A stretch of 64,000 nucleotides of DNA from Prevotella sp. (lineage in GTDB: Bacteria; Bacteroidota; Bacteroidia; Bacteroidales; Bacteroidaceae): the NCBI GenBank assembly GCA_017623155.1, contig JAGAPR010000047.1:21334-85333 (forward strand), read 5' to 3'. Positions 1-64,000 of this stretch are shown here, in pieces. The position numbers and the translations under genes are program-made. The number at the start of each line of letters is the position of its first letter. Positions within the stretch are counted from its first letter, which is position 1. The notes below the pieces were generated by a model, which ran no database searches, was not told the origin of the DNA, and saw only the letters and a program-made list of their open reading frames with translations.

Positions 1-986
1 CCGAAAACGTCTTTCTCTGTCATAGAGAAAAGAACCTTACTTGCATAAGCAACGCCCGTCTGCGTATAATCTGAATTAAAAGGACCCTCCAAGCCAAAAA
101 CATCAGAAGACTTCGCCGTCAAAGTATAAAGAGTATCGCCTTTCTCCGTATCGCAAATATACATTGTCAAAGACTTGCCCTCAGCGATAGGTGTATCCGT
201 AGATGAATATACCGATACATAAATATCCTCGACATAAAGAGGAGACATCGGCTTGGCGTAGCTCTGTATCATTGCGAAACATGTACCCACACCATTTGAC
301 GGATGATTAAGCTGTCCGTTACCAATGAGCCATCCTGTGCTCAATGATCCGTAAGCATAACCGCCGTAAACATGATCGTCCATGTAACCGAGGGGTGAAA
401 TAGAGTCGGTTGCCACTTTCGTAAAATCGCGTACGTCATTAGGTGTACCGGCCTGACCGCTCCAATATGAATTAGTCTCTTTACCGATGGTAAAAGAGTC
501 GGTCTGTGCGGCATTCAAGATAGTGGGAGCCGCCATATAATAACCGGCATCAAGAACGTTTGAAAAACTTCCATCCTCGTTTTTATATTCCGTAACATCA
601 TTATGCCTTTCAATAACATTTCCATTCTGGTCAACTTGATACATATTCAAATGCCAAAGGCTTTTCAACGGCTCGTCACTTTTGTTGGCAAAAGTGAACT
701 TTGTAAACGGAGTTACAACAATACGGGTAGAATAGTATCCCATATTATCTTTAGAGAAATTAGAATAGAGAGCACCGGCGGGCTTTGCATAATAAAGTCC
801 CGTCTTGGCAGATTTCATGACATTCTTCTGTGCCCTCTGAGACAAATCAATGTTCACGGGGCTTACCTGCAGCCGAGTGTTATTTACTATAGTACTCTTG
901 GCTTTAACCTTAGTATCCTGCTTCTCTGCACCGAAAGAAACTGTTGCGGCCATGGCCACAATACCTAAAAGTAATGCTTTTTTCAT
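1..986 (-). CDS. Secreted protein of unknown function, cut by left edge
   Basis: The minus-strand frame is open from an ATG at 986 to position 1 without a stop, giving about 328 visible residues; the C-terminus lies outside the window. The product begins MKKALLLGIVAMAATVSFGA, a clear Sec signal peptide without a lipobox cysteine, so it is probably periplasmic or exported. The rest is rich in Ser, Thr, Tyr and Asn, as is common in Bacteroidales surface proteins, and I see no motif I can name. It follows the DUF4302-type gene by 19 bp and is the fifth gene of the SusC/SusD operon, so it is inferred to take part in binding or processing the same unknown ligand. No function is assigned. Confidence 0.75.
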   Translation of the reverse strand, partial: MKKALLLGIVAMAATVSFGAEKQDTKVKAKSTIVNNTRLQVSPVNIDLSQRAQKNVMKSAKTGLYYAKPAGALYSNFSKDNMGYYSTRIVVTPFTKFTFANKSDEPLKSLWHLNMYQVDQNGNVIERHNDVTEYKNEDGSFSNVLDAGYYMAAPTILNAAQTDSFTIGKETNSYWSGQAGTPNDVRDFTKVATDSISPLGYMDDHVYGGYAYGSLSTGWLIGNGQLNHPSNGVGTCFAMIQSYAKPMSPLYVEDIYVSVYSSTDTPIAEGKSLTMYICDTEKGDTLYTLTAKSSDVFGLEGPFNSDYTQTGVAYASKVLFSMTEKDVF

Positions 987-1005
987 AACTTTACTGTTTA
1001 TTTAA

Positions 1006-2361
1006 TTAATAATATGTTACAACTGTCCATTTGTCAGGGTTGGTGGCCGAGACAATTTTCGTACGCGTCAAATCAAACTTGGAACTTGTTGCCTCTCCGA
1101 CATAAGTATCTGATAATGCCGCCAACAAATCGCTTAATGACGGTATCAAATCCATAACCGCCTGAGCGTTTGATGTCTCATTGACAACCGGTTCCTTGAA
1201 ATTGAGAGTAACATTGCCTCCCTCAACGGCATAGTCGAAAAGGAACGATATTGTCACCTGCGGAGCGTTGGATGGCTTATAAGACAAAGTCAACGTCAAA
1301 ACATTGTCTTCGCCGAAGACAAAACGTATATTGTTCATCGTAAACTTATAACCACGGAATTCCTGATACACCTTATTGTATAGTTCGGACAATGTTTCCG
1401 ACATCTCTGCACTACGCGTCCACTGCCATTTATTGGCGGCAAAGAATGTCGTGGGGTCAGCTCCGGTCAACGTAAGTTCCGGATGCTCAACTTCCGTGAA
1501 CAACTGTTTTTCCTCATCGTAGACAAATTCCTGAGCAGTCAAATTTTCCGTTGCCTTCATCGCATCACGGAAACGCAAGTAATATTTACCGTCATGCTTT
1601 GTTATGATGAACGGGCGACGGCTCTCATTTACAATGGCATCAGTACCCAACAGATATACATTCGGCATTCCTCCGTTACCTTCGTCGATACGATATATGT
1701 TATCTCCGAAATTAAACTGGGCATAGTTGGGAGCCGATGTCGGGAATATCATATTGTGAAATGCTTTTATATCCGCCATGTATGTGGGGAAATCGGTGTC
1801 TTCCGGCAAACGGATGATACGGTCGTACACACTGCGCTTCTTTCCCTTGAGCATTCCTTCTTTTGCATCCTTGCCAAGGTTGAGCACGATAAACTCATAG
1901 TCGCCCTCTGCTCCGAGGCCCGTCTCGTCATTCAGCGAGCCGGTGGTGAAAGGAATGTCATTGGGGTCAGAGAATGCATGCAGACACTCATTGTATGTAT
2001 TAAAAGACAGCACGGGACCGTTGTCGGCGATTATCTCCCACACGGAAGCGTCTTCCTTGTATACATTATTGGTGAAATTATTGTTCATCGCCACCTTTAC
2101 CGAGTTGTCGCTGTCAAAATCCCAAAGCATCAGATAGCCGAGACCCTGCGGCGCTTCGTCGCCGTTGGTGGGATAATACTCTACCGTCCACTTTCCGCCG
2201 TTGGCAGCGAAGTATTCCGTATAGTCTTTCACTGCGGCTTCGAGACGCTCTGCCGCCGATGAGGAGAAGAGGTCTTCTTCCTCTCCCGCACATCCGGCGA
2301 AGCCCAATGCCATACCGGACAGCAGCGACATGGTAATTATCTTTCTTATATTCATAGTCAT
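1006..2361 (-). CDS. DUF4302-type surface lipoprotein
   Basis: A 451-residue protein with a lipoprotein signal peptide (hydrophobic run, then GFAGC with cysteine near residue 24) followed by acidic residues, the arrangement of surface-exposed Bacteroidota lipoproteins. The N-terminal mature part (AAVKDYTEYFAANGGKW, then a WDFDSD-like stretch) resembles DUF4302 proteins, which commonly sit in SusC/SusD operons with a zinc metallohydrolase lipoprotein. Two in-frame ATGs (2361 and 2355) are possible starts and both keep the signal peptide. It lies 16 bp downstream of the metallohydrolase gene and is surely co-transcribed with it. The biochemical role is unknown; ligand capture beside the SusCD pair is inferred. 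The family name is from recognition of the sequence pattern, not a search. Confidence 0.65.
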   Translation of the reverse strand: MTMNIRKIITMSLLSGMALGFAGCAGEEEDLFSSSAAERLEAAVKDYTEYFAANGGKWTVEYYPTNGDEAPQGLGYLMLWDFDSDNSVKVAMNNNFTNNVYKEDASVWEIIADNGPVLSFNTYNECLHAFSDPNDIPFTTGSLNDETGLGAEGDYEFIVLNLGKDAKEGMLKGKKRSVYDRIIRLPEDTDFPTYMADIKAFHNMIFPTSAPNYAQFNFGDNIYRIDEGNGGMPNVYLLGTDAIVNESRRPFIITKHDGKYYLRFRDAMKATENLTAQEFVYDEEKQLFTEVEHPELTLTGADPTTFFAANKWQWTRSAEMSETLSELYNKVYQEFRGYKFTMNNIRFVFGEDNVLTLTLSYKPSNAPQVTISFLFDYAVEGGNVTLNFKEPVVNETSNAQAVMDLIPSLSDLLAALSDTYVGEATSSKFDLTRTKIVSATNPDKWTVVTYY

Positions 2362-2377
2362 TTCAATACTTAGTTGA

Positions 2378-3607
2378 TTAGTTGTTTGTTTGCAGTTCCT
2401 TGAACTTTTCTATCTCATTGAGAAGCGTCTCCAACAATGTCGTTCCGTCGTTCCGACGATATGTCAGGTTGTTTATGAAATTGCCATTGGCATCTTTCAC
2501 GTAATCACCGTTATCGTCTGTAACCCACTGACGTTTCTGCACGCCCTCACGCATCGCGTCGAGGTCGTAGTTGAAGTTTGTCTTGAGCCACTGACGGGTC
2601 ATGTCAAGTTTCTGCAAGATAACAGCTTGTCCGTCGATACCGTCCTCGTCGAGGAAAGTAAACTTGCCTTCCGCGTTGGGGATAGCCGTGTTTGTCTCGT
2701 CACGATTAACTTTCTTGCGCTGAACTTTGTAAGTCTCCGGCTGTCCGCCAGCATAAGAGCCAACCTTTATCATGTATCCGAGCGTGTCGCGAAGAGCACC
2801 TCTCTTCACCGCCGCGTCGAAATCCTTGACGTTATAGTCAACCTCTTCCCATTCGTACTTGGCGGCGCCGAGCATACGGCTCCATGTGTTATCGTCTTTA
2901 ACAATGTAGTTGGCAATCAGCTCAACCCAGTCTTCACCGGCTTGCGAAGAACCGTAAGGAGTGATAAATCCCTGTCCGAGTGCGACCGAGTCGGGCGTGT
3001 CCTGCCAGCTCGTCACGTTGTACTTACCGTTTGAAATAAGGTCAAACTCGGTGGGACGGTTGTAATTCTGATTCAAGATGTGGCTGAACTCATGGTGCAT
3101 TGTCTTGAAGAACTTCTCGTTCATCATCTCTATATTGTTCGGGTTAAGTTCGTTTCCGTTGTATAGAGTGATTTTCAAACCGCCCTCGGCTGTACCGAGC
3201 GTCTCCGTTCCCGACGAGGGATTGTATGCCGGCGAGCCGATAAGATGAATGATACGGGGGCTGTACTTCTTCAAGAAAGTCTCTCCCACGATATCCTTGT
3301 ATACATCGTACCACAGATATTCGCACAACACCGCGAGTGTCTGACATTTGTCGTAAGAACACGGCACGAGGTTATACTCCATATCGGAGCCTATATCCTC
3401 CATCTTATAGATGTAGCGCATGTTGTAAGGTTCCTGAAAACGTACTTTCAAGAACGTGTCGAGCGGGAATGTATATACGGAGCGATCAAGCGGTCGCACG
3501 GTAGTATCGAATATCGTAGGGCCGAAATCATCATCCGAGCAAGATGCCATTCCACCGGCAAGCAGCACGGCGAAAAGCGGCATTAACAACATATTCTTTA
3601 TTTTCAT
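2378..3607 (-). CDS. Substrate import-associated zinc metallohydrolase lipoprotein
   Basis: A 409-residue lipoprotein: the signal peptide ends in GGMASC (lipobox, cysteine at about residue 23) followed by SDDD. Near residue 170 lies HHEFSHILNQ, an HExxH zinc-binding catalytic motif, with the conserved surroundings expected of the putative zinc metallopeptidases that accompany SusC/SusD-type transporters. A downstream Glu could be the third zinc ligand (for example in GEDWVELIANY), but this is not certain. It is gene 3 of the operon, 32 bp after SusD. Known of the family: a predicted cell-surface hydrolase; its substrate has not been established to my knowledge. Inferred here: it trims a peptide-containing or other nutrient before import through the adjacent SusC. 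Confidence 0.8.
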   Translation of the reverse strand: MKIKNMLLMPLFAVLLAGGMASCSDDDFGPTIFDTTVRPLDRSVYTFPLDTFLKVRFQEPYNMRYIYKMEDIGSDMEYNLVPCSYDKCQTLAVLCEYLWYDVYKDIVGETFLKKYSPRIIHLIGSPAYNPSSGTETLGTAEGGLKITLYNGNELNPNNIEMMNEKFFKTMHHEFSHILNQNYNRPTEFDLISNGKYNVTSWQDTPDSVALGQGFITPYGSSQAGEDWVELIANYIVKDDNTWSRMLGAAKYEWEEVDYNVKDFDAAVKRGALRDTLGYMIKVGSYAGGQPETYKVQRKKVNRDETNTAIPNAEGKFTFLDEDGIDGQAVILQKLDMTRQWLKTNFNYDLDAMREGVQKRQWVTDDNGDYVKDANGNFINNLTYRRNDGTTLLETLLNEIEKFKELQTNN

Positions 3608-3639
3608 ATTATATCTTCCTCTTATTTTTATTACGTCAC

Positions 3640-5379
3640 TTATTTACTTCTATGCAAGAACGGGCCTTTGAAAACCGAAGAGGGTTCGGGCTTTTTCACG
3701 AGCAACGGAGCGTGAGACGACTCCAAACCTGCCGCGAGAACTTCCTGCGGAACCTCTATCGCACGGCGCGGATCGTTCCATGCAAGCGTCACTGTCTCCG
3801 AATATTCCGCGTTTCCGAACGTGTGCGACCACTCCATGCCCCAACGTTTCAGGTCGAAGAGACGATGGCCGGTGTATGCAAGTTCGTAACGGCGCATGTC
3901 GTTTATACAGTTCATGTATACTTCCAAGTCTTCCGGCACCACGAAATCGGCACTCATATTCTGCGTGAAATCCCAGTTTTCAAGCACGTTACTGTTCGTA
4001 GGCCTTGTATAGTATCTCATTATATCCTCGTGCGTAAGCGGAGTCAAAGCACCACCTGAGGTATAGAACGCCTTGTTTGACGGAGAGAACGACTGGCGGC
4101 TCTCCTCGTAAGCGATGAGGTCTGCCTCGCATTCGCCGGCATCATGACGACCGAGCAGATATGCTTCGGCACGCTCGAGCAACAGCTGTGTGGCCGTAAA
4201 CTCACGACGTACGACGTGTGCATAGCCGATACCGGCCACCTTGTCACTGTATTCGAAACGCTCGGCGATACGCGCGCTTGCGAAACCATGGTCGGAGTTA
4301 CCGTCCCAGAAAGTTCCTCCACTAACGCCTGCTGCCGGCATCAGATACCAACGCCAGTTAGGACCGGTATGATATTCGATGTCACGCAGTGCTCTTCCCG
4401 CGCAAGCATAACGATAACCCACGGCGCGACGGAACTGAGTGGAGTATGTACTGATGAGCATAAGGTTGTTAGGCTCGCCCGGTCCCTGCCATATCTCGGC
4501 ATAGTCGGTAGACCGTGTACAGTCGTCAAATCTCGAATAATCCATCAACATGCCCGGCAACATGGTGCGGTCTGTGCCCAACACTGCGTTGGCATGCTCT
4601 ATTACTTTCTCATAGTCGCGCTTGTAAAGATAGAAACGGGCGGCGAAAGCATGGGCGGCATTGACGTTAAAGTGCCACTTCGGCTTCTCGAAGTTGATGT
4701 CGCTGATATTTGCGAGTCCCTCTTCAAGGTCTTCTTCTATCTTTGCGTAAGTGTCAGCCACATTGCTACGGTTATATTCCTGTATCAGGTTTGTACCGGG
4801 CTTTGTGACATACGGCACACCGATGTCGGCTTTGCTTGCCTCATCATTCTTCCATGCCTGCGAGAAAACGCTGACCAAAACGAAATGATGGAAAGCACGG
4901 CTGAGCAACGCCTCGGCATAAGCGGCTTTCAATTTCGGAGTCATTGTGCCGCCGTTCTCAGCCTTAATTCTCTCTATACATTCGAGAGCATGGTTGGCAA
5001 CGGCAATAGCATGATAGCATCCTTCCCAAATAACCGACGGAGAATCGGTGCTGGTCGAAGACTTCACCGGCTCGAAACGGAACGCCTCATCGTCTTCACG
5101 ACCATAAGACGTAAGATTGTAATATACGCGAATTTCATCACCGTCTGACTGTGTTGCATAATAAGGCGACTGGATGTCAATCACGTTATCGCTCGTAAGC
5201 TCGCACAACCATCCGTAGTTTCCTGACATATATGCGGTTGTAAGCAACTTCACAACTTGGTCTTCGGTTCTTATCTCTACACGCTCGTCTGGCAGTTTGT
5301 CCAGAAAATCATCGCAAGACGTAAAAGCCATGACAGCCAATCCGCACAAGATTAATTTATATTTTGAAATTATATTCAT
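3640..5379 (-). CDS. SusD/RagB family nutrient-binding lipoprotein
   Basis: A 579-residue protein starting MNIISKYKL at 5379; an AGGAAAT ribosome-binding site lies just upstream, which favours this ATG over the in-frame one at 5400. The signal peptide ends in AFTSC followed by DDFLDKLPDE, a typical SusD start. The C-terminal part carries the family signature region (NDMRRYELAYTGHRLFDLKRWG). Family knowledge: SusD proteins form a lid over the SusC channel on the outside of the outer membrane and bind glycans or peptides through an alpha-helical TPR-like fold. It follows SusC by 24 bp, the usual operon order. The ligand cannot be read from sequence. Confidence 0.95.
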   Translation of the reverse strand: MNIISKYKLILCGLAVMAFTSCDDFLDKLPDERVEIRTEDQVVKLLTTAYMSGNYGWLCELTSDNVIDIQSPYYATQSDGDEIRVYYNLTSYGREDDEAFRFEPVKSSTSTDSPSVIWEGCYHAIAVANHALECIERIKAENGGTMTPKLKAAYAEALLSRAFHHFVLVSVFSQAWKNDEASKADIGVPYVTKPGTNLIQEYNRSNVADTYAKIEEDLEEGLANISDINFEKPKWHFNVNAAHAFAARFYLYKRDYEKVIEHANAVLGTDRTMLPGMLMDYSRFDDCTRSTDYAEIWQGPGEPNNLMLISTYSTQFRRAVGYRYACAGRALRDIEYHTGPNWRWYLMPAAGVSGGTFWDGNSDHGFASARIAERFEYSDKVAGIGYAHVVRREFTATQLLLERAEAYLLGRHDAGECEADLIAYEESRQSFSPSNKAFYTSGGALTPLTHEDIMRYYTRPTNSNVLENWDFTQNMSADFVVPEDLEVYMNCINDMRRYELAYTGHRLFDLKRWGMEWSHTFGNAEYSETVTLAWNDPRRAIEVPQEVLAAGLESSHAPLLVKKPEPSSVFKGPFLHRSK

Positions 5380-5403
5380 TGTATTTCCTAATTTTATCAT
5401 TTA

Positions 5404-8400
5404 TTAAATACCCAATCTTACTGTGAATGTGAACTGCTTAGGCATAGGGGTAGCCACACCGCCCGAGTTTATGAACTCCGGATCCTGTCCGTTGAGTTTG
5501 TCGTCCGCATAGATAAGCCAGAGGTTTGTGGCGTCGAGTTTGAGCGAAGCATGGCTCAGACCGATTTTCTTGACGAACGTGCTCGGCAGGTCGTAAGACA
5601 GAGATATGTCTTTCAGACGGATGAAACCGCCGTCGGCCACACGTGCCGTAGAATAGTTGTAGGCATTGTAAGCGTAGCTCAAATTGCTGTCGTCCCTATA
5701 CTGTCTCATAGACGCGATGGTAGGTATTGAAGTAATCTTCTCGTCACCGGGCTTCACCCAACGGTTCTTAAACTCTTTCGGCATGGCCGACATGTCGGAA
5801 TAAGCGGCTGAGAAAACCGGGTCGAGACGTATCTTGTTGCCGAACGAATATGTCACAAACACATTCAGACGCCAGTTTTTCCATGTCACGGTGTTGTTAA
5901 ATCCACCGGTGATGGTAGGCTCGGTCGGTCCCTCATACTTCAAGAAGTCGAGTTTCTCAAACTCTTGGAAGTTGATGTTTGTGGTTGTAATCTCACCGTT
6001 CTCATTGATGAACTGGGGTATACCCTCATCGTTAAGTCCCACGAACGGGATTGAGAACAGCGCCGAAACGGGATAGCCTTCACGGAAGTGTGTCGAGCTT
6101 GTTCCTGTACAGAGGCTTATCGCGTTTGAACGGGAGTCGAGCTCCGTGATGGTGTTCTTGGCGTAAGCGAACGTAAGGTCGGTGTCCCACTTGAACTTCG
6201 GAGTGACGATATTGTGAGTACTCAATGTGGCTTCCACACCGCTTGACTCCATCGTTGCCACGTTACCGAGCTTGTTGATAAATCCGTCACCACCCTGTGT
6301 CTGGATATATCCGATAAGGTCGTAGTTGTTACGCCAGTAGATATCGAAGTTAAGATTGATACGGTTTTTGAAGAAACCTGCGTCAAATCCCAAGTTAAGC
6401 TCATGCTTCTTCTCGTATGTAAGATCGTTGTTTGCGATCATGTCGAGCAGCAATCCCGTCTCCACTTGGTCTCCTTGCGGACGCCATACGTTGGTGGCGA
6501 TATATATCGGGAGTGCGTTAGACACCGACGACGGTCCGCGGTCGGCTGTCAGCGAGTATGACGCGCGGAAAGCGAGGTGCGAAACAATACCGTTGTTCTT
6601 CTCCATCCAGTTTTTGAAGAAGTTTTCCTCGTGCACGTTCCATGCGCCGGATACGTTCCATGTGGGCAACCAACGCGCGCTGGTGCTGCGTCCGAGTTTG
6701 TTCGTTCCTTCGTAACGCATGGTAAAGTTACCCGTGTAACGTCCTTTATATGAGTAGCTTCCGCTGAAGAAGTAAGCAAGACTTCTCGTCCATGCCTTTG
6801 CAAACGAGCTGAGTTCGGTGCCTTCTTCTTTTGCCTGCTTGTAGAACTCGGGAGTTATTGTCACGAGTCTCGCGTTTTCATAATCCACTCCATAGTCAGA
6901 GTGGAAAATCTGCTCCTTGTCGGTTTTATTCACTTCCATACCGGCAAAGAGGTTCATTATGTGCGTATCGTTCCACACCTTATTATATTGTGCGGTGCCG
7001 CGGAAGTCGAGCTGGTTCACGGTATAGTCGTTACGCGTGTATATACCGCCTGTCGGCATTACCGATATCGGCAGAGAGTTTGGTTTGTCCGGATCCTGAT
7101 ACAGATAGGGGTTGCTGTACTGTATGTTAGGATTGTTCACACCGGCGCGGTAAGCCTCGGCTTGGTTTGAGCCGTTGAGGATGAAGTGCTCCTGTGAAGA
7201 GCGCTGCACGCGGTATGCTCCCATGGCTTTGAATTCAAGTCCCTGTATCGGTTTCCACGACACTTCGCCTTGGAATTTCATGTCGGTCACGTTCAACTCG
7301 ATATAGTTGTTGTCGAGTTCCTTGAAGATATTGAACGGAGCGTAGTTACGTGTATAGGTCTCGTTCGGGTCGAGTGTGCGCGATGTGTTGAGCGCATAGC
7401 TGAACGGGTTGATGTCGAAGTCGCGGTTAACGGCACCGGAAACCACGTCTACACTTTGATTAAGTGTTCCCGGAGCGTTCTGGTTACGATAAGACGCGTT
7501 TGTGAGCAACGACACGGAGAGATGTTTCGAGAAGTTGAACGTGGCGTTCATGTTTGCCGTGTAACGCTCCACACTGCTCTGTTTTGTCCATCCCGGGTCG
7601 TTCATCATTGATATGGAGGCATATAGATTTGCCTTTTCCGAACCGGTGGAGATGCTTGCCGAGTGTTGCTGTATGATGTTGTTGCTGAACAACAAGTCGA
7701 ACCAGTCGGTGTTGCGGAGCTCGGCTGTTTTCAGATATCCGTTCATTGCGGCCTCGGTGTAGGGCAGTCCGAACTCACCGTTTGTCTCGTTATATGAGGA
7801 TATAAGACTGTACATCTTACCGTAAAGTCCGGAAGTGGAGCCGTTGGCGAGGCGGGAGAACTCGAGCCATCCTTTCTTTTCCATTTCCCTGTATATACCC
7901 ATCTGCTCCTGCGAGTTGCTGATATCGTAGTTGTTATAGCTCGGCTTGAGTCGGTAAGTGAACTCACCTGTATAGTTCACCGTGCTGCGACCGGCCTTAC
8001 CGCGCTTTGTCGTGATGACAACGACACCGGCCATCGCGCGCGCACCATATATAGATGTGGCAGAACCGTCTTTAAGAACTTGGAAGCTCTCGATATCGTC
8101 TGCGCTCAATCCCGAAATGGCATTTGAAATCAACGTCACGGCATCTCCCGAGGAAAGATCGTCGGAACTTACGTCGACGGCATCCTCCTGAATGACTCCG
8201 TCGATAACCCAAAGAGGCTTTGAGTTACCGTAGATGGACGTTGCACCACGCACACGGATTTTCGGAGCGGTACCGAACGTACCGCTGACGTTCTGCACCG
8301 ACACGCCGGACACACGTCCTTCGAGCGAGCGGCTCACGTCTGCCACACCGTCGAGTTTTGCCGACGATGCGTCGATCTTTGTCGTTGCACCGGTGAACAA

Positions 8401-8736
8401 TCGCTTGTCCACTTTCTGCATACCTGTCACCACGACACCATCAAGCACCGTCGCGTTGGCCGACAAAGTTACTTTAATACCGTTTTTTGCTTTTACCTCT
8501 TTCTTGTCATATCCGATATAAGTTATGACAAGTGTTTTACCGGCGGCATTGGGGAGTCTGAACTTACCGTCAATATCGGTAACGCCTCCCGTTTTCGTGC
8601 CCTTGACAAGCACCGACGCGCCAATCACAGGCTCACCGGTTTCGTCAATGACAGTACCGCTTACACTTCCGCCCTGAGCGAAAGACATCTGCATACTTAA
8701 CAGCACGCATAGCAGTGTTAATAAAAATTTCTTCAC
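5404..8736 (-). CDS. SusC/RagA family TonB-dependent outer-membrane transporter
   Basis: A 1110-residue protein. It has a signal peptide ending MQMSFAQ, a carboxypeptidase-regulatory-like domain at about residues 22-105 (GSVSGTVIDETGEPVIGASV, then VLDGVVVTGM), a plug domain with the IRVRG, LWVIDG and GSATSIYGARA signatures of the SusC family, and a long beta-barrel to the C-terminus. Translation appears to begin at GTG (8736): an AAGGA site sits seven bases upstream and no in-frame ATG is available. The product imports oligomers bound by SusD using TonB energy. It is the first gene of the operon and has its own TAnnTTTG promoter. No sigma/anti-sigma pair or hybrid two-component regulator is visible nearby. 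Confidence 0.97.
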   Translation of the reverse strand: MKKFLLTLLCVLLSMQMSFAQGGSVSGTVIDETGEPVIGASVLVKGTKTGGVTDIDGKFRLPNAAGKTLVITYIGYDKKEVKAKNGIKVTLSANATVLDGVVVTGMQKVDKRLFTGATTKIDASSAKLDGVADVSRSLEGRVSGVSVQNVSGTFGTAPKIRVRGATSIYGNSKPLWVIDGVIQEDAVDVSSDDLSSGDAVTLISNAISGLSADDIESFQVLKDGSATSIYGARAMAGVVVITTKRGKAGRSTVNYTGEFTYRLKPSYNNYDISNSQEQMGIYREMEKKGWLEFSRLANGSTSGLYGKMYSLISSYNETNGEFGLPYTEAAMNGYLKTAELRNTDWFDLLFSNNIIQQHSASISTGSEKANLYASISMMNDPGWTKQSSVERYTANMNATFNFSKHLSVSLLTNASYRNQNAPGTLNQSVDVVSGAVNRDFDINPFSYALNTSRTLDPNETYTRNYAPFNIFKELDNNYIELNVTDMKFQGEVSWKPIQGLEFKAMGAYRVQRSSQEHFILNGSNQAEAYRAGVNNPNIQYSNPYLYQDPDKPNSLPISVMPTGGIYTRNDYTVNQLDFRGTAQYNKVWNDTHIMNLFAGMEVNKTDKEQIFHSDYGVDYENARLVTITPEFYKQAKEEGTELSSFAKAWTRSLAYFFSGSYSYKGRYTGNFTMRYEGTNKLGRSTSARWLPTWNVSGAWNVHEENFFKNWMEKNNGIVSHLAFRASYSLTADRGPSSVSNALPIYIATNVWRPQGDQVETGLLLDMIANNDLTYEKKHELNLGFDAGFFKNRINLNFDIYWRNNYDLIGYIQTQGGDGFINKLGNVATMESSGVEATLSTHNIVTPKFKWDTDLTFAYAKNTITELDSRSNAISLCTGTSSTHFREGYPVSALFSIPFVGLNDEGIPQFINENGEITTTNINFQEFEKLDFLKYEGPTEPTITGGFNNTVTWKNWRLNVFVTYSFGNKIRLDPVFSAAYSDMSAMPKEFKNRWVKPGDEKITSIPTIASMRQYRDDSNLSYAYNAYNYSTARVADGGFIRLKDISLSYDLPSTFVKKIGLSHASLKLDATNLWLIYADDKLNGQDPEFINSGGVATPMPKQFTFTVRLGI

Positions 8737-8780
8737 TTGTAAATCCTTAAAAAACTAAATTACCTTAATTTTATATGCTG

Positions 8781-8788
8781 CAAAGTTA
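8781..8788 (-). promoter_or_regulatory. Promoter -7 box of the SusC operon
   Basis: On the minus strand the sequence reads TAACTTTG followed by C, a match to the Bacteroidota sigma-ABfr -7 consensus TAnnTTTG. It lies 44 bp upstream of the SusC GTG start. The matching -33 element is not clear in the A/T-rich DNA upstream. Confidence 0.7.
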
Positions 8789-8948
8789 CGCCTTATTTAT
8801 CTTTTAACAAAAAAAATACGCATAAAAACGCTTTTTGTGCCGTTTTTTTTAACAGAACAACACTAAAACGGGGCAAAAACATGCAAATTTCAATTTATCG
8901 ACTGATTAATTGTTTCATTTTGAATATTGAACGGCGGGGATTTTCAAT

Positions 8949-9012
8949 GGGAGTCAAGGGAGTCAAGGGAGTTATCGCTCGCAAGTTCGCTTGGAGTTAA
9001 AGACAAATGTAT
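8949..9012. repeat. GGAGTYAAGG-type intergenic repeat, copy 1
   Basis: Three near-tandem nine-base words (GGGAGTCAA, GGGAGTCAA, GGGAGTTAT) are followed by TTGGAGTTAAAGACAAATG. A related stretch, GGAGTTAAAGGAGTTTAAGACAAATG-like, occurs at 36163-36213 upstream of the GH2 gene. Both lie between genes. Their role is unknown. Confidence 0.55.
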
Positions 9013-9159
9013 TTCGTGATGTTCATCCGACTTTTCGAGTGACATCTAAATCCGTCATTCGTTCGAGCTGTGTCAAAATACAAAGGAAGCACATTATAGG
9101 GGACAGAAACCTTGCTTTGCCCCGGCAACTCCATCCAAAGCCCCAGTTTTAGTTCCATA

Positions 9160-9440
9160 TACTTAACTAAAATCGGGTGTTATGTTAATTTAACATTTCA
9201 AATAACGGCGTTTTTCTGAAAAAAAACTTTCGAGGCCGCAAATTTGCGAGTTTTGAAGCACTTTTCATAAATATCTGTATATAAAGAAGATACGATAATT
9301 CAGGCCTTTTCCGGGTGCTTTTGATATCGGCTCGTTTTCCAATTAGGCCGTAATTGGATTGCAATTAGGCCGTAATTGCACGCCAATTAGGCCGTAAATG
9401 GAATGCAATTACGGCCTAATTGGAACGCAAAAACACCAAA
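9160..9440. repeat. Composite intergenic element, copy A
   Basis: The 860-bp gap between SusC and the PL11 gene has no coding potential I trust. Within it, this stretch shares an ordered set of boxes with the reverse complement of 40336-40608: a TAAAATCGGG box (near 9167), a roughly 65-bp block containing CGAGGCCGCAAA (about 9203-9271), a spacer of 79 bp (80 bp in the other copy), a four-unit 22-bp array (9339-9426), and ACGCAAAAAC immediately after it. The conserved order and spacing indicate one element family. No terminal inverted repeats or target duplications are evident, and the function is unknown. Confidence 0.6.
9339..9426. repeat. Array of four 22-bp semi-palindromic units (A)
   Basis: Four contiguous units of exactly 22 bp start at 9339, 9361, 9383 and 9405. 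Each is a 17-18-bp word centred on GGCC, such as CAATTAGGCCGTAATTG, plus a linker of four to five variable bases. The fourth unit carries the word in the opposite orientation (CAATTACGGCCTAATTG). Each word can fold as a hairpin with a six-base-pair stem (CAATTA/TAATTG). The same unit appears in the array at 40354-40441. Confidence 0.85.
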
Positions 9441-9581
9441 AATGACAATAAAACTGAATGTAATTGTTGATAAAAGTTAAATCAGTGCTTTTATTGTTAA
9501 ATATTTTAAGTTAACAAAACCTACTTCATCAACTTTTTTGTGTTGTGACTTTTTACTTTCCGTTAACACTTTTAAGTTAAT

Positions 9582-9642
9582 GAATTACGAATGGTGGGTT
9601 GTCGGTTTACGCCGACAACCCACCATTCACCATTCGTAATTC
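9582..9642 (-). terminator. Hairpin after the PL11 gene
   Basis: A long inverted repeat ends two bases past the PL11 stop. The left arm is 9582-9605; the right arm is 9612-9642 with a seven-base bulge formed by a duplicated ATTCACC. On the minus-strand transcript it forms a stable stem of about 24 bp, but no strong U-tract follows. It is the best candidate terminator for the lyase gene. Confidence 0.6.
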
Positions 9643-9644
9643 AA

Positions 9645-11465
9645 TTATTCTCCCAGATAATACGAGGTGACGGGCGACTGTGGATATCCCATGCTTCCGT
9701 GCATTATGTAGCTGCGATACAGCGGGTCTTGCATTAGCGTCACGCGACGGTCGAGTGCGGGAATGCTTGTGCGATATATGCGAATTTCTCCGGGCAGTGA
9801 GGTTATTATCTCCTCGCGCCAGTCGCCGTCGATATCGGCTGTGACAACCACGCTGCCCTCGATGCCGTCGGTGAGCACTTCGCCTTTCCATTTCCACACG
9901 CTCTGCGCATGGCGGAAGTCTTTGCTGCCGCCGTCACGCTTGAAAGTCTCGCGCAGCAAATCGCCGTCCCACCATAGCCACGGGTGGCATCCGGGCACCT
10001 CATCATCCCCTACCTCTATTTTCTTTCCATCGGCCGTGAACAGATATCTGGCGGTGCTGCCGCCCTTACGGTCTTCGCCGGCAAAACATTCCATTCCCGG
10101 CCACTCGGGGTTAAAATCGGCCACCATGCCACTACCCACATGGTATGTGGTATGACCGATGCCCCATATCTGCCGTCCGCTCGCGGCATCTACCACGCAC
10201 ACGCCCCTGCCCTGCTCGTTCTTCGGCTCGAGAGCGAGAAAGACCTGCAAGCCCTCGATGTCGGGACGCAGTTTGCATAGATAAGCCTTGTCGCTGTGTC
10301 CGAGTCCCGACGACCACAACAACGTGCCGTTGTCGTCGAGCATGCACGAGCCGAGCAGTATCTCGTCGCGGCCGTCACCGTCAACATCGCCGGTGACCAT
10401 ACTGTGCGCGCCCATGCTGCGCACCAGAGGATTTTCCTCGTCGCCGTCCCAACGCCACGCGCGGGTGAGCTTTCCGTCGCGGAGCATCCACGCATCGACG
10501 GTCATCAGCTTGTAAGTGCCGCGGGCTGCAAGTATATACGGGGTCTTGCCATCGAGGAAAGCCACACCCATCTGGTTACGGTTCTGCCTGTTGACATCGC
10601 CGTAACGATTGTTGCGCTCGGGCCAAGGGACGGACGCGATGACCTTTCCCGTCATTCCGTCGAGCACGGTCATCGACTCGCTTCCGCCGCAGATATGCCC
10701 CCTCGTGTCTCTCACGAAGTCATCGCCGGCGGTCTTCAATGCCACCTCCGCACGGCCGTCGCCGTCGAAATCGTATGCCACGAAAGGCGAGAACCATACG
10801 CCCGGCTCTATGCCGTGACCGAGGTCGACGGTCCACAGATATGTGCCGTCGCTGAGGTAGGCCGATATCTTATATGTGATGCCGGTCTTGTCGGCGGGCA
10901 TTCCGGGGTCTATGTTTGACGCGGGAGTGCGCACGATATAGTCGTAAACGCCGTCACCGTTGAGGTCGGCAAGGGCAATCTTGCCCGCACGGTCGCCGTC
11001 TTTCAGCTTTATGGAGGTGTAGTTTCTGAGCGAGGCAAGGTCTGCCGACACCCTGCCTGCGGCACCCCGGCCTTTTACGGGCCTCACGCTATACACAGCA
11101 TTGGCCACGGGCTTGCGGTCTGTGAAGTCGCATGTGCGGGTTACGGGCTTGCGGGTGAGGCGGCTCGTCTTGCCTCCCGACTCGCGATATACGTGAAACG
11201 CGGCGTCCGAGCCGTCAGTCTCGAGCAGTCGCCAACTGAGATATACGCTCTTCCCGTCGTCGGTCGGCACGGCAACAAGCCCGCGGCCGAGATTTTCCTT
11301 CACCCTCTCGGCGGCATATCCCGCAACCTTTTCCTTGTACTCATGCCTCGGCTCGAGTATCTCATAGAAGTAATTTCGCTCGCGCGGATCTTGCGCGTAG
11401 CCCTGCATCACTGCGCAAACGGATAACAGCAACGCGATGAAACGGTTTTTTGTTTGTTCTGTCAT
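9645..11465 (-). CDS. Rhamnogalacturonan lyase, PL11 family
   Basis: A 606-residue secreted enzyme with a signal peptide (MTEQTKNRFIALLLSVCAVM, then QGYAQ). The mature start ERNYFYEILEP and the following fibronectin-like region (SVYLSWRLLETDGSDAAFHVYR) are typical of PL11. The rest has many Ca-binding-like DxNGDGxxD and DFDGDGRAE loops (for example LADLNGDGVYDYIVR) of the eight-bladed propeller. PL11 enzymes cut the rhamnose-galacturonate bond of the rhamnogalacturonan I backbone by beta-elimination. The gene is single, divergent from metG, and ends at a strong hairpin. Its products could feed KduI/KduD-type uronate metabolism encoded at 36-38 kb, which is inference. Confidence 0.92.
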   Translation of the reverse strand: MTEQTKNRFIALLLSVCAVMQGYAQDPRERNYFYEILEPRHEYKEKVAGYAAERVKENLGRGLVAVPTDDGKSVYLSWRLLETDGSDAAFHVYRESGGKTSRLTRKPVTRTCDFTDRKPVANAVYSVRPVKGRGAAGRVSADLASLRNYTSIKLKDGDRAGKIALADLNGDGVYDYIVRTPASNIDPGMPADKTGITYKISAYLSDGTYLWTVDLGHGIEPGVWFSPFVAYDFDGDGRAEVALKTAGDDFVRDTRGHICGGSESMTVLDGMTGKVIASVPWPERNNRYGDVNRQNRNQMGVAFLDGKTPYILAARGTYKLMTVDAWMLRDGKLTRAWRWDGDEENPLVRSMGAHSMVTGDVDGDGRDEILLGSCMLDDNGTLLWSSGLGHSDKAYLCKLRPDIEGLQVFLALEPKNEQGRGVCVVDAASGRQIWGIGHTTYHVGSGMVADFNPEWPGMECFAGEDRKGGSTARYLFTADGKKIEVGDDEVPGCHPWLWWDGDLLRETFKRDGGSKDFRHAQSVWKWKGEVLTDGIEGSVVVTADIDGDWREEIITSLPGEIRIYRTSIPALDRRVTLMQDPLYRSYIMHGSMGYPQSPVTSYYLGE

Positions 11466-11642
11466 GATTAGTATATTAATATAATAGTATTGTCATCGGG
11501 TAAAGACAAGCATAAGCACATAAGACTCCGGCTGTCATTTATAAGACTCTTTCTATCCTTTTTGGTTTAATACAAAAACATCAAAGAGATGCGTACAGTA
11601 TTAAAACATATTCCTTTTTCGCACTAATCGCGTTTTTTTTAT

Positions 11643-11650
11643 TAACTTTG
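11643..11650 (+). promoter_or_regulatory. Promoter -7 box of metG
   Basis: TAACTTTG followed by C lies 77 bp upstream of the metG ATG after a T-rich stretch. It matches the Bacteroidota -7 consensus. The rest of the 262-bp PL11-metG gap shows no other recognisable element. Confidence 0.65.
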
Positions 11651-11727
11651 CAAGGCATTAACGGTAATCTGCCGGACACGGCAACAACCCGCTTAAAGAA
11701 TGAAATACAAATAAAAAACTACGATAA

Positions 11728-13773
11728 ATGAAAGAGCAACAGTTTAAACGCACCACCGTGACGGCAGCTCTGCCATACGCCAACGGCGGTGTGCACATCG
11801 GACATTTGGCCGGAGTATACGTACCGGCCGACATCTACGCGCGCTATCTCAGACTGAGAAAGCATGACGTGGTGTTCATAGGAGGTAGCGATGAGCACGG
11901 TGTGCCCATCACCATCAGGGCACGCAAAGAGGGCATCACGCCGCAAGACGTGGTCGACCGCTATCACGAAATGATAAAAAAGAGTTTCGAGGAGTTCGGC
12001 ATCAGTTTCGACATTTACAGCCGCACGACATCGGATACACATCATAAATTTGCCGCCGATTTCTTCCGTAAGCTGTATGAAGATGGCAAACTGATAGAGA
12101 AAGAGACAGAACAGTACTACGACGAGGAGGCAAAGCAATTCCTCGCCGACCGATATATCACCGGCGAATGTCCGCACTGTCACAACCCCAAGGCTTACGG
12201 CGACCAGTGCGAAAAGTGCGGCAGCGACCTCGACCCCACGGAACTGATAAACCCGCAGTCGGCCATCAGCGGCTCAAAGCCGGTGATGCGCAAGACAAAA
12301 AACTGGTATCTGCCGCTCAACGAGTATCAGGAATGGCTCAAAGAGTGGATACTCGACGGCCACAAGGAATGGCGGCCTAACGTATACGGACAGTGCAAGA
12401 GCTGGCTCGACCTCGACCTTCAGCCCCGGGCCATGACCCGCGACCTCGACTGGGGAATACCCGTGCCTGTGGAAGGCGGCGAGGGCAAGGTGCTCTACGT
12501 GTGGTTCGATGCGCCGATAGGCTACATATCAAACACCAAGGAACTGCTGCCCGACTCGTGGGAGAAATGGTGGAAAGACCCCGAGACGCGCCTCGTGCAC
12601 TTCATCGGCAAGGATAACATCGTGTTCCACTGCATCGTTTTCCCCACAATGCTCAAAGCACACGGAGGATATATACTGCCGGACAACGTGCCGTCGAACG
12701 AGTTTCTCAATCTCGAAAACGACAAGATATCGACCTCGCGCAACTGGGCCGTGTGGCTGCACGAGTATCTCATAGAAATGCCGGGCAAGCAAGACGTGCT
12801 CCGCTACGTGCTCACGGCAAACGCACCGGAGACAAAAGACAACAACTTCACATGGAAAGACTTTCAAGACAGAAACAATAACGAGCTTGTGGCGGTGTAC
12901 GGCAACTTCGTAAACCGCGCCCTGCAACTGACGAAGAAGTATTGGGACGGAGTCGTTCCGGCATGCGGCGAACTTACAGATGTGGACAAGGCCGCACTCG
13001 ACGAGTTCAAGGATGTCAAGCAACGGGTGGAGGAACAACTCGACATGTTCAAATTCCGCGAGGCACAGAAAGAGGCGATGAACCTCGCACGCATCGGTAA
13101 CCGATACATAACGGAATGCGAGCCGTGGAAAGTATGGAAGACAGACCCGAAACGGGTAGAGACTATTCTTTACATATCATTGCAGCTCGTGGCCAATCTC
13201 GCCATAGCTTTCGAGCCGTTCCTGCCGTTCAGCAGCGCACGGTTGCGCAAGATGATAAACACGGACAGCGTGGAATGGGACAACCTCGGACGCACCGATT
13301 TGCTCGCGGCCGGTCATAAGCTCGGCGAACCGGAACTGCTCTTCGAGAAGATTGACGACGAGACCATCGCCTACCAACTTAACAAACTCGAAGAGACGAA
13401 AAAGGCAAACGAGGCTGCCGCATACAAGGCCGACCCGATAAAGGACACTGTCGCCTTCGAGGATTTCGAGAAAATAGACATTCGCGTGGGACATATCAAA
13501 GCATGCGAAAGGGTCAAGAAAGCCAACAAACTGCTGAAATTCACCATCGACGACGGCTCGGGCACAGACAGAACAATAGTCAGCGGAATAGCGAAATTCT
13601 ACAATCCGGAAGACCTTATCGGCCGCGACGTGCTCTTCATAGCCAATCTCGCACCCCGAAAACTGATGGGAATAGAGAGTCAGGGAATGATTTTATCGGC
13701 CGAAAACTATGACGGCGACCTGAGCGTGACCACCATATTGCGCGATGTCAAGCCGGGAAGCAAGGTTTGCTAA
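11728..13773 (+). CDS. metG: Methionyl-tRNA synthetase
   Basis: A 681-residue class I aminoacyl-tRNA synthetase that charges tRNA-Met with methionine. Visible motifs are the HIGH signature ([12 protein letters not shown], residues about 20-31), a CPxC...CxxC zinc knuckle ([18 protein letters not shown], around residue 150), and the KMSKS-type loop ([12 protein letters not shown]). A C-terminal EMAPII-like tRNA-binding domain occupies roughly the last 110 residues ([17 protein letters not shown], then [11 protein letters not shown]). This is the long, dimeric form of the enzyme. It is the only plus-strand gene between 0 and 25 kb and is convergent with cbiB. Confidence 0.98.
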
Positions 13774-13808
13774 GCACCTTTCACAATAGCAAAAGGTTTC
13801 CGCCGGCA

Positions 13809-14768
13809 TCAGAAAAGCAGACGGAGCGACAGCAACGAAGCCACAATCAATATCATTAATATCTCGGAAAAGCGGTTGATTACAACCGCTTTTTTCATGT
13901 CTGCAGTCGAAAGCGGGCGGTCATCGGTGCCGATATAGGGCTTGGGGAATAACGTTCCAAAATAATAGTGCGGTCCGCCGAAGCGACAACCGAGTGCACC
14001 GGCAAGCGCAGCCTCGGGCCAACCGCTGTTGGGACTGGCGTGGCATCGGCCGTAACGGAGAACGAAACGGAAGTGAGACAGGCGGCCACCGCACGACAGC
14101 ACCATGAGAAAAGCCGTGAGACGGGCAGGCAACCAGTTGGCGACATCATCGAGACGGGCGGCAAACCGGCCGAAGTCGAGGTATCGCTCTGTGCGGTAAC
14201 CAACCATGGAATCGAGCGTGTTTATCATCTTATAGGCCATCATCCCGGGCACACCAAGCAGCAAATACCAGAAAAGAGGAGCCACGACACCATCGCTAAG
14301 GTTCTCGGCAAGGGTTTCAAGAGCGGCCGTACGCACCTCGTCGGACGACAATTCGGATGTGTCGCGACCCACAATGCGAGCCACTTGCCGCCGTCCGGCA
14401 TCCAAAGAACGGTCGAGAGCGATGAACACATCGCGCACCTCGCGGGTCAAAGTGGTGCCTGCAAGGCAGAAAAACACAAGTATCGAGCGTACGGCGATGC
14501 CCGCAACGGGTGACAACTTGTCGGCAACGGCCGTCAACAGCCATGTCGACGCGAAGACGACAACGACCAGAGTTGCCGCCATCACAGCACCGGAAACACG
14601 TCTGTTACGCTCCGGTCGATTTAGCTTTCGCTCGCCGGCGGCTATCATCTTGCCAAAAAGCACAACAGGATGCGGCAGCCAACGCGGGTCGCCAAACAAC
14701 AAATCGAGCACCCATCCGATAATAACCGGGGCGCAAACGCACATTATTATATATATATGTTCCGGCAT
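13809..14768 (-). CDS. cbiB: Adenosylcobinamide-phosphate synthase
   Basis: A 319-residue integral membrane protein of the CbiB family (CobD in aerobic nomenclature). It attaches aminopropanol or its phosphate to adenosylcobyric acid to make adenosylcobinamide (phosphate). Family features visible are the N-terminal GWVLDLLFGDPRWLPHPV block, ENLSDGVVAPLFWYLLLGVPG with following MINTLDSMVGY, several hydrophobic helices, and SPNSGWPEAALAGALGCRFGG. It is the last gene of the late cobalamin operon, 15 bp after cobD, consistent with the pairing of the two enzymes that build the lower-ligand linker. Confidence 0.96.
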   Translation of the reverse strand: MPEHIYIIMCVCAPVIIGWVLDLLFGDPRWLPHPVVLFGKMIAAGERKLNRPERNRRVSGAVMAATLVVVVFASTWLLTAVADKLSPVAGIAVRSILVFFCLAGTTLTREVRDVFIALDRSLDAGRRQVARIVGRDTSELSSDEVRTAALETLAENLSDGVVAPLFWYLLLGVPGMMAYKMINTLDSMVGYRTERYLDFGRFAARLDDVANWLPARLTAFLMVLSCGGRLSHFRFVLRYGRCHASPNSGWPEAALAGALGCRFGGPHYYFGTLFPKPYIGTDDRPLSTADMKKAVVINRFSEILMILIVASLLSLRLLF

Positions 14769-14783
14769 GTTGTCGTTCTATTG

Positions 14784-15794
14784 TTATTTTTTGAGAGTCA
14801 AAACAAGTTTCTTTATCGCTTCCACGAGCAACGCATTATCATCGCGCGAGCGGGCGGCCACGCGGAAATAACTACCGTCAAGCCCCGTAATGTTCGAGCA
14901 ATCGCGTATCAGAATGCCGTGGCCCACGGCGAGACGCTCCTTTAATTCCGCAGCCGTGATGCCGGAAACACGACACAGCATGAAATTGGTTGCCGTGGGA
15001 CGCACGTCTATTCCGTCGATGGCGGCAAGGTCATGGCAAAGCGTCAAGGCGTCATCGAGATACGAACGGAGATCGGGAATAACCGATATTCCGCCGCCCA
15101 ACAGATACATCCCGGCCTCTATCGCAAGCGAATTCACCGACCACGGATGGCGGAAACCACGCATACGGGCAATCGTTTCGGCCGATGCCGTGACATAACC
15201 GAGGCGCAATCCGGGTATGCAAAATGTCTTGGTCATGGAGTGAAGGAGTATCACTCCCGGCAATTCAAGTGCCTCGGCGGCGGTCAATAACGGCTCGACG
15301 GTGTAATCTTCGTACGACTGGTCGATGACGGTAATGCCTCCGAGACCGATTATCCGCCGCATATATTCAACGTCGAGAACCTCTCCCGTGGGGTTGTTGG
15401 GATTGCAAATCCAACGGAGAATGTCGCCCGGGGCATCGAAAGCGGCATCAGACTCGACATAACCGAACATCCTGCAAGCGTCTTCATACTCGCTGAACGT
15501 GGGCCGGCGCACGACAAACCGTGACAGCGTTCGGCAGGCATGGGCTATCAGGTAGATTGCTTCCGTGGCCCCGCTTGTCACCATCACGCACTCAACGGGT
15601 ATGCCGAGATGCCCGGCTATCAACTTTTCGAGCGTGTAAGGCTCGGGCTCCGGGTATGCTTCAATGGTGTCAAGGCGAGATGCGAGATGCGCTTTCAGTC
15701 CGCCGAGATTTGGCGAATAGTAGATATTCGAGCTGAAATTCAGTTTTATTCTGTCGCCGTAGCGATACATGTCGTCACCGTGTCCCTCTATCAT
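14784..15794 (-). CDS. cobD: Threonine-phosphate decarboxylase-like aminotransferase
   Basis: A 336-residue fold-type I PLP enzyme related to histidinol-phosphate aminotransferase. In this context it is assigned as L-threonine-O-3-phosphate decarboxylase, which makes aminopropanol phosphate for CbiB. Visible are the N-terminal LNFSSNIYYSP segment (the family usually reads DFSxNxNPLG), CNPNNPTGE, the Asp of VIDQSYEDY, and the PLP-lysine region LLHSMTKTFCIPGLRLGY. Its ATG overlaps the cbiP stop by four bases, so translation is probably coupled. Sequence alone does not separate decarboxylase from aminotransferase; the operon decides. Confidence 0.88.
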   Translation of the reverse strand: MIEGHGDDMYRYGDRIKLNFSSNIYYSPNLGGLKAHLASRLDTIEAYPEPEPYTLEKLIAGHLGIPVECVMVTSGATEAIYLIAHACRTLSRFVVRRPTFSEYEDACRMFGYVESDAAFDAPGDILRWICNPNNPTGEVLDVEYMRRIIGLGGITVIDQSYEDYTVEPLLTAAEALELPGVILLHSMTKTFCIPGLRLGYVTASAETIARMRGFRHPWSVNSLAIEAGMYLLGGGISVIPDLRSYLDDALTLCHDLAAIDGIDVRPTATNFMLCRVSGITAAELKERLAVGHGILIRDCSNITGLDGSYFRVAARSRDDNALLVEAIKKLVLTLKK

Positions 15795-17317
15795 TGCGCT
15801 TGTTCCCGATTATTTTTCAGTATATCATAAATCCTGCCCATATCCACATTGCGGCGCACATGGTCGGCAAGCAAGTCGTATTGCTCGTTCTTAAACGCCG
15901 CATAATCAAACGGACGGGCTGCCTGTTCTATCTTCGCCGCATGCGGAGCGAGGATAAAATCGGCGAAAACACCGTTGTCGAGAATGCCGTGCAGATATGT
16001 TCCCATGCACTTATTGTCTACGAAACAACCGTCGGCTGTACCGTCGGCGAGACGTGTCAACGGCTCGGCCGTCAGTCCTTCGGCGGCCGATGTCACTCCC
16101 ATGTGTATCTCGTAGCCGTACATCTCGGCTTCCGGCATATCGCAAGCCGTGCTTTCCGCCATTGTGAAAGCCACTCTCCGCGTCACCTTGCTCGCCGTCA
16201 TAGTGGTGCACACGGGCAGCAATCCGAGTCCCGGCACGCGCTCCACATCACCCTCAATACCGTCGGGGTCGAGCACTTCGCGCCCCATCATCTGATAACC
16301 GCCGCATATCCCGAGCACCGTTGCCCCGTCACGGCGCGCTTTCCTTATGGCATCGGCCACGCCGTTACGCCTCAACTCGCACAGATCATCTATCGTACTC
16401 TTCGTGCCGGGCAGTATAACGATGTCGGCCTTTTCTATATCCACAGTATTATTCGTATAGAAAAGATGCACGCGCGGGTCGTGTTCGAGAACGTTGAAAT
16501 CGGTGAAATTGCTCAGATGACGCAACAAAACCACGGCCACATTTACCCGGCCGCCATGCTCGGCCGCCATTGATTTGCGAGCCAGAGCCACGCTGTCTTC
16601 CTCCTCTATGTATATGTTTTTATAATAAGGTATTACTCCGAGAACCGGTATGCCGCACAAATCTTCTATTATCTTGATGCCCGAGGCAAACAGACTGATA
16701 TCTCCCCGAAACTTGTTTATGATGATACCTTTCACCAACCGCCGCTCTTCCGGGCGCAACAGGGCGATGCTTCCATACACGGAAGCGAACACACCGCCGC
16801 GGTCTATGTCGGCAACGAGAATGACATCGGCACCGGCATGGGCGGCCATAGGCAGGTTGACGAGGTCGATATCCCGGAGATTGAGTTCGGTCATGCTGCC
16901 CGCGCCCTCCATGACGACGGGGTTGTGACGGGCGGCAAGGTGGTCGAACGCGGCGCAAACGGCAGCACGAAGCTCTGCCCTGCCCTCGCGGCGGAAATAT
17001 TCCGAGGCGCTGCGCGTGCCCACGGGCCGGCCGTTGAGCACCACCTGCGACGTGTGGTCCGACTGCGGTTTGAGCAGCAGCGGGTTCATGTCCGTGTGAC
17101 ATTCCACGCCGGCAGCCTCGGCCTGCACGGCCTGCGCCCGCCCTATCTCCAAGCCGTCGGGTGTGGCAAACGAGTTGAGTGCCATGTTCTGCGCTTTGAA
17201 CGGTGCGGGGGTATATCCGTCTTGCAAGAATATCCGGCAGAAAGCGGCGGCCACAACGCTCTTTCCCACGTCGCTGCCCGTACCGGTGAACATTATCGGA
17301 TGTAATCTTTCTTTCAT
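15791..17317 (-). CDS. cbiP: Cobyric acid synthase
   Basis: A 508-residue glutamine-dependent amidotransferase (CbiP/CobQ) that amidates carboxylates b, d, e and g of adenosylcobyrinate a,c-diamide. The N-terminal ATPase domain shows the P-loop variant MFTGTGSDVGKSVVAAAFCR and FKAQNMALNS. The C-terminal class-I-like GATase domain has ILPGTKSTIDDL and the nucleophile region VLGICGGYQMMG, with the catalytic His in TYLHGILDN. The length is normal for the family. It follows pduO by 14 bp and overlaps cobD by four bases within the operon. Confidence 0.97.
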   Translation of the reverse strand: MKERLHPIMFTGTGSDVGKSVVAAAFCRIFLQDGYTPAPFKAQNMALNSFATPDGLEIGRAQAVQAEAAGVECHTDMNPLLLKPQSDHTSQVVLNGRPVGTRSASEYFRREGRAELRAAVCAAFDHLAARHNPVVMEGAGSMTELNLRDIDLVNLPMAAHAGADVILVADIDRGGVFASVYGSIALLRPEERRLVKGIIINKFRGDISLFASGIKIIEDLCGIPVLGVIPYYKNIYIEEEDSVALARKSMAAEHGGRVNVAVVLLRHLSNFTDFNVLEHDPRVHLFYTNNTVDIEKADIVILPGTKSTIDDLCELRRNGVADAIRKARRDGATVLGICGGYQMMGREVLDPDGIEGDVERVPGLGLLPVCTTMTASKVTRRVAFTMAESTACDMPEAEMYGYEIHMGVTSAAEGLTAEPLTRLADGTADGCFVDNKCMGTYLHGILDNGVFADFILAPHAAKIEQAARPFDYAAFKNEQYDLLADHVRRNVDMGRIYDILKNNREQAQ

Positions 17318-17331
17318 CTTTTCTCTTTGTC

Positions 17332-17865
17332 TTACTTTACTTCCGGTGACTCGGTGTCACGGTTTCTCGCACCGTATTCCACTGTCAGGGCAAACAGATA
17401 GTCGGACAGTCGGTTCATGAACACCAATATCCTGCTGTCTGTTTTCACCGTCCGCGCGAGCGACACCATGCGCCGTTCGGCCGTACGTGCCTGCGTCCGG
17501 GCGGCATGTATGAATGCGGTGAGGGTGCTCTCGCCCGCTATCGTGAAGCCGCCGGCACCGCGACATGTGTCGATATACCGCTCCATGCGCTCTGTCAGAG
17601 TTTCCACTCCGAGCCGGCGGGGATTTGCCTCGCCCTCGGGGGTGGCCACATGGCTCATCACCGTCATCAGTTCACGCTGTATATCGTGTATCATCGCAGC
17701 CGCCTCACAGTCTTTCGGCAGCATCGAGCGCACAATTCCGAGCAGTGAGTTGAGGTGGTCGGTCTGTCCGTTGACCTCGATCCGCAGGTTGTCCTTATCC
17801 ACTCTCACGCCTCCGCGGATGGCTGTCGTGCCGGCATCGCCGGTCTTTGTGTATATATTCTTCAT
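17332..17865 (-). CDS. pduO: PduO-type ATP:cob(I)alamin adenosyltransferase
   Basis: A 177-residue enzyme starting MKNIYTKTGDAGTTAI, the canonical N-terminus of the PduO/MMAB adenosyltransferases that transfer the adenosyl group of ATP to cob(I)yrinate or cob(I)alamin. Other conserved parts are EVNGQTDHLNSLLG and the C-terminal NRLSDYLFALTVEYG with the ATP-binding Arg/Asp region RTQARTAERRM. A TTG nine bases further upstream could also initiate, but the ATG at 17865 fits the family. It starts five bases after the cbiA stop and precedes cbiP, consistent with adenosylation before final amidation. Confidence 0.95.
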   Translation of the reverse strand: MKNIYTKTGDAGTTAIRGGVRVDKDNLRIEVNGQTDHLNSLLGIVRSMLPKDCEAAAMIHDIQRELMTVMSHVATPEGEANPRRLGVETLTERMERYIDTCRGAGGFTIAGESTLTAFIHAARTQARTAERRMVSLARTVKTDSRILVFMNRLSDYLFALTVEYGARNRDTESPEVK

Positions 17866-17870
17866 CGTTT

Positions 17871-19181
17871 TCAATCATTGTCCGACGGGCGGAAGAAGTC
17901 GGTAGGAGCCGTCTCGCCACCCCAATATATATGCGTGTATCCGGCTATCGTGTTGCCTGCGCGCAATATCGCCGAACGAACGGGCTCGCCGGAGGCGTTA
18001 TACACCTGTGTGATACTTTGTGGCTCGTCGCCCACGAAACGGGAATAATGGAACTCGTGCCCCCTCACTTCGCGCCCGCCAAAAGCAAAACGCCTGTAAC
18101 CGAGCGACAAGCGGCGCTCGACCGGGCGTGCCGTGATGTCGTGGGGCAACACTCCCGCCATTTCAAACACTCCCTCGTCGGTGGCTATCGAGCGGCACAG
18201 GTACATCATCCCGCCGCACTCGGCAAGCACACGACCGCCACGAGCGGCATAAGAACGTATGGATTTCAGCGTGTTGCGGGCGGCCGACAGTCCGGCGGCA
18301 CGGTTCTCGGGGTATCCTCCCGGGAGATACAGCAGCGACGTATCGGCAGGCAACGGCTCGTCGCTCTCGGGGTCGAACTCCGTCACATGCCCCATCATCC
18401 GCAGCATGTCGAGATGTTCTTGATATATGAAAGAGAAAGCCTCATCGCTGCGAGCCACAACAATGTCGCCGGCAATACGCGGCAAGTTTGTCCACGGCGC
18501 GGCCGACTCACGGCACGGTCGGGTGCACGCGCTCAGCAACCGCCGCCAATCCACGCCCTCGGATATCATCGGCGTGATGTCGTTCCCCGTTCCGCCACTG
18601 AAATCCAAACCGAGATAGCGCGACGAAACGATGTCAACCGACCGGCGGGACAGAAAGCCGAAACACTCGATACCAAGATCTGAACACACCCGGCGGAGCA
18701 TTTGCCGATGGCGCTCCGAGCCCACCCTGTTGAATATCACACCGGCAACGGTCACGCCGGTATCGAATTTCGTAAACCCGTAGAGCAGCGGAGCGAGCGA
18801 ATAGGCGGCACTGCGGGCATCGGCAACGAGCACCACAGGCAACCCGAGCGTGCGGGCAATATCGGCCGTTGAACCGCTACTGCGGTCATATCCGTCGTAC
18901 ATCCCCATCATTCCCTCCACCACGCACACATCGGCACCGGCAGAATAATAACCGTAAAGCTCGCGCACATGCCCCTCACCGGCCATAAACAGGTCGAGAT
19001 TTACCGACTGTCGGCCGCACACGGCCGCATGAAACTTGGTGTCTATATAGTCGGGGCCGCACTTAAACGGTTGCACGGTAAGCCCCTCACCGCGCAGCAG
19101 GCTCATCAACCCGCGCGCCACGGTGGTCTTTCCCGCTCCCGACGACGGAGCCGCAATGACAAACTGTGGTATATCTCTCAT
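17871..19181 (-). CDS. cbiA: Cobyrinate a,c-diamide synthase
   Basis: A 436-residue CbiA/CobB amidotransferase that amidates carboxylates a and c of cobyrinic acid using glutamine and ATP. It has an N-terminal P-loop domain (FVIAAPSSGAGKTTVARGL), CGPDYIDTKFH, VVEGMMGMYDG, and the C-terminal GATase with YLPGGYPE and the nucleophile region VLAECGGMMYL. I start it at ATG 19181 because the P-loop begins only a few residues later. The reading frame stays open upstream to a TTG at 19241, but the stretch before 19181 looks like promoter DNA. The -7 box ends six bases before this ATG, implying a leaderless mRNA. It heads the late cobalamin operon. Confidence 0.96.
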   Translation of the reverse strand: MRDIPQFVIAAPSSGAGKTTVARGLMSLLRGEGLTVQPFKCGPDYIDTKFHAAVCGRQSVNLDLFMAGEGHVRELYGYYSAGADVCVVEGMMGMYDGYDRSSGSTADIARTLGLPVVLVADARSAAYSLAPLLYGFTKFDTGVTVAGVIFNRVGSERHRQMLRRVCSDLGIECFGFLSRRSVDIVSSRYLGLDFSGGTGNDITPMISEGVDWRRLLSACTRPCRESAAPWTNLPRIAGDIVVARSDEAFSFIYQEHLDMLRMMGHVTEFDPESDEPLPADTSLLYLPGGYPENRAAGLSAARNTLKSIRSYAARGGRVLAECGGMMYLCRSIATDEGVFEMAGVLPHDITARPVERRLSLGYRRFAFGGREVRGHEFHYSRFVGDEPQSITQVYNASGEPVRSAILRAGNTIAGYTHIYWGGETAPTDFFRPSDND

Positions 19182-19249
19182 ACGGTGCAAAGGTAATAAT
19201 TTTATGATTATCCGCCGAAAACATGCGGAAAATAGTGACAATAAGCACC
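19149..19249. repeat. cbiA 5'-end direct repeat, copy A (functional)
   Basis: About 101 bp covering the first codons of cbiA, its promoter and upstream DNA are repeated at 20408-20508 in the same orientation, 1259 bp away. The only mismatch I find inside this stretch is near 19172. Similarity continues more loosely to about 19262. The two copies bracket rhuM. Confidence 0.9.
19188..19195 (-). promoter_or_regulatory. Promoter -7 box of the cbiA operon
   Basis: The minus strand reads TACCTTTG then C. Only six bases separate the box from the cbiA ATG, so the transcription start should fall on or next to the start codon. The box is preserved in the duplicated copy at 20447-20454. Confidence 0.6.
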
Positions 19250-19295
19250 CAGCGTCACTGTTAGTGCTGTATAATCAGTAACCTATAAGGTCAAC

Positions 19296-20312
19296 TTATG
19301 GTTTAGAATTCCTACCTCCCAACAATCTTTTCTGCTCTCGCTCGAAGTTTTCGAGAAAATGTATTTCTACCGGAGACATTTCATTCTTGATGCGCTCCTT
19401 AAATTTGTCATATTCTGCATCCGCCTTTTCCTTTGCCAACTTGGCGGAAATCTTGCCGGCATGGGTAAGAATATCTTTTCGGGAGATACGAAGAAAATCA
19501 TCGAGAATGTTTATCCAGTCTTTCATATACATTGGTCGATGCTCTTCTGCCTGCATTTCTGCAAAGTCGAGATAGAGGCTCACGATGCGGTTCAGTGAAG
19601 TAATCTCTTCTTGTGTCAGATAGTTTTTGGCAATCTCTGCTTCAGGTTTTGTAGGCATGTATCCCGACCATGTGGTGAGACCCATGAAGTCCTTTTCTGC
19701 ATTAGCCCTCTCATAGACGACTTCTGCTGCGGTGTGCCCGTGAACAGAATAGTGCATCTTATTTTGCACCGTCTTGAAGAACTGCTGTGTCATTTCCACT
19801 CGTGGGTCATAGTCTATACTGAGGGCATAGATTTCAAGCACTTTCCGATAGAACACCTTTTCACTCGAACGTATGTCTCTTATTCGTGCAAGCAGTTCGT
19901 CGAAGTAGTTGCCACCACCGGCACGCTTCAGCAAATCATCATTCAGAGCAAACCCTTTCACAATATATTCCTTCAATACCTTGGTCGCCCAGATGCGAAA
20001 CTGAACGCCACGATATGAGTGCACCCTGTAACCGACACTGATAATCATGTCAAGGTTATAGAAAGCTATCTTCCTTTCCACCTTTCGACCTCCTTCATTT
20101 TGAACTGTTGCAAAAAATGCAACTGTTGCTGCTTCTTCCAACTCCCCATCGTCCAACACATTTTTTATATGTCGGGAAATGGTGGATTTGTTTCTCTGAA
20201 AGAGCTCCGCCATTTGGTCTGCCGAGAGCCAAACATTTTCGTTCTCTAATCTGACCTCTATCTTTGAGTCTCCATCCGGCGTTTGGTATAATAAAATTTG
20301 TCCTTTATCCAT
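19296..20312 (-). CDS. rhuM: RhuM family protein
   Basis: A 338-residue protein of the Virulence_RhuM family. Visible are the N-terminal PDGDSKIEVRLENENVWLS and QMAELFQRNKSTISRHIKN (a DNA-binding-like helix-turn-helix), then VGYRVHSYRGVQFRIWATKVLKEYI (typical RhuM core), FDELLARIRDIRSSEKVFYRKV, and the C-terminal region with GLTTWSGYMPTKPEAEIAKNYL. RhuM genes often sit in type I restriction loci or islands; the molecular function is not established. It is A/T-rich compared with the flanking cob genes and lies between two copies of the cbiA 5' end, indicating acquisition by insertion. Its ATG is eight bases after a short ORF that runs from the copied cbiA start. Confidence 0.92.
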   Translation of the reverse strand: MDKGQILLYQTPDGDSKIEVRLENENVWLSADQMAELFQRNKSTISRHIKNVLDDGELEEAATVAFFATVQNEGGRKVERKIAFYNLDMIISVGYRVHSYRGVQFRIWATKVLKEYIVKGFALNDDLLKRAGGGNYFDELLARIRDIRSSEKVFYRKVLEIYALSIDYDPRVEMTQQFFKTVQNKMHYSVHGHTAAEVVYERANAEKDFMGLTTWSGYMPTKPEAEIAKNYLTQEEITSLNRIVSLYLDFAEMQAEEHRPMYMKDWINILDDFLRISRKDILTHAGKISAKLAKEKADAEYDKFKERIKNEMSPVEIHFLENFEREQKRLLGGRNSKP

Positions 20313-20320
20313 ATTTTCCT

Positions 20321-20440
20321 TTATTCTAAGTTGAAGTTCTCAACAAAATCAGCATCAAGTTCTTCTGTAAGTGTCCTATTCTGCAATGACAGTACAGATA
20401 TAGTCGTAGCCGCAATGACAAACTGTGGTATCTCTCTCAT
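20321..20440 (-). pseudogene. Chimeric 39-codon ORF: copied cbiA start joined to a foreign tail
   Basis: It begins at the ATG of the duplicated cbiA 5' end (MREIPQFVIAA) and then switches to unrelated sequence (TTISVLSLQNRTLTEELDA and so on, ending FVENFNLE). It stops eight bases before the rhuM ATG. The tail may be the 3' end of the gene that originally preceded rhuM in its donor locus. Because the cbiA promoter box is copied too, this ORF may act as a leader for rhuM translation. It is unlikely to encode a working protein. Confidence 0.55.
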
Positions 20441-20508
20441 ACGGTGCAAAGGTAATAATTTTATGATTATCCGCCGAAAACATGCGGAAAATAGTGACAA
20501 TAAGCACC
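20408..20508. repeat. cbiA 5'-end direct repeat, copy B (truncated duplicate)
   Basis: This is the second copy of the 101-bp stretch described at 19149. It includes a TACCTTTG box at 20447-20454 on the minus strand and the first 11 cbiA codons (with D3 changed to E), after which homology ends abruptly. It sits upstream of rhuM on the transcribed strand. Confidence 0.9.
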
Positions 20509-20622
20509 AATGCGTCATTGTTTTATTTAATAATAACAAGGTAAAATAAATGGATAGAATACTTCCTATCCTATTCTTAGGTCAAATTAAAGAGTATTAT
20601 AATACAAACTTTTACAACCTCG

Positions 20623-21078
20623 TTATCCTCTCCATGTTATTTGCCAATATCCTTGCTTCCTACCTCCTACACGTTTCAACAATCCAAGTTCTTGAAGACG
20701 GGAAAGATTGTAGATAATCCCTCCCATGGTAGTATCCGGAATATTCTCAACCAGTTCTTTCCGTGTCGCATCAGGATGTTTGCTCAAATATATCAATATT
20801 GTTTCTTGTTGTTTACTCAACTGCTTTTGTATGGTCTTTTGTATGGTCTCCGGCACGTTTTGTATCGTTGCCCTTTCCGGATATTCAAACCTAAATATCG
20901 TCCATATTCCAGAAGCGTCATAACGGAACTCCGGTGTCGAGAAGCCATCGTTCTTGCACGCCGTAATAATGCGCTCTATCCCACGTCCCCATGCTTCAAT
21001 CTCGCCGGCACGGAAGAACGTATTGGCTATGCTTGGATTATATGGCTGCTGTGCGAAGATAATCTTGAATCCCCCCAA
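20623..21078 (-). pseudogene. 5'-truncated RecG-like/AlbA_2 ATP-binding transcriptional regulator
   Basis: About 150 codons are left of a protein that normally has some 450-500. The start of the readable part (IIFAQQPYNPSIANTFFRAGEIEAWGRGIERI) matches the C-terminal ATPase-like segment of AlbA_2/RecG-C type DNA-binding proteins. It is followed by a winged-helix region (QQETILIYLSKHPDATRKEL, then GGIIYNLSRLQELGLLKRVG). There is no proper start codon: the frame opens at a TTG next to a run of G after an A/T-rich junction, and the N-terminal AlbA_2 domain is missing. It is therefore called a remnant. It lies in the accessory segment between the two cob operons. Confidence 0.75.
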
Positions 21079-21225
21079 AAAAGAAAAAGAGCAACGACTT
21101 TAATGAGAACCATCTGTCATTGCCCTAATTTTCTAAACTATAAATTGAATACGTTTGTAGTACATTTATATTGTTTAAGCCTGCACTTGAAATTTATTCT
21201 TTTTTTATCAAAAATATAATCAACC

Positions 21226-21612
21226 TCATTTTCTATAATATGTATAGACATACCCGTCCTCATCCATAAAGGTAAAATAAGAATCTGTAATATTTGTTAT
21301 GAAATAATACCACGTCGTACCGCTTCTGTTGACTAAAACTAATATTCCGGATTTTTCTTCATAAGAATATCTCCCTTCTTCATCTTCAAACCAAGAAGAG
21401 TTTGTGCCTGAAAATGTCAAATGATATGTTCCATTAGACATAAATTTAAAAGTAGAAGTAGCTCCGTAGTAATGATTATTTGAATACCATGTTCCGACAA
21501 TACGGCTACCCCCGTTATCATCGTCATCATCGCTGCAAGCGACAAAAATCATACCGAACATTGCAACGAATAATGCCATTGCCATGAATTTGATTTTTTT
21601 TAATTGTTTCAT
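21226..21612 (-). CDS. Lipocalin-like small lipoprotein
   Basis: A 128-residue lipoprotein with signal peptide and lipobox (MIFVAC at about residues 21-26), then SDDDDDNGG, an acidic surface-export-like stretch. The mature part starts IVGTWYSN and continues as alternating short strands (STFKFMSNGTYHLTF, EGRYSYEEKSGILVL), the pattern of the lipocalin-like domains common in Bacteroidota. Ligand unknown. It is the last gene of a three-gene operon (23358 to 21226), 34 bp after the LysM gene. Confidence 0.75.
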   Translation of the reverse strand: MKQLKKIKFMAMALFVAMFGMIFVACSDDDDDNGGSRIVGTWYSNNHYYGATSTFKFMSNGTYHLTFSGTNSSWFEDEEGRYSYEEKSGILVLVNRSGTTWYYFITNITDSYFTFMDEDGYVYTYYRK

Positions 21613-21646
21613 TTTCTTTTGTTTTTTAATGTATTAATAATAAAGT

Positions 21647-22462
21647 TCAGTTAATAATTGTCGTCAAACCGACCATTATCATACCGTTTTTTATAATATC
21701 TTTTGTCTTAAACTTATTTGCCGAAACCAGATATCCAAGATTAAGAAATGTACTGTTGCCTTTCTTTGTATCCAACAACTTAAAACCTATAGACATTTCT
21801 GCATTTGCACCATATATAAATTCATCTTTAAACTCTTTTTTCATTTTATAGTTTTTATCTAATTCAATTACATCATAACCACTTAATCCTGCATAAGGAT
21901 ATATTTTGCCTTGAATATAAAAGGCGTCATTATACATTATATGCTTGCCCAATCCAACGCCCATAAAAAATGCCTCATTAAAAAGTTCGTTTTTCCCGAA
22001 TTTCAAGTTAGAAGAAAAACCAAATGATATCAATAAAGATTTGTACATGCCGCAACTAAATGCATAACCGTATTCTTTCGCCTCAGACTGGTATAACAAA
22101 TTGTGACAGGCCAGTCTTTTATCTGCTTCTTTCACGGTTCGAACACCAGACGGTGCTTCTGCTACATCCGGAACATTTGTAACAATAGTACTTTTATCAG
22201 ACACATGTTCCTTATACTCTTCTGACTTTACATCACTGCCTTTTGCCGGAATTATTATTTTCATTCCGGCATAAAAAAGTCCGTCCGTATTAGGATTTGC
22301 TTTTATGATATCATCCACAGTTACACCATGAGCCTTTGCTATACTTTCAATACTTTCACCACGTTGAATTTTATATTCCGTTGTTCCTGTTTGTCCTTTA
22401 ACACTTGTTACAGACATTAGTAAAAGTATTGTTATAAATACTTTGAATGTTTCTTTTCTCAT
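21647..22462 (-). CDS. LysM domain protein with C-terminal beta-barrel-like region
   Basis: A 271-residue protein with a signal peptide (MRKETFKVFITILLLMSVTS, then VKGQ). A single LysM domain spans about residues 28-73 (TEYKIQRGESIESIAKAHG, ANPNTDGLFYAGMKIIIP) and should bind peptidoglycan. The C-terminal 140 residues are rich in aromatic and Gly residues in alternating pattern (AFFMGVGLGKHIMYNDAFYI, KIYPYAGLSGYD) and could form a small outer-membrane barrel. It might therefore tether outer membrane to cell wall; this is inferred. It is the middle gene of the operon, 17 bp after the coiled-coil lipoprotein. Confidence 0.7.
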   Translation of the reverse strand: MRKETFKVFITILLLMSVTSVKGQTGTTEYKIQRGESIESIAKAHGVTVDDIIKANPNTDGLFYAGMKIIIPAKGSDVKSEEYKEHVSDKSTIVTNVPDVAEAPSGVRTVKEADKRLACHNLLYQSEAKEYGYAFSCGMYKSLLISFGFSSNLKFGKNELFNEAFFMGVGLGKHIMYNDAFYIQGKIYPYAGLSGYDVIELDKNYKMKKEFKDEFIYGANAEMSIGFKLLDTKKGNSTFLNLGYLVSANKFKTKDIIKNGMIMVGLTTIIN

Positions 22463-22479
22463 AAAATATTTTTTGTTGG

Positions 22480-23358
22480 TTATAATTGAATGATTAAATA
22501 ATTAGACACACTCCAAAACTTTGTGGCATTTTTTATACTCAATGTACACGTTCCATCTCCATTCTTTATTAACGTGTAAGAATCTCCTGTAGGTATCGGT
22601 GTAAGTATTTGGGGCTTATTGGAGTGCAATCGTATTTCACGGAAATCTCTAATATCCACAGGTGTAAACTTACTTTTATCTATACTGCTATAATTTATTT
22701 TCTTCTTTGCCAGAAAGCCTCCTGTCAAAATACCGGCTTTTTTCAATTCTTTCTTCGTACCTATTTTTACATAACACTCGTTTATTGTTTCATCCTGAGC
22801 ACTAAGTGCTTCATTTAGTATCTTATTCTTCTTTTCCGTCTTTTCCATAGTTGTACGCATTGAAGCCATAACAGTGCGCAGTTCTCTTATATTTTTATTC
22901 TTATTACCGATGTCTCTCTTCAGCTGCTGTATCACAGCATCCTTTTCTGCCAGTTGTTGATTCAGAAAAGATATAATGCTTTTCATCTTCTCTACACCAA
23001 CACCATTAATACTTTTAATAGAATCCTGTAACTGTTGGATTTTACTTCTCTGCTTTTCAAGCAACTCTTCAAAGAAATTAAGATTTTCCATTATCTGTTT
23101 CCTGCTTAAAAGCACTCCGTCTCCACTCTTATTGGAACAGAGCACATTTTCTTGCATTGCAATACTGTCAAGACCGACGGCGATAGTTGTTATCATAGAG
23201 TTCAATTCATCAAGTTCTTGCTCTCTTTCCAGACAAACCCTCTTTATTGAATCCCTTTCTTCTATAAACTTTGCCATACCGTTATTACTGTTTTCACACG
23301 AAGTTATAAAACATGTAATTAAAATAAAAAACAGGAAAGGTGTACTAGTTCTTCTCAT
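22480..23358 (-). CDS. Coiled-coil lipoprotein of unknown function
   Basis: A 292-residue lipoprotein: signal peptide and lipobox FITSC (cysteine at about residue 21). Residues about 30-195 form a long heptad-rich coiled coil (EERDSIKRVCLEREQELDEL, LEKQRSKIQQLQDSIKSING, AEKDAVIQQLKRDIGNKNKN). The C-terminal 90 residues are a small globular region (KSKFTPVDIRDFREIRLHSN) not recognised by name. Proteins of this shape occur widely in Bacteroides as hypothetical lipoproteins. First gene of the operon; its promoter box is at 23387-23394. Confidence 0.7.
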   Translation of the reverse strand: MRRTSTPFLFFILITCFITSCENSNNGMAKFIEERDSIKRVCLEREQELDELNSMITTIAVGLDSIAMQENVLCSNKSGDGVLLSRKQIMENLNFFEELLEKQRSKIQQLQDSIKSINGVGVEKMKSIISFLNQQLAEKDAVIQQLKRDIGNKNKNIRELRTVMASMRTTMEKTEKKNKILNEALSAQDETINECYVKIGTKKELKKAGILTGGFLAKKKINYSSIDKSKFTPVDIRDFREIRLHSNKPQILTPIPTGDSYTLIKNGDGTCTLSIKNATKFWSVSNYLIIQL

Positions 23359-23386
23359 TTTGTGATTATAAAAATTTCTTCAAATG

Positions 23387-23394
23387 CAAAGGTA
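23387..23394 (-). promoter_or_regulatory. Promoter -7 box of the coiled-coil/LysM/lipocalin operon
   Basis: The minus strand reads TACCTTTG followed by C, 28 bp upstream of the ATG at 23358. It lies between the HTH gene and the operon, so the operon can be transcribed independently of the HTH gene. Confidence 0.65.
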
Positions 23395-23438
23395 TAATAT
23401 AATCAACTTTTTTCAAAAAAGGGGCGTATTACAATGAA

Positions 23439-23452
23439 CGACACTTGTGTCG
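23439..23452 (-). terminator. Small palindrome after the HTH gene
   Basis: CGACACTTGTGTCG is a perfect 14-bp palindrome four bases past the HTH stop codon. A T-run (in CCCCTTTTTTG) follows about 20 bases further along the minus strand. It could be a weak terminator or an operator for the downstream promoter. Confidence 0.35.
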
Positions 23453-23456
23453 CATT

Positions 23457-23675
23457 TTACTTGTCACCGATAGCATCTATATTGTCCGACAAGTCTTTAA
23501 AAAAGTTGTGCTCAAGTATTACGGATATGCGCTGAAGCAGCGTAGTGTCAATGCTTTCACGCTTGAAAATGTCATACACGTTCTGCCTGTTACAGTAAAG
23601 TTTGCGAGCAAACCATGCCACAGTACGCTCCTTTTCACGCAACACCGCTTCTATCCTCTTACCTATATGAAACAT
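23457..23675 (-). CDS. Small helix-turn-helix protein (copy 1)
   Basis: A 72-residue protein starting MFHIGKRIEAVLREKERTV at 23675; the in-frame region further upstream is not conserved. The segment VAWFARKLYCNRQNVYDIFK has the spacing of a helix-turn-helix in which NRQNVYDIFK would be the recognition helix, followed by RESIDTTLLQRISVILEHNFF. About half of its residues match the product at 62970-63191, and both genes stand directly before an operon of surface proteins. It is a likely DNA-binding regulator of unknown target. Confidence 0.8.
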   Translation of the reverse strand: MFHIGKRIEAVLREKERTVAWFARKLYCNRQNVYDIFKRESIDTTLLQRISVILEHNFFKDLSDNIDAIGDK

Positions 23676-23744
23676 AGTAGTTCTACATAAACACATAAAA
23701 GCCGAACCACCCAAGACTTTCCTTTATATATAAAAATGAGACAC

Positions 23745-23984
23745 ATAAAAAAGGCGGGGAGTCCTGACCATTGTCCATCCCGTCTTTGGGCCTTCGCACT
23801 GCCTCACCTGCGGATAAACAATGCAGCAGCCCCACGCCCATGCTATATACACAGACACACTACAAAAAAGACGAACAGGATATATACACCAGTTCTCGCT
23901 GTTTGTACATGTGAGTATATGCACACGTGGGCGTTGCCACCTTGTTAATCTTTACAGGTTCTTGAATGTGCGAAGTTCAAAGAC
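23745..23984 (-). ncRNA. Candidate structured RNA upstream of HTH copy 1
   Basis: A possible -7 box (TATCTTTC, 23985-23992) starts a 240-base non-coding stretch. On the minus strand a long imperfect hairpin pairs GCCCACG near 23930 with CGTGGGGC near 23832, continued by AUAUAC/GUAUAU pairs. A GGGA/UCCC hairpin and a run of six U follow at 23747-23752. The 3' part contains AGGCAGUGCG...GGGAUGGA, which resembles AGGCAGUCC...GGGAAUGA in the matching stretch before HTH copy 2. It could be a small RNA, a leader for the HTH mRNA, or 6S-like. No family was recognised. Confidence 0.35.
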
Positions 23985-23992
23985 GAAAGATA
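23985..23992 (-). promoter_or_regulatory. Possible promoter -7 box ahead of candidate RNA 1
   Basis: The minus strand reads TATCTTTC, one base off the TAnnTTTG consensus. It lies about 310 bp before the HTH start and about 240 bp before the U-tract. Confidence 0.4.
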
Positions 23993-24291
23993 ACGTTATA
24001 GTAACGCCTTATTTTTATTATGTCATCCATGACAGTAATTATATCATTACGTCACGGACACTGCAAAATTATAACTTTTTATTTGATTAACAGTTAACGG
24101 AATGTCTTTTTTTACATCTTACATATCAAAAAGTTCCGTAAGAATAAGCATCACTGCGTCAAATAGAATGACAATTGAAGTTGTCGGGTATATATAAAGT
24201 TGTCATATCTTAATTTTTATCTTTCAATCTGTAACCAGCAGTTGAAAAACTACTGTGTAAAGTGGGGATGTATCAAAATACAAATGCAATT

Positions 24292-24385
24292 ATTTGTAGG
24301 AGCGCACGGCTTGTATACCCGCTTATAAAGCACTGACAATCAGTTAATATCTATTCAGGCGCACGAACCGTGCGTCCCTACAAAT
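24292..24385. repeat. REP-like inverted repeat element
   Basis: Two 18-bp arms, 24292-24309 and 24368-24385, form an imperfect inverted repeat (ATTTGTAGG plus GCACGG at one end and CCGTGCG plus CCTACAAAT at the other). A tight inner hairpin, GCACG-AAC-CGTGC, sits in the right arm. Sequences of this GTAGGGACGCACGG type occur as dispersed extragenic repeats in many bacteria. The rest of 23993-24561 shows no gene; it is A/T-rich with scattered short palindromes. Confidence 0.6.
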
Positions 24386-24561
24386 TCCATAAACATGCAT
24401 TTTGACCCGACCCCTGAAAATCGGGATTTGAAGTTTAGAAATTACAATCTGCAAGATTTTACGGGCTTGAAATTACGATTTTACGGCAAAAAGGATGTGT
24501 ACGGCGAGATAACGGGCGTCATTTAAAGAAAAAGAACGAGAAACGAGATATTCGTTTGTTC

Positions 24562-24737
24562 GCAACGGAATATTAACTGGTTTACAACGAGATATTAACT
24601 GCACTGTAATTAATATTCCGTTGCAAGACAATGCGATATTAACTGCACTTCAATTAATATCTCGTTACGAGGTAACGAAGTATTAACTGTGAAGTAACAA
24701 AGTATTAACTGTGAGATAACGAAGTATTAACTACCGA
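24562..24737. repeat. Array of eight 22-bp units (B)
   Basis: Eight contiguous units of exactly 22 bp start at 24562, 24584, 24606, 24628, 24650, 24672, 24694 and 24716; a degraded ninth may precede them (24540-24561). Most read like ACAACGAGATATTAACTGCA. Units three and five carry the word in the opposite orientation (for example GTAATTAATATTCCGTTGC). The core here is A/T-rich (GATATTAA) rather than GGCC, but unit length and alternating orientation equal those of the arrays at 9339, 40354 and 48824. No coding potential. Confidence 0.85.
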
Positions 24738-24770
24738 TGAAAAAATACGCTATTGGGGAGAAAAGACATA

Positions 24771-24804
24771 AAAAATCCCACATTCCGAGTGGTCGGAATG
24801 TGGG
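24771..24804 (-). terminator. Rho-independent terminator of the HU-like gene
   Basis: A perfect 12-bp stem (24777-24788 with 24793-24804, loop GTGG) is followed on the minus strand by ATTTTTT. It lies 65 bp past the stop of the HU-like gene. Confidence 0.85.
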
Positions 24805-24869
24805 TTACGGGGATGGGATGCCGGCAAAAGCGTGCATCGCATTTTCATAAAATCATGAGCGGTGCCGGA

Positions 24870-25322
24870 TTACGGTTGCGCTTTTTCCTCGTCTTCATCT
24901 TTTATCACGGCGTTTTTGGGAAGCTCTATCGCTGCGCAACGTCGCAACAGGTCGGTGACACGGCGGTTGGTGGTGCTGTCCTTGTAAGTCTCGGGCATGA
25001 AATTGATGTGCATGCCCAAGACGTTTTTCTGCGAGCTAAACTCTTTCGGCGACACGGATGGCTTCGTTTTAAGTCCTATCTTGAACGTGCCGAGGCCGTC
25101 TATCTTCACGCGCTTCGAGTCTTGCATGGCACGCGTCATCGTGGGGACGAGCTCGCGAAGCACTGCCTCGATATCGGAACGTTTCACGGTGCAGTTCTCC
25201 TGCATTATCTCGGCCAGTTCGCGGGTAGACATCGTGTCGACCATCACCGCACGGGCATACCATTTTCCATAAACACTGCTGCGACTGTTGTTGTTGCGAT
25301 ATAATCTGTAATATACTGACAT
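24870..25322 (-). CDS. HU/IHF-family DNA-binding protein
   Basis: A 150-residue protein of the long HU-like type frequent in Bacteroidales. The N-terminus (MSVYYRLYRNNNSRSSVYGK) differs from E. coli HU. It is followed by TMSTRELAEIMQENCTVKRSDIEAVL (dimerisation helices) and VKIDGLGTFKIGLKT, the HU beta-arm entry. The C-terminal extension ends in charged DEDEEKAQP. HU proteins bend and bridge DNA. It is monocistronic with its own promoter (25420-25427) and terminator (24771-24804). The 22-bp array B lies immediately downstream. Confidence 0.92.
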   Translation of the reverse strand: MSVYYRLYRNNNSRSSVYGKWYARAVMVDTMSTRELAEIMQENCTVKRSDIEAVLRELVPTMTRAMQDSKRVKIDGLGTFKIGLKTKPSVSPKEFSSQKNVLGMHINFMPETYKDSTTNRRVTDLLRRCAAIELPKNAVIKDEDEEKAQP

Positions 25323-25419
25323 AGTTCTTTGATTTTTTATTGTTTATCATTTTGCTTTATCGTCTCTCTCGTCAAACCATCCTCGTCAGGATACCGGGCG
25401 TCCCCATTGTTTGACGATG

Positions 25420-25427
25420 CAAAGATA
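25420..25427 (-). promoter_or_regulatory. Promoter -7 box of the HU-like gene
   Basis: The minus strand reads TATCTTTG followed by C, 97 bp upstream of the ATG. Confidence 0.65.
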
Positions 25428-25434
25428 ACACAAA

Positions 25435-25449
25435 TGACATTACATGTCA
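25435..25449. promoter_or_regulatory. Possible operator upstream of the HU-like gene
   Basis: TGACATTACATGTCA is a perfect 6-3-6 inverted repeat centred about 19 bp upstream of the -7 box. Position and symmetry suit a dimeric regulator site. No regulator is identified. Confidence 0.3.
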
Positions 25450-25647
25450 AGGCGCATCACGATACACTTCGCGATACATATCCAGATACGCCCGTAATTT
25501 TATCACAATAAAGCCCGTTTTACTGTGAAGAATTGAATTTGCAACAAACTCTGACTTCTAACCTGCATTATTCATACCTGTTCCTACTACAAGGACTAAC
25601 CGCCGGCACCTCAGCGCGCTACATTCTTAGGCATTAGCGAAGGACAA

Positions 25648-25824
25648 ATGGGTAATATCGAATCCATCATACCTCCACATAAATATACTTTATCACAAAT
25701 TCACCGCATTTGTAAACTATTTGAAGTTCCAATACAACAAATATTTATAGAAGAATTCAATGATGATATGAGAGATGTAATAGAACTTCTAATATCAAAT
25801 ATTATAAAATATGAAGAGCGATAA
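25648..25824 (+). pseudogene. XRE-like controller protein fragment overlapping the endonuclease gene
   Basis: A 58-codon frame whose start, EGQMGNIES, and following HKYTLSQIHRICKLFEVPIQ look like the second half of an XRE/Cro helix-turn-helix domain of the sort found in restriction controller (C) proteins. In the same frame GISEGQ lies upstream of the ATG, but a stop (25597) comes soon after and the first helices are missing or shifted to another frame. Its last 14 bases overlap the endonuclease start, as controller genes often do. It could still be translated as a short protein; I judge it a truncated controller. Confidence 0.5.
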
Positions 25825-26560
25825 AGATAGAATAATAGAACGATTCCATCAAATAAAAGATTTAGGATTTGTAAAAAGCAACCGTAAGAACAATACGGGT
25901 ATAGGTAAAACTTTCGAAGATTACATGGGTGTTGTAGAGAACAACTTAGATAAGCCCTACTTATTTGGGTTTGAAATAAAATCACATAGAGAAGAAACCA
26001 ACTCATATATAACTCTATTTACCAAATCACCAAACTTCCCACAAAGAGCCAATGCTTGGTTAAACCTTAATTACGGCATTCCATATGAAGAAAATCCGCA
26101 ATTACATAAACTTCACACTTCTATGTTCGCAGACAAATATAATACTTTCAACGAGCAATATTCTTTCAGACTCATAAATGACACTACTAATAATTTATTA
26201 AGAATTGGTATCTTTGACATTAATACCAAGAAACTTATCAATGCCGATGCTGGATATACGTATAAATGTATTGAAACAGTATTAAGGAATAAACTACATA
26301 ACTTATTCTATGTCAGCGCAAATCGGAAATATATAGATAACGACGAATACTTCCATTTTAATATGGCAGAAATATTCTCTAATCCTACAATTGAACGCTT
26401 TCTTAAACTGGTAGATGCCGGCAAAATAATGTATGATATAAGAATTGGCTCATATAAGTCGGGGGCTAATTATGGAAAGCCACACGATCATGGAAGTGGA
26501 TTTAGAATTCTGGAACCAAACCTAAAACTCCTTTTTCAAAATAGAGAAGAAGTAAATTGA
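25811..26560 (+). CDS. MvaI/BcnI family type II restriction endonuclease
   Basis: A 249-residue protein resembling the MvaI/BcnI endonucleases, monomeric PD-(D/E)xK enzymes that cut CCWGG or CCSGG. Visible are GIGKTFEDYMGVVENN with E36, then LFGFEIKSHRE with E55-x-K57, the catalytic E-x-K. An upstream acidic residue (D47) may complete the site. The C-terminal HDHGSGFRI block also fits the family. The gene is strongly A/T-rich relative to its neighbours, suggesting transfer. No methyltransferase gene lies on either side, which is odd for an active enzyme. Confidence 0.85.
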   Translation: MKSDKDRIIERFHQIKDLGFVKSNRKNNTGIGKTFEDYMGVVENNLDKPYLFGFEIKSHREETNSYITLFTKSPNFPQRANAWLNLNYGIPYEENPQLHKLHTSMFADKYNTFNEQYSFRLINDTTNNLLRIGIFDINTKKLINADAGYTYKCIETVLRNKLHNLFYVSANRKYIDNDEYFHFNMAEIFSNPTIERFLKLVDAGKIMYDIRIGSYKSGANYGKPHDHGSGFRILEPNLKLLFQNREEVN

Positions 26561-26647
26561 ATTATATTTTCCCAAATAGAATTCTTAAAACATATACAAT
26601 TACTATTGTATAAATTCTATACGAGCACTGTGTCTTATCTCAAAATA

Positions 26648-28465
26648 TCATTCGGCAGAGAAGCAACGGCCGGCTTCATCAATAAGTAAGATAGTAAGAT
26701 TGCCGGCAGGAAAGAGGGGCCGGCAGTGGGAGACACAATGCGATATGACCACGCGGCAGAAGCGGGAAAGGCGTTCCGGCGGTACAATTGTCCATAACTC
26801 GCGTGCAAGAGTAATGCTTTTTGCAGATGAAACGACGGCGGCATCGCACCCTGCCTCGGCAAGCATGGCGGCAATAAACGCTTTATCCATGGTAGAACGA
26901 TGACTGTGTGTGTCAAGCTCGCCTGCTGCCAGCTTCACGGCTTTGCCCATCATCACGCCGAGCGTAAGCCTTTTTATACCCAGTTCGGCGGCCATTGCTA
27001 TCGTTTCGCCTATATAATTGCCGTATTCCACAAATGCCTGCGGCGGCAAATCGGGATATACAGCCCGCACGAAACGTTCGCTCTTCGCTCCAGAGTTTAT
27101 CACTATGCGCTCCGCTCCGCTCGCCACGGCCACCTCCATGCACTTGCGTATGGAACTGACGAAAGCGGCTTCGGAAAACGGTTTTATTATTCCCGAGACA
27201 CCCACGATGGATATTCCGCCAACGATACCGAGGCGCGGATTGAATGTGCGGGCGGCAGTCTCCTCTCCACCCGGCACGGAGATTGTTACGTTCAGGGGAT
27301 TTTCCGGGTGCAACAGCGTAATGATATTATTGCGTATCATCTCGCGCGGCACACGGTTTATGGCCGGACTGCCGGGCGGAAAATCAAAACCGGGCAGCGT
27401 GATAGTGCCCACTCCCGGGCCGGCAGCAATGGTAATGAGCGATATATCTTCGGAGAGAGGGGGTTGTATCTCATCTTCTTCGCGATAAAAAACAGCTGCT
27501 CTTATCTCCATTCCGTCTGTCACGTCTGGGTCGTCGCCACTGTCTTTAATAACAGAGGCATAACCGTCGCCGTAGGTTACATCTACCGTTATGGTCTCGC
27601 CGTTGGGAAGTATGACGGGAACAGACGGCGTGGTGGTGCCGTGCAACAAGCGAATGGAGGCAGCAAGAGCGGCTGCCGTGGCACAAGTACCGGTGGTAAG
27701 ACCGCTGCGGAGAGGATAAAAGCTGGGGAGAAGACGCTCTACGGCACGCCGCAAGCCGTGTTCGCCATTGACAATAGTAAAATATGACGGCGTGGGCGGG
27801 CGCTTGACAGCCACCACACGTATGCCCATGTCGAGGGCAGCAGCGGCTTTCTCGGCAAATCCGCCGGTGATACCGCTCTCTTTCATCAGCACGGCATCGG
27901 GGCGGATACGGGCGAAAAGCGCACGGTTATCCTCTCCCTCGCCGTAAAAACAAAGTTCTTCGGGACGTGCACCGAAACGGCGTGCGATGGCAAGAGAACT
28001 TTCGCGGTTGAGTATTCTGTGGTATAGCCTCACGCCGCGCGACTTCAATACCGACAAACGACCTATCGACTGTACTCCCGTTGTGGCCACTACGCAACGA
28101 CACCCCGACAACCGTTCTATCGCATCGTCATACCCGTCGCACCATTCTATGCGCACGGTGTCGCGCCCGGGAAATATCCTTTCGAAACGAATGGCGGGAA
28201 TGTCGAGAGCCGAAGCCACGGCGGCCACAGTGGCATGAAGCTGCGAAGCAAACGGATGGGCGGCATCTACGATAAGCCGTATGCCGTTAGTCTGACAGAA
28301 CTCCGTCATCGATCCGGCATCCATTGCACCGCAAACACGTGTGCCGCGACTCATTGTCACGGCCTGTTCGTCGCCCCGTGTGGAATAAAAATACGGAGAG
28401 CCAGACTCTTCAAGTTCCTTAACGGCTTTCAGTCCCTCGGTTGTTCCGCCGAAAACGAGAATCAT
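26648..28465 (-). CDS. cbiJ/cbiD: CbiJ-CbiD fusion: precorrin-6A reductase and C1-methyltransferase
   Basis: A 605-residue two-domain protein. Residues about 1-245 are CbiJ/CobK (start MILVFGGTTEGLKAV, DAAHPFASQLHATV), which reduces the precorrin-6A macrocycle. Residues about 250-600 are CbiD (LRSGLTTGTCATAAALAA, IKDSGDDPDVTDG, FNPRLGIVGGISIVGVSGII), the SAM-dependent C1 methyltransferase of the anaerobic route. It starts with a four-base overlap of the preceding cbiG-cbiF stop and is the last gene of the corrin-ring operon. Confidence 0.95.
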   Translation of the reverse strand: MILVFGGTTEGLKAVKELEESGSPYFYSTRGDEQAVTMSRGTRVCGAMDAGSMTEFCQTNGIRLIVDAAHPFASQLHATVAAVASALDIPAIRFERIFPGRDTVRIEWCDGYDDAIERLSGCRCVVATTGVQSIGRLSVLKSRGVRLYHRILNRESSLAIARRFGARPEELCFYGEGEDNRALFARIRPDAVLMKESGITGGFAEKAAAALDMGIRVVAVKRPPTPSYFTIVNGEHGLRRAVERLLPSFYPLRSGLTTGTCATAAALAASIRLLHGTTTPSVPVILPNGETITVDVTYGDGYASVIKDSGDDPDVTDGMEIRAAVFYREEDEIQPPLSEDISLITIAAGPGVGTITLPGFDFPPGSPAINRVPREMIRNNIITLLHPENPLNVTISVPGGEETAARTFNPRLGIVGGISIVGVSGIIKPFSEAAFVSSIRKCMEVAVASGAERIVINSGAKSERFVRAVYPDLPPQAFVEYGNYIGETIAMAAELGIKRLTLGVMMGKAVKLAAGELDTHSHRSTMDKAFIAAMLAEAGCDAAVVSSAKSITLARELWTIVPPERLSRFCRVVISHCVSHCRPLFPAGNLTILLIDEAGRCFSAE

Positions 28466-30261
28466 TCTTCTGCCTTTCTGTATAGATGAGTGAAATGACG
28501 AGAGTACAACTCCGACAGACCGTGCCTGTTGTCGATAGCCTCACCTATCACAAGGAGCGTGTCAAGACGCAGTCCGTTGCCTCTGACAATGGCAGCGAGA
28601 TCGGCCAATACGCCTTTGTATATCCGCTGTTCGGGCCATGTCAGCTTGTGGCATACGGCCACCGGTGTGTCGGCGGGATACTCACGGAGCAGTTCTTCCT
28701 GCACATTCTCCACGATATCGGCACTTAAATATATGCACATGGTGGAACGCGAACGAGCCAGAAGATGCAGTTTTTCGGTGTCGGGCATGGGTGTTCGTCC
28801 CTCGCCGCGTGTGAGAATGATTGTCTGTGTCTTGCGTGGAATGGTGAATTGCGAACGCAATTCGGCCGCGGCTGCTTGGAAAGCGGAGATGCCGGGCGTG
28901 ATATGATAGCGCATTCCGTAGCGGTCGAAGTGGTTCATCTGCTCCTGTATGGCTCCGTAAAGGCACGGATCGCCGGTATGCAGACGCACTACAAACTTGC
29001 CACGGTCGTAGTATTCTTTCATGATTTCAACCTGTTCTTCGAGCGTAAGCGAAGCCGAGCTGCGCACCGTAGCCCCTTGTTTGGCACATTCCGTGAGCTT
29101 TCGCGGTACGAGACTGCCCGCATACAGTATCAGGTCGGCCCGTTCGAGCATCCGCCTACCGCGCACCGACACGAGTTCCGGGTCGCCAGGACCCGCACCC
29201 ACTATCTCTATGTGTCCCTTGCGCATGAAAGCGGCATCCATTGCGGCCGCCACCGTCCAATCGGCACCTTTCTTTTTTTGCATGATAAGCTCTCCGCCGC
29301 CTGCGGCGAGCACTGCGGCCGCCTCGCTCACGCTTGCCGTTCCTACATGTTTCATCACCGTTTCACTCGGATTAGGCACATCGATATCTTTCAGTTCGCC
29401 TGCCGTAAAGAAACGCAAAGCATATCCCTGCCCCGCAAGAAGGGCCAGCGCAGGCTCGTCGCGCTTCTCTTCTATCGACGATATATCGGCGATTGCCGCC
29501 TCGGGAATACCCTCTGAGGCGAGAGCGGCCAATATCTCGTCGCACACCCGTGCGGCCGGCGCGGCCTGATGTGCCAGTCCTATTCCTACATGAAAGCATC
29601 GGGGTATATAATGGACAAACGGCAATGAGATGTGCTTCGGCCGTCGTGCGCCCACGATAATGAGCAAATCAAACTCGTCGGAGACGATATCGTCTTCCCT
29701 GAAAAACAGTTTTACGTGCCCGGGGAGGTTTCTTTCCATCCATTCGGTGCCGCTGTCGCGCACAGTGAGCAGCAAAGCGGTGGGCTTCCGTGCCGTAAAC
29801 AGTGCTATCTGAGCGTTCATCACCGCGGGATATGCCGTCCATCCGAACTTATCGGCAATGGTATCAAGCGCCCACAAGCCCAGTTTGTCGCTCAAAGTGG
29901 TCACGGCCGGAATGGCACCGAGAGCCGACGCTATGCCGATGGCGGCCTCATTGGCTCCTCCCACATGCCCCGAGAGCACCGGAACCACTGTCGCTCCCGT
30001 GCCGTCGACACATATCACGGCCGGGTCGGTGTGCTTATCTGCGATAAACGGGGCAATACTTCGCACACAAATACCCATTGCACCGATAAACACAAAGCAA
30101 TCAACAGTATTCCAATTACCGGCGAGCAAATCGCCGATAGTGTTGATATGGATGGTGTCAGGCTCGTTATGGAGCGAGAATATCTCCCCTCCCAGTTCCG
30201 CCTTTATTGTTCTCGCCGTGTCGTATCCGGCCTCTGATACTAATACTATGCAGGTTTTCAT
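28462..30261 (-). CDS. cbiG/cbiF: CbiG-CbiF fusion: cobalt-precorrin-5A hydrolase and C11-methyltransferase
   Basis: A 599-residue fusion. The N-terminal CbiG part (about 1-340) contains FIGAMGICVRSIAPF, VLSGHVGGANEAA and the C-terminal CbiG region VGIGLAHQAAP followed by a helical section; it opens the delta-lactone and releases acetaldehyde. The C-terminal part (about 345-599) is CbiF/CobM: HIEIVGAGPGDPELVSVRGR, ILYAGSLVP, RLHTGDPCLYGAIQEQ and TPGISAFQAAAAEL, the hallmarks of the tetrapyrrole methylase fold. The two activities act in consecutive steps. Third gene of the operon. Confidence 0.95.
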   Translation of the reverse strand: MKTCIVLVSEAGYDTARTIKAELGGEIFSLHNEPDTIHINTIGDLLAGNWNTVDCFVFIGAMGICVRSIAPFIADKHTDPAVICVDGTGATVVPVLSGHVGGANEAAIGIASALGAIPAVTTLSDKLGLWALDTIADKFGWTAYPAVMNAQIALFTARKPTALLLTVRDSGTEWMERNLPGHVKLFFREDDIVSDEFDLLIIVGARRPKHISLPFVHYIPRCFHVGIGLAHQAAPAARVCDEILAALASEGIPEAAIADISSIEEKRDEPALALLAGQGYALRFFTAGELKDIDVPNPSETVMKHVGTASVSEAAAVLAAGGGELIMQKKKGADWTVAAAMDAAFMRKGHIEIVGAGPGDPELVSVRGRRMLERADLILYAGSLVPRKLTECAKQGATVRSSASLTLEEQVEIMKEYYDRGKFVVRLHTGDPCLYGAIQEQMNHFDRYGMRYHITPGISAFQAAAAELRSQFTIPRKTQTIILTRGEGRTPMPDTEKLHLLARSRSTMCIYLSADIVENVQEELLREYPADTPVAVCHKLTWPEQRIYKGVLADLAAIVRGNGLRLDTLLVIGEAIDNRHGLSELYSRHFTHLYRKAEE

Positions 30262-30301
30262 TATTCGTTACTGGTGTATAATGTAATTAATACGATGGTT
30301 T

Positions 30302-31528
30302 TCATTTCACGGGACAAACCTCGGCGGCCATTATTTCGATTGGGTTGTGACTGTCGGCGGTCACGCGCAACGGCGTGCGCAGCGTCATTCCGAGTTTTCG
30401 CGCTGTCTCAACGAAAGTATCGCGGCTTTGTTCCGTGACGGAATTCATCACCACGACGCCACCCTCCGGCATGATTTCCGCCACACGAGACATTATCTCC
30501 GCGAGCCGTCCGCCGTGTCCGCCGATGAACACCGCGTCCGGACAAGGCAACGATGACAGGTCTGTCTGCAAAAAATCGCCTGTCAATGCCATTATGCCGG
30601 GCACTCCGAAACGGCGTGCGTTGGCGGTTATCAGTGCCTCGCCGGCCTCTCTCTTCTCAAAAGCCACCACTTCGAGATGCGGGAACTGTGCCTTTGCCTC
30701 GATCGACACCGAGCCCGTGCAGAAACCGATATCCCACAACACATGACGCGACGGCAGTCCGAGTGCTTGCAGGGAGAGCAGCCGTATTGGCATCTTGGTG
30801 ATCATCTTGGCGCGTCCGTCGAGATGTTCAAAGTCGCCGTCCGGTATTCCGAAGAGTCGGTCGCGGCGGCAAGTGGCAGTGAGTATTATGCAATTCGGCA
30901 TCGGGAACTCCCGCTCTGCTGCCTCGGCTATCGTCATTGTCGTTATGCTTTCGTTCTCGGCATTGCCCAGATTGCAGCCAACGGTCATCATATAGTTGTC
31001 ATATCCGAACTCTGTCATGCGGCGGGCGATTGCGGCGGGCGTGCGCTCGCGGTCTGTAAGCACGCCTATCAGCGGCCGGCACTCTATCAGCGCGCGGTCA
31101 AACTCATGCCACGGGCGGCCTGTAAGCGACACCACGCACATGTCGTGATACGGCATCACCATCCTATGAGCAAGCATTTGCAGGGAGTTGTGGGCCGGAT
31201 AGAGTCGTATCGCGGCAAAAGGCTCCTTGCGACGGATGGTATTTGCAAATCCGAAAAACAGCGGGTCACCCGAGGCGAACACCACAATGCGCTCATGGAT
31301 GTGCCCGTAAGCATCGAAAACACCGTCTATCGGCACGGTGATATCTATCCATTCGGCACCGGCCGGCAATAATGCAGCCACGATTTCATGATGCCTGCGC
31401 CCGCCGGAAAAAACTCTCGCGGTGTTTATCTCGGCCATGACTTCGGGCGGAAACCACGGCTTGCGGCTGTCGGTAAGCCCTATCACGACATATTCCCGGC
31501 TCTGTTTTATATTCTCTTCCATCGCCAT
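30302..31528 (-). CDS. cbiE/cbiT: CbiE-CbiT: precorrin-6B/7 C5,C15-methyltransferase (decarboxylating)
   Basis: A 408-residue protein with the CobL arrangement. The N-terminal CbiE part (about 10-205) is a tetrapyrrole methylase (FSGGRRHHEIV, VVFASGDPLFFGF, YPAHNSLQMLAHRM) for C5. The C-terminal CbiT part (about 215-405) has a Rossmann SAM site (LWDIGFCTGSVSIEA, VVAFEKREA, AVFIGGHGGRLAEI) and methylates C15 with decarboxylation. The start has two ATGs (31528 and 31522). Second gene of the operon, 21 bp after CbiH-CbiC. Confidence 0.95.
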   Translation of the reverse strand: MAMEENIKQSREYVVIGLTDSRKPWFPPEVMAEINTARVFSGGRRHHEIVAALLPAGAEWIDITVPIDGVFDAYGHIHERIVVFASGDPLFFGFANTIRRKEPFAAIRLYPAHNSLQMLAHRMVMPYHDMCVVSLTGRPWHEFDRALIECRPLIGVLTDRERTPAAIARRMTEFGYDNYMMTVGCNLGNAENESITTMTIAEAAEREFPMPNCIILTATCRRDRLFGIPDGDFEHLDGRAKMITKMPIRLLSLQALGLPSRHVLWDIGFCTGSVSIEAKAQFPHLEVVAFEKREAGEALITANARRFGVPGIMALTGDFLQTDLSSLPCPDAVFIGGHGGRLAEIMSRVAEIMPEGGVVVMNSVTEQSRDTFVETARKLGMTLRTPLRVTADSHNPIEIMAAEVCPVK

Positions 31529-31549
31529 TCTTTTTCACTTCATGACTTT

Positions 31550-32959
31550 TCACACGTCACGACCGGGGCGGAGGGCCTCGGCATCGTTAAAACACAGGAT
31601 GGCATTGGTGAGCGTCGCGGCGATATTGCTGCCGCCCTTGCGTCCCCGAACGATTATTTTGGGAACGTCGGAGAATGTCTTTACCATATATTTCGACTCT
31701 CTCACATGCACAAAGCCCACCGGAGCGGCTATTATTCCCGCTGGTCGCGCCTTGCCCTTACGCATGAGGTCGCACAGCTCGATGAGTGCCGTCGGGGCGT
31801 TGCCGAACACAAACAATGCATCCGGATGCTCTTCGACGGCGAGCCTTATGCCTGCCTGCGTGCGGGTGATACCCTCGTTTTCTGCCATAGCACACGCCCG
31901 TTCGTCGCCGAGATAACATTTCGCCTCAACGCCAAGACGGGCCAACGCTCCTTTTCTTATGCCGCTCGTGACCATCGTCACGTCGCTTATAATCGTCGTC
32001 AGCCGACCGGTTTTCACCATATCATACAATGTTTCCACCGCACCTTCATCCGTATACAGGATGTTTTCCATGTCGAAATCGGCCGTGGTATGTATCGCGT
32101 GCAGCAAAGCCCACTTGCGTCCGAGACTTATATCCCGGTTTTTCAGTTCGCCCTCTATCGTGCGGAAGCTGCGTATCATGATGTCCTGCCCCACCCGTCC
32201 GGTATCGGCATCCGCGTCGCGGTAATATCCCCGCGGCGTGATAAAACGGCCGTCGCGCACATACGACTGCGAATTTCCGATTATAACGACGGTGAACATG
32301 TCGGCATCTTCGGGATTGAAATCGCCCAGAGTGACAATCTCCGCCGTCTGTTCCGGTCGGCCCGCCTGCCGCACGAGGCCCACGGGAGTGTCTGCCGGGC
32401 GGCCGCACTCGATGAAAATTTCTTTCAGCCGGTGCAACTGCCAGTAACGACCGTGGCTTCTCGGGTTGTATACCGCCGTGACAAAGTCGGCCGTGGCGGC
32501 TGCCGTGATGCGCCGTTCGATTATCTCCCACGGCGTCATGAGGTCTGAAAGTGATATCACGCAGAAGTCGTGCCCCACGGGAGCGCCGAGGATTGAGGCT
32601 GCTTTCTGAAAGGCGGAGATGCCGGGATATGCCGTTATTTCGACATTTCCGCCGCGCTCCACATTCATTTCGTATATCAGCGGCGCCATTCCGTATATGC
32701 CGGCATCGCCTGAACTGATGACGACAACCGTGCGCCCGCCCTCGGCAAGTTCGAAAGCCTGACGAGCCCGTTCCCTTTCCTGCCGCATGCCGCTGTCGAC
32801 ACACACGGCATCGGGCTCCATATACGGCTCGATAAATCGGAAATAATACTTGTAGCCTACTACCACATCGGCCTCTCTGACAGCTCCGAGCACCGCCGGC
32901 GTTATGTCGTCTGCGCTACCCGGACCTATTCCCGCTATTATTATTCTTGGCTTGCTCAT
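31550..32959 (-). CDS. cbiH/cbiC: CbiH-CbiC fusion: precorrin-3B C17-methyltransferase and precorrin-8X methylmutase
   Basis: A 469-residue fusion. Residues about 1-245 are CbiH/CobJ (IIIAGIGPGSADDITPAVLGAV, VVISSGDAGIYGMAPLIYE, AYPGISAFQKAASILGAPVGHDF), which methylates C17 with ring contraction. Residues about 255-465 are CbiC/CobH (LHAIHTTADFDMENIL, TMVTSGIRKGAL, VFGNAPTALIEL, PVGFVHVRESK), the methyl migration catalyst with its active-site His in AIHTTAD. First gene of the corrin-ring operon, with a promoter box 26 bp upstream. Confidence 0.95.
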   Translation of the reverse strand: MSKPRIIIAGIGPGSADDITPAVLGAVREADVVVGYKYYFRFIEPYMEPDAVCVDSGMRQERERARQAFELAEGGRTVVVISSGDAGIYGMAPLIYEMNVERGGNVEITAYPGISAFQKAASILGAPVGHDFCVISLSDLMTPWEIIERRITAAATADFVTAVYNPRSHGRYWQLHRLKEIFIECGRPADTPVGLVRQAGRPEQTAEIVTLGDFNPEDADMFTVVIIGNSQSYVRDGRFITPRGYYRDADADTGRVGQDIMIRSFRTIEGELKNRDISLGRKWALLHAIHTTADFDMENILYTDEGAVETLYDMVKTGRLTTIISDVTMVTSGIRKGALARLGVEAKCYLGDERACAMAENEGITRTQAGIRLAVEEHPDALFVFGNAPTALIELCDLMRKGKARPAGIIAAPVGFVHVRESKYMVKTFSDVPKIIVRGRKGGSNIAATLTNAILCFNDAEALRPGRDV

Positions 32960-32984
32960 AATATCTGCATTGTCTTTAAAGACG

Positions 32985-32992
32985 CAAAGTTA
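32985..32992 (-). promoter_or_regulatory. Promoter -7 box of the corrin-ring operon
   Basis: The minus strand reads TAACTTTG followed by C, 26 bp before the CbiH-CbiC ATG. The leader is too short for a cobalamin riboswitch. Confidence 0.65.
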
Positions 32993-33032
32993 CTCTTTTT
33001 TTTATAATTATTGTCTTTGAGGGAGAAGTCTT

Positions 33033-36161
<3,129 letters not shown>

Positions 36162-36162
36162 T

Positions 36163-36213
36163 TAGGAGTTAAAGGAGTTTAAGACAAATGTTTATTTTAG
36201 GAGTTAAGCCAAA
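36163..36213. repeat. GGAGTTAAAGG-type intergenic repeat, copy 2
   Basis: TTAGGAGTTAAAGGAGTTTAAGACAAATG-like sequence followed by another TTAGGAGTTAAGCCAAATG. It is related to 8949-9012. The rest of the 205-bp gap between the GH2 gene and kduD holds nothing I recognise. Confidence 0.5.
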
Positions 36214-36357
36214 TGCTTCAAGGCTTGTTGGTAATCATAACTCTTCACTCTGCACTTCGCGTTTGGGCTCCTTTCAACAAAACAGGCGACCCTTACCGCT
36301 TCTAATCAACACATCTGCGGAAAGGATCGCCATACGTCTATACTGTCATCGCAACTA

Positions 36358-37158
36358 TCAAGGCTGCTTGCCGATGTAAGCGAGGATACCTCCGTCTACA
36401 TAAAGCACGTGACCGTTGACGGCATCCGATGCGTGAGAAGCGAGGAATACTGCCGGGCCGCCGAGTTCTTCGGGCTCGAGCCAGCGTCCTGCCGGGGTCT
36501 TGGCGCAGATGAACGAGTCAAACGGATGACGGCTGCCGTCGGCTTGACGCTCGCGCAACGGGGCTGTCTGAGGAGTGGCGATATAGCCCGGGCCTATGCC
36601 GTTGCACTGGATGTTGTACTCTCCGTACTCTGAGCAGATGTTGCGTGTGAGCATCTTCAAACCGCCCTTGGCGGCAGCGTATGCAGACACTGTCTCGCGA
36701 CCCAGTTCGCTCATCATAGAGCAGATATTGATGATTTTACCCTCGCGGCGCTCCATCATCTCGGGAAGCACGGCCGACGACACGATGAACGGACCTACGA
36801 GGTCGATGTCGATAACCTGCTGGAACTCGGCACGCTTCATCTCATGCATGGGAATACGCTTGATGATACCTGCGTTGTTGACGAGGATATCGATGTTGCC
36901 CACCTCTGCATGTATTTTCTCCACGAGTGCCTTCACATCGTCTTCCTTTGTCACGTCGCACACGTAACCGTGCACATTCTCTATTCCTGCCTCCTTGTAG
37001 TTGGCGAGTCCTCTTTCGAGAGCAGCCTCATTGATATCATTGAAAATGATGTTCTTGATACCGGCAGCCACGAATGCCTTGGCGATATTAAATCCGATAC
37101 CGTAAGAAGCGCCGGTAATCCAAGCGTTCTTACCCTCTAATGAAAAAGGATTTTTCAT
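36358..37158 (-). CDS. kduD: KduD-like short-chain dehydrogenase (2-deoxy-D-gluconate 3-dehydrogenase / gluconate 5-dehydrogenase)
   Basis: A 266-residue short-chain dehydrogenase: NAD(P)-binding ITGASYGIG (residues about 14-22), NNAG with the following IIKRIPMHEM, and the catalytic YAAAK (about residue 160) after a Ser (ICSMMSELGRETVSAYAAAK). Ends VDGGILAYIGKQP. The KduI neighbour upstream (167 bp) suggests reduction of 3-deoxy-D-glycero-2,5-hexodiulosonate to KDG in uronate breakdown. Sequence alone leaves room for gluconate 5-dehydrogenase. Confidence 0.9.
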   Translation of the reverse strand: MKNPFSLEGKNAWITGASYGIGFNIAKAFVAAGIKNIIFNDINEAALERGLANYKEAGIENVHGYVCDVTKEDDVKALVEKIHAEVGNIDILVNNAGIIKRIPMHEMKRAEFQQVIDIDLVGPFIVSSAVLPEMMERREGKIINICSMMSELGRETVSAYAAAKGGLKMLTRNICSEYGEYNIQCNGIGPGYIATPQTAPLRERQADGSRHPFDSFICAKTPAGRWLEPEELGGPAVFLASHASDAVNGHVLYVDGGILAYIGKQP

Positions 37159-37301
37159 TTAATTCTAAATTTAAATTATTAATTATTAGTTGTTATTTAT
37201 ATTCTGAACCTTTGTTTCCGAATTATGACATGAGGTCATGCCGTTTCCCGGCTTTTCCGTCTCTATCACGCGCATCTCCGCCCGTCATAATTCATAATTT
37301 T

Positions 37302-37347
37302 CATTGATTACAGACTTGAAATTTCTATTTCAGGTCTGTAATCAATG
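37302..37347 (-). terminator. Inverted repeat spanning the kduI stop codon
   Basis: Arms 37302-37322 and 37327-37347 (21 bp each, one G-T type mismatch, four-base loop). The last codons of kduI form one arm and the stop lies at the loop. No U-tract follows. It may terminate kduI transcription or protect the mRNA end between kduI and kduD. Confidence 0.55.
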
Positions 37348-38167
37348 AAAAGTCCTGATCTCCGTAGTCGAGATTTTCGCCTCCCATACCCCAGATGAAG
37401 GTGTAGTTGTGGGTGGCGGCGGCGCTGTGGATGCTCCATTCGGGCGAGAGCACGGCCTGATCGCCTTTCATCCAGATGTGGCGTGTCTCGTCTACCTCAC
37501 CCATGAAGTGGCATACGGCCTGATCTTCGGGCACCTCGAAGTAGAAGTAAGCCTCCATGCGGCGGCTGTGCACGTGCGCCGGCATCGTGTTCCATACGCT
37601 TCCGGGAGCAAGCTCGGTCATACCCATCTGCAACTGGCATGTAGGAAGCACCTGATTGACAATCATCTTGTTGATGTCGCGCTCGTTACTCGTCTCCAGT
37701 TCGCCCATGTGAGCCACCACGGCGTCGGCCTTTGTCACTTTCTTGCAGGGATATGCCGTGTGTGCCGTCACGCTGTTGAAGTAGAACTTGGCGGGCTTTG
37801 CGGCATCGGTGCTGGCAAAGAACACGTCGCGGTCGCCGCGGCCGATGTACAATGCCTCTTTATAACCGAGGGTAAACTCCTCGTCGCCCACTTTCACGGT
37901 GCCTTCGCCGCCTACATTGAAGATACCTATCTCGCGGCGGGTGGTGAAATATTCGGCTTTGAGCGGGTCGATGGCCTCGAGCTTCAAGCTCTCCTTTACG
38001 GGCATGGCACCGCCGACAACCATGCGGTCGTACATCGAATATACCATGTTCACCTCGTCGGCGGCAAACACTTTCTCTATAAGGAAATCACGGCGTATGC
38101 GGGCCGTGTCGTAACTCTTCGCGTCTTCCGGATGTGCGGCGTAGCGAATTTCGTAATTTGTTTTCAT
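37325..38167 (-). CDS. kduI: 5-dehydro-4-deoxy-D-glucuronate isomerase
   Basis: A 280-residue KduI cupin that isomerises 4-deoxy-L-threo-5-hexosulose uronate, the open form of unsaturated uronates released by pectate, rhamnogalacturonan or glycosaminoglycan lyases and unsaturated glucuronyl hydrolases. Visible are NYEIRYAAHPEDAKSYDTARIRRDFL at the start, the metal site PAHVHSRRMEAYFYFEV and WSIHSAAATHNYTFIWGMGGEN near the end. Normal length. It is followed by kduD; a promoter box lies at 38293-38300. It links the window's lyase to central metabolism (inferred). Confidence 0.97.
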   Translation of the reverse strand: MKTNYEIRYAAHPEDAKSYDTARIRRDFLIEKVFAADEVNMVYSMYDRMVVGGAMPVKESLKLEAIDPLKAEYFTTRREIGIFNVGGEGTVKVGDEEFTLGYKEALYIGRGDRDVFFASTDAAKPAKFYFNSVTAHTAYPCKKVTKADAVVAHMGELETSNERDINKMIVNQVLPTCQLQMGMTELAPGSVWNTMPAHVHSRRMEAYFYFEVPEDQAVCHFMGEVDETRHIWMKGDQAVLSPEWSIHSAAATHNYTFIWGMGGENLDYGDQDFSLITDLK

Positions 38168-38292
38168 AAATCAATATATAAGTTTTTAAATCATTGTTTT
38201 CGAAACATTTGCGCGGTCGTGGCAGGTCGGAAACACATTTCTTTCCGTTTGCCACACCCGGCGATACGCACCGAGGCGCATACTGTCATTTG

Positions 38293-38300
38293 CAAAGATA
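38293..38300 (-). promoter_or_regulatory. Promoter -7 box of kduI
   Basis: The minus strand reads TATCTTTG followed by C, 126 bp upstream of the ATG. Confidence 0.6.
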
Positions 38301-38388
38301 ATAAATAAAAACCGAACACGGATAAATATATCGCGGTATATTTCAAGAAAAAATCTTATTTAACGTGAGTTTTGGAATTTACAAAACA

Positions 38389-38432
38389 TTACCCGCCCCC
38401 GCGTAACGATGTTACTTGGCCTTGTAACAAAA
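38389..38432. repeat. Two-unit trace of the 22-bp family (E)
   Basis: Unit 38411-38432 reads GTTACTTGGCCTTGTAAC plus a four-base linker and is preceded by a poorer 22-bp unit ending GCGTAACGAT. The GTTAC...GTAAC words around GGCC equal those of the array at 48824. It lies in the 660-bp kduI-ATPase gap, which otherwise contains promoters and an epimerase scrap. Confidence 0.5.
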
Positions 38433-38497
38433 TTCAAAGTTACAAAAAAGAGGATGTGCACTTCAATTTTGTCACATTCTCGTCATTCTACATTTAT

Positions 38498-38648
38498 TCA
38501 AAAGTGATATATGACATCTTCGGGCGTGGGAGTGCCCGGCCTGACGATATCGAGATTATACACTTGAGCATCCGGATTACACTCTTTGATTAAATTTGTT
38601 AAGATGTATACCGATAGAGCCGGTACCGCCGGTGATTTGTAATTCATA
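38498..38648 (-). pseudogene. Fragment of an NAD-dependent epimerase/dehydratase gene
   Basis: On the minus strand ITGGTGSIGIH, the dinucleotide-binding start of extended short-chain dehydrogenases used in surface polysaccharide synthesis, is followed after a frameshift by LIKECNPDAQVYNLDIVRP and then a stop. About 45 codons remain. Part of it (38603-38636) is repeated on the other side of the ATPase gene. Confidence 0.65.
38603..38636. repeat. 34-bp direct repeat flanking the ATPase gene, left copy
   Basis: Identical over 34 bp to 40043-40076, in the same orientation. It encodes the ITGGTGSIG motif of the epimerase fragment on the minus strand. The two copies bracket 1.4 kb containing the ATPase gene. 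Confidence 0.9.
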
Positions 38649-38738
38649 TAAATATCATTAATCCTTTCTTTTTTCAATATTTACATATCAGAAACAGATA
38701 AAAGTATTGTAAATATGCGCATTCTTCAGAAAAATAAG

Positions 38739-38746
38739 TATCTTTG
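38739..38746 (+). promoter_or_regulatory. Promoter -7 box of the ATPase gene
   Basis: TATCTTTG followed by C, 84 bp before the ATG at 38831. Confidence 0.6.
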
Positions 38747-38830
38747 CATCCTATATTCAGACTAAAAAAGCGGAGTGCAACTCCTGTTTTTAAGTCAAAA
38801 ATTAGGAATAAACTTCAATATCATTCCGCT

Positions 38831-39997
38831 ATGTTTAAAAGATATACAACACTTGAAGATACGTGCACAGACAGTATTTTTCTTTTCGGAGCGCGTCAGA
38901 CAGGTAAGACAACTCTTATCAATGAGTTATTTCCTGATGCGCCCAAGTATGACCTGCTTGACTCAACGACTTATGAACGCCTGCAACGCAATCCTTCGCT
39001 ACTTCGCCAAGAACTGGAAATGCTGCCGGCCAATACCCTCGTGGTGATAGATGAAATTCAGCAAATTCCCATTCTATTAAATGAGGTTCACTGGCTTATA
39101 GTAAACAAGAGTCTGCGGTTTGTGCTTAGCGGTTCAAGTGCACGCAAACTGAAACGTAATGGAGCCAATATGCTTGGTGGCCGTGCATTGAAAAACGTTC
39201 TGTTCCCCCTTGTAAGCAAGGAAATAGACGATTTTGATGTAATACGCGCAATTCACAACGGCATGATTCCCCGTCATTATCTTGCTCCCAGTCCAAATGT
39301 TTTGTGGCGAAGGATGCAGGCTTATATCACTGTATATCTAAGGGAAGAGATAAAGGCAGAGGCTCTGGTCAGAAATCTTACCACTTTCAACAAGTTTCTT
39401 GAGGTTGCAGCCATGACCGATGGCGAGATGGTTGTATGGAACAACATTGCACAAGACTGCGGCATAGATGCAAAAACTGTAAAAGAATACTTTTCCATAC
39501 TCGAGGAAACACTTGTGGGTTATATGATTCCGGCTTATACAAAGAAAGTAAAACGCAACATACGGCAATCTCCCCGTTTCTATTATTTTGATCTTTGTAT
39601 ACCTAACTATCTTCTTGGGCGCAAGCATCTGCAACAGGGCACAAATGATTTTGGCCATGCTTTTGAACACTTGATCATACAAGAGATGGTGGCATATCTT
39701 GGCTATCATTTCATAGACGGAGGGCTTTCCTACTGGCACACCTATTCTGAGCTCGAGGTTGATGCTGTATTGGGAGATGCACTGGCAGCAATAGAAATAA
39801 AGTCTTGCTCCGAAGTGCAGGCAAGGCATCTCAATGGCCTAAAAGCATTCAAGGAAGAGCACCCGGATTGTCGTTGCATTGTCGTATCCATGGATGAGCG
39901 TCCGCGAATATTACAAGGGTTTGAGATTTTGCCGGCTAAAGATTTTCTGCGTATGCTTTGGAATGACGAGATTGTCGACATTTCATTATTGCTATAG
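38831..39997 (+). CDS. AAA ATPase with DUF4143 domain
   Basis: A 388-residue protein starting MFKRYTTLEDTCTDS. The N-terminal AAA domain has Walker A GARQTGKTTLIN (about residues 18-29), Walker B TLVVIDEIQQIP (about 76), a sensor-like FVLSGSSARKLK, and NMLGGRAL. The C-terminal DUF4143 domain includes FYYFDLCIPNYLLGRK and a PD-(D/E)xK-like stretch (YWHTYSELEVDAVLGDALAAIEIKS with E and ExK). Family proteins are widespread in Bacteria and their role is unclear. The frame extends upstream to 38744, but this ATG matches the family. It is A/T-rich and bracketed by 34-bp direct repeats. Confidence 0.92.
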   Translation: MFKRYTTLEDTCTDSIFLFGARQTGKTTLINELFPDAPKYDLLDSTTYERLQRNPSLLRQELEMLPANTLVVIDEIQQIPILLNEVHWLIVNKSLRFVLSGSSARKLKRNGANMLGGRALKNVLFPLVSKEIDDFDVIRAIHNGMIPRHYLAPSPNVLWRRMQAYITVYLREEIKAEALVRNLTTFNKFLEVAAMTDGEMVVWNNIAQDCGIDAKTVKEYFSILEETLVGYMIPAYTKKVKRNIRQSPRFYYFDLCIPNYLLGRKHLQQGTNDFGHAFEHLIIQEMVAYLGYHFIDGGLSYWHTYSELEVDAVLGDALAAIEIKSCSEVQARHLNGLKAFKEEHPDCRCIVVSMDERPRILQGFEILPAKDFLRMLWNDEIVDISLLL

Positions 39998-40042
39998 GTA
40001 TATCACATCTCTTTCGAGTATACATTCAAAAGCCTATAAGCG

Positions 40043-40076
40043 GATGTATACCGATAGAGCCGGTACCGCCGGTGAT
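40043..40076. repeat. 34-bp direct repeat flanking the ATPase gene, right copy
   Basis: Second copy of the epimerase-derived repeat (see 38603). Just after it the word TGTAACTATTCAG occurs twice (near 40075 and 40141). No gene is seen between 39998 and 40834 otherwise. Confidence 0.9.
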
Positions 40077-40335
40077 GTAACTATTCAGCGTAGATACCGG
40101 TCTACGGTTGAGTGCGCATGCGATAACAAGTTCAGTCCTCTGTAACTATTCAGTATTTCATCCGGACTCCTGAGACCGGGTGTAAATTATTAATAAACGT
40201 AAAAACCGCGGGGTAATTGTTAAAATAAAAAGTGCGACTTGAAGTCACCGTTTAGAAAAAGCCGAGAATTTAAATTGACATTTTCGTGTCATTATTTGGG
40301 GGTTGAGATGCAATTATCCGGGGTTGGACATGATT

Positions 40336-40608
40336 TCCGGTCGTTTTTGCGTTGCAATAAGGCTGTAATTGCATTGCATTTACGGCCTTATTGCATTCCA
40401 ATTACGGCCTAATTGGAATGCAATTACGGCCTAATTGGAAATGAAGAGGGTTTGTAAGGGAAGTAGGGAAAGTAGATTTTACAGGTAACAGACTGACAAA
40501 CAACATTTTACACAAAATGCTCTAAAAATGCGTTTTTTGCGGCCTCGGGAAAATATTTTTGAAAAAACGCATTCTCAGAGCATTCAACCCCCGATTTTAT
40601 TAACAACG
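40336..40608. repeat. Composite intergenic element, copy C (inverted relative to copy A)
   Basis: Reading the minus strand, the order is a TAAAATCGGG box near 40600, a block with CGAGGCCGCAAA (about 40509-40578), an 80-bp spacer, the four-unit array (40441-40354), then ACGCAAAAAC (40352-40343). Boxes, order and spacing equal copy A at 9160-9440; the spacer itself is not conserved. A further box on the plus strand, CACCGTTTAGAAAAAGCCGAG (40239-40259), resembles one just before array D. Confidence 0.6.
40354..40441. repeat. Array of four 22-bp semi-palindromic units (C)
   Basis: Units of exactly 22 bp start at 40354, 40376, 40398 and 40420. Units three and four carry CAATTACGGCCTAATTG, identical to the word at 9405; the first two are variants (CAATAAGGCTGTAATTG, CATTTACGGCCTTATTG). 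Confidence 0.85.
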
Positions 40609-40773
40609 TTTTAATCATTTTAACATATACACTCACGAGGGGCGGTCGTTATGATAGAGGCAACCTGCCGGCACGCCGACGAAATGCCCGTTGTAGAAAG
40701 GATATATGAACAACCATGAATGATGCAGGTCAAAATTCTTCATTCTTTATTCTTCATTCTTCATTTAATATCA

Positions 40774-40781
40774 TACCTTTG
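40774..40781 (+). promoter_or_regulatory. Promoter -7 box of the Pif1-like helicase gene
   Basis: TACCTTTG followed by C, 53 bp before the ATG at 40835. It is preceded by a run of ATTCTTC/ATTCTTT repeats (about 40734-40764). Confidence 0.65.
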
Positions 40782-40834
40782 CAACATTGTACGCGCGAAA
40801 ACAGCACGGCGGATTATCAAAAAAAGAAAAAGAC

Positions 40835-43012
40835 ATGGAAGACAATTACGAACTGAAACTGGCACGGGACTTTATCGAGAAAACAGGATGCAACATTTTC
40901 CTCACGGGAAAGGCCGGAACGGGAAAGACAACCTTTCTCAAAGAGTTGCGCGAGCGGTCGCCAAAACGCATGGTCGTGCTCGCCCCCACGGGCATAGCGG
41001 CCATCAACGCCGGCGGAACCACGATACACTCGTTCTTCCAACTGCCTCTGTCTCCGTTCGTGCCGGGAGCCTCGTTCGGCGGTCGGGAACAGAAGCGGTA
41101 TCAGTTTGGCAAGGTGAAGCGCAACATCATCCGCACTCTCGACCTGCTCGTCATCGACGAGATTAGCATGGTGCGCGCCGACCTGCTCGACGCCGTCGAC
41201 TCCGTGATGCGCCGCTACCGCGTGCACAACCTGCCGTTCGGCGGCGTGCAGCTGCTGCTCATCGGCGACCTGCAGCAGCTCGCGCCCGTGGTGAAGGACG
41301 ACGAGTGGGAGATGATGAAGAGCTATTACGACACTCCGTTTTTCTTTTCGAGCAAGGCTCTCAACGCCGCGGGATATCACACGATAGAGTTGCAGACCGT
41401 TTACAGACAGCAGGACGGCAAGTTCCTTTCCATCCTGAACAACATCAGGGAGAACAAGGCCGACGACAACACGCTGGCCGAGCTGAACAGGAGATACATC
41501 CCCGACTTCACACCGCCCAAAGGCAGCAACTACATAAGGCTGACAACGCACAACTATCAGGCCCAGCAGATTAACGACAGGCAGTTGGAACGCCTCGGCG
41601 GCGCGGCAAGCGAATACCGTGCGGAGGTGGAAGGCACGTTTCCCGAAAGTTCATATCCCGCCGACGAGACGCTGACGCTAAAAGCGGGAGCGCAGGTCAT
41701 GTTTATCAAGAACGACCCTAACAGGCGCTACTACAACGGAATGATCGGCGAGGTTGTCGATGCGGGGCACAACTCGATAACGGTGATGAGCCGCGACACG
41801 GGCGAGACGATAGACATCGAGCCCGCCGAATGGGCCAACTCCAAATACGCGATAGACAGCAAGACAAAGGAGATAACGGAGACGGTGGAGGGCGTTTTCC
41901 GCCAATACCCGCTGCGGTTGGCATGGGCGATAACGATACACAAGAGTCAGGGACTGACATTCGAGCACGCCATCATCGACGCGTCGCACTCGTTTGCCCA
42001 CGGACAGGCATACGTGGCACTGAGCCGCTGCAAATCGCTCGAAGGCATGGTGCTGTGCGCTCCGCTCGGACGTGAGGCGGTGATAAACGATGATACTGTG
42101 AGCAGTTTCATTCAAAACGCCGAGGCCAACCGACCCACGGCCGACACGCTGAACGACATGCGGCGGGCATACGTGGCGCAAATACTCGATGAACTTTTCT
42201 CCATGGCCATGTTGCGGCAGGCCGTCGAGATGCTCACACGCACGCTGACGGAGCATTTCTACAACAAATATCATACCATGCTCACCGAATATACAAACGC
42301 AAGGAACATGCTGGACGAGCTCGCCGGCGTGGCCGAAAAGTTCGGAAAGCAATATCGCGGCCTGCTCGCCGGCGGGCACGATGCCGCCGACCCGCTGCTG
42401 CAAGAGCGCATTCACAAGGCCGCGACATACTTTGCCGGCAGGCTCGAAACGATGAAAACGCTGTTTGCAAAGACGCGCGTGGAGACGGGAAACAAACTCG
42501 TAAGGGCGCAATTTGACGACCGCCATGCCACACTCGGCGAGGAACTCGGTCTGAAAACAAAAATGCTCGGATATATCTCCGACCCGGATTGCACATTCAC
42601 GACAAGCGACTATCTGCGCCGTAAGGCCCGCATATTGCTCGGCGACAGCACCGACGAGACGGCCTCAAAGGAACGGACACGCAAGACAAAGACACCGAAG
42701 ACACCCAAAGAGCCGAAAATACCCACAGCAAAAATAAGCTATGACATGTTCATATCGGGCATGGACATCGACAGAATAGCCGCCGGGCGCAGTCTCACCA
42801 CCGGCACTATATTCAACCATCTGGCCAAATACGTGGAGCAGGGAACGCTGCCGATAGAGCAGTTGATGCCCCAAGAACATATCGACGAGATACGCAATTA
42901 CGCCCGCATTCACCCGCAGGAGCTTTCGGCCACACAGATAAAGGCAGCCATCGGCGATGCGATAAGCTACGACGAAATACGTATCGTGAAAAAGATTTAC
43001 GGAATTGGGTAA
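40835..43012 (+). CDS. Pif1-like SF1 helicase with C-terminal HTH domain
   Basis: A 725-residue helicase starting MEDNYELKLARDFIEKTGCN. Walker A is FLTGKAGTGKTTFLKEL (about residues 21-37) and Walker B is LLVIDEISMVRADLLD. Further SF1B motifs are GDLQQLAPVV, TVYRQQD, and the motif V/VI region WAITIHKSQGLTFEHAII with AYVALSRCKSLEG. After a helical section and a Lys/Thr/Pro-rich linker (about 615-645), the last 90 residues form a helix-turn-helix domain (ISYDMFISGMDIDRIAAGRS, TTGTIFNHLAKYVEQG) like that of RecQ-associated HTH_40. Probably unwinds DNA ahead of replication or repair. Monocistronic. Confidence 0.93.
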   Translation: MEDNYELKLARDFIEKTGCNIFLTGKAGTGKTTFLKELRERSPKRMVVLAPTGIAAINAGGTTIHSFFQLPLSPFVPGASFGGREQKRYQFGKVKRNIIRTLDLLVIDEISMVRADLLDAVDSVMRRYRVHNLPFGGVQLLLIGDLQQLAPVVKDDEWEMMKSYYDTPFFFSSKALNAAGYHTIELQTVYRQQDGKFLSILNNIRENKADDNTLAELNRRYIPDFTPPKGSNYIRLTTHNYQAQQINDRQLERLGGAASEYRAEVEGTFPESSYPADETLTLKAGAQVMFIKNDPNRRYYNGMIGEVVDAGHNSITVMSRDTGETIDIEPAEWANSKYAIDSKTKEITETVEGVFRQYPLRLAWAITIHKSQGLTFEHAIIDASHSFAHGQAYVALSRCKSLEGMVLCAPLGREAVINDDTVSSFIQNAEANRPTADTLNDMRRAYVAQILDELFSMAMLRQAVEMLTRTLTEHFYNKYHTMLTEYTNARNMLDELAGVAEKFGKQYRGLLAGGHDAADPLLQERIHKAATYFAGRLETMKTLFAKTRVETGNKLVRAQFDDRHATLGEELGLKTKMLGYISDPDCTFTTSDYLRRKARILLGDSTDETASKERTRKTKTPKTPKEPKIPTAKISYDMFISGMDIDRIAAGRSLTTGTIFNHLAKYVEQGTLPIEQLMPQEHIDEIRNYARIHPQELSATQIKAAIGDAISYDEIRIVKKIYGIG

Positions 43013-43035
43013 ATAGTTTAGAGAGGCTCCCTCTT

Positions 43036-43297
43036 TTACATGTTCTTGTTTACTTCTTTCTTCAACTCTTCCACACAGGGAAAGCCTGTTGCCTGAAATG
43101 ATTTACGGTATGCACGGTCGAAGAGGATGTATGTAGGCACGCCGGGAATATCAAACTGTTTTCTCACGGCAACGGCCTGTTCCTTGCTGAGGCGGTAGTG
43201 TCCGCCGGGAATATCGGCTATCATGTATTTCCATGTGGCTCTGGCGACGACTCGCTCGCCAGATACACAAAGACGATATCCTTGCCTACAAAGGCTT
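43036..43297 (-). pseudogene. Thioredoxin-like (TlpA-type) C-terminal remnant
   Basis: The minus strand encodes a readable C-terminal half, ATWKYMIADIPGGHYRLSKEQ to QFDIPGVPTYILFDRAYRK and the stop at 43036. The cis-Pro loop GVPTY and the spacing are those of TlpA/ResA-like thioredoxins. Its proper continuation upstream (GKDIVFVYLASESSPE) lies in another frame, so a frameshift falls near 43245; before that a stop soon appears. The CxxC half is gone. A promoter box remains at 43320-43327. Confidence 0.75.
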
Positions 43298-43319
43298 AAA
43301 TATACATCGGACTCATCCG

Positions 43320-43327
43320 CAAAGATA
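43320..43327 (-). promoter_or_regulatory. Promoter -7 box ahead of the thioredoxin-like remnant
   Basis: The minus strand reads TATCTTTG followed by C, just beyond the U-tract of the tRNA-Gln terminator. It may be a leftover of the decayed gene. Confidence 0.45.
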
Positions 43328-43330
43328 AAT

Positions 43331-43364
43331 AAAAAAGCCGCGCTACGAACATCGTAACGCGGCC
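43331..43364 (-). terminator. Terminator of tRNA-Gln
   Basis: On the minus strand an 11-bp GC-rich stem (GCCGCGTTACG with CGTAGCGCGGC, loop ATGTT) is followed by six T. It ends nine bases after the tRNA. Confidence 0.85.
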
Positions 43365-43373
43365 TTTTTGGTG

Positions 43374-43444
43374 TTGGACCAACGGGACTCGAACCCATAA
43401 TGACAGAACCAAAACCTGTAGTGTTACCATTACACCATGGTCCA
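43374..43444 (-). tRNA. tRNA-Gln (anticodon TTG)
   Basis: A 71-base minus-strand cloverleaf: acceptor TGGACCA/TGGTCCA, D arm GTG-TAATGGTAA-CAC, anticodon stem ACAGG/TCTGT with loop TTTTGGT giving anticodon TTG (reads CAA), and T arm ATGGG-TTCGAGT-CCCGT. The discriminator base is A and CCA is not encoded. The first base U is usual for tRNA-Gln. It lies 100 bp after tyrS with its own promoter and terminator. Confidence 0.95.
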
Positions 43445-43462
43445 ATACCAACTTTTCGGCTG

Positions 43463-43470
43463 CAAAGGTA
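43463..43470 (-). promoter_or_regulatory. Promoter -7 box of tRNA-Gln
   Basis: The minus strand reads TACCTTTG followed by C, 19 bp before the tRNA. It overlaps an eight-base inverted repeat (GGTAGTGG 43467-43474, CCACTACC 43483-43490) that may end tyrS transcription. Confidence 0.6.
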
Positions 43471-43543
43471 GTGGTTTTTTGCGCCACTACCAAATTTTAA
43501 GCCCTGTTTTTTTATTCCAATTCAATGTTTTGGCAAGTTTCAA

Positions 43544-44842
43544 TCACTTCACTATTACGAGATAATAGTTTTTCTTGCCTCGCTGAACGAGCAGATATTT
43601 GCCGTCGATGAGGTCGTCGGAGGTGATGATACGATCGAAAGCAGCGAGCTTTTCCTTGTTGAGCGACACGCCTCCGCCCTGCACGAGTTTGCGCATCTCT
43701 CCCTTGCTGGCAAACACTGCGGCTTCTTGTGTGAAGAGATCGCCCGCCGGTTGTCCGAGCTTGTCGGCCGAAATTTCAAACTGCGGCACACCTTCGAAGA
43801 TGTCGAGCAACGTCTGTTCGTCGAGTTTTAGCAGGCTGTCTTTCGTCGATTTGCCGAAGAGTATGTTGCTTGCCTCCACTGCCGTGTCGAAAGCCTCGCG
43901 CGAATGAACCATCACCGTGACCTCTTCGGCGAGTCGTTTCTGCAACGTGCGTCGCCCGGGGTCCTGCTTGTGTTCCTCCACGAGAGCGTCTATCGTCTCC
44001 TTTTCGAGACTTGTGAATATCTTGATGTAGCGTTCGGCATCGTCGTCGCTGACGTTGAGCCAGAACTGATAAAACTTGTACGGTGTCGTGCGTTTGGGGT
44101 CGAGCCAGATGTTTCCGCTCTCCGTCTTGCCGAACTTCTTGCCGTCTGCCTTTGTTATCAGCGGACAGGTGAGGGCGAATGTCTCAACATCGTTGCCGAG
44201 TGTGCGGCGGATGAGTTCGGTACCGGTGGTCATGTTGCCCCACTGGTCGTTGCCTCCGAGCTGCAATTTACAGTTCTTGTGCTCATAGAGATAGAGGAAA
44301 TCGTATCCTTGCAGCAACTGATATGTGAACTCGGTGAATGACAGTCCGTCGCGAGCCGTGCCGTTCAGTCGCTGCTGCACGCTCTCCTTGGCCATCATGT
44401 AATTCACCGTTATGTGCTTGCCCACCACGCGTGCGAAGTCGAGGAAAGTAAAATCTTTCATCCAGTCGTAGTTGTTCACCATCTCTGCCTTGTTCGGTTC
44501 ATTGCCGTCGAAGTCGAGGAATTTGGCCACCTGCCGCTTGATGCACTCTTGATTGTGGTATAAAGTCTTGTCGTCGAGCAGATTTCGCTCCTGACTTTTA
44601 CCCGAGGGGTCACCTATCATGCCGGTGGCTCCACCAACAAGGATAATCGGTTTGTGGCCGCAACGTTGCAGATGGCGCAGCATCATGATGCCGCACAGAT
44701 GTCCTATATGCAGTGAGTCGGCCGTGGGATCGGTGCCGAGGTATGCCGTTACCATCTCGCGTTGCAGCAATTCTTCGGTTCCGGGCATTATCTGGGCGAG
44801 CATTCCGCGCCATTTCAGTTCTTCTACAAAATTCTTTTTCAT
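43544..44842 (-). CDS. tyrS: Tyrosyl-tRNA synthetase
   Basis: A 432-residue class I synthetase charging tRNA-Tyr. Visible are the HIGH-type motif [12 protein letters not shown] (about residues 37-48), [27 protein letters not shown], and the KMSKS-type [14 protein letters not shown]-terminal S4 RNA-binding domain occupies roughly the last 70 residues ([13 protein letters not shown], then [19 protein letters not shown]). Last gene of the metK operon, 28 bp after yidD. Confidence 0.98.
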
Positions 44843-44870
44843 ATCCGGTTTTATTATTGTTATTAATCGA

Positions 44871-45122
44871 TTAAGGTACGGGGTCGTATCCGCTGCCGCC
44901 CCACGGGTGGCATCTCAGTATCCGCCGCACGGCCAGCCACAATCCTTTCAGCGGCCCGTGGCGCATGATAGCCTGCCGGGCATATTCCGAGCAAGTGGGA
45001 GTGAAGCGGCATGATGGCGGAGTCAGTGGCGAGATACAATGCTGATAGAACACAATCGGCAGGCAAAGCACCTGCGACACGGCCTTGACGATGAAGCGCA
45101 ATGCCTCCGATAATGCTTTCAT
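44871..45122 (-). CDS. yidD: Membrane protein insertion efficiency factor YidD
   Basis: An 83-residue protein: [22 protein letters not shown] then [16 protein letters not shown] and the C-terminal [17 protein letters not shown], the complete YidD signature with its conserved cysteines. It assists insertion of inner-membrane proteins with YidC. The start ATG overlaps the rnpA stop (ATGA), the classic rnpA-yidD coupling. Confidence 0.97.
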
Positions 45123-45565
45123 GGCTGCTCCACCGTGTGACAAGGGTTATCGTTTTTCCGCTGCTCGAGACGTTCGGCGAGCCGCATAATGAGTGATTTC
45201 ACGCTCCCGGCCACATCTTTGCTGTCGTGAAGCGTGTCGGCCTGCCACACGAAAGCCATGACTATCATCTTGTCGGGCGTGGCATCAAGCGCATCGGTTA
45301 TCGCCTGTTTGTTGTGTCTGTAAGCCTCGCGCACTTGGCGCTTGACACGATTTCTGTCCACCGCATGCTTGAGGTGGCGCTTCGGAACGCTGACAAGCAC
45401 TTGTGCCGGCACGTCGCTTTCGACACGTTCCATGCGAAGATAGACAAGACGCAACGGGTATGCGCTCAGCGAGCGGCTGCCGCCTCCGCCGAAAAGTCGC
45501 TCCATCATTTTTCTGCTGACGAGGCGTTCACGCTTTCCGAATGTGTATGCCGATTGCTCCGACAT
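45119..45565 (-). CDS. rnpA: Ribonuclease P protein component
   Basis: A 148-residue basic protein that supports the RNase P ribozyme in tRNA 5' processing. It has the usual [17 protein letters not shown] start and the signature [24 protein letters not shown]. The C-terminus is slightly extended. It is 33 bp after hemD and overlaps yidD. The usual rpmH partner is not adjacent. Confidence 0.97.
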
Positions 45566-45598
45566 GGCTTTTTGATTTATGTTGAGCTCTCTCTGAGA

Positions 45599-46348
45599 CT
45601 ATTCCTGCACGTCGTTGAGATAGTGTAGCAGCGCACCGGTCATGGAGGGATATTTCTCTGAGGGTGCTTCGAGGTCGAGACGCAGGCCGGCGGCTTTCAC
45701 GGCTTTGGCCGTTGCGGGGCCGAATGCGGCTATCGCGGTATTCTTCTGGTTGAAGTCGGGGAAATTCTTTATCAGCGAGTCGATGCCCGCAGGACTGAAA
45801 AACACGAGCATGTCGTAGTCGAACGTGTCCACTTCTTCCTGAGTGAAGTCGTTGCTCACGGTGCGATACATCACACACTCCCTGTGATTAAGTTTCTTTG
45901 AGTCGAGCAAATTGGTGAGATTGCTGTTGTGAACATCGCTCATCGGCACGAGATATTTCTCGTTCTTGTGTTTGATCATCGCCGGAATGAGGTCGTCTAC
46001 CTTGCCTGTGTTGCCGAAAAACACCTTACGCTTACGATACTGCACATACTTCTGGATGTATAGGGCTATCGTTTCGGTAACACAAAAGTACTTCATGTCT
46101 TCGGGAATAACCACCCGCAACTCTTTTGCCAACTTGAAATAATTGTCTATTGCATGGCGAGACGTGAAAACTACTGCCGTATAGTCGAGCAAACTTATCT
46201 TCTGCTGACGGAATTCTTTGGAACTTATACCCTCGACCTTTATGAACGGACGGAATATCAATTCCAAGTCAAACCTCGCCGCAAGGTCAAAATAAGGAGA
46301 CTTATCACTGGCGGGTTTAGGCTGTGAAACCAAAATCTTCTTAATCAT
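45599..46348 (-). CDS. hemD: Uroporphyrinogen-III synthase family protein
   Basis: A 249-residue HemD-fold protein starting MIKKILVSQPKPASDKSPYF. It shows the two-domain pattern with AVVFTSRHAIDNYF and LVFFSPAGIDSLIKNFPDF followed by IAAFGPATAKAVKAAG. HemD closes hydroxymethylbilane to uroporphyrinogen III, the last common precursor of heme and of the cobalamins made by the other operons here. The Bacteroidota form is divergent, so activity is assumed. It begins eight bases after the DUF4271 gene. Confidence 0.85.
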   Translation of the reverse strand: MIKKILVSQPKPASDKSPYFDLAARFDLELIFRPFIKVEGISSKEFRQQKISLLDYTAVVFTSRHAIDNYFKLAKELRVVIPEDMKYFCVTETIALYIQKYVQYRKRKVFFGNTGKVDDLIPAMIKHKNEKYLVPMSDVHNSNLTNLLDSKKLNHRECVMYRTVSNDFTQEEVDTFDYDMLVFFSPAGIDSLIKNFPDFNQKNTAIAAFGPATAKAVKAAGLRLDLEAPSEKYPSMTGALLHYLNDVQE

Positions 46349-46356
46349 CGATGTCC

Positions 46357-47373
46357 TTAAAAATTTATTTCCAAATAGCTGCCTGTCTGTACCAATGCAC
46401 CCCACAGGGCGGCGATAGGTACGGCTTCAAGGGCACAAAAGTACAAAATTATTTGCAGAAAAGCAGTGTCGCGGCTGAAAAATATGGCATAACACTTATA
46501 TATTGTCAGTATTTTAACGAAAACCAATACAATTATAAAGTAAATAATGACATTATATATTGACAAATCGAAATACACTTGCAGCAAGACGACAGGAAGA
46601 AAGAGCACTCCCTCCGACGACGACAGGAAGAGAAACGACTTCAACCAGCGCATGTTTTGGCGCCAACTGAAAAACACGTAGTTTACAAAACTGTAAAGCA
46701 ACACGCGCAACAGGAAGTAGCCGGCATACATACCGAAGTATATCGCTATGAGATGATACTGCGTGGGGAGCAGGAATGTCTCGCCTATATATCGCAGCGT
46801 GTAGAAGTATTGGAACACGGCGAGCAACAGACAGGTCTGTGCCACGAGGAAAAACTGGAAGCGAACTTCCGATGATGTTTCTGTGATGACCGACGTACCG
46901 GAGTGCGACGCACGGGCGAAATCCTTTATCTGCCTCACGATAAAGCGCCGTGAGCGCGAGAGGGCCATTATCACCATGACGACACAAGCGAGCAAAAGGC
47001 TCGTTATCATGTTGTCGCCGCGCAGGGTATATGGCACGGGGTCGCCCGCCACGCCGCGCCCGCTTGTCTTTATCTCGGGATGATACAGTGAGTCGCTGAA
47101 AAAGATATTCTCATCGTAACAATCGCGCAGAGTTATCTCGCGCGGCTCTTCGGCAGGCTTGGGGCGAAGCAGATATACAGAGTCGACGGCGTCATGGCTC
47201 GCGGCGAACGGGCCGGCATGGGTGCCGACCGGCGTGTCGGCCGGTACGGCCTCGGTCGCGATGCCCTCATCCGCCGTATGTGCGGGAGTGTCGGCCGCCG
47301 TCGCGTGTTCAGCCCCCACGGCCGGCTCGGCCTGTGGGGCGGTATGTATGAGCAGTGTGTCTTGCCGCGCCAT
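46357..47373 (-). CDS. DUF4271 multi-pass membrane protein
   Basis: A 338-residue protein. The first 120 residues are Ala/Thr/Pro-rich and low-complexity; the rest has about six membrane segments (SLLLACVVMVIMALS, FFLVAQTCLLLAVFQYFYTL, FGMYAGYFLLRVLLYSFVNY, FLPVVLLQVYF, IIYFIIVLVFVKILTIYK, LQIILYFCALEAVPIAALWG). The pattern and its place before hemD are those of DUF4271. Function unknown. Confidence 0.88.
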   Translation of the reverse strand: MARQDTLLIHTAPQAEPAVGAEHATAADTPAHTADEGIATEAVPADTPVGTHAGPFAASHDAVDSVYLLRPKPAEEPREITLRDCYDENIFFSDSLYHPEIKTSGRGVAGDPVPYTLRGDNMITSLLLACVVMVIMALSRSRRFIVRQIKDFARASHSGTSVITETSSEVRFQFFLVAQTCLLLAVFQYFYTLRYIGETFLLPTQYHLIAIYFGMYAGYFLLRVLLYSFVNYVFFSWRQNMRWLKSFLFLSSSEGVLFLPVVLLQVYFDLSIYNVIIYFIIVLVFVKILTIYKCYAIFFSRDTAFLQIILYFCALEAVPIAALWGALVQTGSYLEINF

Positions 47374-47379
47374 CCGTGC

Positions 47380-48636
47380 TTAAAGTCCGAATTCGCGTTT
47401 TATGTCGTCCACACGGTCGAGCTTCTCCCATGTGAACAGCTCTATCTCCATCGTCTTGTCGTCGTGATAATGACTCGTGAACGTCTTGTGCACGGTCTTC
47501 GGCTCGCGGCCCATGTGTCCGTAAGCGGCTGTCTCGAGATACATCGGCTGCCGCAATTTGAGGGCGCGCTCTATCGCCTTGGGGCGCAGGTCGAACAGCT
47601 TGCCGATACGCTCTGCTATCTCGCTGTCGCTCATGCTCACACGGCTGCGGCCGTAAGTATTCACGTATATATTCATCGGACGGGCCACGCCGATGGCATA
47701 GCTCACCTGCACGAGCATCTCGTCGGCCACGCCGGCGGCAACCATGTTCTTGGCTATGTGGCGCGCGGCGTAGGCTGCCGAGCGGTCGACCTTGCTCGAG
47801 TCCTTGCCGCTGAAAGCTCCGCCGCCGTGGGCTCCCTTGCCGCCGTATGTGTCCACTATTATCTTGCGGCCCGTAAGACCTGTGTCGCCGTGGGGTCCGC
47901 CGATGACAAACTTACCCGTGGGGTTGACATAATACTTGATATCATCGCCGAAGAGAGCAAGCACTTTCGCCGAATGGATGCGCTCTTTCACGCGGGGCAT
48001 GAGAATATCGAGCACATCGGCCTTTATCTTTGCCAGCATCGTGTCGTCGTCGGCAAACTCATCGTGCTGTGTCGACACCACGATGGTGTCTATACGCTCG
48101 GGGATGCCGGCATCGCTGTATTGCACGGTAACCTGACTTTTCGAGTCGGGGCGCAGGTATGTCATTTCCCGTCCTTCCTTGCGAATGTCGGCGAGAGTGG
48201 ACATTATGAGATGGGCAATGTCGAGCGATACGGGCATATAGCTCTCCGTCTCGTTCGTGGCATATCCGAACATCATGCCTTGGTCGCCGGCTCCCTGATT
48301 GTCGTCGCTGCCGTTGTCCACGCCGCGATTGATGTCGTCGCTCTGCTCGTGGATGGCACTCAGTATGCCGCACGAATTGCCGTCAAACTGATACTCGGCC
48401 TTGGTATATCCTATCTTCTTTATCGTGTTGCGCGCGATGGTCTGCAAATCGATGTACACATCGCTGCGCACCTCGCCCATTATCACCACCTGTCCGGTGG
48501 TGACAAAACTCTCGCAGGCCACGCGGGCGTGCTCGTCGTAAGCGAGAAACTGATCGAGTATGGCGTCGGATATCTGGTCGGCCACTTTGTCGGGATGTCC
48601 CTCTGACACTGATTCTGATGTAAACAGGTATGACAT
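47380..48636 (-). CDS. metK: S-adenosylmethionine synthase
   Basis: A 418-residue enzyme making SAM from methionine and ATP. Signatures seen are [20 protein letters not shown] (residues about 8-27), [32 protein letters not shown], and [20 protein letters not shown] little longer than the E. coli enzyme, as in other Bacteroidota. First gene of the housekeeping operon metK-DUF4271-hemD-rnpA-yidD-tyrS, with gaps of no more than 33 bp. SAM supply is relevant to the many methyltransferases of the cob operon. Confidence 0.98.
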
Positions 48637-48720
48637 AATTATATTAGGTGTTATTGTTTATACATTATTTCTTTCCGGTCGTCGCGCCGGCCACACGGCA
48701 TCGCCGTATATAGCGACTTG

Positions 48721-48728
48721 CAAAGTTA
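48721..48728 (-). promoter_or_regulatory. Promoter -7 box of the metK operon
   Basis: The minus strand reads TAACTTTG followed by C, 84 bp before the metK ATG. The leader has a few short GC-rich stems but no SAM riboswitch that I recognise. Confidence 0.65.
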
Positions 48729-48823
48729 CCGCTAATTGACTTAACCACCAAAAGAAAACGCAAAAATCTGATTTTCATGAAAGAAAACACCGCTTAGAAA
48801 AACCGAGAGGGCAACCCCGAAAC

Positions 48824-48911
48824 GTTACACGGCCGAAATCACATTGTTACGCGGCCGTAGTAACGATGTGATTTCGGCCGTGTAACGATGTTACGCAGGC
48901 CGGGGAACAAA
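48824..48911. repeat. Array of four 22-bp semi-palindromic units (D)
   Basis: Units of exactly 22 bp start at 48824, 48846, 48868 and 48890. All contain GGCC. Unit one (GTTACACGGCCGAAATCAC) and unit three (GTGATTTCGGCCGTGTAAC) are exact reverse complements; unit two is nearly self-complementary (GTTACGCGGCCGTAGTAAC). CACCGCTTAGAAAAACCGAG lies 15 bp before it. The array ends 22 bp before the stop of the TPR gene. Confidence 0.85.
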
Positions 48912-48933
48912 ATAAAAAAAATCATCCGGATGT

Positions 48934-50421
48934 TTATCTTCGTCTCGCTTCGAAATATCGCTGCGCGTCTTCATCGTCCGGGTCGATGTTCAATATCTTT
49001 TGGAAGTATTCACCGGCCTTGTTCAAGTCTGTTTTTTTCTTCTTTATATTATACAATCCAAGATATTTATAGGCATATTTCAGCGCGTTGTTGTCGCTCG
49101 TCGTGTTTTCGTTTTTGGCCAGTACAACGCTTACCAGTTGGTCGGCGATGACATGAGTGTCGTTATCGAAATCCTCTCCGTTGATGCGCCAATTGCATTG
49201 CAGGCGCTGATATAAGGCATACACCATGTTGTTCGGGAATTTCTCGGCTATCTCCTTGTATATCGCGTCGGCGTTGCGGAATGCCTGCAACTTCTCTTCG
49301 CCGTTGAGTTCTACGGCTTGCTGCCCGTATATTCCGGCAAAGGCGCTGAGATCGCCAAAGGTAACGGTGCCGAGTTCTCTTTTCTTGTCTGCATAAGCCT
49401 TGTATTCGCGTATCGCGCTTCCCCAGTCGCCGCTGTACGCATGGCATATCGCCATTCCCTGCCGGGCATCGCTTTTGCTTGTTTCCTCAAACTTGTCGTT
49501 GTCTATAATACTTTTATACACCTTTATCGCGTCGGCATATCTTTTCGCATTCCGGTAGGCGTTGGCGAGGTTTGTGTAGTCGCCGACCTTTATTTTTGTG
49601 CTGTCGCATGTGTGTATGTATTCCTCTCCATATTCCACTGCGTCGCTCCAGTTACCCTGTTTGAAACTGTTTTGAACCCCCAAATAATAAAGTCCGCCAT
49701 ATTCGGGAAACTTTTTCACACCGAATTTAATGATTTTATCGCATTTCTCGTAGTCCGTGCTTTTGAGGTGAACAGTGGTGGCATAGTCTGAAATATCTTT
49801 CTGCGACAATGTGTTTAGGTCGCACCGGTCGAAATAGTCGATGCACTTCATGTATGCTTCGGTCTGTTCCACGCTGCCGTCTTCGGTATTGTCGCCCACC
49901 CGGGCGTACATCCTTGCCAACTCAAGATTTATCGGGAAATCGGGCTTATGGGTCAACAGATCCTCAATCTTGCGCTGCGCCTTTTCCGGGGCTTTGATGC
50001 TCATCAGCTTGGCGTATGCCAAATAACAGTCGGGGGCCTTGGTGTCCATGAATATACCGCGCTCATACCAGTCGACGGCACCGACGGTATCTCTCACCGA
50101 CTCGCATATCCTGCCGCCGAGCAAATAGGCCGGCGCATACTTACTGTCTATTTTCAGCGCGCGGTTCAGATACTTCTTGGCCATCGCCGTGTCGCGCTGT
50201 CTGTACAGATATGCGTCTCCGATGCCCACGGCCACCTCGGGGCTCTTTTTGAATTTATCGCAAAACTCGTCCATGATGGGCTCCGTGTATTTCGGCATAT
50301 ACTTCTTTATCACCACTTCTGCCGCTTTCACGGTGGCCTTGGCGTTAGATTGCGCCGATGCCACGAGACAGCCGGCGACAGTCATCACAATGACAGTCAA
50401 TATGTTTCTAATCATCGCCAT
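48934..50421 (-). CDS. Secreted TPR-repeat protein
   Basis: A 495-residue protein with a signal peptide (ILTVIVMTVAGCLVASAQS). Tetratricopeptide repeats run through most of it (for example AKKYLNRALKIDSKYAPAYL, YADAIKVYKSIIDNDKFEET, AGEYFQKILNIDPDDEDAQR). Such proteins act as periplasmic scaffolds. As last gene of the fimbrillin operon, eight bases after an outer-membrane protein gene, it may organise assembly or stability of the complex. No specific family recognised. Confidence 0.8.
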   Translation of the reverse strand: MAMIRNILTVIVMTVAGCLVASAQSNAKATVKAAEVVIKKYMPKYTEPIMDEFCDKFKKSPEVAVGIGDAYLYRQRDTAMAKKYLNRALKIDSKYAPAYLLGGRICESVRDTVGAVDWYERGIFMDTKAPDCYLAYAKLMSIKAPEKAQRKIEDLLTHKPDFPINLELARMYARVGDNTEDGSVEQTEAYMKCIDYFDRCDLNTLSQKDISDYATTVHLKSTDYEKCDKIIKFGVKKFPEYGGLYYLGVQNSFKQGNWSDAVEYGEEYIHTCDSTKIKVGDYTNLANAYRNAKRYADAIKVYKSIIDNDKFEETSKSDARQGMAICHAYSGDWGSAIREYKAYADKKRELGTVTFGDLSAFAGIYGQQAVELNGEEKLQAFRNADAIYKEIAEKFPNNMVYALYQRLQCNWRINGEDFDNDTHVIADQLVSVVLAKNENTTSDNNALKYAYKYLGLYNIKKKKTDLNKAGEYFQKILNIDPDDEDAQRYFEARRR

Positions 50422-50428
50422 ATTTGTG

Positions 50429-52576
50429 CTATTTTTGTTTCTTGCGTTTCTTGTCGCGCTTATACATTTGCCTTGTCATACGAGTGTTGAAGCTGTATCG
50501 CACACCGACGTTGAAGCTCTCAACAATCTTGCCCTTGGAGAAGTCTATCGACCCCATGTCGGTGGTGCCGAGCAGATAGACGGTGGGCTTGGCCACAAGC
50601 GACATGTTATTGTTCAAACGATAATTGAGTTGCAGGCCCACATGCGCGCCAAAGCCCACGCCCGGTTTCGGATTTCCGGTGATTTCCACAGCATGTCCTT
50701 TCTTTAATGGCTGCATATCGTCGAGTGTCGATGAATGACTGAGCGTGAATATCGCCGTGGGACCCACGTCGACGCTCATCCCGAAGCGGTCGTTCCCGCC
50801 GATACCGTACAGCAGATTGCCGAGGTTGATGCCATAGCCCACGGACAAAAGGCCGAGCGAATACTTGTGGCTCAGCAGGCCGGTAGACGAGACGCGCGTT
50901 TTCTCGGGCTCTTCGGCCTCCATGTTCAAGTCGCAATACTCACCGAGTGTGGCGCGTGAGATGTTGAGATACTCGAACGACGCGGTCACCGACGACACAC
51001 TGTTGAAACTGCATTCGCCGAACAGCATCGCATTGTACGGTACTGCCGGCGAGCCTTCGATACCCGTTTTCATGTATGCTATATTGAAGCCGCCCGCCAA
51101 TCCGACACTGAGACGGTTTCGCATGGCTGCCGCCCTCTGCTCGTCGCGGCCGGTGGTACGGCGGAAAGCCTTGTTGCGCGTGAGCACGGTGAGCCCCACG
51201 TTGACGTTAAAGCCGTTGTCGCTGAAACGCTTTTCCCAGTTGACATTACTGTAAGGGATATTGTACACATAGTGTGTGTATCTCGGTTCTACAAACAAGT
51301 GCATACCGCCGCCAAGCCTTTTCCACAGATGCAGGCCCGCGGTATAGGCCTCACTGTGGCAGCTGAGCCGCTCTTCCTGATACTTCACCATCCGCCCGTA
51401 CATGCCTCCGGCAACGATATATGCGCCCCACTCGTCGTCCCAGTCGAAACTGTCGAGAAAGCCGAGCGGGTTGAACATGGCCTCGGCACGCACTCCGGCA
51501 TACACGTTATTCAGATTTTGAGTATATACAGCCCCCTCTTCGCGCGGCTTTACCTGTGTCTTGTTCCAACGGGTGGCGGACATCTCGCCCGTCACGCGCA
51601 AGCCGATTACCGGCGAGAACCATTTACCCACGCCCACGGCTATATTGCTGCCCAAAGTTTGGAACACGCCGAGATTGGGCGAGTTGAGCACGGACATGCC
51701 GGTAGAAAGCTCGACAATCCACGGCACGCGCCACTCCGCAGGCTCAAAATCGGCAGACAATATTATATCATCGGGCACTTTGCTCATGTACCGCAGGCGC
51801 GCCTGAGGCGACAGGTTGTTGCGGAGATAATAGACATAACTGATATTCGCGCCATAGAATATATCGGACTTGCGCCAGCTCCTGTTGGTGTTCAAATCCA
51901 TCTTGTCGGTGGCAAATCCTATATAAGGCTCTATATTGAAGTATCCTTGCGGTCCGGTGAAAAACTTGACCTGCATACCGAGATGAGCCTCAACAGCTGT
52001 TCCGCTCCCATGCCCACGGCCGAGCTTGGCACGATGTGCGCCAACACCCACGATAGTAGAGAAGTCGGCAAGGCGCGTCGGGTCGTAACCGATAAAGAAA
52101 GAAGAAAGGGAGAAAAGATGCTCTGCGGTGACTCCGAACCTGTTATATGCTATGTCGCGGTCGCGCTGATAGCCGAATGAGTTTTGAAAAACAAGCCGCA
52201 GCGAGTGATACTCGTTGAAATCCTTGCCCACTCCGAGTCGGGCCGTCGTCTGGGCATTGATATGATAACTGTCATCTGTCTCGACAAACTGAGACGTTCC
52301 GAGCCCGAACAGCACGTAAAGATGGTCGTCGAATTTCTTGATAAAGCGGTCGCCATAGCCGTGATAGCGCTTGTCGAGCACGTATCTCAAAGCGTTGAAA
52401 TTGCTTGCCGTGTTCAGACGGCTCTTGCCCGTACTGTCGTTGTCGCTCTCTTCCATGTCATCGAGCGATATGGTGTCGTTCTTTATCTCCGGATTACCCA
52501 TGACGATATTGTCCGCCCACGCTTGTGTGGCGATGCCGATGAGTGCCAATAATAATATGACAGTATTATTTTTCAT
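50429..52576 (-). CDS. Outer-membrane beta-barrel-like protein, unknown function
   Basis: A 715-residue protein starting MKNNTVILLLALIG at 52576; the frame runs further upstream, but this ATG overlaps the previous gene's end and begins a signal peptide. After an acidic linker (DDMEESDNDSTG) the protein is dominated by amphipathic strands with aromatic ends (YVLFGLGTSQFVETDDSYHI, GYFNIEPYIGFATDKMD, NNVYAGVRAEAMFNPLGFLD). It ends in a basic KRDKKRKKQK tail. It probably contains two barrel-like halves. Its partner genes (OmpA-like, DUF3575) suggest a surface assembly complex. I do not recognise the family. Confidence 0.75.
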   Translation of the reverse strand: MKNNTVILLLALIGIATQAWADNIVMGNPEIKNDTISLDDMEESDNDSTGKSRLNTASNFNALRYVLDKRYHGYGDRFIKKFDDHLYVLFGLGTSQFVETDDSYHINAQTTARLGVGKDFNEYHSLRLVFQNSFGYQRDRDIAYNRFGVTAEHLFSLSSFFIGYDPTRLADFSTIVGVGAHRAKLGRGHGSGTAVEAHLGMQVKFFTGPQGYFNIEPYIGFATDKMDLNTNRSWRKSDIFYGANISYVYYLRNNLSPQARLRYMSKVPDDIILSADFEPAEWRVPWIVELSTGMSVLNSPNLGVFQTLGSNIAVGVGKWFSPVIGLRVTGEMSATRWNKTQVKPREEGAVYTQNLNNVYAGVRAEAMFNPLGFLDSFDWDDEWGAYIVAGGMYGRMVKYQEERLSCHSEAYTAGLHLWKRLGGGMHLFVEPRYTHYVYNIPYSNVNWEKRFSDNGFNVNVGLTVLTRNKAFRRTTGRDEQRAAAMRNRLSVGLAGGFNIAYMKTGIEGSPAVPYNAMLFGECSFNSVSSVTASFEYLNISRATLGEYCDLNMEAEEPEKTRVSSTGLLSHKYSLGLLSVGYGINLGNLLYGIGGNDRFGMSVDVGPTAIFTLSHSSTLDDMQPLKKGHAVEITGNPKPGVGFGAHVGLQLNYRLNNNMSLVAKPTVYLLGTTDMGSIDFSKGKIVESFNVGVRYSFNTRMTRQMYKRDKKRKKQK

Positions 52577-55313
52577 TGATGTTCTTTTCGTTGTCCGATC
52601 GCGTTTCGCCGGCTGCCGCCGCTTCCGGTGCGGCTGTCGTGTTGTCGCTCTCGTTGTCTTCATTCTCTTTTCCCGACGTGTCGTCGCCGTCGGTCGCATC
52701 ATTCCCGAATTGTTTTTCGGCCTCTCTCTGCTCCATCAGCAACTTAAACAACTTACGATATGCCGGAATGTTCTTTTTCTTATATTTGTAAACCTTGCGC
52801 GCGTCATCGGGGATATTGCCCTCATTGAAATAAAACCGCTTGTATTTGGGCTCTAAGTCGAAAGCGTGTTGAAAGTATGCGAGATAATGCGGGATGCTGT
52901 CGATGCTGATACCATCGTCCACCTTTTGTGCATTTGGATTTTTCAATGCCTCAACTTCCTCGGGATGTTCCGTCACGTATTTGTTATATTCGGCATATTT
53001 TTTCGCGTCGGTTATCATCAAACCGGACAGTTCGTCTTCCGACAACAGCCGAAAACCGCTCTCGCCTCCTTTATCGCCGCCTGTTTCCATATCCGGTTTA
53101 GGTTCCTTTCCTGCCTCTTCGCTCCATACAATACCTTTTAGATACCACTTCTTAGGGTCTTTGTCGTCCATCATGTCTATCAGCGGTTCCAAGTCTTTGC
53201 GTGTCTTTCCCATGCTTTTATGCAGCTCGGTGAACAGAATGGCACGGTTGTCTCTCTTTGTGTTCAGCACCATGTTCATTGCCTGATTGAACGTTGCCGC
53301 ATCCTTGCCGCCGAGTTGTCCCGCAGTACCGACAAATATGTTTTGCACGAAAAACACCATTTGCGCCAGTTGTCCGCTTTTCAATGTCTTCGACCCCACA
53401 AAGTCAATGAGAGCCTGTGCGGTGTCGAGTTTCAGCTCTTGAAAGTATTGCACGGCTTGGTTTATGAGTATTTCGTGTCTGTTGACGACGCTTTTGGTGT
53501 AGGCATCGATGTATTTCTCTTTGTCCACGGCCCTCACCCGCCAGTCGATAAAAGGCCGCAACACTTCGAGATCGGGCATTCCGCGGCGTATGTTGAGCAG
53601 TGCCATCTTGTTTGCTATGTATGGTGACATGCGCAAACTCTCGTATCCGTCTTGCTTTACCATGTGTCGATAGGCTACCATCGTGAGCGTGTCGACCTCG
53701 GCACTGTCGGTTATTTCTTGAAAAAGATTGTAATAGTCGCCATCCGACAAATCGTCTTTTTCGCCGCTGACAAACTCTTTTTTGTGTGCGTAATATGCTT
53801 CCACGGCCTCTTCAGGAGAAAGAATACGATGGTCTATATACTTGTAGCTGCACTTCATGTTACGCATCGAGGCAAGTATCGGCTCGATATCGCTGTCGTA
53901 GAACGGGAGCGACTTGATCTGCGGATATGCCATATTGGGCTCAGCCACACTGTTCATGAGATTGCCGAGCATGGAGGCTTTCATCGTGTCGCGGGCGGCA
54001 AGCCGTGCCAACACGTCGTTCCAAGTGAATACTTTTGTTTCCGTGCCCATTGAAGCATCCTGCCCCTGTATTGTCTTACGCAATATGCCGGCGGCAAAAT
54101 TGGTGCGCTCGCGAGCCAAGGCGGCATTACGCTCGCGGCTGCCTTCCGGCGACGAGGAGCCGATAACCCTCACGCTATGCAGCGTATTGCCGTATGACCT
54201 GAGCTCTTTTCCCATTTTGTTGAACTCCTCCATGTTGGCGGAGTCAGGCGTAAGCTCGCTCTTTCCTGTCAAAAACTTTATGTTCAAAATCCTTTCCACG
54301 TTGTGGGCGCGCTGCTCGGCATTTTCTTTGAACTCCGCGGTGAGGGGCATATCCTCGGCCACCATCGTGAAATCAATGAATTTCAACGGCCTTATAGCGA
54401 AGCAAGAGCCGGTACCCTCACCGCCGTTATTGTAATAAACATGGTGGAAATCTTCGAGAACGACGTAATATGCGCCTTTATATGTCTTGTCTTTGTTTGG
54501 TTTGCGAAACACCACTTGCGTGTCGATACGGAGATGTTGGCCGTCGAGTACGGGGCGCACATGAAGATATTGAGCCAAAGAATCGTGCTCGTAATAGTCG
54601 AAAGCCTTGCGCTTGTCTTGTAGTTCGTGATATTTGGCACCTTCATATACAAGCGGCGTGAGATAGCTTATGGTGTCTTCCGTCTGACAGTCGATTGCCA
54701 TCGGCTGGATTATCAGTCGCGAATTGTCGTTGGCCCAGCCCTCCGGCAGTTCGAGATTGACATTCATAGACACTTCATAGCCGTTGTCCAACACGGGCGG
54801 CCTCTTGATAATCGGACCGGTAAACCTGTTTGTTCCCTTTACGTTTACTTCGCGAATGGACTTCTCGTCTTTCATCTCTATCCTGTAATCGGTCTTGCCT
54901 TTCTCGATGAACACAAGTTCCAACAGATGAATGACATTGTCGGTATAATGCACAAGTATTACTTGGTCTTCAAACACTTCGGCCTTGAACTGTCCGTTGG
55001 GTCTCGACTTGCTCCACGTGATACCGAGCTTCTTTTCGGCCGTCGCCCATTCCGTGCCGGTGGCATCGGGCTGTTCCTCGGCCGTGGCGGCGGCTTTCAG
55101 CGTGTTGCGCGCGTTCTCCGCCTGCCGCCTGTTTTTGAAAGGATAGAAGAAAACGGTCTCATGCTTTTTCTCTCCTGCTTTTATTATTGTCGTCCGGCAT
55201 GTGACATTCACCACGTCTTGTGCATGAGCGACACTCCCCGACAACATCAGCAAAGCCGCGAGCACGAACATTATATTATATGTAACTTGTGTCAGTCGCA
55301 TGGTGGAAATCAT
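52566..55313 (-). CDS. DUF3868-like/OmpA-like large exported protein
   Basis: A 915-residue protein with a signal peptide (VLAALLMLSGSVAHAQD). The N-terminal about 330 residues are beta-rich and resemble DUF3868 proteins, including PLTAEFKENAEQ at the end. An OmpA-like segment follows at about residues 345-420 (LNIKFLTGKSELTPDSANME, RVIGSSSPEGSRERNAALAR), able to bind peptidoglycan. The remaining part is helical, and the end is highly acidic and Ser/Glu-rich. Its ATG overlaps the DUF3575 stop by four bases and its end overlaps the next gene by 11 bases. Likely an outer-membrane-to-wall anchor of the fimbrial system. Confidence 0.75.
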   Translation of the reverse strand: MISTMRLTQVTYNIMFVLAALLMLSGSVAHAQDVVNVTCRTTIIKAGEKKHETVFFYPFKNRRQAENARNTLKAAATAEEQPDATGTEWATAEKKLGITWSKSRPNGQFKAEVFEDQVILVHYTDNVIHLLELVFIEKGKTDYRIEMKDEKSIREVNVKGTNRFTGPIIKRPPVLDNGYEVSMNVNLELPEGWANDNSRLIIQPMAIDCQTEDTISYLTPLVYEGAKYHELQDKRKAFDYYEHDSLAQYLHVRPVLDGQHLRIDTQVVFRKPNKDKTYKGAYYVVLEDFHHVYYNNGGEGTGSCFAIRPLKFIDFTMVAEDMPLTAEFKENAEQRAHNVERILNIKFLTGKSELTPDSANMEEFNKMGKELRSYGNTLHSVRVIGSSSPEGSRERNAALARERTNFAAGILRKTIQGQDASMGTETKVFTWNDVLARLAARDTMKASMLGNLMNSVAEPNMAYPQIKSLPFYDSDIEPILASMRNMKCSYKYIDHRILSPEEAVEAYYAHKKEFVSGEKDDLSDGDYYNLFQEITDSAEVDTLTMVAYRHMVKQDGYESLRMSPYIANKMALLNIRRGMPDLEVLRPFIDWRVRAVDKEKYIDAYTKSVVNRHEILINQAVQYFQELKLDTAQALIDFVGSKTLKSGQLAQMVFFVQNIFVGTAGQLGGKDAATFNQAMNMVLNTKRDNRAILFTELHKSMGKTRKDLEPLIDMMDDKDPKKWYLKGIVWSEEAGKEPKPDMETGGDKGGESGFRLLSEDELSGLMITDAKKYAEYNKYVTEHPEEVEALKNPNAQKVDDGISIDSIPHYLAYFQHAFDLEPKYKRFYFNEGNIPDDARKVYKYKKKNIPAYRKLFKLLMEQREAEKQFGNDATDGDDTSGKENEDNESDNTTAAPEAAAAGETRSDNEKNINEK

Positions 55314-55864
55314 TTAATTATGTATGTTATGGATACGCCTATTCGTGTAGGAAGAATGTAATAACCTTTCGCGTTTGTGCGTTGTTCTCCGTCAATGGAG
55401 TAGTCTGTGTCGTATTTATCGCCCACATAGTATTCTTTATGGTTGTATGCCATCAGTCCGAAACCGGCATGACAGTCAAGGTTTATTCGCTTAGTGAGCG
55501 GGAAAACATATCCGAACGTAAGTCCGAGACCCATTCCGAGACCCTCGTAGACCTTGCCGGCCCATGTGATATCGTAGGTAGCTATCAACCCGCCGAGGCC
55601 GATAAACTCACGATACATGGGACGCCCCGAGAAGTAATGACGGTATTCGGGCTGCACCCCCAATACGCGCATCGTCTTGCCCCATGGATTTTTGTTATAC
55701 AGCGCGTTCAGCCCTATCGTCGAACGCTCGCCGATAACAAGCTCCGCGCCGAACGACGGCGTTTGAGCCAAGTCCATGAGCAAATCTGTGTTCACGGCCA
55801 CTATCTGGGCCTTGCCTTGCGAGCACATTATCACCAATGCCATAAAGAGGAGTAATCGTTTCAT
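55310..55864 (-). CDS. DUF3575 outer-membrane protein (short form)
   Basis: A 184-residue protein starting MKRLLLFMALVIMCSQGKAQ. The mature part opens IVAVNTDLLMDLAQTPSFGAEL and has the DUF3575 pattern of alternating strands (GVQPEYRHYFSGRPMYREFI, GLGLTFGYVFPLTKRINLD). DUF3575 genes regularly accompany fimbrillin operons in Bacteroidales. It follows a fimbrillin gene by 89 bp and overlaps the OmpA-like gene. A longer DUF3575 gene heads the same operon. Confidence 0.85.
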   Translation of the reverse strand: MKRLLLFMALVIMCSQGKAQIVAVNTDLLMDLAQTPSFGAELVIGERSTIGLNALYNKNPWGKTMRVLGVQPEYRHYFSGRPMYREFIGLGGLIATYDITWAGKVYEGLGMGLGLTFGYVFPLTKRINLDCHAGFGLMAYNHKEYYVGDKYDTDYSIDGEQRTNAKGYYILPTRIGVSITYIIK

Positions 55865-55953
55865 TTCTATATCAATATACGTTTTGTTTTTAATATGCTT
55901 GTGTGCCACAAAGACACACAAGCATATTTATAGAGTCTGCTTACTCGGTTTGA

Positions 55954-57147
55954 CTAATACTCATAATCATAATTCGTATCGTCTTCAATCCAAGATTCGA
56001 GTGTGGCGTTTAACCGGATATCCTCGGGAGAATATATGGTAAGAACCACGTTATAAAGCATTCCGGGGGTAGTGAACTTGCCGCTATCAACAGTCAACAC
56101 GGCATGCGGGAACACGTCGAGCATCGTTTCCTCAGTGTCTGACTCACCTTTTTTTGCCAACGTGAGTTTGACTTCATACTGTCGCGGCAATCCGTTTGTG
56201 CCGTCGGCACTCAGCGGTGGAAGTATGATACCCTGTCCGAGCTTCTGCAATTCCTCGGCAACCTGCACGGAAACGAACTCTCCGTCATTATCGCCAAGCA
56301 CGACACAATCTGCTGTTGTCGCGCTTCCGTCGATGCTCAGTACTCCGTTTCTTGCCGCATCGGTGGATGCCACAACGAGATTTACTTTCTCCGGGACATT
56401 CAAAACCTCGACTTTCTTGACGATAAGTTCTTTGGCTTTCTCATCTACCACATCGCCTTTCATGCCGGCTTTGCAATTAAACTGCACCTGAATGAGTTTA
56501 TGCTTGAACGGCATTTCGGCTGCTTCACCGATATGGCTCGCTTCACGGAAATACTTTGCGCTGTATGCGTCGGGGGCATCGTTGGTTGTATATCCGTAAA
56601 CGACATCCTCCTTGCCGGTGATGGGTATGGCGGCGACAACCTCGGAACCGGTATTGCTTATCTCTTCTGTCCGCGGATAATAACCGTAGAATTGGTATGT
56701 GAGCCAATTTGACAGGGGATAATACTTTATTTCCTTTTCTGATGACTCCGCGCTTTTATAGAACTCGATATCGGTATATTCCGTGCCAGAGCCGTCTTCT
56801 CGTGTCTTCTTTACGGCTGCGGCCTTTACATTATCCAGCAATCTGTAATAGCCGGAATACTGATGAGCGGGATCCCATGTCAGAGTGTTGTCAAATCTGT
56901 TGTTGGTTACAAATCCATTGGCCAAACAGAATATTCCCAAACCATCGACTTCAAAATTCTTGTTTTCGTCGGGGTTCAGGGCAGCACGAGTGCTGCCTGA
57001 ACCTGACGACAATTGTATTTTAACGTCGCTATTGCTTGGTATGATTGGTATTACTATGTCGCTACCCGAGTCGAGAGCATCATCGCTACTGCAACCTGTC
57101 AATAACGCCAAGGCAACGCATCCGATTAAAAATATTCTATTCCTCAT
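55954..57147 (-). CDS. Fimbrillin family lipoprotein (397 aa)
   Basis: Lipobox LLTGCSSDD at about residues 16-22. The mature part (VKIQLSSGSGSTRAA, GLGIFCLANG, YYPLSNWLTYQFYGYYPRTE, PFKHKLIQVQFNCKAG) follows the FimA/Mfa-like two-domain beta-sandwich pattern. Residues TRAA near 53 may be the Arg-gingipain-like maturation region, but processing cannot be judged. The end LNATLESWIEDD resembles the last strand of fimbrillins. Candidate structural or tip subunit. Confidence 0.85.
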   Translation of the reverse strand: MRNRIFLIGCVALALLTGCSSDDALDSGSDIVIPIIPSNSDVKIQLSSGSGSTRAALNPDENKNFEVDGLGIFCLANGFVTNNRFDNTLTWDPAHQYSGYYRLLDNVKAAAVKKTREDGSGTEYTDIEFYKSAESSEKEIKYYPLSNWLTYQFYGYYPRTEEISNTGSEVVAAIPITGKEDVVYGYTTNDAPDAYSAKYFREASHIGEAAEMPFKHKLIQVQFNCKAGMKGDVVDEKAKELIVKKVEVLNVPEKVNLVVASTDAARNGVLSIDGSATTADCVVLGDNDGEFVSVQVAEELQKLGQGIILPPLSADGTNGLPRQYEVKLTLAKKGESDTEETMLDVFPHAVLTVDSGKFTTPGMLYNVVLTIYSPEDIRLNATLESWIEDDTNYDYEY

Positions 57148-57177
57148 TAATTTGTTTTTTATAAATCATGTCAAGGA

Positions 57178-58605
57178 TTAGTCCTGACCTACTTCTATAT
57201 CACCACCATTCTCCCACGGCTGGAGTGTCGTGCTGACCTCGATACGCTCGAAACCATAAACAGTGATAATCACATTGTAAGACTTACCGGCCTCGAAAGC
57301 GGCAACACCGTTGGCTCCGTCTTTCACAACCATGTCGGGAGTGATGTCGAGGGTATAAACATTTGTCTTCACCCTGTAATCGCCGTCTGTGGGAGTTGCT
57401 GCCTCGTGCGACAATACTTTCTGCTCTACGGAAACCTCAAGAGTGTATTTGTCCAAACCGGGGCTTACGAGAAGAGCCTCGCCTACATTCTTGGCTGCCG
57501 ACGCGCCATCGACCCACATATTCGGGATTACAGTCGCTGTTTCTGTTATCGCGCTGTTGGCATCGTCAACGGTCTTATAGTATTTACCGGTTGCGTCATC
57601 CTTGCGATAGCCCTCTTTCACCGTGGTGCCGTCTTCTTCTGTTGCTTCGGCCGCTTCAACTTCAACTTCTTTTGTTGCCGTGCGAGACTTCAATGTAAGG
57701 AACGGGAGGAACTTGCCTTCGTCGGTTGTCACGCCTGTAACGCCTTCCGATTCTGCTTCATCCTCGGCCCATGCTATATATTGGCCGTCAGCGGGAGCGT
57801 TTTCGGGAAGATGTGCTATCGTAAGTGTTCCGTTTGTTCTTGATGTGAGCTTGATGCTCTTGACTTTCACAGCCGTGGTATTATCCTCGGTGTCGCTTTC
57901 TTTGGGACATGAATTCTCGTTACCGCCTTTAACTTGGAATGTGAAACGGGAAAGGAGGTGATTGAACAGCAAGTTAGGCTGGATTTTCTGACGGGCAGCT
58001 TTTGCCGAATAAATATCAGCTTCCGTTACCGTATTGGTATTATCGGCTATTTTCGCTTGGTCGTCTGCCGACAACTCGGTCTCGGCTCTCATCACGTCTT
58101 GTGTTCCGTCGATGGTGAAATCGATTGTATATGCGGTCCCCTCGGCATTAAGTGCCGCATTGGCTGCATCGGCAGCGTCATCTACACGATAACCGTAAAA
58201 ATCAAATGCTCCTGCCGGCGGGTAGTACTTATATTCATTGTCTGCGAGATTAGCCTCTCCGGTGGCAGCACCTACCGGTGTTGTCATCACCGCGTTTTCA
58301 TACAGTGCGGTTGTCGGGTCGTTGATATCAGAGCAAGCCAAGTCCAATGTTCCCTTGTTGAACATGAACACATTGACGTTCTGGCCGTCCCAATTGTTGG
58401 GTGTGATAACTGTCTCGCCGTCAGAAACACCGCCTACCGTACCGGTACCACGCGTTTGAACTGACGCTGCAACAGACGTTACGCCTATCTTGATGGCTTC
58501 ACGGCTTTCGTCTTTCGAACCGTCATAACTTGCGAAATCATCGCTCGACGAACATGCAGACAGCATACCTACCGCTGCGGCTGCATAGAAAAATAACTTC
58601 TTCAT
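57178..58605 (-). CDS. Fimbrillin family lipoprotein (475 aa)
   Basis: Signal peptide and lipobox MLSACSSSDD. Mature region with VQTRGTG (about residue 52), VNVFMFNKGTLDL, EYKYYPPAGAFDFYGYRVDD, LLFNHLLSRFTFQVKGG and the C-terminal VIITVYGFERIEVSTTLQPW, all typical fimbrillin segments. Rich in Ala, Thr and acidic residues, as for a major shaft subunit. A 30-bp gap leads to the 397-aa fimbrillin. Confidence 0.85.
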   Translation of the reverse strand: MKKLFFYAAAAVGMLSACSSSDDFASYDGSKDESREAIKIGVTSVAASVQTRGTGTVGGVSDGETVITPNNWDGQNVNVFMFNKGTLDLACSDINDPTTALYENAVMTTPVGAATGEANLADNEYKYYPPAGAFDFYGYRVDDAADAANAALNAEGTAYTIDFTIDGTQDVMRAETELSADDQAKIADNTNTVTEADIYSAKAARQKIQPNLLFNHLLSRFTFQVKGGNENSCPKESDTEDNTTAVKVKSIKLTSRTNGTLTIAHLPENAPADGQYIAWAEDEAESEGVTGVTTDEGKFLPFLTLKSRTATKEVEVEAAEATEEDGTTVKEGYRKDDATGKYYKTVDDANSAITETATVIPNMWVDGASAAKNVGEALLVSPGLDKYTLEVSVEQKVLSHEAATPTDGDYRVKTNVYTLDITPDMVVKDGANGVAAFEAGKSYNVIITVYGFERIEVSTTLQPWENGGDIEVGQD

Positions 58606-58681
58606 AACTTTGTTTTAATTAATTAATATAAAAGAATAACATTTCGTTTCAAGTTTCTTATCTTATTTTTTTGATTTGTTC

Positions 58682-60127
58682 TCATTCTCCGCCCACCGAT
58701 ATGTCTCCGCCGAATTGCCACATGTCGATGTTCGAGTTTACCACAATCTTCTGCGGACCGTATATCGCCACATTTATGTTGTACAGGTTATTGCCTTTAA
58801 AATCCATTTTCTGGTCGGTTGTGGGCAAGTCGTAAGAGTAATAAAGTTCCTTGTCCGGGTCAAATCCGGGCATCGTACAAGTGAAATATATACGCAGCTT
58901 GCAATTTTTGACCGGCGGAATGAGCAGACTTTTTCCCGCCTCTCTGCGCATTCGGTCTTTCCACGGCATAGTGCCATACGCATCTTCCCACGGCAGTTTT
59001 ATCCCCAGATATTCCGGTCGGTCGGTGTCTGTCGCGGTGCCGGGGGTATCGGGCTCGTCTTCGGATTTTTCCGCATTGTCTTCATCGGAGCCGGTGTCTT
59101 CGGCTGCATCTGCATTGTCTTTGCCCCGCAACACCCAGAATTCGCGCCTGTCGCCCGGCGTGTCGTCGAGCCACGCGAGAGCCATGTCGCCCGTCTCTCT
59201 GCCCGCCACCGTGAACTCTCCTTTGTATGGCAGCTCCACGGATATGCGCGTTATGGTGATGTGCTTGCAATCGGACGAGCCGGGATAAAGAAAGAATTTC
59301 ACCCGGGCCAGCTCGTGCTCCAGCGGCACGATGGGATATATTCCGCGCCGTGCCGAGTATGCGCTAAATCCGCGTGTGTTCAATATGCGGCTGTATTCGG
59401 TATCGTCGAGCGAGTTTTTTATATCCGCGAAATAGTCGTCGAGATACTTGTCGTTCAATATCGGCGACGTGCCGCGCATTATATCCTGACTGCCGTCGAT
59501 TTCTATATGATGTACTATTCTGTCGTCGCGGCGGTCTGTGCTCACCTCGCTGCCGTCGACATGATACACAAAGAAGTTGTATCCGCGATCCACGTATTCG
59601 CTCTTATTGCTGTAACACAATATGTCAGGAGTATCGGCATAGCTCCTGTCGTATTGGAACACGAGTTCCTTGTTTCTGCTTACATTGAGTTTGGCCGGCA
59701 TTCCCAACCGGTCGTAACCGTCGACGAGGCAATACCTGTGTTCAGTGTCGCGCGCGCCGCCCGCGGCGTTGAAGAAAGAGTGTGTCAGCAGTGCCGTCTC
59801 GTCGGCTCCGTTATGGAAAGCGAACACGTGGAAAGTGAACTTTTGCTCGTCTTCCGCAGTTCTCAGCTCGTTGCCGTATTCGTCTTTTTCGTCTTCAAAA
59901 ACGCCCGTGCCGCGTGTCCTGCCGTCGGCGACAGGGTTTACCTCAAAGAATTTTTGTTCTTCGAGAAACACTTTCACCTCGGTGGCGTTGTTGTTTTCAT
60001 CATTGCCTATATTCACTTCCTGCTCATAATACAGCCCCGGATAAGAATCCGAACCGCACGACTGTAATGTCGAGACAATCACTGTCACGATTACAAGCAG
60101 TAGCGATATCCTTGTCTTTGCTGTCAT
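58682..60127 (-). CDS. Fimbrillin-like lipoprotein (481 aa)
   Basis: Lipobox TLQSCGSDS at about residue 24. Visible fimbrillin-type segments are RTRGTGVFED, FTFHVFAFHNGADE, YNFFVYHVDG, PLEHELARVKFFLYPG and NLYNINVAIYGPQKIVVNSN. An acidic linker (about residues 330-370) interrupts the second half. Possibly an accessory or tip subunit. It follows the DUF5119-like gene by 62 bp. Confidence 0.8.
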   Translation of the reverse strand: MTAKTRISLLLVIVTVIVSTLQSCGSDSYPGLYYEQEVNIGNDENNNATEVKVFLEEQKFFEVNPVADGRTRGTGVFEDEKDEYGNELRTAEDEQKFTFHVFAFHNGADETALLTHSFFNAAGGARDTEHRYCLVDGYDRLGMPAKLNVSRNKELVFQYDRSYADTPDILCYSNKSEYVDRGYNFFVYHVDGSEVSTDRRDDRIVHHIEIDGSQDIMRGTSPILNDKYLDDYFADIKNSLDDTEYSRILNTRGFSAYSARRGIYPIVPLEHELARVKFFLYPGSSDCKHITITRISVELPYKGEFTVAGRETGDMALAWLDDTPGDRREFWVLRGKDNADAAEDTGSDEDNAEKSEDEPDTPGTATDTDRPEYLGIKLPWEDAYGTMPWKDRMRREAGKSLLIPPVKNCKLRIYFTCTMPGFDPDKELYYSYDLPTTDQKMDFKGNNLYNINVAIYGPQKIVVNSNIDMWQFGGDISVGGE

Positions 60128-60189
60128 CTATCTTGTATTCTTACACATTATATTATATATCTTGCATCCCTCCGCGAATGCGATACGGG

Positions 60190-61587
60190 CTATAACTCGA
60201 TGTCGATATCGTGGTCTTTGTTGTATATCCAGCCTTTGATGCCGTCTACCAACGGGCTTTCAAGCATTTTCTCGCCGTCGATCACTATCTCCGACTCTAT
60301 GTCGATAGTGTGTTTCTTGCCTCTGCGACGGGCATGATTGCCGTCTTCGGTTATCTCGATGAGATTGGCTTTCGACAGCTCGCCGTGCATGTTGAGTATG
60401 CCTTGGATGTTTCTTTTATGTTCCTTTCCGTCTTTATACACAGTGCAGTAGACGAAAGCCTGCAACATTCCGGGACCCGTCACCGCGGCCTTGTCGCTGT
60501 TTTTCACTATACTCGGAACATTTATCGTGGCCGTGTAGCGCAGATACTCGTTCGTTTCCGTGTCTTCGGCCATGTCGATTATATCGAACGGGAATATCAT
60601 TTTGTTTGTCTTCGCGATGTCGATGAACCCGTTGGAGATGTTTATCGAATGGGGTATTCCCGACACATCGCCCACGATGCCCTCTATCTTGAATTTGCAA
60701 TCGTCAGCGAGCACCTTTCTCACCTTGATGTTGATGGTGATGGTCTGGGTGGCAGGGTGCGGGCGGAACATTATTGTGTGGTTTCCGCCGTGCGTTATGT
60801 CGGTGATGTTCACGCTGTCTATGAACAACGGGCACAGACCCGGCAGCACATACGACGAGTAGGAATTGAAATCGGTCCAGCCTTGAAATCCTTTGTCGCG
60901 CAGCGGTGCCAGTATCCTGTTCATCTCGTCGGTAATCTCGGGACTTGTCTTGTTGTATGTGTTATATTCGAAAGCGAAGCCCTCGTCGGTCATGTTGTTG
61001 TCGTCGGTGGAGATGAATTTGTCGAGGTTCTTCATCGACTTGTTGTCGACGGCGGTGAAAGTGTAAAACTTATACTCTCCCGCTTTCAGATCGAAATCGC
61101 TATATTTATAGATAGACGGGAGGTCGTTCTCACTCTCATCGGCTCTTGTCGATGGCGATGCCGCGTCGTCTGCGGCTGTGTCTGTCTCGGGATTTTCCGG
61201 CTCTACGCCTGTATCGGTGCCGTCGTGGTCACCGTCGTTGCCGGTCGGAGGTGTTTCCGGTTGCTCTTGCAGAGAGAGCCGGTTGTATACATACCGGCCC
61301 TTACCCTCGGCGGGGGTGTCTTCTTCCGTATATATGGCCGCCACCATTTTCCAATAGTTTATCACCCTGTTTGCGATGACATACATCGAGTCGGGACGGC
61401 TCAGGCCGGTGTCTTCCGCATCCCAGTCATATACGAATTTCACCTTTGCGGTGTGGGGATGATTATACTCCGGACAAAGCTCCACATCCGTACACGCCAC
61501 TGTCGTGGCGCACGCGACAAGCGTCACGACGGCGAGCCTCATGCCGGAGGTTATGATTTCGGAGATGTTGCATTTCATTTTTTTCAT
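60190..61587 (-). CDS. DUF5119-like lipoprotein of the fimbrillin operon
   Basis: A 465-residue lipoprotein (cysteine in TTVACTDVELC, about residue 32). The mature start CPEYNHPHTAKVKFVYDWDA is that of DUF5119/Mfa2-like anchors. An acidic, Pro/Thr-rich stretch at about 115-155 looks like a linker. The C-terminal half is beta-rich (HTIMFRPHPATQTITINIKV). Such proteins are thought to anchor or terminate the fimbria. Its ATG overlaps the DUF3575 stop by four bases. Confidence 0.75.
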   Translation of the reverse strand: MKKMKCNISEIITSGMRLAVVTLVACATTVACTDVELCPEYNHPHTAKVKFVYDWDAEDTGLSRPDSMYVIANRVINYWKMVAAIYTEEDTPAEGKGRYVYNRLSLQEQPETPPTGNDGDHDGTDTGVEPENPETDTAADDAASPSTRADESENDLPSIYKYSDFDLKAGEYKFYTFTAVDNKSMKNLDKFISTDDNNMTDEGFAFEYNTYNKTSPEITDEMNRILAPLRDKGFQGWTDFNSYSSYVLPGLCPLFIDSVNITDITHGGNHTIMFRPHPATQTITINIKVRKVLADDCKFKIEGIVGDVSGIPHSINISNGFIDIAKTNKMIFPFDIIDMAEDTETNEYLRYTATINVPSIVKNSDKAAVTGPGMLQAFVYCTVYKDGKEHKRNIQGILNMHGELSKANLIEITEDGNHARRRGKKHTIDIESEIVIDGEKMLESPLVDGIKGWIYNKDHDIDIEL

Positions 61588-62852
61588 CGCTCGCCCTCCT
61601 TTACGTTTTCTCCGCCCGATGCGTTCTCCACGGCCTCGGCCTCATGCCGCGCGTCGGTGACACCGGACTTGCTTTCCGATGGCTGTTCGCTGCCGCCCGC
61701 GCCGCTGTCGCCCGCCTGTTCGCCTGTCGGTTTCACCTCGGCACCGTCGGCCTTTTCTGATGTTTCGGCGGCAGAGGCTTTCTTAGGTTTCAGCGATGCC
61801 GCCTTTGCTTTCTGCTCCAGAACTTTCACCCGGTTCACGGAGTCGGCACTTGCACGCTCGACAACCAGCAGCGAGTCGTATACGGCCCAGAAGTCTTTTC
61901 TTATCAGACTTTGGATGCTGTCGGTGGTTTGCACGTCGATGCGGTGTCTCACTTCTGCGGTGTGTATCGTATCACACACATATTGATAGTCGGCATCAAC
62001 GTCATACCGCCACCTGTATTTGCTCGTACTCGGGGTCTTGCCAAACCTGTAAGTAAGGGCGCATCGCAATTCGTTGACCATGGGCAGCACCTGCCCGCTC
62101 ACCTTACCCGTCACGGGATAGCAGTTGCTCTCGCGGTCGAGACGGTACTTGTCGTAAGACGTGTATGTCACGCCGAGAGCCACACCGAGGTCTAAGTCGA
62201 CACTGTGACCGTTGCGAAACACGTAGAGCGGCTTCACGATGCCAAACTGGTATCCCGCACTCACGGCCGTACCCTGCCTGCCCTCGCTGCCAAACATGAG
62301 CGAGTATTTCGTAAACGCGAGATATGCGCCGCGGTAGAACACGGCGTCAGGGTGTTTTGATTTCTTGTGACGTGCCGAGAACACCTTGTCCCATATATGC
62401 TTATGACGGTTGAACTTCCAATAGCGCTCGTCGTTATCTACGACTTTCACCCTGAAATAATTGCGAAAGTCTATTCTCGCTTCGGCTATGTTATACACCA
62501 TTCCGGGGTTGTAGGTATGGTCGGTCTGCCAGTTGTAACGAAGATTTATGCCTATCGCATACCTGCTGTAATTCACATTTTTAATGTCAAACTCCACACC
62601 AGCGTTCGGTATCAGCATCAGCCAGTCGGTGGCATTGGTGCGCACACTGAAACGATCGCCGAGCGCGAGGGTGTCTACTCCCACCCCGTTGTCGACAATC
62701 ATCGGCCTCTCTATCGGCATGACAGCTTCCGGAGGCGTTTTGCGGTCTTGCCGCTTTTGTCGCTTCCGCGCTTCCGGCACCGTTTGGGCGGCAACAGACA
62801 ACGCGACTGCAACAAGCACCAAGACAACAAACGGTCTTATTATGTTTGACAT
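61584..62852 (-). CDS. DUF3575 outer-membrane protein with C-terminal disordered tail
   Basis: A 422-residue protein starting MSNIIRPFVVLVLVAVALSV at 62852; a signal peptide ends at VAAQ. Residues about 60-285 form a DUF3575-type barrel (FSVRTNATDWLMLIPNAGVE, RYAIGINLRYNWQTDHTYNP, GYQFGIVKPLYVFRNGHSVD). The last 80 or so residues are Ala/Glu/Ser-rich, without structure, after a short coiled coil. It opens the nine-gene operon 62852-48934. Promoter box at 62877-62884. Confidence 0.85.
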   Translation of the reverse strand: MSNIIRPFVVLVLVAVALSVAAQTVPEARKRQKRQDRKTPPEAVMPIERPMIVDNGVGVDTLALGDRFSVRTNATDWLMLIPNAGVEFDIKNVNYSRYAIGINLRYNWQTDHTYNPGMVYNIAEARIDFRNYFRVKVVDNDERYWKFNRHKHIWDKVFSARHKKSKHPDAVFYRGAYLAFTKYSLMFGSEGRQGTAVSAGYQFGIVKPLYVFRNGHSVDLDLGVALGVTYTSYDKYRLDRESNCYPVTGKVSGQVLPMVNELRCALTYRFGKTPSTSKYRWRYDVDADYQYVCDTIHTAEVRHRIDVQTTDSIQSLIRKDFWAVYDSLLVVERASADSVNRVKVLEQKAKAASLKPKKASAAETSEKADGAEVKPTGEQAGDSGAGGSEQPSESKSGVTDARHEAEAVENASGGENVKEGER

Positions 62853-62876
62853 TAAAAATGGTTTAATTTTCGTTTG

Positions 62877-62884
62877 CAAAAATA
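62877..62884 (-). promoter_or_regulatory. Promoter -7 box of the fimbrillin operon
   Basis: The minus strand reads TATTTTTG followed by C, 24 bp before the ATG. It overlaps the U-rich tail of the hairpin 62890-62911, so readthrough and initiation may affect each other. Confidence 0.55.
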
Positions 62885-62889
62885 AAAAT

Positions 62890-62911
62890 ACTTGTCGTCA
62901 CGACAACAAGT
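62890..62911 (-). terminator. Hairpin with U-tract after HTH copy 2
   Basis: A stem of ten pairs (ACTTGTTGTC with GACGACAAGT, one G-T) and a two-base loop is followed on the minus strand by ATTTTTATTTTT. It lies between the HTH gene and the fimbrillin operon. Confidence 0.7.
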
Positions 62912-62969
62912 ACACTGTATCGGAAAATTGACATATATGTATAAAATATTTTACACCGCGTGTGTCTTC

Positions 62970-63191
62970 TTATTTGAATTCCTCCTCGATTTTCACACAA
63001 TATAAATCAAAGAAATTTCTGTTCAGGATGATACTTATTCTGTAAAGCATGGAACAGTCGATGCTCTCGCGCTTGAAGATATTATACACATTCGTTCGCT
63101 CGCAACACAGCATTCTCGCAAACCAAGAAACACTGCGCTCCTGTCTTCTCAACTCCTCCTCTATAAGTCTCCCAATGTGTATTTCTTTCAT
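62970..63191 (-). CDS. Small helix-turn-helix protein (copy 2)
   Basis: A 73-residue protein (MKEIHIGRLIEEELRRQERS) with the same layout as the product at 23457-23675: SWFARMLCCERTNVYNIFKR, then ESIDCSMLYRISIILNRNFF. The conserved WFAR, NVY-IFKRESID and RIS-IL--NFF blocks make the two clear paralogues. It lies 117 bp before the fimbrillin operon and behind a possible structured RNA, suggesting a regulator of the operon. Not experimentally known to me. Confidence 0.8.
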   Translation of the reverse strand: MKEIHIGRLIEEELRRQERSVSWFARMLCCERTNVYNIFKRESIDCSMLYRISIILNRNFFDLYCVKIEEEFK

Positions 63192-63229
63192 AATAGCCTT
63201 AGTCTTGCGTACATTCCGAGATATGGCAC

Positions 63230-63484
63230 AAAAAGAAAAGTGTGAGCTTTCTCCCTATCATTCCCAAGAAAGGCTCTGGACTGCCTGCACAACGAACAAT
63301 AGAACACAGCTCACACCTTGGGGACATATAAAAACATGATGGTCGGTAAGACCAATCAGAATATATAATCACACCAAGGGAGAACGTTATCGCCGTTCCT
63401 TATTGTGCATGAATTGTCCAGATTCATCTTAGAGGAACAAAGCATAAACGCTTCCTTAATATGTCTGCCATCATTAAAGATGGC
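63230..63484 (-). ncRNA. Candidate structured RNA upstream of HTH copy 2
   Basis: From a -7 box (63489-63496) the minus strand runs through a series of stems: GCCATC/GATGGC, TGAAT/ATTCA, GAACG/CGTTC, a long hairpin CCUUGG...UGAUUGGUC-UUACC-GACCAUCA...CCAAGG, and GUGUGAGCU/AGCUCACAC. It ends at UUUUCUUUUU near 63232. No open frame is convincing. The 3' part resembles the candidate before HTH copy 1. Identity unknown. Confidence 0.4.
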
Positions 63485-63488
63485 CTCG

Positions 63489-63496
63489 CAAAGTTA
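63489..63496 (-). promoter_or_regulatory. Promoter -7 box ahead of candidate RNA 2
   Basis: The minus strand reads TAACTTTG followed by C, nearly 300 bp before the HTH start codon. Confidence 0.6.
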
Positions 63497-63664
63497 AGAA
63501 AAGTTTATGAACTAACGTTCTTTTGTGAGCTGTTTTTGCAAAATTACGAATATTTTTCTAAAACAAACCGCAATTAATCATATTTGTAAAGATTTTGTAT
63601 AACAATATTATAATGAATCAATAGAAATTGAAAACAAGCCAAGTAACATTTTTGTAAAAAACAG

Positions 63665-63722
63665 CATATACTTTTACCTTTTTACTTTTTTACCTTTTTT
63701 ACCTTTTTACTTTTTTACTTTT
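63665..63722. repeat. Polypyrimidine simple repeat
   Basis: Imperfect tandem copies of TTTTTAC/TTTTTACC on the plus strand just before a promoter. Tract length may vary by slippage. Confidence 0.7.
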
Positions 63723-63731
63723 AAAAAACTC

Positions 63732-63762
63732 TTGCAATCCGCTTTAAAATTTTGTATCTTTG
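63732..63762 (+). promoter_or_regulatory. Plus-strand promoter near the right edge
   Basis: TTGC (63732-63735), 19 bases, then TATCTTTG (63755-63762): a good match to the TTTG/TAnnTTTG Bacteroidota promoter. It faces the right edge. Confidence 0.65.
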
Positions 63763-63791
63763 CAGAAGACAGAACATTTAAACACAAGACC

Positions 63792-63914
63792 ATGAAAAGA
63801 ACAAACAAAAACACGACAAAATTTATGATATCCGGCTCGCAAAACCGTATATTTATGCAATCTGACACACCCCGAATTTTTGATACGCAGATAAAAAAGT
63901 GCCGACGACGATGA
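63792..63914 (+). CDS. Possible 40-residue basic peptide
   Basis: MKRTNKNTTKFMISGSQNRI continues to a stop at 63912-63914 after KKCRRR. It starts 29 bases after the -7 box. There is no clear ribosome-binding site and no family. It could be a leader peptide or chance. A perfect palindrome (CCTCCCCTTGGGGAGG, 63943-63958) follows. Confidence 0.3.
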   Translation: MKRTNKNTTKFMISGSQNRIFMQSDTPRIFDTQIKKCRRR

Positions 63915-64000
63915 CGACACACATATAATACATGCAACTTCTCCTCCCCTTGGGGAGGCCGGGAGGGCTTCATCCATGCTTGCGGCGAGGCTCCCGACAC

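Follow-up and report, generated by a model that had tools for sequence, protein, structure and literature searches.

Intergenic arrays of 22-bp units in Prevotella and related genomes, and their possible role as protein-bound chromosome punctuation

Arrays within the window

The 64,000-nucleotide stretch of Prevotella sp. DNA analyzed here (the window) carries five places at which short units repeat with an exact period of 22 bp. All five had been pointed out in an initial annotation and all are present on re-reading, although three of the array starts had to be moved by one nucleotide, to 9340, 40355, and 48825. Two of the arrays belong to a class that we call A. The first, at 9340..9427, has four 22-bp units, each made of a 17-bp word, CAATTAGGCCGTAATTG or its reverse complement, followed by a 5-bp linker, and scores 0.786 with the half-word detector described below. 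It lies between a left module (9180..9339) and a right module (9428..9582), both common to other class A copies and read by eye, with approximate edges. The second, four units at 40355..40442 (half-word score 0.766), also has a class A flanking module on each side, both on the reverse strand: 40190..40320 (C17:61523-61653), with 92% identity to a query from other copies, and 40463..40571 (C17:61796-61904) on the opposite side of the array, with 82% identity.

Class B is represented by four TTAC-N9-GTAA-type units at 48825..48912 (half-word score 0.607), an array flanked by metK and a TPR gene, with units 1 and 3 exact reverse complements of each other, as well as by two TTAC-N9-GTAA units at 38390..38428, which are either a remnant or a minimal array. 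The class D array at 24562..24737 (half-word score 0.552) does contain eight 22-bp units with units 3 and 5 inverted, but its words, described at first as semi-palindromic, are palindromic only weakly. The adjacent HU-like gene is real (Pfam HU-HIG), and the array sits beyond that gene's 3′ end.

When regions with at least 29 of 44 matches are counted across the window, period 22 gives five separate regions, period 44 three, and period 7 two, with at most one region for each remaining period from 5 to 100. In fifty Markov shuffles of the window, period 22 never exceeded 26/44, against observed maxima of 29–38.

Array classes and cassettes in the source genome

The source genome is a metagenome-assembled genome (MAG) with 104 contigs, a total length of 2.74 Mb, and a completeness of 83.8%; its nearest named relatives by tyrS are mainly uncultured Prevotella. 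Its sample comprises 464 kb: the window, contig C42 from 1 to 240000, the whole of C8, and C41 from 1 to 40000. Over this sample period 22 forms 34 regions and the best unrelated period, 7, forms nine. A word-blind detector, which at any given period averages the identity among eight half-words (four units) taken in alternating orientation, was run with a threshold of 0.52, a single shuffle of the window having peaked at 0.41. It reports 35 arrays at period 22 in the same 464 kb, and at most two at any other period from 17 to 28.

The class A word, CAATTACGGCCTAATTG, has 353 copies in the genome when at most one mismatch is allowed, and its backward control has none. It is missing from the 59 other genomes searched, 35 of which are of the same genus. 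Beside class A, the genome contains class B (TTAC-N9-GTAA), class C (TTACAAATATTTTGTAA), and class D (the array at window position 24562). Class A arrays are embedded in a repeat with shared modules on either side. The left module has at least 42 matches, of which 35 are at 87–96% identity over most of the query, and the right module at least 40 matches at 89–95% (for each, about 60 first-look candidates, 40 of them scored). In our reading of the aligned flanks the outer modules look mosaic between copies, and no clear terminal inverted repeat was found in them, the best candidate matching at 9 of 14 positions. Four of the five class B arrays are bare, in gaps of 232–297 bp, and the fifth lies in a gap of 1084 bp.

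The polarity of the units also varies from genome to genome. The outer units face each other in 26 of 27 class A arrays and in all 17 of the P. histicola arrays scored, and the P. histicola cassettes retain positional unit identities and flanks. In G060, the genome to which locus L070 belongs, from an uncultured Prevotella of cattle, 15 of 27 arrays have outer units facing each other, one has them the opposite way, and 11 have them alike. Fixed outer-unit polarity is absent in G016, a single-contig genome, and in Prevotella sp. oral taxon 299.

Eight contigs of the source MAG (C3, C8, C11, C21, C23, C26, C28, and C39) begin no more than about 100 bp from a class A array, and the class A repeat seems to break the assembly. 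A search for an exact doublet gave no match in genome_contigs, a set that possibly does not include the source genome.

Distribution among relatives

The arrays are real at the loci first listed, but the element extends well beyond them. With the half-word detector at 0.52, G060 has 27 arrays at period 22 and at most two at any other period from 17 to 28. The surroundings of tyrS in 80 named loci (1.32 Mb in total) contain 39 period-22 arrays in 26 loci, together with nine arrays at period 21, seven at period 18, and at most two at each of the rest. Twenty stretches of same-genus genomes gave 12 arrays in seven stretches. P. histicola has 19 period-22 arrays in 130 kb and none at periods 18–21 and 23–27, for Prevotella sp. 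oral taxon 299 the count is 23 in 200 kb, with none at other periods from 18 to 27, and Phocaeicola massiliensis has two in 50 kb, with one array at period 21. Period-22 arrays with other words occur in further Prevotella, Bacteroides, and Phocaeicola genomes. Across relatives the words are unrelated or distantly alike: the 22-bp spacing, whose survival in related strains had been named as a check, does persist, with different words.

The distribution is nevertheless patchy. There is no period-22 array in the closest named loci, L051-L055 (five loci, about 77 kb), and one of them carries a period-24 array. In 14 genomes that belong to other families of the order, 334 kb in all, no array has period 22; E. 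coli, over 150 kb, has none at periods 18–27. As for a phage origin, two exact array patterns gave no match in viral_contigs.

Palindromic arrays with the same build but other periods lie in relatives at L054:20465-20642 (period 24), L112:8140-8231 (23), and L130:8383-8492 (21). Two related Prevotella MAGs carry the same array at a near-equal distance from tyrS (L087:14858 and L088:6730).

Array size

Searching by word and accepting chains from two units upward, we counted exactly four units (88 bp) in 26 of 28 class A clusters and in 23 of 27 clusters in G060. The word clusters of oral taxon 299 have three units in 10 cases and four in 11, and those of P. histicola three units in two cases, four in 10, and five in six; the unit counts rise when one more mismatch is allowed. 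Array length thus peaks at four, sharply in two genomes and as a range of three to five units in two others. Another count for oral taxon 299 put 20 of 21 arrays at four, but four is its built-in starting value, and the word-cluster count was used instead.

The half-word detector fires only at about four units, so that only the upper edge of its size counts is informative. By free extension, eight half-units are found in 31 of 35 arrays in the source genome, 23/27 in G060, 5/8 in G063, 3/5 in G065 (a Bacteroides MAG), 22/39 in the named loci, and 10/25 in G016, and in P. histicola 16 of 19 arrays have nine half-units.

Position relative to genes

Gene calls for array positions were made with a custom codon-usage script rather than a standard caller. 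In five genomes, no predicted gene contains any of the 92 arrays (0/35 in the source genome), and none contains any of the 19 in P. histicola; two of 23 lie within one in oral taxon 299, which makes 2/134 arrays inside a predicted ORF overall. Between co-directional genes, the array is closer to the 3′ end of the upstream gene in 40 of 46 pairs in the five genomes, in 9/12 pairs in P. histicola, and in 12/19 in oral taxon 299.

Array positions are barely conserved between species: on the 3′ side of genes, two conserved positions were found where 1.7 were expected, and on the 5′ side five against 1.7 (P 0.011). The case for a conserved position downstream of tyrS, suggested by eight arrays within 1 kb in 8/80 loci, is weak, gene ends being where intergenic DNA is. 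Three genomes have differently worded arrays 5′ of one gene, namely metK of the source genome (window position 48825) and its homologues in G016 and L081.

Spacing along the chromosome

Intervals between arrays were compared with random intergenic placement; other null models gave like results for the source sample. There, the 31 intervals have a coefficient of variation (CV) of 0.32 against 0.72 under the null, and none is under 5 kb where 7.5 would be expected. In G060 the CV is 0.56 against 0.82 (P 0.013), with 0/23 intervals under 5 kb against 6.8 expected. In G016, with the threshold at 0.48 and close pairs merged (two pairs lie 0.7–0.8 kb apart before merging), 0/22 intervals are under 5 kb against 5.8 expected (P 0.0005), and the CV of 0.67 against 0.86 is not significant (P 0.10). 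G063 gives a CV of 0.22 against 0.75 (P 0.0025, n=7), and at the looser threshold of 0.48 additional weak arrays appear, down to 1.2 kb apart. In oral taxon 299 the CV is 0.45 against 0.83 (P 0.0013), with 4/22 intervals under 5 kb against 8.9 expected (P 0.006). No significant effect was seen in P. histicola (CV 0.59 against 0.71, P 0.18; 7/17 under 5 kb against 8.3 expected), and none in the four intervals of G065 (CV 0.89). Even spacing, or fewer close pairs than chance, is therefore present in the source genome and in four of six others. The mean interval is 12.9 kb in both the source genome and G060, 13.2 kb in G016, 8.7 kb in G063, about 8.2 kb in oral taxon 299, and 6.7 kb in P. histicola.

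The spacing of the source genome also holds between classes: all eight non-A arrays of the sample are at least 7.8 kb from the closest class A array, a separation reached in 0/20,000 trials of random intergenic placement, and in a fraction of 0.00025 when larger gaps only are used. This independence from the word is not predicted by sequence-based repeat instability. Read by eye, G063 interleaves three word types.

Duplex half-sites or RNA hairpins

Do the units work as double-stranded DNA, or as folded RNA? Four arrays of the window fold strongly as RNA, with z from −5.7 to −9.5 (one array being cut at 139 nt), but such folding is expected from a mix of inverted copies. The arms of the units are a more direct witness. 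Among 107 units of G060, arm pairs 1–7 show 136 single changes and one compensated double. The 108 class A units have no compensated change, and the z of about +3.5 at pairs 2 and 3 comes from linked non-pairing variants. In the 99 units of G016, compensated doubles occur at chance rate, z lies within about 1 of zero for pairs 2–9, and it is negative for pairs 1 and 10. In P. histicola and in oral taxon 299, anchored tests gave no positive z for the arms, and pairing across units showed no consistent covariation, with z of 2.3–3.0 for three P. histicola pairs and negative values for the others. A first arm test had been positive (z 5.8 for the outer arms of the source genome, 2.7–3.4 in relatives), but it was biased, its phase having been picked to maximize pairing; a second mixed word and linker centers, an artefact, and both were replaced by the anchored tests. 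Because compensatory arm changes do not exceed chance in five genomes, half-sites for a protein on duplex DNA fit the units better than hairpins do. As for the other marks of a functional RNA, an outward TTTT of the kind found in intrinsic terminators is present at 0/70 array edges in the source genome and 17/246 in the other sets, and no Rfam family matched at the window arrays.

Five of six profiled genomes have an AT-rich patch 4–7 bp from each dyad, and hence one patch per 11 bp; G065, with five arrays, is without this pattern, and oral taxon 299 was outside the profiled set. Curved DNA as the common property was considered on account of these patches, present every 11 bp in most sets, and was set aside because in a 22-bp array the period test is circular. 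The core of the unit, next to the dyad, is asymmetric in nearly every case and occurs both ways round: GG in 56 class A units, CC in 50, and others in two, and in G060 AA in 55, TT in 48, and others in four. The copying of units in both orientations explains this asymmetry.

Among the three possibilities raised in the initial annotation, a protein-binding array is thus the best supported, with half-sites every 11 bp and no arm compensation beyond chance, and the same lack of compensation disfavors a string of RNA hairpins despite the strong folding. The third, a mobile or recombining cassette, finds partial backing in whole cassettes with shared flanks at many sites and in outer modules that look mosaic.

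A long period-22 array of about 14 units at L128:11399-11714 has arm variants that, unlike those of other genomes, look matched within units when read by eye (GGAC/GTCC, GCAC/GTGC, GCAA/TTGC, and GAAC/GTTC).

Comparison with known repeats

Among the closest parallels, together with PINSR, are the REP/BIME elements, high-copy extragenic palindromes with species-specific words in alternating orientations, of which BIMEs bind gyrase and IHF (PMC2817692, PMC3733652). The arrays resemble them in being high-copy extragenic palindromes (353 word copies, 0/35 arrays in genes in the source genome), but they typically have four units at a fixed 22-bp period, their words vary while the geometry stays constant, and in several genomes they keep a minimum distance from one another. 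Spread by a RAYT transposase was rejected for the source genome, which is 84% complete and has no match to PF01797; 5/14 control genomes do match. Read by eye, the class A linkers show no constant GTAG/CGTC, the type of tag that REP palindromes have at one end. GTAG is found in 16/19 class A entries and CGTC in 12/19, counted anywhere in about 520 bp and hence uninformative on such a tag.

In Porphyromonas gingivalis, the BrickBuilt MITE has a 23-nt unit in 1 to 22.8 copies at 19 loci, with IS5-type terminal inverted repeats (TIRs) (PMC4596501). Like the arrays, it is an intergenic tandem repeat of a Bacteroidales species and has outer modules, a leader and a tail; the arrays described here differ in having period 22, not 23, and a copy number that peaks at four. 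The 12-nt BrickBuilt TIR (GAGACCTTTGCA-type) is found in 0/19 class A entries (18 arrays). The outer modules offer at best the 9/14 match as a MITE-like terminal inverted repeat, yet the outer array units themselves are inverted in 26/27 class A arrays. PINSR is a 188-bp intergenic repeat without terminal inverted repeats, with 177–184 copies in P. intermedia; it is presented as a single 188-bp repeat, and the part of the paper available has no mention of a 22-bp array, a size of four units, spacing, or an architecture shared across species (PMC4755523). It may belong to the same class.

A CRISPR array was rejected: unique spacers longer than 20 bp and constant in length are not present, class A linkers being 5 bp. 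Dispersed palindromes that organize chromosomes are known from the matS/MatP system of E. coli and from parS/Noc-type sites, which are single, short, conserved words; here we have four-unit arrays of variable words. In searches of the open-access literature, judged mostly from titles and the openings of abstracts, none of the papers listed describes the 22-bp arrays or their spacing, and the available parts of PMC5771137 and PMC12306157 do not mention them.

A possible role as chromosome punctuation

Our preferred reading, tentative and falling somewhat short of probable, is that the arrays are protein-binding cassettes that act as chromosome punctuation and spread by copying. A cassette would typically present four dyad-symmetric 22-bp units, that is, eight mostly AT-rich half-sites on one face of the helix, to a dimeric or oligomeric protein that would bind it as duplex DNA. 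Intergenic and tending toward 3′ ends, cassettes keep a minimum distance of about 5–7 kb in several genomes, applying in the source genome irrespective of the word. They may anchor a nucleoid or topology protein, a role that BIMEs bound by gyrase may have in E. coli. Both cassettes and units would be copied within a genome in either orientation, which would explain why words turn over fast and each species has its own. The phase, the typical size, the independent half-sites, and the word-blind spacing all fit such a protein-bound punctuating cassette; a role in topology is suggested by the 3′ bias and by analogy with gyrase-bound BIMEs (PMC2817692). One point against a single binder is that it is not obvious how one sequence-specific protein could read several words per genome. 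Broader, and in our view doubtful, is the proposal of a punctuation system of the Bacteroidaceae in the broad sense, set by geometry and not by sequence, in which some four 22-bp dyads roughly every 10 kb, held apart whatever their word, would anchor nucleoid or topological domains while letters and presumed binder co-evolve rapidly.

The arrays could instead be a selfish, non-autonomous dispersed repeat of the REP/BIME or PINSR kind, inserted or copied near 3′ ends and without host function, its spacing reflecting selection against close repeats or an immunity-like effect. We regard this main rival as a serious possibility, though not a probable one; it draws its continuing strength from the evident copying of cassettes and from the turnover of their positions between species. 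The flanking modules common to class A cassettes, the positional unit identities and flanks kept in P. histicola, the facing outer units there and in class A, and the absence of the class A word from 59 other genomes all speak for it. It accounts less well for arrays of different words that respect one another's spacing in the source genome, for class B arrays that are mostly bare, for the lack of a Y1/RAYT transposase in that genome (84% complete) and of a clear terminal inverted repeat in the outer modules, and for the variable outer-unit polarity of oral taxon 299 and G016.

The remaining readings fare worse. A string of RNA or cruciform hairpins, serving as terminator, 3′-UTR stabilizer, or attenuator, would suit the strong folding, the 3′-end bias, the positive z of the biased first arm test, and the seemingly matched variants of L128; it is improbable given arm compensation at chance in G060, G016, P. 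histicola, and oral taxon 299 and nil in class A, inconsistent covariation across units, rare outward TTTT, and no Rfam family at the window arrays. Sites for a DNA recombinase, with inverted arms and an asymmetric core, would let recombination flip cores and swap half-words, and the core is indeed almost always asymmetric, in both orientations, in class A and G060; but unit copying in either orientation gives the same pattern, and we think this reading very improbable. Ordinary minisatellite slippage or an assembly artefact is hardly credible: tandem repeats exist, and several MAG contigs do start close to an array, but the same period recurs in unrelated words and species, including G016 and oral taxon 299, copy number peaks at four, and shuffles and other periods are nearly empty. 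This last reading is already refuted by these results.

If punctuation by protein-bound cassettes is the right reading, many gut, rumen, and oral bacteria would carry fairly evenly spaced marks on their chromosome, conserved in geometry but not in sequence. The arrays would then give a sequence handle on the organization of these chromosomes, as well as a test case for rapid co-evolution between a DNA-binding protein and its hundreds of sites. They may also place the unexplained PINSR repeat in a wider family. Even a selfish element would leave the four-unit size peak and the distance kept across unrelated words in need of explanation.

Other repeats near the arrays

Two further repeats were seen close to class A copies. 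A palindrome around GCACGAACCGTGCG, at 24356-24381 of the window, is found again in the flanks of other class A copies and constitutes a second dispersed repeat. A tandem of TTTTTACCTTTTTACTT (period 25/8) lies at 63672-63722 of the window, and also beside the class A copy at C42:100614.
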